DNA of 32,623 bases from NCBI GenBank assembly GCA_029935405.1, contig JAOZKH010000007.1, positions 17,448-50,070 of the forward strand, given 5' to 3'. Made by a program: the position numbers and the translations under genes. Numbering within the stretch: position 1 is the stretch's first letter; each line of letters begins with the position of its first letter. The notes under the pieces were generated by a model. The model searched no databases, had not been told where the DNA came from, and saw nothing but the letters and a program-made list of their open reading frames with translations. Source of the stretch: Vallitaleaceae bacterium (GTDB lineage: Bacteria; Bacillota; Clostridia; Lachnospirales; Vallitaleaceae). Of the stretch, positions 1 to 32,623 are shown in pieces.

Positions 1-2046
1 GATTCTAAGTTTGAAGAAGCTTTAGAAATAAATATGCGCACATATGAAGAGGCTCTTGCTAATGATCAGATAGGGCTAATTGTTGAGTGCTTATATTATT
101 TTGGATTAATTGAAGAACTTAAGGTTGAGCCTCAAAAAGCCATGTCATTTTATAAGCAAGCTAGTGATATATGTAGACATAATAATCTAAAAGAGTGCTT
201 AGTTAAGACTCTTAATAAAAGAGGGAATATCTATAGCGAAAGTGGGAAAATCCATGCTGCAATTAATATGTATATGGAAATTTTACAAATTACTAAAGAA
301 AATGAAGAGCTAGTAGAATATCAAGTCAAACTGCTAAATAATATTGGGCTCATGTATATAGAAGTTAATGATTATGAGTCTGCTCTTAAATATATATACA
401 ATTGTATAGAATTAGCTAAGGAACAAGATTATAAATTGACTTTAACAACTGCTTATTCAAATCTTTCTGAAATATATTGTAGGAAGAATAACTTTTTAAA
501 AGGCAAGAATTATAATAGACTTAGTAGTGAAATATCTACACTTATTGAAGATAATATAGGGGTGGCTATAGCAATTGCTAATGAAGGAACTATTTTAGCT
601 CAAGAAGATAAAAACTGGAATAAAGCAAAACTATTGTTTGAAAAAGCTATTAACTTAATAAGTTTTGAAAATTCTGAAATTGATAAAGAAAAAATATTAC
701 TTGACTATGGATCGCAGGCATATCACTGTGGTGAATACGACGTTGCGATAAATATACTAAAGGATCTTGCAAAAAATGCTTGTAAAAATACATATTTTAA
801 TATCGAAATAAGGGCTCTTAAAATCCTTAAAACCCTATATTTTGAAAAGAAAGATTATAAAAATTCTTATATAGTTACAAATAGATTGTTAGAACTTAGT
901 GAAGAGTCATACACACAATGGAAAGAACAAATAGTTGAGAATATCCATATAAATAAAGATAGTAATGATGTTGAGAAACCCTATGGGATGGAAAAATCTA
1001 TAAAAACTTTAAAGTCACTATCTGAAGTCGGTCGGAAAATTACCTCTTGCAAAACGGATAGAGATATATATGAGGTTCTTAAGGAAGAAGTGATTAAAAT
1101 CATTGGATGTGATGCTTTTGGTGTAGGAATAACTTCTGAAAACGGTTTGGAAATTGACTATAAATTTTTTGATGAGAATGGATTCAAGGAAACTGATATT
1201 TCGATTTATAATGATGATTACTTAATGTCTATATGTATAAGATATGGTAAAGATATTATTGTGTATGATACTAAGGATAATGTTTATAATGAGGCTAATT
1301 TTAGTGGCAAATTATTATACGTAATAAAACATGCAAATAGTAGAGCTATTATTTTCTGTCCAATCAAGTATGAAGACAAGACAATTGGTGGAATTACTAT
1401 TCAGACATATAGAAGAGGAATGTTAAGTTATGTGGACCTTGAAAGCATAAGAATACTTGGCTCTTATATTGCCATAGCATATTCTAATCTAAATCATGCT
1501 AAGGAATTAATAATAGCCAATAAAAAGTTAGAAGAAATTTCATTATTAGATGGACTAACAAGCGTTTACAATAGACATGCGTTAGGCCGCTACATGAATG
1601 AAGAATTTGGTGATATGCTTAATACTAAATCGTTTGCAGCGGCATTAATGATTGATATTGACTTTTTAAAACAATATAATGATAATTATGGACACGTTAA
1701 GGGAGATCAGTGTATTAAAAAAGTATGTAGAGCCCTTAAAAATAGTTTATCAAGACATAAGTATAAATTGTTTAGATATGGCGGAGATGAGTTTTTTGCG
1801 ATTGTTGAAGATAGCAATGAAGAAGAAATACGACTTTTATTAGATAAAATTCAACATGGGATAAAGGAACTAGATATTGAACATACACATTCTATAATTT
1901 CTGATAATGTAACATTAACAATTGGTGCAACTATAATAGCTAGTATTATAAGTGATTATACAAATATATTTATCAATGCTGATGAAGCTTTATATATTGC
2001 AAAAGATAGAGGGAGAAATCAATATTTTATCAATGTAACTACTTGA
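1..2046 (+). CDS. TPR-GAF-GGDEF diguanylate cyclase, 5' end cut off by window
   Basis: Likely a cytoplasmic enzyme making cyclic di-GMP from two GTP. The reading frame is open from base 1 through the first ATG at 34 and already encodes TPR-like sequence (FEEALEI), so the true start lies upstream. Residue numbers here count from the ATG at 34. About 300 residues of TPR-like helical repeats are followed by a GAF-like domain (about 325-490) and a GGDEF domain (about 500-670). The latter has DGLTSVYNR, DIDFLKQYNDNYGH and an intact GGDEF at 583-587. The inhibitory I-site position reads RHKY instead of RxxD, so product inhibition is probably lost. No membrane segment is visible, so the input is probably an intracellular ligand or a protein bound by the TPRs. 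The stop codon overlaps the next promoter. Family is certain; activity and signal are inferred. Confidence 0.9.
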   Translation, partial: DSKFEEALEINMRTYEEALANDQIGLIVECLYYFGLIEELKVEPQKAMSFYKQASDICRHNNLKECLVKTLNKRGNIYSESGKIHAAINMYMEILQITKENEELVEYQVKLLNNIGLMYIEVNDYESALKYIYNCIELAKEQDYKLTLTTAYSNLSEIYCRKNNFLKGKNYNRLSSEISTLIEDNIGVAIAIANEGTILAQEDKNWNKAKLLFEKAINLISFENSEIDKEKILLDYGSQAYHCGEYDVAINILKDLAKNACKNTYFNIEIRALKILKTLYFEKKDYKNSYIVTNRLLELSEESYTQWKEQIVENIHINKDSNDVEKPYGMEKSIKTLKSLSEVGRKITSCKTDRDIYEVLKEEVIKIIGCDAFGVGITSENGLEIDYKFFDENGFKETDISIYNDDYLMSICIRYGKDIIVYDTKDNVYNEANFSGKLLYVIKHANSRAIIFCPIKYEDKTIGGITIQTYRRGMLSYVDLESIRILGSYIAIAYSNLNHAKELIIANKKLEEISLLDGLTSVYNRHALGRYMNEEFGDMLNTKSFAAALMIDIDFLKQYNDNYGHVKGDQCIKKVCRALKNSLSRHKYKLFRYGGDEFFAIVEDSNEEEIRLLLDKIQHGIKELDIEHTHSIISDNVTLTIGATIIASIISDYTNIFINADEALYIAKDRGRNQYFINVTT

Positions 2047-2071
2047 CAAAGTTAACGTCATAAAGTAATAT
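2043..2071 (+). promoter_or_regulatory. Sigma-A promoter of the T-box/ilvB unit
   Basis: TTGACA at 2043-2048 and TAATAT at 2066-2071 are separated by exactly 17 bases. The -35 box overlaps the stop codon of the upstream cyclase gene. Transcription would start near 2078, just before the T-box leader. Confidence 0.8.
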
Positions 2072-2094
2072 AGTAATAACTTAAAACTCAAATG

Positions 2095-2349
2095 CAACGA
2101 AAAGGAAGAGTACATATTATCTAAAGCCTAGAGAGAAGATGCTGGTGGGAATTCTTCGTGAAGATTATATGGAAGGTAGCCTTTGAGCAACGAATTGAAC
2201 GAAAATAATATTTTTTAGTAGAGGTAGTCGGTAGCTGACCGTTATAATAGCATCATATCGGAAATTCCTGTATGAATGAGAGCGCGAAAGTGAACTTAGG
2301 TGGTACCGCGGAGATATAACCCTTCGTCCTATATAGGACGAAGGGTTTT
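2095..2349 (+). promoter_or_regulatory. T-box riboswitch, valine specifier GUA, controlling ilvB
   Basis: The leader senses uncharged tRNA and permits read-through of a terminator. Stem I starts near GAAGAGTAC (about 2103). CATATTATCT (2113-2122) pairs with AGATTATATG (2162-2171), with one mismatch. The loop-E side GAA (2172-2174) is followed by one base and the triplet GTA (2176-2178), then a purine. This spacing matches what I recall of the glyQS T-box, where GAA-A-GGC-A precedes a similar TTGAGC segment. The specifier is therefore read as valine. The T-box sequence AGGTGGTACCGCG lies at 2299-2311. Its variable base is U, which fits an A discriminator base on tRNA-Val. The antiterminator competes with the terminator at 2320-2349. 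Valine specificity fits ilvB, since acetolactate synthase feeds valine synthesis. Confidence 0.9.
2320..2349 (+). terminator. Regulated terminator of the T-box leader
   Basis: CCCTTCGTCC (2320-2329) and GGACGAAGGG (2336-2345) form a perfect 10-bp stem with the loop TATATA, followed by TTTT. It is the off state of the T-box switch and sits about 65 bases before the ilvB start. Confidence 0.9.
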
Positions 2350-2412
2350 GTATATAATTCGTTCTGATGTAAGCCAAATCAGATGACAAGTAAAAGTTGA
2401 AAGGAGAACAAT

Positions 2413-4065
2413 ATGAGATTAAATGGAGCACAAATTGTAGTAGAATGTTTGAAAGAACAGGGAGTTAAACACATTTTTGGATACCCAGGTGCAGCAACTA
2501 TTAATATTTATGATGAACTATACAAAAACGTAGATTCAATATCTCACATACTTACATCCCACGAACAAGGTGCAGCACATGCTGCAGATGGATATGCAAG
2601 ATCAACAGGAAAAGTAGGGGTTTGTTTGGCAACGAGTGGACCTGGAGCTACAAACCTTGTTACAGGTGTTGCTACAGCATATATGGATTCAGTACCAATG
2701 GTTGCAATAACTGGTAATGTTTCAGTGGACATGCTTGGAAAAGATAGTTTTCAGGAAGTTGATATACAAGGTATTACAATGCCTGTCACCAAACATAATT
2801 ATATGGTCAAAGATATTAATAAGTTAGCTGAAACAATTAGAGAGGCTTTTTATATAGCTAAGTCAACAAGACCAGGACCAGTTCTTATTGATATCCCTAA
2901 AAACCTTACATGGGAAGAAGCTGAATATGAATATGAAGAACCTAAAGAGTATATTGTAGATAAAGACTTTACAATAGATGATAAGATTTACAATATGATA
3001 GCATTATCAGAGAAACCAATGATACTTGCTGGTGGTGGAGTTGTTAGATCAGGTGCTAATAAAGAATTACTAGAATTTGCAGAAAAACTTGATGCTCAAG
3101 TAGCCTGTACACTTATGGGAATAGGAGCAATACCACACAGCCATGCAAAGTATACAGGAAATATAGGTATGCATGGTTCACTTGTGTCAAATAGAGCGAT
3201 TAATGAAGCAGATTTATTAATTGTTCTTGGTGGAAGATTTAGTGATAGAGTTGTTGGTAAAGAATCAGGTTTTGCTGCTAGAGCAAAATTAATTCATATA
3301 GACATAGATCCTGCTGAGATTAATAAAAATATTGTAATTGATGCTTCAATTAACGGTGATATTAAAGAGGTTTTAAAAGTATTAACTAAAAATATTGACG
3401 TAAAAACCAACGATGAGTGGAAATCTTATGTTGATAAATTAAGAAATACTGTAGGGTTTCAAACGGATACAACAACATTAAATGTACCATTATTACTCGG
3501 AAAAATAGCAAAGCATACTGTTAAAGATTCTATTGTAGTAACGGATGTAGGTCAGCATCAGATGTGGACAGCTCAACATTTTCCGTTTGAAAAACCTAAT
3601 AAGTTTTTAACATCAGGTGGCCTTGGAACTATGGGCTATGGATTTGGTGCTGCTATTGGAGCTCAATTTGCAAACCCAAATGAAAAAGTCATAATGATTA
3701 CAGGGGATGGTTCGTTTAGAATGAATTTTAATGAAATGATTACAGCAGTTAAAAATCATTTGCCTATCAAAATTTTTGTAATGAACAACCGAGCATTAGG
3801 TATGGTAAGACAATGGCAAAATCTGTTTTATGATAAACGATTTTCAGCAACAACTCTTGAAGAAGATATAGATTATGTTGGACTAGCAAAATCATTAGGA
3901 GGAGAAGGGTTTAATATTTTGAACTTAAACGATGTAGATACAGTACTTGAACAAGTATTTAAAAGTGAAAAACCATGTATTGTAAACTGCGTAGTTGCTC
4001 AAAATGAAAATGTATATCCGATGGTACCACCTGGAAAATCAATTTATGAAGCTATAAGTAAATAA
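2413..4065 (+). CDS. ilvB: Acetolactate synthase, large catalytic subunit
   Basis: A thiamine-diphosphate enzyme condensing two pyruvates to acetolactate (valine/leucine route), or pyruvate with 2-oxobutyrate (isoleucine route). The 550 residues match the usual length. The catalytic glutamate is E51 in SHEQGAAHAADGYAR. The diphosphate/Mg motif starts with GDG at 431-433 and ends at the Asn pair of FVMNN. The N-terminal PYR, central FAD-type and C-terminal PP domains appear in normal order. The start is fixed by an AAAGGAG site about 7 bases upstream. Expression is under the valine T-box described above. No ilvN regulatory subunit, ilvC or ilvD follows, so the gene seems to be transcribed alone or with one tiny ORF. 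Related ThDP enzymes such as sulfoacetaldehyde or oxalyl-CoA enzymes are unlikely given the leader and overall similarity. Confidence 0.95.
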   Translation: MRLNGAQIVVECLKEQGVKHIFGYPGAATINIYDELYKNVDSISHILTSHEQGAAHAADGYARSTGKVGVCLATSGPGATNLVTGVATAYMDSVPMVAITGNVSVDMLGKDSFQEVDIQGITMPVTKHNYMVKDINKLAETIREAFYIAKSTRPGPVLIDIPKNLTWEEAEYEYEEPKEYIVDKDFTIDDKIYNMIALSEKPMILAGGGVVRSGANKELLEFAEKLDAQVACTLMGIGAIPHSHAKYTGNIGMHGSLVSNRAINEADLLIVLGGRFSDRVVGKESGFAARAKLIHIDIDPAEINKNIVIDASINGDIKEVLKVLTKNIDVKTNDEWKSYVDKLRNTVGFQTDTTTLNVPLLLGKIAKHTVKDSIVVTDVGQHQMWTAQHFPFEKPNKFLTSGGLGTMGYGFGAAIGAQFANPNEKVIMITGDGSFRMNFNEMITAVKNHLPIKIFVMNNRALGMVRQWQNLFYDKRFSATTLEEDIDYVGLAKSLGGEGFNILNLNDVDTVLEQVFKSEKPCIVNCVVAQNENVYPMVPPGKSIYEAISK

Positions 4066-4078
4066 GAAAGGCTCTATT

Positions 4079-4273
4079 ATTAGAGTAATAGCAGGAAGTT
4101 TTGTTTTAGGTAGTGTGGTATTAGGTATGACTGTATCAACTTGCTTTCTCTATTTTACAGCATTAGCAGGAACTATGCTATTTTTATCAGGGACAACAGG
4201 ATTTTGTCCAATGGAATTAATGCTTAAACAAACAAATATTGAAAAAAGAATTGCGGTTAAAGAAGAAAAATGA
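4079..4273 (+). CDS. DUF2892-like small membrane protein, no canonical start codon
   Basis: A frame open from 4058 to the TGA at 4271-4273 encodes two hydrophobic segments. They are bracketed by IIRVIAGSFVLG and LFLSGTTGFCPMELML, close to the DUF2892 pattern (R-x-x-AG start, TGFCP motif). No ATG, GTG or TTG occurs before the conserved RVIAG. The first ones are GTG at 4115 and ATG at 4127, which would remove most of the first membrane segment. An ATT at 4079, seven bases after AAAGG, is the best non-canonical candidate. The gene may thus use a rare start, depend on coupling with ilvB (whose stop is 13 bases before), or be a decayed remnant. The rest of the frame is intact. The function of the family is unknown; some members are fused to rhodanese domains. 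Confidence 0.5.
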   Translation: MRVIAGSFVLGSVVLGMTVSTCFLYFTALAGTMLFLSGTTGFCPMELMLKQTNIEKRIAVKEEK

Positions 4274-4280
4274 TTTGTAA

Positions 4281-4315
4281 AGTGCTCTATTTCATATGGA
4301 ATAGAGCACTTTTTT
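4281..4315 (+). terminator. Rho-independent terminator after the ilvB unit
   Basis: AGTGCTCTATT (4281-4291) and AATAGAGCACT (4300-4310) form a perfect 11-bp stem with an 8-base loop, followed by five T. It closes the ilvB/DUF2892 unit and insulates the sugar-sensing operon. Confidence 0.9.
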
Positions 4316-4333
4316 AAAAAAAGATAGTTTTGT

Positions 4334-4359
4334 AAAGTAAAAGAGCAATATTGGCATGT
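4334..4359 (+). promoter_or_regulatory. 26-bp upstream element, copy 1 (shared with 13479-13504)
   Basis: This AAAGTAAAAGAGC/CAATATTG/GCATGT block is identical at 25 of 26 positions to 13479-13504; only the G at 4354 differs (T there). Its core CAATATTG (4346-4353) is an 8-bp palindrome. In this copy the GCAAT of the core recurs at 4368 and 4384, which could be extra half-sites. It lies 42 bases upstream of a TATAAT box that has no good -35 box. This is the layout of an activator site, plausibly for the AraC-type regulators encoded at 6862 or 13613. The regulator is not identified by sequence alone. Confidence 0.6.
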
Positions 4360-4401
4360 GCTAAATAGCAATTATGTCAATGTGCAATGAATAGACGTTG
4401 A

Positions 4402-4407
4402 TATAAT
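4402..4407 (+). promoter_or_regulatory. -10 box of the sugar-sensing operon
   Basis: TATAAT at 4402-4407 is perfect, but the matching -35 position (about 4379-4384, AATGTG) is not recognisable. This suggests activator dependence. The first gene starts 43 bases downstream. Confidence 0.55.
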
Positions 4408-4449
4408 TAAACTACTATTTAAAAATTAGATTAAAAAAACAGAGGTGTA

Positions 4450-5442
4450 ATGATGCAAAAAAGTAAATGGATTATCATTATATTAATATTTATAATCATA
4501 ACACTAGCTTTTAGAAATACATTACTTTTATGGGACTCTAGAGGATATTATTCATCAGATAATAGGAATGATGAATCAGCAGATCATATCATAGTAATTC
4601 TTGACAAAAATTCAGACTTACATGATGAAATTCTTACGGGAATTGATAATGTTGTACAAGAAAATAACATGGTCATTGAATTATGGTCACTAGATAAATA
4701 TCAATTGATAAAACAATTATCTATTGCACGTTTATCAAAACCTGATGGTATCATAGTTGAACCATTTTTATCTGAAGAATTTATAAATGAAATATCACAA
4801 ATAGAAAAATTAGGCATACCAGTTGTTACAATAGGTAAAACTAATATTGAAAATAATGAAATTGTTCATGTGGGATATAATCGTTATGAGTTTGGAAAAT
4901 TGATTGGGGAAATTATTAATCAATCCAATATATTTATTAATAATATTGTCGTGATTAATTCATTGAATTCAATTGAAAATGAAGAAGGCTATAAAAGTCA
5001 TCTGAGTTTAGGTATAAAAGAAAGTATAGAAACGAAAAATATGATTTCTATAAATGAATTGTATCCAGCAAATTTTTCGAAAAAGTCACAGTATAGTATT
5101 GACGAAATTGTTAAAAATTATGGTTCATCATGTTTGCTTATTACAACAAATGAAGATGATACATCTAAATATATTAAAGAAATACTGAATCAAAGGATCG
5201 AAAATCGTACACATATGATTGGATTCGGTTATAATGAAGATGTTATTGCATACGTTAATAGAGGTGTTATAAATTCAACAATTAGTATTAATGGAATTCA
5301 AATGGGACAAGAAGCTATTATTGCAATGAAGAAAAATTTAGATGGGCAAGTTATATCAGATACTATTCACGTTGAGATAAAATCTGTAACATTTGATAAT
5401 ACAGAAAAGGCTTGGTGGCAATTTGAAGATGAAATCAATTAA
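4450..5442 (+). CDS. Membrane-anchored periplasmic-binding-protein-like sugar sensor
   Basis: The 330-residue protein has one N-terminal hydrophobic anchor (about residues 6-27, rich in Ile/Leu) with no lipobox cysteine. It is followed by an extracellular Peripla_BP_4/LacI-type sugar-binding fold: GIIVEPF, LGIPVVTIG, and the hinge-like runs VHVGYNRYEFGKLIGE and MIGFGYNEDVIAYVNRGVI. It is probably not the transporter's own binding protein. It starts an operon and overlaps the histidine kinase gene, so it most likely passes sugar occupancy to that kinase, as XylFII does to LytS in solventogenic clostridia. It is clearly less XylF-like than the protein at 8423, so its ligand may differ. AGAGGTG lies at 4441-4447; ATG at 4450 or 4453 could start, and the second has the better spacing. 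Confidence 0.75.
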   Translation: MMQKSKWIIIILIFIIITLAFRNTLLLWDSRGYYSSDNRNDESADHIIVILDKNSDLHDEILTGIDNVVQENNMVIELWSLDKYQLIKQLSIARLSKPDGIIVEPFLSEEFINEISQIEKLGIPVVTIGKTNIENNEIVHVGYNRYEFGKLIGEIINQSNIFINNIVVINSLNSIENEEGYKSHLSLGIKESIETKNMISINELYPANFSKKSQYSIDEIVKNYGSSCLLITTNEDDTSKYIKEILNQRIENRTHMIGFGYNEDVIAYVNRGVINSTISINGIQMGQEAIIAMKKNLDGQVISDTIHVEIKSVTFDNTEKAWWQFEDEIN

Positions 5443-6865
5443 AGCGAAGATGCAACTGATTATATTTTTAAATATATTACTTGTAACCATTATTAGCAGT
5501 CTCTATATTATTACTCTAAAAAAGAATGAACAGCGATTAGTACTAATGAATGAGAAGAGTCGTCATATAATTAGTATTGAAGAAAAGATTCATAATACAG
5601 ATTATTATTTACAAAAATATATAAAAAATAAGAACTCATCAGATATTAATTATATGATGATTAATATTGATGAGCTTACCACGTTAATTAAAGAGCAAGA
5701 TAGCATTCTTTTCCCTAGACGATCGGATTTATTAATTAATAATATTCAAGAAATATCAAAAAATTATATTCAGCAAGTAGATCAAGTTATCTACTATAAA
5801 AGATTACAGAATTTGGAAAAGTATGAAGAATTGTATGCAGACACATTAATTGTAAAAAGTTATATAATTAACTATATTGATGAGGTGAAAACATTATTAC
5901 TAGAAGAAAATAGTGAAAATAATGGTGTGTTTATTGATAAAAATAGAATAGTACAATATAATAGTGCGGTAATGATTATAATGATAATATGTATGTCGTT
6001 ATATCTTGGAAGAATCACAACAGCAAATATAATAAAACCAATATTAGCTTTATCAAAAAGTGCTTCGAAAATCACAAAGGGCCATTTTGATATTCAAGAT
6101 GTGAAAGTTTATACAGACGATGAATTAGAGCTTCTCAGTAATACATTTAATAAAATGAAAAATTCAATCAGGATCTATATTGATGAATTGCATGAACAGG
6201 CTAATAATGAACTATTGTTGAGAGAAAAAGAAATTGAAAATTTGAAAATGAAAAATTCATTAGATAATGCAAAACTATATGCACTACAATCACAGATAAA
6301 TCCACATTTTCTATATAATACTATTAATGCAGGTGTACAAATGGCGATGATTGAAGGTGCTGATAATACAAGTGATTTTTTAGAACATATGGCTCGAATG
6401 TTTCGGTATAATCTTAAAGGATTAGATAAACCAACAAAAGTTATTGATGAAATTAATAATATTAGAAATTATTATAAATTGTTAAAAGTAAGATATAGAG
6501 ATTTGATTGAGTTCGAATTTATGGTGGATGAAACAATAAACAACTATACTATTCCACCATTAACGCTTCAACCACTTGTGGAAAATTCTATTATTCACGG
6601 ATTTAAATCAAAAAACACAGGAGGAAAAATTAGAATCATTACGTATGATGAGATGGATTTTTTCTATTTGATAGTATGGGATAATGGCGTAGGAATTGAC
6701 ACAAAAATTACGATAAAAGATAATAAATCTAATAGTGTTGGTTTGAATAATGTTATGGAAAGACTTGAGATTTTTTATGATCAAAAAGATATTATGACAA
6801 TAGAAAGTAAATTAAATGAATATACAAAAATAACGTTAAAACTACCAAAGAAGGTTATTATATGA
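5429..6865 (+). CDS. Sensor histidine kinase, LytS/YesM type
   Basis: This 478-residue membrane kinase has TM1 at about 10-30, an extracellular region of about 145 residues rich in helices, TM2 at about 178-196 and HAMP at about 197-250. A His_kinase domain follows with phospho-accepting H293 in QINPHFLYNT, then an ATPase domain with LQPLVENSIIHG, VWDNGVGID and SVGLNNVMERL. This is the standard order of the YesM/LytS family. The frame could start at 5393, but ATG 5429 gives a short 14-base overlap with the upstream gene, a GGTGG about 10 bases ahead and a normal N-terminus. The stop overlaps the response regulator start (ATGA), so the pair is co-translated. The stimulus is probably sugar bound by one or both anchored binding proteins encoded on either side of the kinase-regulator pair. 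Confidence 0.9.
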   Translation: MKSIKAKMQLIIFLNILLVTIISSLYIITLKKNEQRLVLMNEKSRHIISIEEKIHNTDYYLQKYIKNKNSSDINYMMINIDELTTLIKEQDSILFPRRSDLLINNIQEISKNYIQQVDQVIYYKRLQNLEKYEELYADTLIVKSYIINYIDEVKTLLLEENSENNGVFIDKNRIVQYNSAVMIIMIICMSLYLGRITTANIIKPILALSKSASKITKGHFDIQDVKVYTDDELELLSNTFNKMKNSIRIYIDELHEQANNELLLREKEIENLKMKNSLDNAKLYALQSQINPHFLYNTINAGVQMAMIEGADNTSDFLEHMARMFRYNLKGLDKPTKVIDEINNIRNYYKLLKVRYRDLIEFEFMVDETINNYTIPPLTLQPLVENSIIHGFKSKNTGGKIRIITYDEMDFFYLIVWDNGVGIDTKITIKDNKSNSVGLNNVMERLEIFYDQKDIMTIESKLNEYTKITLKLPKKVII

Positions 6866-8433
6866 TTAAAGTTTTTATTACTGATGATGAGCAAATTGTT
6901 ATTGACGGCATTCGATTTATTCTCGAAAAGGATTTAATGGAAGAAGTTGAAGTTATAGGAACAGCCAGATCTGGGGGAGAAGCCATTGAGAAATGCATGT
7001 CTATTAGCCCAGACGTATTTTTTATGGATATTCATATGTTGGGAATTAATGGATTAGAGACAATTGAATTTATTAAAAGACAACACCCAAAGGCAAAGTT
7101 TGTTATTATAACAGCTTTTGAGGAATTTGAATATGCCAAAAGGGCTTTGGAAATTGGCGTAAAGCATTATATGTGTAAACCCATAAACAGAAAAAAACTT
7201 TTTACTATAACTCGTGATTTAGTTAATGAAATAAATGTTGAGAATATCAGGATAAAAGGTAATCAAATCAATATAGATACATTACACAAAATATTGCCAT
7301 CATTAGATCAAAATCTTATATATGCTATTATAATGAATGACGGTTATAAACATGTTATGAAAGAATATCATACAATTCGTTTTACAAACACCAAATATGC
7401 TTATATGGTAGTGATTGAAATTGGACAAGATATGGATTTGTTTGACGCAACCAAAATAAAGCATCATGATATAATATATAATAAAATAGTTAATGAATTA
7501 AAGGCGAAATTCAAATGTGTAATAGGACCTTTGCTTGCTAATAGAGTTACAATGATGGTGTATTATAATCAACCAAAACTTGTACAACAAAAGAATGAAA
7601 ATCTTGATTTGCTACAAAATACTTTTTCTAATGAATTGAATCTAGTGTGTAAAATAACTTGTGGCAGAACGGATATATATGAATCAATGCACTTATCTTA
7701 CCAAGAAGCCATAAAACAACTTAGATTTACAAGTTTTGGGCAGTTTAATACAGAAACATTATTATTAGAAAACAACAAAGAGGATAAGAAAAGTATGATT
7801 ACCGATATACTAAGTGTTGTTGAAGATGGGAGAGTTGAAATTGTCATACCACTTATTAAGGCTTTAATGATAGAACTTAGAAGTTATGACTATGATTTCA
7901 GACGAAATAAAATAGCAGAACTATTACTACTTGTTTACGGCAAGGCATATTTAAATCAGGCACATAATGGTTTGATGCCTCTTGAATATATTAAAAATAT
8001 TATTGATTCAAAGGAAGATGAAAAACTAGAGTTATGGAGTAATGATATTATTGTATTGATAACTCGAAAAATATCAGAAATTAAAGAAAAACAAAGATCG
8101 AGAACCATGCTAATAGCTGAAAAATTTATATTAGAAAACTATATGCAGGACATTAGCTTAAACGATATTTCATCACATGTTGCAATCACGTCACAATATT
8201 TTTCGAAATTATTTAAAGAAAGTTATGGTAAAACTTTTGTAGAATATTTGACGGACGTAAGAATGAAAAAAGCCAAAAGTTTACTACGTGTAGGTAATCA
8301 TCCAATTAAAGAAATATGTTTTTTAATTGGATATAAAGATCCCAATTATTTTAGTCGATTATTTAAGAAATACAACGGAATAAAACCAAGTGACTATAAG
8401 AATTATATAGGGAGTGAAATGTATGAAAAATAA
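6862..8433 (+). CDS. YesN-type response regulator with AraC DNA-binding domain
   Basis: The 523 residues carry an N-terminal receiver domain (1-120) with the acidic pair D8/D9, phospho-acceptor D56 in FFMDIHM, and a conserved ITAFEEF and CKP lysine. A middle linker of about 300 residues follows, typical for YesN proteins. The C-terminal AraC double helix-turn-helix (about 420-518) includes NDISSHVAITSQYFSKLFKE and PIKEICFLIGYKDPNYFSRL. It is translationally coupled to the kinase (ATGA overlap), so it is its cognate partner. Likely targets are the xylF promoter and the promoters carrying the 26-bp element at 4334 and 13479; the second point is inferred from position only. Confidence 0.93.
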   Translation: MIKVFITDDEQIVIDGIRFILEKDLMEEVEVIGTARSGGEAIEKCMSISPDVFFMDIHMLGINGLETIEFIKRQHPKAKFVIITAFEEFEYAKRALEIGVKHYMCKPINRKKLFTITRDLVNEINVENIRIKGNQINIDTLHKILPSLDQNLIYAIIMNDGYKHVMKEYHTIRFTNTKYAYMVVIEIGQDMDLFDATKIKHHDIIYNKIVNELKAKFKCVIGPLLANRVTMMVYYNQPKLVQQKNENLDLLQNTFSNELNLVCKITCGRTDIYESMHLSYQEAIKQLRFTSFGQFNTETLLLENNKEDKKSMITDILSVVEDGRVEIVIPLIKALMIELRSYDYDFRRNKIAELLLLVYGKAYLNQAHNGLMPLEYIKNIIDSKEDEKLELWSNDIIVLITRKISEIKEKQRSRTMLIAEKFILENYMQDISLNDISSHVAITSQYFSKLFKESYGKTFVEYLTDVRMKKAKSLLRVGNHPIKEICFLIGYKDPNYFSRLFKKYNGIKPSDYKNYIGSEMYEK

Positions 8434-9445
8434 AATAATTATCGGAATAATCCTTTGCAGTGTTATATTTATTATTTGGATTAGCAATGAGATAAAAACA
8501 GGAAAAGTATTAGAAGAAAAGCCGTTTACTATTGGATTTTCTATTGATACAATGATTGTTGAACGATGGAAAAAAGATAAAGATATTATGCTGTCAAAAG
8601 CAAAAGAGAGAGGAATAGAAGTAATAACAATGAATGCCAATGAAGATAATGATCGTCAAGTAGAACAGCTTACAAAATTAGTTGAAGCAAATGTAGATGT
8701 AATTATTGTTATTCCTTTTGATAAAGATGGTATTAGTAATATTTTAAAAAAAGCTAAAAGTAAAGGAATTAAGATTATTAGCTATGATAGGTTAGTTATG
8801 GGCGCGCCAGTTGATGCATATATTTCTTTTGATAATATTCTCACGGGAAAACTTATGGCAGAACAATTAATTGAAAAGGTACCAGAAGGTAATTACATGA
8901 TTATTAATGGATCTTCTAAAGATAATAATAGTTATATGCTAAATAAAGGGTATTATGAAATAATAAATAAAACTGAAAATTCTAAAAATATTAATGTAGT
9001 ACAAGAAGTATGGGCGGAAAACTGGAGAGAAACAGTTGCTTATGAAGCAGTAATAAAAAGCTTAGAGGATGACTATAAAATAGACGCAATTATTGCTTCG
9101 AATGATAGATTGGCTGAAGAAGCCATTAGAGCTTTGGCAGAATTTGGTATGGTAAATAGCGTAAAGGTTGTTGGTCAAGATGCTGATATAAATGCATGCA
9201 AACAAATCATTGACGATGTTCAATTGGCAACGGTTTACAAACCTATATCAGAATTAGTAGATTTAACGTTAGATGTTGCATTGGCACTTAGAGAAGATAT
9301 AGTACTTGATGGATTCAAAGAAATAGATAATGATTTTGAGATTGTTAAATACTATACTATTAAGCCAATGCTTGTTAATAAAGACAATATGATGGATACC
9401 GTTATTGCAGATGGTTTTCATAAAGAAGAGGATATATATAAGTAA
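8423..9445 (+). CDS. XylF-like membrane-anchored sugar-binding protein (XylFII-type sensor)
   Basis: About 340 residues with an N-terminal hydrophobic anchor (IIIGIILCSVIFIIWIS) and no proper lipobox. It is followed by a XylF-family fold: FTIGFSIDTMIVERWKKDKD, ISYDRL, DAYISFDN, NGSSKDNNS, IIASNDRLAEEAI, VVGQDADI, and the end VIADGFHKEEDIY. E. coli XylF, from memory, ends in a very similar way. Compared with the XylF lipoprotein at 9606, this copy stays anchored, lies in the regulatory operon and overlaps the response regulator by 11 bases, so a sensing role is more likely than delivery to XylGH. A GTG at 8414 is in frame, but ATG 8423 has the better distance from AGGGAG. By analogy with XylFII-LytS, the ligand is probably D-xylose; this is an inference. 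Confidence 0.8.
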   Translation: MKNKIIIGIILCSVIFIIWISNEIKTGKVLEEKPFTIGFSIDTMIVERWKKDKDIMLSKAKERGIEVITMNANEDNDRQVEQLTKLVEANVDVIIVIPFDKDGISNILKKAKSKGIKIISYDRLVMGAPVDAYISFDNILTGKLMAEQLIEKVPEGNYMIINGSSKDNNSYMLNKGYYEIINKTENSKNINVVQEVWAENWRETVAYEAVIKSLEDDYKIDAIIASNDRLAEEAIRALAEFGMVNSVKVVGQDADINACKQIIDDVQLATVYKPISELVDLTLDVALALREDIVLDGFKEIDNDFEIVKYYTIKPMLVNKDNMMDTVIADGFHKEEDIYK

Positions 9446-9471
9446 TAGCATTTTTATCATATTCTGATAGT

Positions 9472-9517
9472 AAAGACTAATTTCTAATGAAGAACTATTG
9501 AAATTAGTCTTTGTTTT
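9472..9517 (+). terminator. Terminator after the sensory operon
   Basis: AAAGACTAATTTC (9472-9484) and GAAATTAGTCTTT (9500-9512) form a 13-bp perfect stem with a 15-base loop, followed by GTTTT. It separates the sensor/regulator operon from xylFGH, so the transporter needs its own promoter. Confidence 0.8.
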
Positions 9518-9540
9518 GTAGAAAATTATCCATGGAAGAT

Positions 9541-9569
9541 TTGTATTATAAATTTTATACTAATATAGT
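9541..9569 (+). promoter_or_regulatory. Candidate promoter of xylFGH
   Basis: TTGTAT (9541-9546) and TATAGT (9564-9569) are 17 bases apart; TATACT at 9556 and TAATAT at 9561 are alternative -10 boxes. The -35 match is weak, as expected for a regulated promoter. No copy of the 26-bp element was found here. Confidence 0.35.
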
Positions 9570-9605
9570 AAGCAATTAATCAATCAAATTTATGGAGGTA
9601 TTTTT

Positions 9606-10676
9606 ATGAAACGAATATTATCAATGTTAGTTGTTATAGTATTGGTGTTTAGTATGGGTGGGTGTGCAAAAGAAGAAGTTGTTACAAAAGAAGAAACGAA
9701 AACAGAAGAAGAAATAAAAACAGAAGAAACGAAAACGGAAGACAAAATAGTAATTGGTTTGTCATTACCAACTCAATCAGAAGAACGTTGGGTAAGAGAT
9801 AAAGAGAGAATGGAGCAAGTTGCCGCAGATATGGGAGTGGAATTACTTGTACAAGTAGCAAATGATGACTCAGGGCAACAAGATTCACAAGCGAAAAATT
9901 TACTATCACAAGGTATAGATGTATTGATTCTTGCACCTCATGATGCAACTGCAGCTGCTTCAATTGTAGATGCAGCTCATGAAGAAGGCGTGCCAGTAAT
10001 ATCTTATGATAGACTTATTACAAATACAGAAAATCTAGATATATATTTGTCTTTTGATAATGTAAAAGTAGGCGAATTGCAAGGTGAATACATCACTAAT
10101 TTAGTATCAAAAGGTAAATATATTATTCTGGCAGGTGCACCTACAGATAATAATGCAAAATTGTTTAAACAAGGCGCAATGGTTTATATTCAACCATTAA
10201 TTGATTCAGGCGCTATTGAAGTAATAATGGATCAAGCTGTAGATGGATGGAAGCCTGAAAATGCACTTAAACTTGTAGAAAATGCTTTAACTATGGCTGG
10301 TAACGAAGTTGATGCGATTTTAGCTCCAAATGACGGGACTGCAGGAGGTGCAGTTGAAGCATTAGCAGCTCAAGGACTTGCAGGAAATGTTATTATTACG
10401 GGTCAAGATGCATCACTTGCAGGTGCAAAAAGAATTGTTGAAGGAACTCAAAGTATGACCATTTTTAAAGATACTAGAATTCTTGGTGCAGCGGCTATTG
10501 AAACTGCAATAAATCTAGCAAAGGGAGAAGAAATAGTTGGCTTAAACGGTGGTGTTGATAATGGAGTCAAAATTGTACCTTCTGTACTTTTAACACCTTT
10601 TGCAGTCGACAAAGATAATATTGATGAATTACTAATTGATAGTGGATACTTGAGAAAAGAAGATGTATATAATTAA
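9606..10676 (+). CDS. xylF: D-xylose-type ABC transporter, substrate-binding lipoprotein
   Basis: The 356 residues begin with a lipoprotein signal peptide (about 1-19) and lipobox MGGC with C20 as the lipid-carrying cysteine. A charged Lys/Glu/Thr-rich tether (about 22-46, repeating KTEE units) lifts the domain off the membrane. The binding domain shows SEERWVRDKERM, ISYDRLI, IYLSFDNVKVGELQ, PTDNNAKLFKQG, VDGWKPENALK, APNDGTAGGA and GQDASLAGAKRI. These are characteristic of XylF and the related multiple-sugar binding protein ChvE; the DGWxPENALK stretch favours XylF. It would capture sugar outside the cell and deliver it to XylGH. The start is fixed by ATGGAGG 8 bases upstream. Exact sugar specificity is not proven. 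Confidence 0.88.
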   Translation: MKRILSMLVVIVLVFSMGGCAKEEVVTKEETKTEEEIKTEETKTEDKIVIGLSLPTQSEERWVRDKERMEQVAADMGVELLVQVANDDSGQQDSQAKNLLSQGIDVLILAPHDATAAASIVDAAHEEGVPVISYDRLITNTENLDIYLSFDNVKVGELQGEYITNLVSKGKYIILAGAPTDNNAKLFKQGAMVYIQPLIDSGAIEVIMDQAVDGWKPENALKLVENALTMAGNEVDAILAPNDGTAGGAVEALAAQGLAGNVIITGQDASLAGAKRIVEGTQSMTIFKDTRILGAAAIETAINLAKGEEIVGLNGGVDNGVKIVPSVLLTPFAVDKDNIDELLIDSGYLRKEDVYN

Positions 10677-10727
10677 GATTTATTCAATGTTATTATATAA
10701 ATAAAAAAAACCTATAAATACAAACTG

Positions 10728-10764
10728 AATATAGGCGAGGACCAGTGGGTCTCTCGCCTATATT
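10728..10764 (+). repeat. Long stem-loop between xylF and xylG
   Basis: AATATAGGCGAG (10728-10739) pairs perfectly with CTCGCCTATATT (10753-10764). Inside, GACC (10740-10743) pairs with GGTC (10748-10751), leaving an AGTG loop and one bulged T, so the stem has 16 pairs. It ends directly against the xylG ribosome binding site AAAGGTGG (10765-10772) and has no T-run. It probably protects or terminates part of the transcript so that XylF is made in excess over XylGH. Confidence 0.75.
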
Positions 10765-10777
10765 AAAGGTGGTTAAT

Positions 10778-12295
10778 ATGTCAGAAATTATTTTAGAAAT
10801 GATGAATATAACAAAAGAGTTTCCTGGAGTTAAGGCTCTTAATAAAGTAAAGTTAAAATTAGTAAAAGGTGAAATACATGCTTTAGTCGGAGAAAATGGA
10901 GCTGGTAAATCAACGCTTATGAAAGTGCTGAGTGGGGTGCATTCATTTGGAACATATGAAGGTGACATTATACTAAATAATAAAATTTGCCAATTTAAAA
11001 ATATAAAAGATTCTGAAAATTCTGGTGTTGCAATAATTTATCAAGAACTCGCGCTTGTTAAACAGATGAGTATAGCAGAAAATATATTCCTTGGTAGTGA
11101 AAAAATGAAGGGTGGGTTGATTGATTGGCATCAAACAACTTATGAAGCACAAAAAGTAATGAATGAAGTTGGGCTTACAGATATACCACAGACAAAAATT
11201 TTTAATATTGGAGTGGGCAAACAACAACTTGTCGAAATAGCAAAGGCATTGACAAAAGATGTTAAAATTATAATATTTGATGAACCAACAGCTGCGTTAA
11301 ATGAAACAGAGAGTTCTAATTTGTTAGACCTAATAAGAAGGCTTAAAGAAAAAGGTGTAACCTGTGTTTACATTTCCCATAAATTAGAAGAAGTTAAAGA
11401 AATTGCAGATACTATTACAATACTTAGAGATGGAAATTCCATTGAAACAAGAAAAAATGATGCATCATTGACAGAAGACCTAATAATAAAAATGATGGTT
11501 GGAAGAACATTAGAAAATAGATTTCCAAGAGAACATAGAAAAATAGGAAAACCAATATTCGAGGTGATAAATTGGACAGTGCATAATCCAGAATTACCAG
11601 ATAAAAAAATTATTGATGATATAAGTTTTAGTGTTAATAGAGGTGAAATCATTGGAATTGCTGGTCTTATGGGAGCGGGAAGAACTGAACTTGCATTAAG
11701 CTTAATTGGCGCTTATGGAATTGGAGTGTCTGGTACTGTGAAACTAGAGAGTAAAGAAATAGTAATGAAGTCACCTAAATCTGCAATTGAACAAGGAATT
11801 TGTTATTTGACAGAAGATAGAAAAGGAAATGGATTAATCCTAAATATGCCGATTAATAAAAACATTACATTGGCAAGTGTTGATAAAATTCTCAATAATG
11901 GACTAATAAATCAACATGAAGAAGAAAAAAATGTACGACATTATGTTGAAACCCTAGGCATAAAAACGCCAAGCACTGAGCAACATGTAAAAAACTTGAG
12001 TGGAGGTAATCAACAAAAAGTATCTCTTGCAAAGTGGCTTATGGCAAAACCAAAGGTGCTCATATTAGACGAACCAACTAGGGGAATAGATGTAGGTGCA
12101 AAATATGATATCTATTGCATTATGAATAAACTAGTTAGAGAAGGTGTAGCTATAATAATGATATCTTCAGAATTACCTGAAATTATAGGAATGAGTAATA
12201 GAATTATTGTTCTCAATGAAGGAAAAGCGGTAACAATTGAAGATGAAAATGTTAGTCAAGAAAAAATCATGTACTATGCTACAGGAGGAAAATAA
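10778..12295 (+). CDS. xylG: D-xylose-type ABC transporter ATP-binding protein
   Basis: This 505-residue CUT2-family ATPase has two fused ABC domains. The first has Walker A GENGAGKST (38-46), Walker B IIFDEPTAAL and a degenerate signature (GVGKQQLVEI). The second has an altered Walker A GLMGAGRTE with Arg in place of Lys (about 296-304), LSGGNQQKV and LILDEPTRGID. One standard and one degenerate site is normal for XylG/RbsA/MglA-type proteins. It would energise sugar import through XylH. An in-frame GTG at 10745 lies inside the hairpin loop and is rejected; ATG 10778 follows AAAGGTGG by 5 bases. The stop and the xylH start overlap as TAATG, so translation is coupled. Confidence 0.9.
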   Translation: MSEIILEMMNITKEFPGVKALNKVKLKLVKGEIHALVGENGAGKSTLMKVLSGVHSFGTYEGDIILNNKICQFKNIKDSENSGVAIIYQELALVKQMSIAENIFLGSEKMKGGLIDWHQTTYEAQKVMNEVGLTDIPQTKIFNIGVGKQQLVEIAKALTKDVKIIIFDEPTAALNETESSNLLDLIRRLKEKGVTCVYISHKLEEVKEIADTITILRDGNSIETRKNDASLTEDLIIKMMVGRTLENRFPREHRKIGKPIFEVINWTVHNPELPDKKIIDDISFSVNRGEIIGIAGLMGAGRTELALSLIGAYGIGVSGTVKLESKEIVMKSPKSAIEQGICYLTEDRKGNGLILNMPINKNITLASVDKILNNGLINQHEEEKNVRHYVETLGIKTPSTEQHVKNLSGGNQQKVSLAKWLMAKPKVLILDEPTRGIDVGAKYDIYCIMNKLVREGVAIIMISSELPEIIGMSNRIIVLNEGKAVTIEDENVSQEKIMYYATGGK

Positions 12296-13461
12296 TGGAA
12301 AAGATACAATTAATAAAATCAGCTATAAAGTCAAATTTGCAACAATATACAATGTTTTTTGCTCTAATTGGTCTGATGATAATATTTACTATTTTTACAA
12401 ATGGTACATTTTTAATGCCTAGAAATCTTTCTAATTTATTGCTTCAAACGTCTCATATAGCCATATTAGCTTGTGGAGTTGTTCTTGTTATAGTTTCTGG
12501 TCATATAGATTTATAAATAGGATCTGTTGTTGGATTTACAGGAGCAGTGGCTGCTATTTTACAAGTTAATTTTGGTTTGGGGACTTTTATAACAATAATA
12601 TTAACTTTAGTTGTTGGCGCAGTTATCGGACTATGGCATGGTTATTGGGTGGCATATCAAGAAGTCCCTGCCTTTATTGTTACATTATCAGGAATGATGG
12701 CCTTTAAAGGAGGCTTGTTATATATTACAAAGGGAGCAACAATTGCTCCAATGAATGATAGCTTTAAAGCAATTAGTCAAAAGTATTTACCTAATATATC
12801 AGGATTTGACATACATATAACTACAATTATAGTAGGTGTTATCATAGGGATATTATTCATTATTAAGAATATTAAAAACCGAAAAGATAGAATGGAGTAT
12901 GGTTTCCAAATAAAATCTATAAATATATTTGTGTTAAAACAAATAATCACTTTTTCTCTCATTATGCTACCGTTTATTGCAGTAGCGTTATATAATGGAC
13001 TTCCATACGTAATTATTCTTGTTTTTGTTGTTGGGTTTATTTATACAGTCATTACAACTAAAACAAAATTCGGGAGACATGTTTATGCCATTGGTGGAAA
13101 TAAAGAAGCAGCAATTCTTTCAGGTATTGAAACAAAACTAGTTAATCTTAAAATATTTATTTCAATGGGAATATTAAGTGCACTTGGTGGAATTGTTTAT
13201 ACAGCAAGATTAAATGCAGCAACTGCAGGTGCTGGGTCTGGAATGGAACTCGAAGTTATTGCTGCAGCAATTATTGGTGGAACATCTACTCTAGGTGGTG
13301 AAGGTACCATTTTTGGCGCTATTATCGGAGCATTGGTTATGGCAACACTTAATAATGGTATGAGTTTAATGGGAGCACAACCAGATATACAATATATTAC
13401 TAAAGGGCTTATATTGTTATTGGCAGTGTGGATTGATATTTCTTCAAGAAAAAATATTTAA
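12295..13461 (+). pseudogene. xylH: D-xylose-type ABC transporter permease interrupted by a TAA codon
   Basis: One continuous frame of 388 codons matches XylH-type CUT2 permeases (about 390 residues), except that codon 74 (12514-12516) is TAA. The stop falls in SGHIDL-stop-IGSVVGF, where the family has Ser (GHIDLSVGS), so a single TCA-to-TAA change explains it. Upstream there are two hydrophobic segments; downstream the rest of the membrane domain is intact, including VPAFIVTLSGMMAFKGG, GGNKEAAILSGI and AAIIGGTSTLGGEGT. GTG 12547 is the next possible start, with AGGAG only two bases ahead, which is too close. There are no other defects, so the mutation is recent, is a sequencing error, or is tolerated by read-through. 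As read, the importer lacks its permease. Confidence 0.85.
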
Positions 13462-13478
13462 ATACAACTTTTCTAAAA

Positions 13479-13504
13479 AAAGTAAAAGAGCAATATTGTC
13501 ATGT
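13479..13504 (+). promoter_or_regulatory. 26-bp upstream element, copy 2 (shared with 4334-4359)
   Basis: Identical to 4334-4359 except for T in place of G at 13499. The palindromic core CAATATTG is at 13491-13498. It begins 17 bases after the xylH stop and ends 47 bases before the -10 box of the AraC gene. In both places it stands upstream of a TATAAT box without a -35 box, so it is probably a binding site of a common activator. Confidence 0.6.
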
Positions 13505-13515
13505 TGTTAATGAGT

Positions 13516-13557
13516 TTAAACCCAATGACAAAAGTATGTTATTGGGTTTAATATAAT
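13516..13557 (+). promoter_or_regulatory. Inverted repeat overlapping the araC-type promoter
   Basis: TTAAACCCAAT (13516-13526) and ATTGGGTTTAA (13541-13551) are perfect 11-bp arms 14 bases apart, and TATAAT (13552-13557) follows immediately. The repeat fills the -35 region, so it could be an operator. As RNA it could also act as a weak terminator for xylH, though no T-run follows. Confidence 0.55.
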
Positions 13558-13612
13558 ATATAGATAACAGTAAGCACGAATATCAAGAAAATAGTGGAAG
13601 TGATGGAAATAT

Positions 13613-14557
13613 ATGCAGTTTAATTATGAATTTATTAAACATCAAAAAGGATTACCATTTAAAACATATTTTGTAAATGTAAGACAAATACCATACCATT
13701 GGCATTCTGATTTGGAAATAATGTGGGTATTAAAGGGAAGTGTTAAAATACAATCTAAAAATGGAGAGTATTTACTTACTCAAGGTGATGTATTTATTGT
13801 AAATACATACGATGTACATAGTTTGTATAATACAGAAGAAGATAATATTGTTTTAGGAATACAGGCGAATACACAATTAATTAAAAATATAGTATGTTCA
13901 TATAGTGAAATATGTTTTTTAGAACAATATATTAAAACAGATAATCCAAAGGGAAAACAGCTAAAAATATTCATGGCAAATATTATGTTAAGTATGCATG
14001 CAGAAGGAATAGCAGCATTGTTGAATTCAACAGCTGTTTTCTATAATATGCTTGCAGAATTAGTAAATCAAGTAAAATATAAATCTTTGAGCCAGAATTC
14101 ACTTAAAATAAAAGAACATGATTTTGAGAGGTTGCAAGGTATTATATCTTTTATTAATGAAAATTATCAGTATAAAATTTCACTGCAACAAATAGCTGAT
14201 ATGTATTATATTAGCCGTTATCATTTGTCGCGTTTTATAAAAAATAAATTAGGAATAGGATTTCAAGAATTTTTGAATCGAGTAAGATTAACTCATGCAG
14301 TAGAATTTATATATAATACTGATATTACAATTATTGATATAGCAGAAAATTGTGGATTTTCAGATGTTAAATACTTAAATAAATTAGTTAAAGAGTCATA
14401 TGGTATGACGCCATTACAACTTAGAGTTAAATTTAGACAATCGCATACCCCTGATAATAATACTAAAGAACAATTTACAGATATTTACAATGAAAGCCAT
14501 AGATTAGAAGATTCCATGGAAGGTTTAGAAGTATTGAAGGCATTTCTAAAAAATTAA
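13613..14557 (+). CDS. AraC-family transcriptional regulator with cupin domain
   Basis: The 314 residues carry an N-terminal cupin-like sensor (about 20-95: PYHWHSDLEIMWVLKGSVKI, LTQGDVFIVNTYDVHS) and a C-terminal AraC double helix-turn-helix (about 185-285: SLQQIADMYYISRYHLSRFI and DIAENCGFSDVKYLNKLVKE). It probably binds a small sugar-like or carboxylate ligand in the cytoplasm and controls its own operon. The methyltransferase-family gene follows 28 bases later with no terminator, so the two are co-transcribed. The shared 26-bp element and the inverted repeat upstream tie it to the sugar locus. The ligand is unknown. Confidence 0.88.
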   Translation: MQFNYEFIKHQKGLPFKTYFVNVRQIPYHWHSDLEIMWVLKGSVKIQSKNGEYLLTQGDVFIVNTYDVHSLYNTEEDNIVLGIQANTQLIKNIVCSYSEICFLEQYIKTDNPKGKQLKIFMANIMLSMHAEGIAALLNSTAVFYNMLAELVNQVKYKSLSQNSLKIKEHDFERLQGIISFINENYQYKISLQQIADMYYISRYHLSRFIKNKLGIGFQEFLNRVRLTHAVEFIYNTDITIIDIAENCGFSDVKYLNKLVKESYGMTPLQLRVKFRQSHTPDNNTKEQFTDIYNESHRLEDSMEGLEVLKAFLKN

Positions 14558-14585
14558 CGAAGTTTAAAAAATATGGAGGTTTACA

Positions 14586-15596
14586 ATGAAATCAATGTCA
14601 TCATATGAAAGAGTCATGAATAGGCTAGAAGGAAAACCAGTTGACAAGGTCCCAAATATGAATATTATTATGGCTTTTGCAGCGAAACAAATAGGCGCTA
14701 CCATGAAAGAGTTTTGTACGGATTATAGAGTATTAGTAGAAAGTAAAATATATTGTGCAAATGAATTTGGCATTGATACAGTATCAGTTATTAGTGATCC
14801 AATGCGTGAAGCTCATGGGTTTGGTGCAAAAGTTATATTTCCTGAGAATGATGTACCTTTTTGTAAAGAACATTTAATAACAGTTCTTAGTCAAATAAAG
14901 GATTTAAAGCCAATAAATCCAATGAATAATGAAAGAATGATTGATAGAATTCGTGCAGTCGAAAGCTTGAAAAAACAGGTGGGAGGTAAGATTCCAATCA
15001 TCGGTTGGGTAGAAGGTGCATTAGCAGAGGCAGCTGATTTACGTGATATTTCATATGTTATGATGGATCTAATGATGGATGGAGAGCGTATGAAAGAGTT
15101 TTTTGAAATAATATATGAACAACAAAAAATATTTGCAAAAGAGCAAATTAATGCAGGAGCAGATTTTATTGGCATTGGAAATGCCGCTGCTTCTTTGATT
15201 GGACCTGCTCTTTACGAAGAATATTGTCTAGAGTTTGATACGAGAATAATTAAAGATATTCATGATATGGGTGCAAAAGCCAAACTGCATATTTGTGGTA
15301 ATACAGAGCCAATACTTGAATTAATTGCAAAAACACAAGCGGATATATTTGACGCGGACCATGTGGTAGATTTTTCAAAAGCCATTGAAGCGTTTAAAGG
15401 TACAAATACAGTTGCTAACGGTAATCTTGATCCTGTTGCACATATGATGCGAGCAGATGAGCAAATAATTACTGAAGAAGTCAAGAAAAGATTGGACTTA
15501 GCAGATGAGAGAACACTAATATCTGGTGGGTGTGAGGTTCCAGCAGCAACATCAGGAGAAATAATGAAACGTATGAATGAAATGTTATATTTATAA
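14586..15596 (+). CDS. URO-D / methylcobamide methyltransferase family protein
   Basis: This 336-residue protein belongs to the uroporphyrinogen decarboxylase superfamily (SSYERVMNRLEGKPVDKVP start, TIM barrel). The zinc ligands typical of the MtaA/MtbA/CmuA methyltransferase branch are present: H235 and C237 in KLHICGN, and C316 in ISGGCEVPAATSGE. This argues against true heme-pathway HemE. Such proteins move methyl groups between a corrinoid protein and a thiol or folate acceptor. No corrinoid protein, substrate methyltransferase or reductive activator is in the window, so the partner must be elsewhere or the role is different. The start follows a strong TGGAGG site. It forms an operon with the AraC regulator, which suggests substrate-induced use, perhaps of a methylated compound. 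Confidence 0.8.
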   Translation: MKSMSSYERVMNRLEGKPVDKVPNMNIIMAFAAKQIGATMKEFCTDYRVLVESKIYCANEFGIDTVSVISDPMREAHGFGAKVIFPENDVPFCKEHLITVLSQIKDLKPINPMNNERMIDRIRAVESLKKQVGGKIPIIGWVEGALAEAADLRDISYVMMDLMMDGERMKEFFEIIYEQQKIFAKEQINAGADFIGIGNAAASLIGPALYEEYCLEFDTRIIKDIHDMGAKAKLHICGNTEPILELIAKTQADIFDADHVVDFSKAIEAFKGTNTVANGNLDPVAHMMRADEQIITEEVKKRLDLADERTLISGGCEVPAATSGEIMKRMNEMLYL

Positions 15597-15623
15597 AATA
15601 GCCATAATAATTAGTAAAAGATA

Positions 15624-15653
15624 TTGTTTATAATACCGATGTTATAGTATAAT
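15624..15653 (+). promoter_or_regulatory. Promoter of lspA
   Basis: TTGTTT (15624-15629) and TATAAT (15648-15653) are separated by 18 bases. The lspA start lies 36 bases after the -10 box. Confidence 0.6.
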
Positions 15654-15689
15654 GTTGGGGAAAGATATTAATAGAGAGTGGGTAAATGA

Positions 15690-16121
15690 ATGATTTATAC
15701 ATTAGGAATAATACTAATAATCATAGGTTTAGATCAAGGCTTGAAAAATTATGCAAAGAAGAAGTTTAAAAATAAGAAAATATATAAAGGCCCGTTTACA
15801 TTTAGTCTAGTTAAAAACAAAGGTGCTTTTAAAGGTTTCCTAAAAAACAAACCAAGTATTCTAAAAGCATTACAAATACTTGGCTCAGTAATAATGATAA
15901 TTATGGCACTAACTTCAGCTGTTAAAAACAAGAATAAAATCTTGACAATAGGATTAGCATTAATTGCAGGTGGAGCAACAGGCAATCTAATTGATAGACT
16001 AAGAGATGGTGAGGTTACAGACTTTATCGCCATAAAGTGGACTAAAAACTTATATTATAATTTAGCAGATTTTGCTATATTTATTGGTGCCTTTATATTA
16101 TTTCTTAAAAATTTGTTTTAG
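15690..16121 (+). CDS. lspA: Lipoprotein signal peptidase (signal peptidase II), divergent form
   Basis: The 143-residue membrane aspartic protease cleaves lipoprotein signal peptides before the lipidated cysteine. Four hydrophobic segments are visible. Conserved acidic positions are D15 (GLDQGLK), D102 in GGATGNLIDR, D111 in VTDFI and D127 in YNLADFAIF. The catalytic pair comes from the C-terminal group. The usual NxGAAF motif reads NKGAFKGF, and the protein is shorter than the typical 150-165 residues, so this is a divergent branch and perhaps not the only LspA in the cell. The start ATG 15690 has GAGTGGG about 7 bases upstream. Its 3' end overlaps convergent aroC by 24 bases. Confidence 0.82.
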   Translation: MIYTLGIILIIIGLDQGLKNYAKKKFKNKKIYKGPFTFSLVKNKGAFKGFLKNKPSILKALQILGSVIMIIMALTSAVKNKNKILTIGLALIAGGATGNLIDRLRDGEVTDFIAIKWTKNLYYNLADFAIFIGAFILFLKNLF

Positions 16122-17198
16122 ATAGTCCATACGTTTTGAAGTTTGTTGAAGTAATAAATCTATTAGTGTTACAGCAATCATATTTTCAACAACAATAACT
16201 GCTCTTGGAACAATGACAGGGTCATGACGACCACCTATTGTTAAGTCTACAATAGTGCCGCTATTATTTATAGCTTGTTGTGTCATATGAATACTTGGAG
16301 TTGCTTTAACAGAGGCTCTAAGGGTAATGGTGCTTCCATCGCTGATTCCGCCGGTTATTCCACCAGCATTATTAGTGACTTTTTGAGGCTTTCCTTCAAT
16401 TGATTCATAAAAATCATTGTTTTCAAATCCAGTCATAGTACTTGCTGCAAAACCAGCACCTATTTCTACACCTTTAATAGCACCAATTGACATAATGCTA
16501 TGAGATAGTAAACCGTCAAGTTTATCAAAAACCGGTTCGCCGATACCTGCTGGTAACCCTTTAATGATACATTCTATTATTCCACCAGATGAATTACCTT
16601 CTTTTATTAACTTTTTCATGTAATCTTCAGCTTTAGGGACAAGAAAACTGTCAGGAAATCTAAAATCATTTTCGTATATTTCATCAACGTTAAAATTTGA
16701 ATAATTAATTGAGAGAGGTCCAATGGATTTGGTATATGCAGTTACTGTAACACCCAATTCAAGTAATATTTTCTTTGCAATTGCACCGGCAGCTACCCTG
16801 CCTATAGTTTCGCGACCAGAAGAACGACCGCCACCACGATAATCTCTAAAACCATATTTTTGATCATAGGCATAATCGGCATGGCCAGGACGATATATAT
16901 TAATGATGTCACCATAATCTTTTGAATGTTGATCTTTGTTAGTAACCATCATCGAGATAGAAGTTCCAGTAGTATATTCGTTAAAAACTCCTGATAATAT
17001 TTGAATTTTATCAGATTCGTTTCTAGGAGTACTATAAGGAGATTGACCAGGACGACGTTTGTTTAAGTCTATTTGAATATCACTTTCATTGATTTTTAAT
17101 CCAGCGGGACAACCATCTACAACTACGCCAACACCTTTGCCGTGAGATTCTCCCCATGTTGTTATTGTAAATATTGTTCCAAAAGTAGATCCAGCCAT
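16098..17198 (-). CDS. aroC: Chorismate synthase
   Basis: Last step of the shikimate pathway: converts 5-enolpyruvylshikimate 3-phosphate to chorismate using reduced FMN. The 366 residues match the usual length. Family signatures are clear: TTWGESHG, GCPAGL, RRPGQSPYSTPRNE, RPGHADYAY, the flavin/substrate loop RGGGRSSGRETIGRVAAGAIAK (residues around 125-146), and GGITGGISDGSTI near the C-terminus. The start ATG is at 17198-17196, with GAAAGGAAA ahead on the minus strand. It is transcribed divergently from tgt and convergently with lspA, and no other aro gene is adjacent. Confidence 0.95.
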   Translation of the reverse strand: MAGSTFGTIFTITTWGESHGKGVGVVVDGCPAGLKINESDIQIDLNKRRPGQSPYSTPRNESDKIQILSGVFNEYTTGTSISMMVTNKDQHSKDYGDIINIYRPGHADYAYDQKYGFRDYRGGGRSSGRETIGRVAAGAIAKKILLELGVTVTAYTKSIGPLSINYSNFNVDEIYENDFRFPDSFLVPKAEDYMKKLIKEGNSSGGIIECIIKGLPAGIGEPVFDKLDGLLSHSIMSIGAIKGVEIGAGFAASTMTGFENNDFYESIEGKPQKVTNNAGGITGGISDGSTITLRASVKATPSIHMTQQAINNSGTIVDLTIGGRHDPVIVPRAVIVVENMIAVTLIDLLLQQTSKRMDYLKQIFKK

Positions 17199-17263
17199 AA
17201 CGTTTCCTTTCTATATAAGTTGAAAATAAATTATTTTTAGGGTAAAATTGTTTTGATAAACAA

Positions 17264-17302
17264 TGGTTAAGGTGTCAAAACTAAGTTTTTACATCTTAAC
17301 CA
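17264..17302. repeat. Inverted repeat between aroC and tgt
   Basis: TGGTTAAGGTGT (17264-17275) and ACATCTTAACCA (17291-17302) pair along 12 positions, including one G-U pair, with a 15-base loop. A direct repeat ACAATGGTT occurs at 17260-17268 and 17302-17310. It sits between two divergent genes, so it may be an operator. A related sequence lies upstream of relA (31551-31564). Confidence 0.6.
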
Positions 17303-17329
17303 CAATGGTTCAATTATAATTGATTTAAC

Positions 17330-17358
17330 GTGACAAAGCAAGTTTTGAATAGTACAAT
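17330..17358 (+). promoter_or_regulatory. Promoter of tgt
   Basis: GTGACA (17330-17335) and TACAAT (17353-17358) are exactly 17 bases apart, giving a start near 17365 and a leader of about 37 bases. Confidence 0.65.
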
Positions 17359-17401
17359 ATAAACAGTATTATTAAATAGATAGATAGATTAGAGGTGCAA
17401 T

Positions 17402-18526
17402 ATGTACGAATTATTAAAAACTGATGGCAGAGCTAAGCGAGGACGATTACATACGGTACATGGAATTATAGATACACCTGTATTTATGAATGTAGGAACA
17501 GCTGCAGCAATAAAAGGAGGTGTATCAACTAAAGACCTTAATGAAATAAAATGTCAGGTGGAGTTATCAAATACATATCATCTGCATTTAAGACCAGGAG
17601 ATGAAGTGATTAATACTCTTGGAGGGATACATAAGTTTATGGCATGGGATAAACCGATATTAACTGATTCAGGTGGATTTCAGGTATTTAGTTTGTCAAA
17701 ACTTAGAAAAATTAAAGAAGAAGGTGTATACTTTGCATCCCATATTGATGGAAGAAAAATATTCATGGGTCCTGAAGAAAGTATGCAAATCCAATCAAAT
17801 CTTGCATCAACTATAGCTATGGCATTTGATGAATGTCCACCACATCCGGCGACACGTAAATATATGGAAGATTCAGTTGATAGAACAACAAGGTGGCTTA
17901 ATAGATGCAAGGTAGAAATGAACCGATTAAATGGTTTGGATAAAACAATAAATAAATCCCAAATGCTTTTTGGAATTAATCAAGGTGGGACTTATGAGGA
18001 TATTAGAATTGAACATGCAAAAGTAATATCCGAACTTGATTTAGATGGATATGCACTTGGAGGTTTGGCTGTTGGTGAATCCCATGAGGAAATGTATAGA
18101 ATTATTGAGGAGACTGTTCCTTACTTACCACAAGATAAACCAACTTATTTAATGGGTGTTGGAACACCAGAGAATATACTTGAAGCAGTTGATAGAGGGA
18201 TTGACTTTTTTGATTGTGTATATCCTACACGAAATGGAAGACATGGTCATGTATATATTAATTCGGGAAGATTAAATTTACTTAATAAGAAATTTGAAGT
18301 AGATGATTCTCCAATTGAAGAAGGTTGTGGTTGTGAAGCTTGTCAAAGATATTCAAGGGCATATATAAGACATCTTCTAAAAGCTAAAGAAATACTTGGT
18401 TTACGATTATGTGTTATGCATAATTTATACTTTTACAATACAATGATGGAAGAAATAAGATCAGCAATAGAAGAAGGAAGATATAGCGAGTATAAAAAAG
18501 CTAAAATTGAAGGGTTTAGAGCATAA
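17402..18526 (+). CDS. tgt: tRNA-guanine transglycosylase
   Basis: Exchanges guanine-34 in the anticodon of Asp, Asn, His and Tyr tRNAs for preQ1, the first tRNA-bound step to queuosine. The 374 residues fit the bacterial enzyme. D89 in TDSGGFQVFSL and D271 in FFDCVYPTRNGRHG are the expected catalytic aspartates. Zinc ligands C309, C311, C314 and H340 are all present. ATG 17402 follows AGAGGTGC. The common neighbour queA is not upstream here; yajC follows, which is a frequent bacterial arrangement, but with its own promoter. Confidence 0.96.
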   Translation: MYELLKTDGRAKRGRLHTVHGIIDTPVFMNVGTAAAIKGGVSTKDLNEIKCQVELSNTYHLHLRPGDEVINTLGGIHKFMAWDKPILTDSGGFQVFSLSKLRKIKEEGVYFASHIDGRKIFMGPEESMQIQSNLASTIAMAFDECPPHPATRKYMEDSVDRTTRWLNRCKVEMNRLNGLDKTINKSQMLFGINQGGTYEDIRIEHAKVISELDLDGYALGGLAVGESHEEMYRIIEETVPYLPQDKPTYLMGVGTPENILEAVDRGIDFFDCVYPTRNGRHGHVYINSGRLNLLNKKFEVDDSPIEEGCGCEACQRYSRAYIRHLLKAKEILGLRLCVMHNLYFYNTMMEEIRSAIEEGRYSEYKKAKIEGFRA

Positions 18527-18572
18527 ATGGTATTATCAAATATTATTTTTCTATTATAAATTCAAAAGATAC

Positions 18573-18601
18573 TTGACATAACTTTGATGGATGTGTACTC
18601 T
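18573..18601 (+). promoter_or_regulatory. Promoter of yajC
   Basis: TTGACA (18573-18578), a 17-base spacer and TACTCT (18596-18601). It gives yajC a promoter separate from tgt. Confidence 0.65.
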
Positions 18602-18634
18602 AGTATATAGATTGTTAACATAGGAGGAAACATA

Positions 18635-18982
18635 ATGAATCAATTTTTATTTTTATTGGAAGCTGGAGCTGAATCAACAAGTGGCGGCTTCACACAAATA
18701 ATAATTTTATACGCAGCAATTTTTGGAGTTTTCTGGTTTTTCTTAATCAGACCACAACGTAAAAAACAAAAAGCTACTGTAGATATGCAAAACACTATTG
18801 AAAATGGGGACGATGTTTTAACTAATGGTGGATTATATGGTAAGGTTGTTGATCGTGTAAACGATGTATACACAGTTGAGTTTGGTTTAAATAAAACTGT
18901 TAGAATACATGTGCACAAGTCAGCGATTTCATCAAAAGCTTCAGCAGATGTATCTATTGAAAGTGACATTGACGAAGAATAA
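18635..18982 (+). CDS. yajC: Sec translocase accessory subunit YajC
   Basis: This 115-residue single-span membrane protein joins SecDF near the SecYEG channel. After a short N-terminus comes one membrane segment (about 20-40, IIILYAAIFGVFWFFLI) followed by the family hallmark RPQRKKQK. A cytoplasmic domain follows with NGDDVLTNGGLYGKVV. ATG 18635 is preceded by TAGGAGG. It is bounded by its own promoter and a strong terminator; its partner secDF lies 4.6 kb downstream. Confidence 0.93.
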   Translation: MNQFLFLLEAGAESTSGGFTQIIILYAAIFGVFWFFLIRPQRKKQKATVDMQNTIENGDDVLTNGGLYGKVVDRVNDVYTVEFGLNKTVRIHVHKSAISSKASADVSIESDIDEE

Positions 18983-18985
18983 TTA

Positions 18986-19013
18986 ATGAGCCCTTAGGGG
19001 CTCATTTTTGTTT
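18986..19013 (+). terminator. Terminator after yajC
   Basis: ATGAGCCC (18986-18993) and GGGCTCAT (18998-19005) form a perfect 8-bp stem with a TTAG loop, followed by a T-rich tail. Confidence 0.88.
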
Positions 19014-19026
19014 TGTGAGATATATA

Positions 19027-19866
19027 TTAGACAAGTATATTTTCTAGCAATAAATCAGGAACATTTAGATTACCATATCCTACACGCAAATCAAGATTTG
19101 GTTTATTATCTCCATGATAATCAGAGCCTCCAACTTCAATTAAGTTGAATTTTTTTGCGAGATTTCTCATGTGTGCATGTTGCTTGCTTGTGTATAAGGA
19201 ATAGTAACTTTCAATACCCTTTAAACCATAGCTTTTAAGTTCATGTATTAGTCCGTAAAGTTGGTTGGAATCAAGACCATATAATGTTGGATGAGCTAAT
19301 ATGGGAATGGCACCTGTACTGTTTAATAAATCTATGGCGAATTTGGCATTTACGTTTTTTCGTGATACATATGCAGGTTTGCCATTGCCAATTAAATCAT
19401 TAAAGACTTGATTATTGTTTTTAAAATAGTTTTTTGCAACAAGAATAGCTGCAATATGAGCTCGCGTTATTACACTATCTTTTGCATAATCCTTTAGCTC
19501 ATCAAGAGTAAGGGAGTATCCTAATTCATTAATAAGTTTTAGCATTTTAATATTTCGCATATTACGATCTTCAAGTATTAAGGATAACCCATTAATGAAA
19601 TCGGAATTATTCGGGTCAACATTTAAACCTAATATATGTATATCAAATTTATGTTTTGGTATATTAGTAGAAAGTTCAATACCATTAATTAATTTAAGTG
19701 GTGTATTTAATGTTTTAAGGTGATTTTCAGCTTCTTTTAACCCACTTATTGTATCATGATCAGTAATAGCTATTGCATTAAGTTTTTTAGAAACGGCATA
19801 GTTTATGAGTTCTTTTGGTGACAAAGTACCATCTGAGGCCGTTGTATGTGTATGTAAATCTATCAT
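19027..19866 (-). CDS. PHP-domain phosphoesterase (TrpH/YciV type)
   Basis: The 279-residue metal-dependent phosphoesterase has the PHP motifs: H5 and H7 in DLHTHT, then SDGT, ITDHDT, the central ARTHIAA-like segment (here TRAHIAA), LAHPTLYG and GGSDYHGD. The arrangement matches the YciV/TrpH family, known in E. coli as an enzyme on 3',5'-nucleoside bisphosphates and RNA 5' ends. The open frame reaches 19908, but ATG 19866 follows a perfect AGGAGG and starts directly at the metal motif, so the shorter form is preferred. It is divergent from the ABC-F gene. The substrate here is inferred from the family. Confidence 0.87.
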
Positions 19867-19964
19867 AATTCCTCCTAAGTTAGGGTGATGTTGTGATATG
19901 GATAGCAATCTTGTATACCAATATTACCATAACATAGGTTGAATAAAAAGGAAGAGGTGGTTAG

Positions 19965-21926
19965 ATGATTGAATTAGGAGTAAACCAGATTAAGAAACAG
20001 TTTGGAGAAACAATCATCTTTGAAAATATTACATTTGAATTAAAGACAGGTGAAAGAGTTGGATTAATTGGAGCAAACGGCGTTGGTAAAACAACGATTT
20101 TGAAAATTCTTATGGGAGAAGAAAATCATAATGACGGCAAAATATTTAAGAGAAAAGGTGTGACTCTTGGATATTTAAATCAAATTCCTGATTATCATCC
20201 GGATTTTAAAGCTATTGATGTAATTAAACTTGCATTCAATGAATTACAAAAAATCAAAGAAAAAATAGAACGAATAGAAGAGGAGATGAGTTTTTTAGAA
20301 GAATCTGATATCCTTATAAAACGATATGGAGAATTAAGCACTGACTTTGAACGCTTAGGCGGTTATATGATGGATATTGAGCTTGCTAAAATATTAACCG
20401 GCTTACAAATTAATAAAAAAATGCAACAACAAAAATTTCAAACTTTATCAGGTGGAGAACAGACAAGAATTGTGTTAGCTAAGATACTTCTTGAAAAACC
20501 AGATGTATTACTTCTTGATGAACCTTCAAATCATTTAGATATAGAATCGATTGAATGGTTAGAAAATTATCTAGACAGTTATGAAGGTGCAATATTAATT
20601 ATTTCACACGACAGATATTTTTTGGATCAGGTAGTTAATAGAATAATTGAATTAACTTATGATGACGCTATTGTATATCATGGGAATTACACATATTATA
20701 CCACTGAAAAAGAGCGTAGATTTCTTATTGCAATGAAACATTATGAACAACAACAAAAAAAGGTAAAAAGAGTTGAGGAACAAATAAAACGCTATCGTAT
20801 TTGGGGTGAAATGCGAGATAGTGATAAGATGTACAAAAGAGCCAAAGAACTTGAAAAACGTCTTGAAAAAATGGAAAAGTTTAAAAAGCCAGTATATGAA
20901 AATCGTAAAGTTAGTATAAATATGGATATCGGTCAACGTAGCGGTAAAAAGGTTGTTACGATACGTTCATTAGCAAAATCTTTTGATCAAAAAGAAGTGA
21001 TTAAAAACGTAGAATTCGATTTGTGGTTTAGAGATTTCATGTGTATACTCGGTGGTAATGGAACAGGAAAAACAACTTTGTTTCAAATAATCATGGAAAA
21101 TTTAAAACAAGACCATGGTGAAGTTAAATTAGGGAGTAGAGTGAAAATTGGATATTTACCACAACATATTGAATTTGACAATGAACAATTAACAATTCTT
21201 GAGTATTTTACAAGTGTGCATCAGACAACTAACTCAGAGGCTAGAAAACAATTAGCTAAGGCATTGTTTGTTAAAGATGATGTTTTTAAAAAAGTATGTG
21301 TATTATCAGGTGGAGAAAAATCCAGATTAAAACTTAATACATTAATGTATGGGAAAATAAATGTGTTGCTACTTGATGAACCGACAAATCATTTAGATAT
21401 TGATTCGAGAGAAGTTTTAGAAGAAAATCTATTGAGTTATGAAGGTACTGTATTATTCATTTCTCATGATAGATACTTTATTGATAAAATGGCTTCTAAA
21501 ATTGGAGAATTGCTTAATGGAACTATGAAAATATATAATGGAACATACAATTATTATAAAGAAGAACGTGAGAAGGCTATAATGATTGAAGTCAAGAATA
21601 AAGAAATTAATGACACCATACAATCTAAGGTTGATTCTAAAAACTATAACAAAAGTAAAAATATAAATAGTAATAACGTAAATAGTAATAGAAGTAATAA
21701 TGAAACTGAATCAGAAGGTAAAATTTTAAGTAAAAATGCGCAGAAATTGCTTGTAAAGATTGAAGAAGAAATTGAAATATTAGAGAGTGAACTTACAAAA
21801 CTTGAGGATTCATTAATAGAAGTAGGAACTTCTATTGATAAACTCAATGACACTATGAAGATTATTGATAATAAAAAAGAAGAACTCAATAATCTTTATG
21901 AAAAATGGGAGCAATTAACAATTTGA
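19965..21926 (+). CDS. ABC-F family ATPase (ribosome-associated type)
   Basis: This 653-residue soluble protein has two ABC domains and no membrane segments. Motifs are GANGVGKTT, LSGGEQTRI and LLLDEPSNHLDI in the first half, and GGNGTGKTT, LSGGEKSRL and LLLDEPTNHLDI in the second. The charged interdomain linker (about 245-310) is the part that reaches the ribosomal P/E site in ABC-F factors. A low-complexity Asn/Ser-rich tether (encoded around 21640-21710) leads to a C-terminal coiled coil (about 590-653), as in Uup/YfmR-like members. It probably relieves ribosome stalling; an antibiotic-protection role is possible but not indicated. The ribosome binding site is GAAGAGGTGG. Its stop overlaps the scfA promoter. 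Confidence 0.92.
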   Translation: MIELGVNQIKKQFGETIIFENITFELKTGERVGLIGANGVGKTTILKILMGEENHNDGKIFKRKGVTLGYLNQIPDYHPDFKAIDVIKLAFNELQKIKEKIERIEEEMSFLEESDILIKRYGELSTDFERLGGYMMDIELAKILTGLQINKKMQQQKFQTLSGGEQTRIVLAKILLEKPDVLLLDEPSNHLDIESIEWLENYLDSYEGAILIISHDRYFLDQVVNRIIELTYDDAIVYHGNYTYYTTEKERRFLIAMKHYEQQQKKVKRVEEQIKRYRIWGEMRDSDKMYKRAKELEKRLEKMEKFKKPVYENRKVSINMDIGQRSGKKVVTIRSLAKSFDQKEVIKNVEFDLWFRDFMCILGGNGTGKTTLFQIIMENLKQDHGEVKLGSRVKIGYLPQHIEFDNEQLTILEYFTSVHQTTNSEARKQLAKALFVKDDVFKKVCVLSGGEKSRLKLNTLMYGKINVLLLDEPTNHLDIDSREVLEENLLSYEGTVLFISHDRYFIDKMASKIGELLNGTMKIYNGTYNYYKEEREKAIMIEVKNKEINDTIQSKVDSKNYNKSKNINSNNVNSNRSNNETESEGKILSKNAQKLLVKIEEEIEILESELTKLEDSLIEVGTSIDKLNDTMKIIDNKKEELNNLYEKWEQLTI

Positions 21927-21950
21927 AAATAGTGCAAAGTATGGTATAAT
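21923..21950 (+). promoter_or_regulatory. Promoter of scfA
   Basis: TTGAAA (21923-21928), a 16-base spacer and TATAAT (21945-21950). The -35 box overlaps the stop codon of the ABC-F gene. Confidence 0.65.
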
Positions 21951-21983
21951 AATTAAGGTTAAATTAAAAGGAGGACAAATATA

Positions 21984-22130
21984 ATGAAGCATATTAAAAC
22001 TTTAAATAATACGGTTCTTCAAAACACTGTGAAGCACGGTGGATGTGGTGAATGTCAGACATCTTGTCAATCAGCTTGTAAAACCTCATGTACAGTGGGC
22101 AACCAAAGTTGCGAAAACGAGAATAAGTAG
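21984..22130 (+). CDS. scfA: SCIFF peptide precursor (six cysteines in forty-five)
   Basis: A 48-residue ribosomal peptide. The leader MKHIKTLNN is followed by a core with six cysteines at 21, 24, 28, 32, 36 and 43 (GGCGECQTSCQSACKTSC, then VGNQSCEN). This is the highly conserved SCIFF sequence of Clostridia. The partner radical SAM enzyme, encoded 58 bases downstream, forms thioether cross-links from cysteine sulfur to an alpha-carbon of another residue. The gene follows an AGGAGG site and its own promoter. The final product and its biological role are not established. The leader and all six cysteines are intact. Confidence 0.96.
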   Translation: MKHIKTLNNTVLQNTVKHGGCGECQTSCQSACKTSCTVGNQSCENENK

Positions 22131-22134
22131 TGTT

Positions 22135-22158
22135 AAGCAGTGACTATAGTCGCTGCTT
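22135..22158 (+). repeat. Stem-loop between scfA and scfB
   Basis: AAGCAGTGAC (22135-22144) pairs with GTCGCTGCTT (22149-22158), including one G-U pair, around a TATA loop. The tail ATTACATG is not a T-run. It is probably an attenuator or mRNA-stabilising hairpin that keeps peptide expression above maturase expression. Confidence 0.65.
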
Positions 22159-22188
22159 ATTACATGTTACTAGAGAAAGGGAATTTAA

Positions 22189-23538
22189 ATGATACATCAA
22201 TATAAAATAGATGACCTTAACGTGGTTATTGATGTTAACAGTGGTGGTATTCATCTTTTTGATGAATGTTCTTATGACTATGTTGCATTACAAAATGAAG
22301 GTAAAGTTCATGAAGAAATTGTGGGGTTACTTAACAAACAGTATGGTGATGTTGATTTTTCTGAAGTTCAAAGCGAGATTAAACAATTAACGGATCAAGG
22401 AATGCTGTTTACAGAAGATAATTATGAACATATTCTAGATGGACTTTCAGATAGAGAAACAGTTGTAAAAGCACTATGTTTGCATATTGCTCATGATTGT
22501 AACCTTAAATGCAAATATTGTTTTGCAGAAGAAGGGGAATATCATGGTGAACGATCTATGATGAGCCTTGAAGTTGGCAAGAAGGCAATTGATTTTCTTG
22601 TAGCTAATTCTAAAAACCGTAAAAATTTAGAAATTGATTTTTTTGGTGGAGAGCCTCTTATGAATTTTGAAGTGGTTAAAGAAATTGTATATTATGCGAA
22701 ATCTATTGAAGCTAAATACAATAAAAATTTTAGATTTACAATTACAACTAATGGCGTTTTGCTAGATAATGATAAAATAAATTTTATTAATGAGTATATG
22801 TATAATGTTGTATTAAGCTGTGATGGACGCCGTGAAGTTCATGATTATATGCGCCCTACAGCTAATCAAAAAGGTAGTTACGATATGATTATGCCAAAGT
22901 TTAAAGATATAGTATCTAAACGAGAAGGTAGTTATTATATACGTGGAACTTTCACACATCATAATCTAGACTTTGCTAAAGATGTTATTAGTATGGCAGA
23001 TGAAGGCTTTGACCTTATTTCAGTTGAACCTGTTGTAGCACCTTTGTCAGCAGATTATGCGATTAAACCAGAAGATATAAACTTATTGCTTAAGGAATAT
23101 GAAGTTTTAGCTAAAGAAATGGTCAAACGTAATATTACAGGAAAAGGATTTTCCTTCTTTCATTTCATGATTGACTTAAATGGTGGACCATGTGTAGCAA
23201 AACGTTTAACAGGTTGTGGTGCCGGCACGGAATATCTTGCAGTTGCGCCTTTCGGAGATTTGTATCCATGTCATCAGTTTGTTGGAATGGAAGAGTTTAA
23301 GATGGGAACGGTAGAGTTAGGTGTAGAAAACACAGAACTAAGAAGTGAATTTAAAGGTTGTAATGTACTTGCTAAAGAAGAATGTTCTAATTGTTGGGCA
23401 AAGTTTTATTGTAGTGGAGGATGTATGGCGAATGCATATAATTATAATGGCTCGATTCAATCTGTATATAAAATGGGTTGTGAACTGGAGAAAAAAAGAG
23501 TGGAATGTGCAATTTATTTAAAAGCGAAAGAAATATAA
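22189..23538 (+). CDS. scfB: Radical SAM SCIFF peptide maturase
   Basis: This 449-residue radical SAM/SPASM enzyme installs thioether bonds in the SCIFF peptide. The N-terminal part (about 1-90) resembles the peptide-binding RRE-like domain of such maturases. The radical SAM cluster ligands are C104, C108 and C111 in CNLKCKYC, followed by FFGGEPLMNF. The C-terminal SPASM region holds auxiliary-cluster cysteines, including GGPC, TGCG, LYPCHQF and CSNCWAKFYCSGGC. Length and motifs match the characterised clostridial maturases. ATG 22189 follows AGAAAGGG. It lies just after the peptide gene and just before secDF, a gene order seen in many Clostridia; no transporter or protease for the peptide is in the window. 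Confidence 0.96.
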   Translation: MIHQYKIDDLNVVIDVNSGGIHLFDECSYDYVALQNEGKVHEEIVGLLNKQYGDVDFSEVQSEIKQLTDQGMLFTEDNYEHILDGLSDRETVVKALCLHIAHDCNLKCKYCFAEEGEYHGERSMMSLEVGKKAIDFLVANSKNRKNLEIDFFGGEPLMNFEVVKEIVYYAKSIEAKYNKNFRFTITTNGVLLDNDKINFINEYMYNVVLSCDGRREVHDYMRPTANQKGSYDMIMPKFKDIVSKREGSYYIRGTFTHHNLDFAKDVISMADEGFDLISVEPVVAPLSADYAIKPEDINLLLKEYEVLAKEMVKRNITGKGFSFFHFMIDLNGGPCVAKRLTGCGAGTEYLAVAPFGDLYPCHQFVGMEEFKMGTVELGVENTELRSEFKGCNVLAKEECSNCWAKFYCSGGCMANAYNYNGSIQSVYKMGCELEKKRVECAIYLKAKEI

Positions 23539-23558
23539 TAATATAAGGAGGATTTATT

Positions 23559-25724
23559 ATGAAGACAAAAAATCTAATAGGGTTACTACTTTCATTACTT
23601 ATTATAACTGGTTCTGTATTTGTAGCAGTTAACGGAATTGGGGATGAAAATATTGGTAGTGCAAAAGATATTAGTTTAGGACTTGATTTAGCAGGTGGTG
23701 TAAGTATTACTTATACAACCGTTAAAGAAAATCCAACAGACCAAGAAATCAATGATACACAGTATAAACTTAACCAGAGAATTACAGAGAGTGGTTACAC
23801 AGAAGGTGAAGTTTATATTGAAGGAAATAACCGTATCAATGTTGATATTCCTGATGTAAGTGATCCAAATAAAGTGTTAGAAGAATTAGGTAAACCTGGA
23901 GATCTAAAATTCGTTGATTCAACTGGTAAGGTCATTATCACTGGTAGTGATGTTAAAGATTCTAATGCGATTAAAGATCAAGATGGCCTTGGTTACTTAG
24001 TAGCACTTGAACTAAACAGTGAAGGAAAAGATAAGTTTGCAGAAGGCACAGGGGCAAACGTTGGAAAACCTATTGCTATAATGTATAATGGACAGCAAAT
24101 CATGGCTCCAATAGTTAGTGAAAGAATAAATGACGGTGTTGCAACGATTTCTGGTATGACAAATGCAGAAGAAGCATTTGAACTTGCAACTTATATTCGT
24201 ATAGGTGCACTACCTCTTGAACTTAAAGAATTACGTTCAAATGTTGTGGGTGCAAAGATGGGGCAAGACGCAATTACAACATCTGTAAAAGCAGGATTAA
24301 TTGGAATTTTATTGGTATTTGCATTTATGATTATTGTTTATAGAGTGCCAGGTGTTGCAGCATCAATTGGATTGACTTTTTATGCATCACTATTAATAAT
24401 TGCACTAAGCGTATTTAATATGACACTAACATTACCAGGTATTGCAGGTATGATTTTATCGGTTGGTATGGCTGTTGATGCTAATGTTATTATCTTCTCT
24501 AGAATTAAAGAAGAACTTGGTATGGGTAAAACATTAAAGGCCTCAGTTAAAGCAGGATTTAGAAAAGCAACTTCTGCTATTATTGACGGTAACGTAACAA
24601 CACTTATTGCGGCTACTGTATTATATATTATGGGAACAGGCCCTGTTCGTGGATTCGCTCAAACATTAGCTCTTGGTATTGTTATATCAATGTTCACAGC
24701 ACTTGTGGTGACAAGATTAATCCTTACATCATTTGTAGAAATTGGAATTAAAAATAAAACGTTATATGGTGTTGGAAGAAAAGCAAAGATTTTTGATATC
24801 ATTGAAAGAAAACGTATTTGGTTTGGTATTTCTATTTTTGTTATTGTAATTGGTTTTGTGTTTTTACCAATTCACTCAGGAACTGAAGATAGTGAACTTA
24901 ATTATGATATTGAGTTTGCAGGTGGTACATCTACATTAGTAACAACTGATACAGTTATGTTTGAAAATGTTGAAGAACTTCAAGCTGGAGTGGGTGAGTT
25001 AGTTACTGAGGCAACAGGTGATGAAACACCTCAAATGAATGTTGTAAAAGGTGTTGAAGGTCAAGGACAATTTGTCATTAAAACTAAAGATTTAGATACT
25101 GAACAAGGTTTACTTTTAAGAACTGCTCTAATGGAAGAATTTGATATTGAACCTGCAAATATTGAAAGTGAAACAATTAGTGCAACGATTAGTTCGGAAA
25201 TGAGTAGAGATGCGATTATTGCAGTTATTGTTGCATCGATATTTATATTATTATATGTGACATTTAGATTCCATGACTTTAGATTTGGAGTGGCAGCAGT
25301 TATCGCCTTGGTGCATGATGTTGCGATTGTTTTTGCAGTATATTCAATATTGTTTATTCCAATCAATAACTCATTTATTGCAGCTATGCTTACGATAGTC
25401 GGTTACTCTATCAATGATACAATTGTATTGTTTGACAGGGTAAGAGAAAACCAAAAATCCATGAAACGTGGAGACTATAGAGGTGTTATCAATGTGAGTA
25501 TCAGTCAAACAATCTCTCGCTCGATTAATACATCACTAACAACGTTTGCTATGATATTTGTACTTAACTTATTAGGAGTTGCATCAATTAAAGAATTTGC
25601 TCTACCATTAATGGTAGGTATAGCAAGTGGTACTTATTCTTCAATCTTTATTGCTAGTCCACTGTGGTATCTATTTAAGAAAAAGGAAGAAGCAAAGATA
25701 CAAAAAGCACATGCACAATCATAA
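23559..25724 (+). CDS. secDF: Fused protein translocase subunits SecD and SecF
   Basis: This 721-residue single-chain SecDF uses the proton gradient to help pull secreted proteins across the membrane. The SecD half has the first membrane helix (about 5-25), GLDLAGG (41-47), a P1 domain and the proton-path motif GMAVDAN (303-309). The SecF half starts near 410, with DIEFAGGTS (from 450) and YSINDTIVLFDRVREN (from 616). Twelve membrane segments are expected. The fusion is typical of Bacillales and some Clostridia; others keep two genes. The start follows AAGGAGG. It is 20 bases after scfB and 11 bases before recJ, so it is probably in one operon. Confidence 0.95.
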   Translation: MKTKNLIGLLLSLLIITGSVFVAVNGIGDENIGSAKDISLGLDLAGGVSITYTTVKENPTDQEINDTQYKLNQRITESGYTEGEVYIEGNNRINVDIPDVSDPNKVLEELGKPGDLKFVDSTGKVIITGSDVKDSNAIKDQDGLGYLVALELNSEGKDKFAEGTGANVGKPIAIMYNGQQIMAPIVSERINDGVATISGMTNAEEAFELATYIRIGALPLELKELRSNVVGAKMGQDAITTSVKAGLIGILLVFAFMIIVYRVPGVAASIGLTFYASLLIIALSVFNMTLTLPGIAGMILSVGMAVDANVIIFSRIKEELGMGKTLKASVKAGFRKATSAIIDGNVTTLIAATVLYIMGTGPVRGFAQTLALGIVISMFTALVVTRLILTSFVEIGIKNKTLYGVGRKAKIFDIIERKRIWFGISIFVIVIGFVFLPIHSGTEDSELNYDIEFAGGTSTLVTTDTVMFENVEELQAGVGELVTEATGDETPQMNVVKGVEGQGQFVIKTKDLDTEQGLLLRTALMEEFDIEPANIESETISATISSEMSRDAIIAVIVASIFILLYVTFRFHDFRFGVAAVIALVHDVAIVFAVYSILFIPINNSFIAAMLTIVGYSINDTIVLFDRVRENQKSMKRGDYRGVINVSISQTISRSINTSLTTFAMIFVLNLLGVASIKEFALPLMVGIASGTYSSIFIASPLWYLFKKKEEAKIQKAHAQS

Positions 25725-25735
25725 TTGGTGATTAG

Positions 25736-27877
25736 ATGATAAAACATATTGTTATTAAAGAAAAAATAATTATTCAAGAACTAATTGATACCTTCCAAAG
25801 CCAATTGACTTTGGAAGGTATCAATATTGCTGATTTTCATGTTAAAATGCTTCTTACAAGAGGTATTGATACTGTAGATAAAGCAAAGCTATTTTTAGCA
25901 CCAGATATTAGTACAATGTACGATCCGTTTTTACTTAAAGATATGGATAAAGCAATAAAATGTATTAAAGCACATATTGAAAAAGATAATTTAATAACAG
26001 TATACGGAGACTATGACGTTGATGGTGTTACAAGCACAACAATTTTGTATAAAATGTTAAATATATGCGGTGCAAATGCAAGTTATTATATACCAGATCG
26101 ACTTGAAGAAGGATATGGTATTAATAAGGCTGCATTACAAAAATTGTATGATAATGGTAGTCGATTAGTAATAAGTGTTGATACGGGGATCACAGCAGTT
26201 AATCAGGTGGAATTCGCAGGTGGAATCGGCCTTGATATGATAATAACAGATCATCATGAATGTCAGGAAATAGTACCGAATGCACAAGCTGTTATTAACC
26301 CTAAACAAAAAAACTGTTATTATCCATTTGAAATGCTAGCAGGTGTGGGAGTAGCTTATAAGTTAGTGCAAGGATTACAAAAGGTTTTTGGTATATCTAA
26401 TGAATTTGTATTAGATATGTTGGAGATTGTTGCAGTAGGAACAATCTCAGACTTAGTTCCTTTGATTGATGAAAACAGAACATTTGTATACCAGGCTTTT
26501 AAACGAATGGAAAAGATTCATAATGTCGGATTAAATGCATTGATTAAGGTGTCAGGAATTGATACTAAGAAATTGACAGCAGGATTAATTGGTTTTCAAA
26601 TCGGACCAAGGCTTAATGCAGCTGGGCGTTTAGGTGATGCAAAGCGTGGAGTTGAACTGTTTCTTGAAGAAGATGAAAATCTTGCCCTTATATTGGCAGA
26701 AGAACTAGACGTGGAAAATAAAAAACGTAAAGACATGCTTGGAGAAATTTTCTTGGAAGCAGAAAAAATAATTATAAATAATATTGATGTTAAGAATACA
26801 AAGATTTTAGTTATTGCTCATGAAGGGTGGCATCATGGTGTTATTGGAATTGTTGCTTCGAGAATAGTAGAAAAATATTATCGTCCAACAGTTTTACTTG
26901 CAATTGAGGATGGAGTTGCTTCAGGCTCAGCTAGAAGTGTTGAAGGTTTTTCAATATTTGATGCATTGTCTAGTACAAAAGCTTTGTTAGATAAATTTGG
27001 AGGGCATGAAATGGCTGCCGGCATGAGTTTTGATGCAAGTAAGGTCAAACAGCTGTCTGCAAACTTAAACGAATACGCAAATAAACATATGGATGAAGAT
27101 ACATTGATACAAAAGGTGAAAATCGAATCTAGGAAAACACCTTCTGATATTACAACTAAATTTATTGATGAATTATCAATTTTTGAACCATATGGTATGA
27201 GCAATGAGGAACCTAGATTTCTTGTTAATGGATATATTGACTCTATGACTTTAATGGGTAAAGAACAAAATCATTTTAAAATGACTGTATCTGATTCTTC
27301 AAAGAAAATCGATACAATCGGATTTTATGGTTCTGACTATATGGATGAATTATATTCTGGAATGGAAACGAATGTTATTGGAACATTTAATGTGAATGAA
27401 TGGAAAGGTTATAGAAAACCTCAGTTATTCATCAAGAACATTACATATAGTGAGAAGGATGAGTTGTTTATAAAGTATATTCATACTATGTGTTATGATT
27501 TATTTGAAAATGGATTTAGTGATTTAACAAGTGAAGGACAATGGTTAGAACAAATTCTCAGTGAAAACTCATGTAATCAGATGTCTTTAACTCGTAATCA
27601 GTGTATTACTGTTTATAAAAATCTTAAAAAGATTTTAGTAAAGGATAGAAAAATTATACATCTTTCAAAAATACATGAATTATTAGATGGTAAAAGTTCG
27701 GTGAGATCAAAAGAACTTAATGAAATAGCTATCAAAAGTGTAATGTGTTTGAAGGTTTTTGAACAATTAAAACTTATTAAAATAAGGGTGAATAACGATA
27801 GTAATCTAGAACTTAGTATTAACTCTACCAAAAAAGTTGAATTACAAAAATCTACGTTGTATAATAGTATGTGTTAG
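25736..27877 (+). CDS. recJ: Single-strand DNA exonuclease RecJ
   Basis: A 5'-3' exonuclease for recombination and mismatch repair. The 713 residues include the DHH domain with DYDVDG (92-97), DTGI and the name-giving DHH at 172-174. The DHHA1 domain has GGHEMAAGM (from 422), and an OB-like and C-terminal extension follow, longer than E. coli RecJ but near the size of B. subtilis YrvE. The ribosome binding site is weak (TTGGTG), and the gene starts 11 bases after secDF, which suggests coupling. Codons 17-30 contain an exact inverted repeat (see 25784-25825). Confidence 0.93.
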   Translation: MIKHIVIKEKIIIQELIDTFQSQLTLEGINIADFHVKMLLTRGIDTVDKAKLFLAPDISTMYDPFLLKDMDKAIKCIKAHIEKDNLITVYGDYDVDGVTSTTILYKMLNICGANASYYIPDRLEEGYGINKAALQKLYDNGSRLVISVDTGITAVNQVEFAGGIGLDMIITDHHECQEIVPNAQAVINPKQKNCYYPFEMLAGVGVAYKLVQGLQKVFGISNEFVLDMLEIVAVGTISDLVPLIDENRTFVYQAFKRMEKIHNVGLNALIKVSGIDTKKLTAGLIGFQIGPRLNAAGRLGDAKRGVELFLEEDENLALILAEELDVENKKRKDMLGEIFLEAEKIIINNIDVKNTKILVIAHEGWHHGVIGIVASRIVEKYYRPTVLLAIEDGVASGSARSVEGFSIFDALSSTKALLDKFGGHEMAAGMSFDASKVKQLSANLNEYANKHMDEDTLIQKVKIESRKTPSDITTKFIDELSIFEPYGMSNEEPRFLVNGYIDSMTLMGKEQNHFKMTVSDSSKKIDTIGFYGSDYMDELYSGMETNVIGTFNVNEWKGYRKPQLFIKNITYSEKDELFIKYIHTMCYDLFENGFSDLTSEGQWLEQILSENSCNQMSLTRNQCITVYKNLKKILVKDRKIIHLSKIHELLDGKSSVRSKELNEIAIKSVMCLKVFEQLKLIKIRVNNDSNLELSINSTKKVELQKSTLYNSMC
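25784..25825 (+). repeat. Perfect 17-bp inverted repeat inside the recJ coding start
   Basis: ATTGATACCTTCCAAAG (25784-25800) and CTTTGGAAGGTATCAAT (25809-25825) are exact reverse complements around an 8-base loop, CCAATTGA. The hairpin lies 48 bases into recJ and has no T-run after it. It is the longest perfect stem, equal with the one after apt, that I found in this window. Confidence 0.9.
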
Positions 27878-27903
27878 GATGACAATAATAAAGGAGATTA
27901 GCC

Positions 27904-28416
27904 ATGGATTTAAAAAACCTAATTAGAGATGTACACGATTTCCCAAAAGAAGGTATTGTGTTTAAAGATATTACGACTATTCTGCAAGATGCAGATGGTT
28001 TGAAAGAATCTGTAGACCAAATGCAAGCAAGACTCGAAGGATTAGATTTTGACTATGTAATAGGTCCTGAATCGAGAGGATTTATTTTTGGTGTACCAAT
28101 TGCATATAATATGAATAAAGGGTTTTTACCAGTTCGTAAAGCAGGTAAGTTACCATATAAAACTAAGTCAAGAACTTATGATTTAGAGTATGGAAGTGCA
28201 ACAATTGAAATGCATATTGATGCCATTAAGCCTGGAGATAAAGTTGTTATTGTTGATGACTTACTTGCAACAGGAGGCACTAGTGAAGCAATGGTACAAT
28301 TAATAGAAGATCTAGGTGGAATAATAGTAAAAATGGTATTTTTGATCGAATTATCATTCTTACCAGGGGCAAAAAAACTTGAAAAATATGATGTAGAAGC
28401 AGTGATTAAATATTAA
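27904..28416 (+). CDS. apt: Adenine phosphoribosyltransferase
   Basis: Purine salvage enzyme making AMP from adenine and PRPP. The 170 residues are the normal length. The PRPP-binding motif VVIVDDLLATGGTSEA lies at 114-129. The N-terminal IRDVHDFPKEGIVFKDIT and GPESRGFIFG are classic Apt signatures. An AAGGAG site lies 6 bases before ATG. It follows recJ by 26 bases, in the recJ-apt order common in Firmicutes. Confidence 0.97.
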   Translation: MDLKNLIRDVHDFPKEGIVFKDITTILQDADGLKESVDQMQARLEGLDFDYVIGPESRGFIFGVPIAYNMNKGFLPVRKAGKLPYKTKSRTYDLEYGSATIEMHIDAIKPGDKVVIVDDLLATGGTSEAMVQLIEDLGGIIVKMVFLIELSFLPGAKKLEKYDVEAVIKY

Positions 28417-28439
28417 TATCATACCATAATCATAGATAT

Positions 28440-28477
28440 TAATCGAAACGAGAGTCGGAGGACTCTCGTTTCGATTA
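28440..28477 (+). terminator. Strong stem-loop after apt, probable terminator
   Basis: TAATCGAAACGAGAGTC (28440-28456) and GACTCTCGTTTCGATTA (28461-28477) form a perfect 17-bp stem with the loop GGAG. The downstream sequence CTTGCAAATT lacks a clean T-run, so termination may be partial or the hairpin may protect the mRNA end. Confidence 0.65.
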
Positions 28478-28511
28478 CTTGCAAATTTGAGAAAGAAAGG
28501 AATATATTTAT

Positions 28512-31055
28512 ATGGAAGTTTTTTTGTTTCTAATGTTTATTACAGGTAGTATTATAGCTGTAATAATAACGATAATATTACTTAAAATCAAATATAGAAT
28601 AAATGATTTACAAAAACAAATAGTTGAATTATCCACTAGACAAGAAACTAGTATACACGAAAGTGAAATGACTTCTATAAATATTCTAGAAAAAGAAATT
28701 AAAGAGAATACATCAGAGATTGTCAAATCTAATGATTTGAAGAAACCACTTAGAGTATTAAAGAGAATCGAAAAAACACCAAACCCTAATATAAATAAAA
28801 ATATAAATATAAATACAGATATAAATACAAATGCAAATATAAATACAAATGCAGATATAAATTCAAATACAAATTCAAATACAAATATAAAAACAAATAC
28901 AAATACAACACAAAAAAAAGTCATATCAAAAGACAAAACATTTACAATTGAATCAATCATCAGTAAATTAGGAATACTTTTATTACTAATTAGTATTGGT
29001 TTTTTATATAAATTAGCTTATGATAAAGGGTATGTGACCCCATCTATTATTATATTATTTGGATATGTTTTTGGTATTGTTGTAATAGCAATGGGCTTTA
29101 GAGTGAGTAAGAAAAACAGAGAAGTTCTAAGTCAAGTTTTATATGGTGGTGGAGTGGCTATATTATATATTACTACCTTTGCGGCATATCAAGGATACGG
29201 TTTGATAAAAGGTGTTTTAACATTCATTATTCTTTGTTCTGTAACATTTTTATCTTTTTATATATCATTATCAATTAATAGTCTAGTAATGAGTATTATT
29301 TCATTGCTTGGTAGTTTATTAATACCGTTTGCAGTAGGAGTAGATGTCCTTGGGTTATATGGAACTGGACTATATATACTTTTTGTTACTATTGGAAGTA
29401 TGACAATATATATTTTCAAAAGGTGGAGAGTATTACAATTAACATCCATAGTTGTAGTTAACGGTATTACTTTGTTATTAACATCTGAAGCAGGATTTAC
29501 ATCTAAAGAAACTGTAGAATTTAGCGTTTTGTTATTAGCTATACTAGTGGTTTGCTATGGTGTTGAATATATGCATTATTATTTATGTAGAGACAATAAT
29601 GAATTAGTATTAACTGCGGCATTAATAAGTAGTTTGCCAATATTCACATTATTCCAAGCATTAATGGTTTTAGATATATCAGAAGAATCTTGGGCGTTAA
29701 TATTTGCAATTGTATCAATAGTGTTTTATGGGTTGAATTATTTATTATACAAAAAAAGAGCACATTCATTAATTACAGATATAATTTTGGGTTATATTGC
29801 TTTATTTACTTTAGTTGGAATTATATTATACTTTGGAGGCGAAGTAAGATATATTGCAATATTAATTCTTAGTGTAATATTTACAGTCATTTATTTAAAA
29901 TCAGGGTATTTTTTAACAAGATTGATTGGATTAGCTATATATTTAATAGGTTTTTGGTGGGCATTTTTAAATTTGATAGAACAAGTGTTAGAGGGTAATA
30001 TAAATACAGTTGAGGTGTTTGTTAGAGTTATTGTTATGGGACTAATTACCACTATTGCTTGCATGCAGAAGGATATTATGCGAAAAGTATTAGGAGGGTT
30101 AGCATTTCAATTATATTTCATTGTAGCAATTATATCTATGGCATTGATTTTTACAGAGGATATAATTGATCCAATGATTGTATTTTTAGCAGTATTTGGA
30201 GTTGCAATGCTTTTATTTATATGGCTAGGTAAAAAGTTTGAGATTTTATCTATACAGGCTATTGTTATTATGAGTATACTACCATTTATCTTGAAAGTAA
30301 TAGGATCAAGCTATGTATTGTATGATAATAGCGTAGATTGGATTAGTACTCTTGCATTTATATTATATGGCATAGAAATGTATATTATTAGTTTGACTAT
30401 TATGAAAAATAATGGTAGTTCATTAATATTTATTTTTAAGTTAATAGGTTATGGCATATTAACGAATATTGTATTAGTTGAGATACCAGTTTGGAGCGAA
30501 CACTTTGGTTATGGGATAGTTCTATTTGCTTGTATTGTTCTGGTAATGAACTTCCTTGAAGCATCAGAAGATAAATTTATGAAATCACTAATTTTTATTT
30601 TTAAAATTGGTTTCATTGGCATGTTTGTCGTTTACATATTATTTCCTGTAAATGAATTTAATATATTGTATTTTATCCTTGACATAATTATGTTAGTTCC
30701 ATTTTATTACTTTATCAGTAATTATATTAAAGAAGTGAAAGTAGTATTTGTTATAAATGCAATCATGTACATGCTTGTTATTTATCAAAACTTGAGTTTA
30801 GAAGAAAATGGTATGGTTACATTGCTTTGGGCAGCTTATGGAATAACAAGTTTAGCTTTCTTCTTATTTAAGGGAAGAAGAAAGCTTGTTAATATTTCAC
30901 TTGTTATGATTGTACTTGTTGCTACTAAATTTATACTCATTGATCTTAGCACTATTGAAGTAATATGGAAAATAGCAACATCAATGGCATTTGGTTTAGC
31001 ATTATTAATCTTAAGTTATGTTATACAGCCTTTATTAGATAAATATGAAAATTAA
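28512..31055 (+). CDS. Large DUF2339-like polytopic membrane protein
   Basis: The 847 residues begin with one membrane segment (about 3-24) and a coiled-coil-like stretch (about 28-60). A long Asn/Thr/Ile-rich spacer (about 93-132) follows, and then more than 20 hydrophobic segments to the C-terminus. This topology, with short loops and a conserved start of the membrane block (SIISKLGILLLLISIGFLYKLAYDKGYV), fits the DUF2339 predicted membrane protein family, whose function is unknown. The ribosome binding site is GAAAGGAA. It lies between apt and relA, which are direct neighbours in many related genomes. No catalytic motif was recognised. Confidence 0.75.
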   Translation: MEVFLFLMFITGSIIAVIITIILLKIKYRINDLQKQIVELSTRQETSIHESEMTSINILEKEIKENTSEIVKSNDLKKPLRVLKRIEKTPNPNINKNININTDINTNANINTNADINSNTNSNTNIKTNTNTTQKKVISKDKTFTIESIISKLGILLLLISIGFLYKLAYDKGYVTPSIIILFGYVFGIVVIAMGFRVSKKNREVLSQVLYGGGVAILYITTFAAYQGYGLIKGVLTFIILCSVTFLSFYISLSINSLVMSIISLLGSLLIPFAVGVDVLGLYGTGLYILFVTIGSMTIYIFKRWRVLQLTSIVVVNGITLLLTSEAGFTSKETVEFSVLLLAILVVCYGVEYMHYYLCRDNNELVLTAALISSLPIFTLFQALMVLDISEESWALIFAIVSIVFYGLNYLLYKKRAHSLITDIILGYIALFTLVGIILYFGGEVRYIAILILSVIFTVIYLKSGYFLTRLIGLAIYLIGFWWAFLNLIEQVLEGNINTVEVFVRVIVMGLITTIACMQKDIMRKVLGGLAFQLYFIVAIISMALIFTEDIIDPMIVFLAVFGVAMLLFIWLGKKFEILSIQAIVIMSILPFILKVIGSSYVLYDNSVDWISTLAFILYGIEMYIISLTIMKNNGSSLIFIFKLIGYGILTNIVLVEIPVWSEHFGYGIVLFACIVLVMNFLEASEDKFMKSLIFIFKIGFIGMFVVYILFPVNEFNILYFILDIIMLVPFYYFISNYIKEVKVVFVINAIMYMLVIYQNLSLEENGMVTLLWAAYGITSLAFFLFKGRRKLVNISLVMIVLVATKFILIDLSTIEVIWKIATSMAFGLALLILSYVIQPLLDKYEN
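28788..28908 (+). repeat. AT-rich imperfect tandem repeat coding an Asn-rich spacer
   Basis: About 120 bases built from variants of the 6- to 12-base unit ATAAATACAAAT, nearly free of G on the coding strand. It reads in frame as alternating Asn with Ile, Thr, Ala, Asp or Ser. Such arrays gain or lose units by slippage in steps that keep the frame. Confidence 0.8.
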
Positions 31056-31078
31056 TCGTTTTTAAATTAAACAAGTAT

Positions 31079-31489
31079 TTATAATACTTCGTTAAGCTCT
31101 AATATTTCATTATCTGGTCCTTTAAACATTATCCATTTCCCACCATTTTCAAAAAGGTGAGGTTTGAAACTTATTTCAGCATCAATAAATACAATACCTT
31201 TAGCTGCAAGTTCATCCCTAGCTGCCTCTATATTTTTCACTTTAAAGGCTATGTGATGAACTGGTCCTTCAACTTTGCTTTTTTGTGGAATAGGTAGCTG
31301 TACAAGTTCAATAACTAAATCGTTTTTTTTGACAAAGGCAACAAGTATAGAACCATCAGGTGTTTTGATGATATTTTCATGGAAAATTTCCATGTCAAGC
31401 ATATCTTGATAAAATTTCTTTGAAACCTTAATATTATCCACAAAAACTCCGATATGTGCTAATCCTAAATTAAAACTTTTTTTATTCAA
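31079..31489 (-). CDS. VOC-superfamily (glyoxalase/epimerase-like) protein
   Basis: The 136-residue protein has two beta-alpha-beta-beta-beta units typical of the vicinal oxygen chelate fold. Probable metal ligands are H12 (LAHIGVF), E61 (VIELVQ), H78 or H79 (GPVHHIAFKV) and E131 (EILELNEV). It resembles lactoylglutathione lyase and methylmalonyl-CoA epimerase, and these cannot be told apart here. The start codon is TTG at 31489-31487, with AAGGAGG 9 bases upstream on the minus strand; the next ATG is at residue 30, beyond the first metal ligand. It is divergent from relA and convergent with the DUF2339 gene. Confidence 0.82.
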   Translation of the reverse strand: MNKKSFNLGLAHIGVFVDNIKVSKKFYQDMLDMEIFHENIIKTPDGSILVAFVKKNDLVIELVQLPIPQKSKVEGPVHHIAFKVKNIEAARDELAAKGIVFIDAEISFKPHLFENGGKWIMFKGPDNEILELNEVL

Positions 31490-31520
31490 AATAAATTCCT
31501 CCTTAAGTAAATTTGTCTTT

Positions 31521-31550
31521 ATTGTATCATTAACAATTAGTGTTTGTAAA
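31521..31550 (-). promoter_or_regulatory. Promoter of the VOC gene
   Basis: On the minus strand TTTACA (31550-31545), an 18-base spacer and TACAAT (31526-31521). Confidence 0.55.
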
Positions 31551-31564
31551 TGATACCTTAACCA
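31551..31564. promoter_or_regulatory. CTTAACCA-type element between VOC gene and relA
   Basis: TGATACCTTAACCA matches the reverse complement of TGGTTAAGGTGTCA at 17264-17277 at 13 of 14 positions. It ends 25 bases before the relA -35 box; the copy at 17291-17302 ends 27 bases before the tgt -35 box. The function is unknown; chance is not excluded. Confidence 0.35.
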
Positions 31565-31589
31565 ACTATAAACGAAAAAAATAAATAAG

Positions 31590-31618
31590 TTGCAATTTTG
31601 TGTAAAAGTTAATATAAT
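31590..31618 (+). promoter_or_regulatory. Promoter of relA
   Basis: TTGCAA (31590-31595), exactly 17 bases, then TATAAT (31613-31618). The leader to the start codon is about 65 bases. Confidence 0.7.
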
Positions 31619-31691
31619 AAAAGATAATGCTCATAAATTTAGACAAATAAGAATTGATTATGACAGAAGAAGATATGAAAGTGGTGATGGT

Positions 31692-32623
31692 ATGCCAGAA
31701 AAAGGATTTCAAGAATTAATTGAAAAAATTAAAAAGTATCATCCTGCTGAAAAATTTGACCTAGTAGAAAAGGCATATAACTTAGCAAAGGAAGCTCATG
31801 GGGATCAAGTGAGAAAATCAGGTGAACCTTATTTGATTCATCCTATTGCGGTTGCAAATATTTTGGCAGAACTAGAACTAGATAAGGAATCAATAATTGC
31901 AGGGTTGCTGCATGACGTTGCTGAAGACACAGACTATACAATTGAAGACATTGCTGAAATGTTCAGTCCTGAAATAGCACTTTTAGTAGATGGTGTTACA
32001 AAATTGAGTCAGATTACTTATACTTCAGATAAAGAAGAAATTCAAGCAGAAAATTATAGAAAGATGTTTTTAGCAATGGCTAAGGATATTCGAGTAATTC
32101 TTATTAAACTTGCAGATAGATTGCACAATTTAAGAACCTTAATATATATGCCAGAACATAAACAACTAGAAAAAGCAAAGGAAACATTAGATATTTATGC
32201 ACCACTTGCTCATAGATTAGGTATTAGTAAAATCAAGGTTGAAATGGAAGACTTATCGTTAAGATATTTAGATAAAGAAGCTTATTATGATATTGTTGAA
32301 AAAATTAAGAGAAAAAGAAGTGACAGAGAACAATATATCATGTCTGTTGTTGATAATGTTAATAAAAGTCTTAAAGAAGTAGAAATTGAAGCTGAAGTAA
32401 TAGGAAGACCTAAACATTTCTTTAGTATATATAAAAAGATGGTTAATCAGAATAAAACTATTGATCAAATATATGATCTATTCGCAGTTAGAGCAATCGT
32501 TGCGTCGGTTAAAGATTGTTATGGCGTTCTTGGAATTATTCATGAATTATATACACCAGTTCCTGGAAGATTTAAAGATTATATTGCTATGCCAAAACCT
32601 AATATGTATCAATCATTACATAC
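31692..32623 (+). CDS. relA: RelA/SpoT-type (p)ppGpp synthetase/hydrolase, 3' end cut off by window
   Basis: Controls the stringent response by making and degrading (p)ppGpp. About 310 N-terminal codons are present. The hydrolase domain has H50 in LIHPIAVA, H74-D75 and E78-D79 in LLHDVAEDT, and [12 protein letters not shown], so the hydrolysis site looks intact. The synthetase domain begins near 230 ([13 protein letters not shown]) and is cut after [20 protein letters not shown]. The enzyme is therefore probably the bifunctional long RSH protein of Firmicutes. ATG 31692 is the first start in this frame after the promoter and gives the expected N-terminus ([13 protein letters not shown]). The ribosome binding site is GGTGATGG, a weak one. 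Confidence 0.93.
   Translation, partial: [310 protein letters not shown]

Follow-up and report, generated by a model that had tools for sequence, protein, structure and literature searches.

The window analysed here, a stretch of 32,623 nucleotides from a Vallitaleaceae bacterium, carries a two-component system flanked by two different SBPs. We lean modestly towards a division of labour in which the downstream protein, SBP-B, would be the sugar receptor, the upstream protein, SBP-A, would be a pocket-less adaptor on the kinase, and the response regulator would activate the adjacent importer. This division of labour between SBP-A and SBP-B is the new part of our finding, two flanking SBPs being already known from LevQRST.

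Organization of the cassette

The open reading frames of the cassette (Table 1) overlap by 14 bp (SBP-A/kinase), 4 bp (kinase/regulator) and 11 bp (regulator/SBP-B). Terminator-like hairpins stand at both cassette ends, the upstream one folding at 4279-4312 with a z of -5.57, and on this ground the cassette seems to be transcribed as a single unit that does not include the XylF-G-H genes beginning at 9606. As far as the sequence tells, separate transcription of SBP-B can be rejected, given its overlap with the regulator and the presence of a hairpin solely behind SBP-B. A promoter scan returned sites no more common than in shuffled sequence (70 vs 68.3). Both SBPs match Pfam Peripla_BP_4 (5.3e-48 for SBP-B, 2.3e-17 for SBP-A), and each has a single N-terminal hydrophobic segment (residues 8-26 in SBP-A, approximately 5-23 in SBP-B) and no lipobox; since these two features are its basis, the anchoring of both proteins is a prediction. 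The first-pass annotation had described two different anchored SBPs flanking the two-component system with short overlaps, and the reading frames, the overlaps and the N-terminal hydrophobic segments bear this out; as far as the sequence tells, neither an unanchored protein nor a separately transcribed gene, either of which it considered damaging to its proposal, was found.

Table 1. Coordinates of the cassette and its neighbours within the window
Feature	Position	Strand	Basis or detail
Terminator-like hairpin with T-run, upstream of cassette	4279..4318	+	15-bp stem, -20.3 kcal/mol
SBP-A, 330 aa, XylFII/GanP/AraP-type, predicted TM anchor, degenerate pocket	4450..5442	+	Sequence, structure model, pocket comparison
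Sensor histidine kinase (LytS/YesM-type), 478 aa from ATG	5429..6865	+	Two TMs, four-helix extracytoplasmic domain, HAMP, His_kinase
YesN-type response regulator, 523 aa, receiver + AraC HTH	6862..8433	+	Pfam Response_reg + HTH_18
SBP-B, XylF-type, 340 aa from ATG, N-terminal TM	8423..9445	+	Eight XylF xylose contacts all present
Terminator-like hairpin, downstream of SBP-B	9471..9520	+	Folds at 9471-9513, z -2.2
Transport SBP, XylF-like lipoprotein	9606..10676	+	Lipobox MGGC
ABC ATPase, XylG/GguA-type	10745..12295	+	
Permease gene, XylH/GguB-type, in-frame TAA at 12514-12516	12295..13461	+	

The kinase resembles the GanS kinase domain by profile (2.5e-63) and is nearest to GanS by fold (36% identity). 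Between its two TMs lies an ectodomain of about 145 aa (median among cassettes, 152 aa), with four helices in a structure model that is weak overall (pTM 0.43). This ectodomain matches that of LytS (5xsd_L) at 2.3e-5, a match that rests on the profile because the 50 Foldseek matches listed for the kinase model were mainly to kinase domains, with the LytS ectodomain not among them.

Frequency of the four-gene cassette

The same order (A-kinase-regulator-B) recurs in 164 of the 180 unique A-kinase-regulator cassettes collected (192 minus those with an identical kinase stretch), a proportion that overstates the frequency of SBP-B because L043-L182 were obtained via SBP-B and are not independent of it. 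The arrangement in the window is therefore not chance, and a peculiarity of this one genome is ruled out. A class survey started from SBP-A gives the fairer count, with SBP-B present in 41 of the 51 evaluable cassettes; for this survey 54 of the 81 listed places were taken (at least 185 bits, minus the window, minus seven in genomes already sampled), and three loci (L194, L215 and L233) were not judgeable. The first-pass annotation had suggested a gene-order survey for four-gene versions of the cassette, and both collections contain them in abundance.

SBP-B was scored as present where the gap behind the regulator was at most 130 bp and no XylG-like gene lay directly behind. The 10 cassettes scored as lacking SBP-B leave out L109 and the contig-edge loci, and L105, with a gap of 328 bp, was assigned to neither set. 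That clostridial SBP-Bs form a separate clade (39 of 150 non-Bacilli rows with SBP-B sampled) is independent of this criterion.

SBP-B is coupled to the regulator

Among solved structures, E. coli XylF (3m9w) is matched by SBP-B at 1.9e-66 but XylFII at no better than 4e-4, which rules SBP-B out as the counterpart of XylFII. The first-pass annotation had assigned the XylFII role to this downstream XylF-like protein; the counterpart is instead the upstream SBP-A, as its XylFII and GanP matches indicate. All eight of what we take to be the xylose contacts of E. coli XylF, their letters matched to the 3m9w alignment, are kept in SBP-B in 163 of 164 cassettes, and in the window they are R48, D122, R123, N169, W201, N227, D253 and K273 (alignment A1 numbering). 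SBP-B falls below the NCBIfam XylF equivalog cut-offs (270 bits vs 504; 249 vs 389.55), as does the transport SBP of the window (339 vs 389.55).

These properties might suggest that SBP-B simply shares a transcript with the regulator and serves the importer as a second transport SBP, leaving the sensing to SBP-A alone or to the kinase. Consistent with this, SBP-B is XylF-type with a complete pocket, it has a lipobox in 113 of 164 cassettes, as the transport SBPs do, and its neighbours in the tree are transport XylFs. The gene arrangement argues against such a role. In the window SBP-B does not stand directly ahead of XylG/XylH, a hairpin and the transport SBP intervening. The gap between regulator and SBP-B has a median of 1 bp and is at most 30 bp in 139 of 164 cassettes, figures that hold partly by definition because of the 130-bp limit and the exclusion of a following XylG-like gene, whereas the gap between SBP-B and the transport SBP has a median of 181 bp and is never within 50 bp (0/119). 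With ORF starts chosen by score the medians become 11 bp and 203 bp, respectively; all these gaps are approximate because the starts were set by longest ORF or by ribosome-site score. Terminator-like hairpins occupy 51 of 116 gaps between SBP-B and the transport SBP vs 3 of 116 shuffled ones, and SBP-B still stands behind the regulator with no XylG-like gene following in 31 of the 140 cassettes that have at least 4 kb of sequence. In the subset formed by the window and L023-L042, the importer has its own lipoprotein SBP in 14 of 14 cases and SBP-B is predicted to be TM-anchored in 15 of 19. Given also that SBP-A has lost its pocket (see below), we regard a second transport SBP as an unlikely explanation. 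Judged by gene order, SBP-B is a member of the sensor operon, coupled to the regulator rather than to the importer.

We found no regulator-binding repeat in the gaps between SBP-B and the transport SBP, where the over-represented words came from ribosome-binding sites and from the stems of hairpins; TCCTA/TCCTG showed no preferred spacing there.

Loss of the known pocket residues in most SBP-As

SBP-A matches GanP (6e-10) and C. beijerinckii XylFII (5xsd, 4e-6) among solved structures, and a profile of 21 SBP-As has GanP (9e-65), XylFII (7e-58) and AraP (1e-48) among its best PDB matches. The structure model (pLDDT 87.9) has GanP as its top PDB match (Z 27.4, vs 25.6 for XylFII), GanP and XylFII standing at or near the top of the fold ranking, and a helix at residues 3-31 spans the hydropathy segment, predicting a single N-terminal TM anchor. 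By these comparisons SBP-A is a relative of the XylFII/GanP/AraP sensor proteins, placed just ahead of the kinase.

Four pocket positions were compared, namely XylFII D103 and the equivalents of RbsB R141, D215 and Q235. The SBP-A of the window keeps none of them and has G129 at the position of D103. Among the 164 cassettes with SBP-B, none of the four is kept in 130, one in 14, two in 6 and three in 14, whereas all four are kept in 8 of the 10 cassettes without SBP-B; the D103 equivalent itself is present in 4/164 vs 8/10, and Clostridium lacusfryxellense (L120) is an intermediate case that retains D103. Where SBP-B is present, pocket columns of SBP-A are kept at a median of 14%, vs 52% for conserved columns elsewhere (p 8e-4), and pairs at 25-35% identity agree at the four positions in 22% of cases (1738 pairs), vs 100% without SBP-B (13 pairs). 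The statistics linking SBP-B to pocket loss rest on few events because SBP-B appears, from the trees, to have entered such operons about twice: on the SBP-A tree, SBP-B presence and pocket loss each require approximately three changes, with two supported independent pairs, and a sign test is not significant. L236 has a degenerate SBP-A, yet no SBP-B. Bacilli SBP-As retain three of the four positions, and their change at D103 is D103A, identical to the one engineered in the protein of PDB 5xsd. Taken as a whole, the pocket comparison is such that SBP-A looks sugar-blind where SBP-B is present.

The protein is nonetheless maintained, since a median dN/dS of 0.094 in 12 pairs of relatives indicates purifying selection and rules out a pseudogene. 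The window might instead hold a dying system, with SBP-A drifting, the importer broken and nothing special encoded, as the in-frame TAA in the permease gene and the very long branch of the window SBP-A (2.07, with 13-24% identity to 61 relatives, making it an outlier) would suggest. However, the kinase and SBP-B of the window show ordinary identity to their relatives, SBP-B keeps its eight contacts, and pocket loss in SBP-A is general in cassettes containing SBP-B, where close pairs give a dN/dS of about 0.1. Decay can account for the window copy, not for the family, and we consider it a very unlikely explanation.

Alternatively, SBP-A might bind a second ligand in a rebuilt pocket while SBP-B binds xylose, the kinase weighing both; integration or antagonism of two sugars was the possibility raised by the first-pass annotation, in which both SBPs were sugar sensors. 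The purifying selection on SBP-A fits this, as does the influence of both binding proteins on sugar specificity in LevQRST (PMC3043104). Some cleft positions of SBP-A are also fairly conserved (F, W and Y at cleft positions, among them the equivalents of F15, F16 and F214, and a new D at XylFII index 247), so that a changed ligand is conceivable. A rebuilt pocket should, however, exceed average conservation, which the four key columns do not (45% agreement at them when pairs share 35-50% identity), and variability is comparatively high at the D103-, Q235- and N64-type positions. SBP-A has usually lost its known sugar-contact residues when SBP-B is present, and SBP-B keeps all of its own; a receptor with an adaptor is thus more likely than a kinase integrating two sugars, which we hold to be improbable.

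A possible mechanism and origin

Under the preferred receptor-and-adaptor reading, a XylF-type SBP-B recruited into the sensor operon would bind a sugar, either xylose or a close aldose, while SBP-A, its pocket lost, would sit on the four-helix extracytoplasmic domain of the kinase as a sugar-blind adaptor. Sugar-closed SBP-B would then dock on the SBP-A/kinase complex, contacting SBP-A or the kinase itself, and switch the kinase; the signal would be an activating one, and the phosphorylated regulator would turn on the adjacent XylF-G-H importer as its target. For the docking step we note that PDB 5xsd, by its title a XylFII-LytSN complex of mutant D103A, contains the LytS chain, and therefore XylFII lacking that aspartate still docks on the kinase. 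Partial correlations of distance matrices, which we count in favour of this reading, were 0.40 for SBP-A with SBP-B, 0.25 for the kinase ectodomain with SBP-B, 0.22 for the ectodomain with SBP-A and 0.09 for the ectodomain with the transport SBP; that of the transport SBP with SBP-B was 0.34, which counts against our preferred explanation.

As to how this state arose, we would give an even chance to a receptor handover, in which a transport XylF was captured about twice (in Clostridia and in Bacilli) into a sensor operon of the XylFII type and took over as sugar receptor, and XylFII then became a pocket-less pseudo-receptor serving as adaptor.

Comparison with known systems

The cassette shares with XylFII-LytS-YesN a XylFII-family protein predicted to be TM-anchored, a LytS-type kinase, a YesN regulator and an adjoining XylFGH-type importer; Sun et al. 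reportedly described a six-gene arrangement in Clostridium beijerinckii in 2015. It differs in its second, XylF-type SBP coupled to the regulator, and in that the XylFII relative here is without D103 and other pocket residues. SBP-A is nearest GanP of Geobacillus stearothermophilus GanP/GanS by profile (9e-65) and also close to AraP of that species by sequence and fold, but those are sugar-binding sensor proteins, the PDB titles showing GanP with glucose and galactose, and we know of no second SBP in their operons. With E. coli XylF, SBP-B shares all the contact residues; it differs in its predicted TM anchor, its coupling to the regulator and its scores under the NCBIfam cut-offs.

The first-pass annotation held that known systems use one SBP, which is correct for XylFII-LytS-YesN and fails for LevQRST of Streptococcus mutans, a four-component system with an ABC-type sugar-binding protein encoded on either side of its two-component pair, each of them required for normal signalling (PMC3043104). 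The likeness lies in a single kinase-regulator pair set between two SBP genes. In contrast, LevS has up to five predicted TMs and little outside the cell, unlike the kinase here with its two TMs and four-helix ectodomain, the gene order is levT-S-R-Q, the targets are fructanase and PTS genes, and there is no ABC importer nearby, whereas the present cassette adjoins one. CuaDSR of Ruminiclostridium cellulolyticum likewise combines a dedicated sensor SBP, a kinase and an AraC-type regulator and controls an ABC importer that has its own SBP, but its sensor SBP is single and binds its sugar (PMC10384115). The nearest published remark (PMC13068155) concerns Parageobacillus thermoglucosidasius, in which YesM-YesN lies together with a ChvE-like SBP and another SBP that is not a lipoprotein; these might interact. 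Among the open-licence papers searched, none came up that describes a XylFII lacking its pocket or assigns a sensor role to SBP-B.

If the proposed division of labour is correct, SBPs that have lost their ligand but are retained by selection to relay signals as adaptors would be to receptors what pseudoenzymes are to enzymes, and current annotation would misread most XylFII-like proteins of this group (41/51 in the class survey) as sugar receptors. The published XylFII-LytS mechanism would then be a minority form in this large group, and, with docking and ligand binding split between two proteins, these cassettes would offer a direct test of how SBPs signal to a four-helix kinase ectodomain.

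Identity of the four proteins

The cassette consists of four plus-strand ORFs at the coordinates tabulated here, with successive overlaps of 14, 4 and 11 bp; the first-pass annotation had described it, and placed it at 4450-9445, correctly. Terminator-like hairpins bracket it, one ahead of SBP-A (the first binding protein) and one 3' of SBP-B (the second), and from 9606 on there follow a XylF-like lipoprotein (the transport SBP), a XylG/GguA-type ATPase and a XylH/GguB-type permease. We note an in-frame TAA at 12514-12516 (motif HIDL*IGS) within the permease gene (12295-13461), either a true lesion or an assembly error, and, with no relation to the cassette, a cupin-domain AraC-type regulator beside a URO-D/MtaA-like methyltransferase gene (13613-15596).

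Genes of the sensor cassette (window positions)
Gene	Position	Strand	Feature
SBP-A	4450-5442	+	ORF
kinase	5429-6865	+	ORF
regulator	6862-8433	+	ORF
SBP-B	8423-9445	+	ORF

The XylF-like downstream protein had initially been taken for the counterpart of XylFII; sequence matches instead assign that place to SBP-A. Against solved structures the single window SBP-A matches XylFII (5xsd) at 4e-6 and GanP at 6e-10, and a profile of 21 SBP-As matches GanP (9e-65), XylFII (7e-58) and AraP (1e-48), all sensor proteins of known systems. For its predicted structure (pLDDT 87.9) the best fold match is GanP (Z 27.4); XylFII scores Z 25.6, although many sugar-binding proteins lie at Z 24-26. With the kinase profile, the kinase domain of GanS is matched at 2.5e-63 and the ectodomain of LytS at 2.3e-5. 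These matches and those of SBP-A, together with the four-helix ectodomain seen in the predicted kinase model, mark the first three genes as a XylFII-LytS-YesN-type system. SBP-B, which matches E. coli XylF at 1.9e-66 and XylFII at a mere 4e-4, is of the XylF type.

Distribution and coupling of SBP-B

The four-gene form recurs. SBP-A matches were found in 20 of the 41 genomes searched (the window genome and 40 relatives). Of the 20 neighbourhoods retrieved, 18 show the same gene order and the remaining two stop at a contig edge. Scans with SBP-B, which matched in 78 of 392 genomes from the order and gave 80 retained loci in named genomes, yielded further cassettes, among them ones from Clostridia, Bacilli and Spirochaetota. 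Because loci fetched through SBP-B favour its presence, a separate survey was started from SBP-A (391 class genomes, 68 with a match, 54 loci fetched); among 51 judged loci SBP-B was tight behind the regulator in 41, 328 bp off in one and absent in nine. Where collected cassettes lack SBP-B and have a downstream binding protein (n=8), the gap is at least 158 bp and XylG follows directly, and a binding protein apart from the regulator and directly ahead of XylG is what we take to be the C. beijerinckii arrangement. Two variants were also seen: an apparent kinase-regulator fusion in the same cassette (L183:5032-6993, a single 653-aa ORF scoring 266 bits on the kinase and 427 bits on the regulator profile), and XylG followed by two tandem XylH-like permease genes in the Clostridia cassettes L220-L222, L224, L225 and L227.

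Judged from gene arrangement, SBP-B is part of the sensor unit. The regulator-SBP-B gap has a median of 1 bp and is at most 30 bp in 139 of 164 cassettes, and the gap from SBP-B to the next binding protein has a median of 181 bp (50 bp or less in 0/119) and contains hairpins in 51/116 cases versus 3/116 when shuffled. No XylG-like gene lies downstream in 31 of 140 cassettes with at least 4 kb covered (18 of the 31 carry one upstream), yet SBP-B still stands behind the regulator. SBP-A is anchored by a transmembrane segment without lipobox in 142/164; SBP-B has a lipobox in 113/164 and a transmembrane segment in 50/164 (15/19 in the subset where the window's own family is best represented), and 107 of 119 transport SBPs carry a lipobox.

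Distance-matrix partial rank correlations, controlled for kinase core, regulator parts and transport SBP, were 0.40 for SBP-A with SBP-B, 0.25 for the kinase ectodomain with SBP-B and 0.22 for the ectodomain with SBP-A, none reached by any of 100 within-clade permutations; the comparison value for ectodomain and transport SBP, where the latter is not among its own controls, was 0.09. SBP-B also correlates with the transport SBP (0.34). These values hint at a three-protein complex of SBP-A, SBP-B and kinase. Ectodomain length did not differ with SBP-B presence (medians 152 aa with, 153 aa without).

The sugar pockets

All eight E. coli XylF residues that we take to be the xylose contacts, each agreeing in letter and number with the 3m9w alignment, are kept in 163/164 SBP-Bs. 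For SBP-A the comparison took in 164 cassettes that have SBP-B and 10 that lack it, together with XylFII, GanP and AraP, and looked at four pocket positions: XylFII D103 and the equivalents of RbsB R141, D215 and Q235, presumably ligand positions. Without SBP-B all four are kept in 8/10; with SBP-B none is kept in 130, one in 14, two in six and three in 14, the last all Bacilli. The D103-equivalent aspartate itself is present in 4/164 with SBP-B versus 8/10 without; the window SBP-A has glycine there and all 14 of those Bacilli SBP-As alanine. Median retention in SBP-A of cassettes with SBP-B is 14% for pocket columns versus 52% for other reference-conserved columns. Among pairs of 25-35% identity, the pocket positions agree in 100% when SBP-B is absent (only 13 pairs) and in 22% when it is present.

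Alternatively, SBP-A might have acquired a rebuilt, conserved pocket. Some cleft positions are still conserved; we nevertheless consider a rebuilt pocket unlikely, because the lost columns now vary about as quickly as the remainder of the protein. Purifying selection still acts on SBP-A (median dN/dS over 12 close pairs 0.094; kinase 0.055, SBP-B 0.073). Non-Bacilli SBP-As share a newly conserved C-terminal-lobe stretch (T204, Q209, D213, V217, XylFII index), mostly gone in the window copy. The window SBP-A (4450-5442) is without residues near-universal in relatives (aspartate 131, arginine 137, the C-lobe D/N/V/G stretch), and with this unusually diverged protein and a stop in the permease gene the window copy is not the best example.

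Evolution and proposed mechanism

In the sampled SBP-B tree the clostridial proteins form one clade (support 100), close to XylFs with XylG and XylH downstream, and the Bacilli proteins another, joined by the Paenibacillus transport XylF of locus L144; the separate clades suggest two recruitments of SBP-B. In the SBP-A tree, a quick build with long branches of which the window's is the longest, SBP-B presence and pocket state each switch about three times, and supported independent pairs number just two, below what a test needs. Locus L236 (SBP-A-kinase-regulator, 11501-8414, minus strand), with a degenerate SBP-A pocket and no SBP-B adjoining the regulator, is nested in the pocket-less SBP-A clade of SBP-B-bearing cassettes, and may represent a secondary loss (or move) of SBP-B.

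On our best reading SBP-B would be the receptor that reads the sugar, and SBP-A a sugar-blind adaptor sitting on the kinase; SBP-B's contact partner and the sign of the signal we infer. The title of PDB 5xsd describes a XylFII-LytS complex carrying the D103A mutation, and the printed sequence of this entry deviates at that residue; the existence of the structure shows that XylFII without D103 can still dock on LytS.

Sensors with two binding proteins are already known in kind: in LevQRST of S. mutans two binding proteins likewise flank one kinase-regulator pair, each needed for normal signalling, LevQ for complex integrity and LevT for selectivity (PMC3043104). As far as literature searches show, two points are new: that XylFII-type systems usually have a second, XylF-type protein as their partner, and that the presence of this partner goes together with loss of the XylFII pocket.
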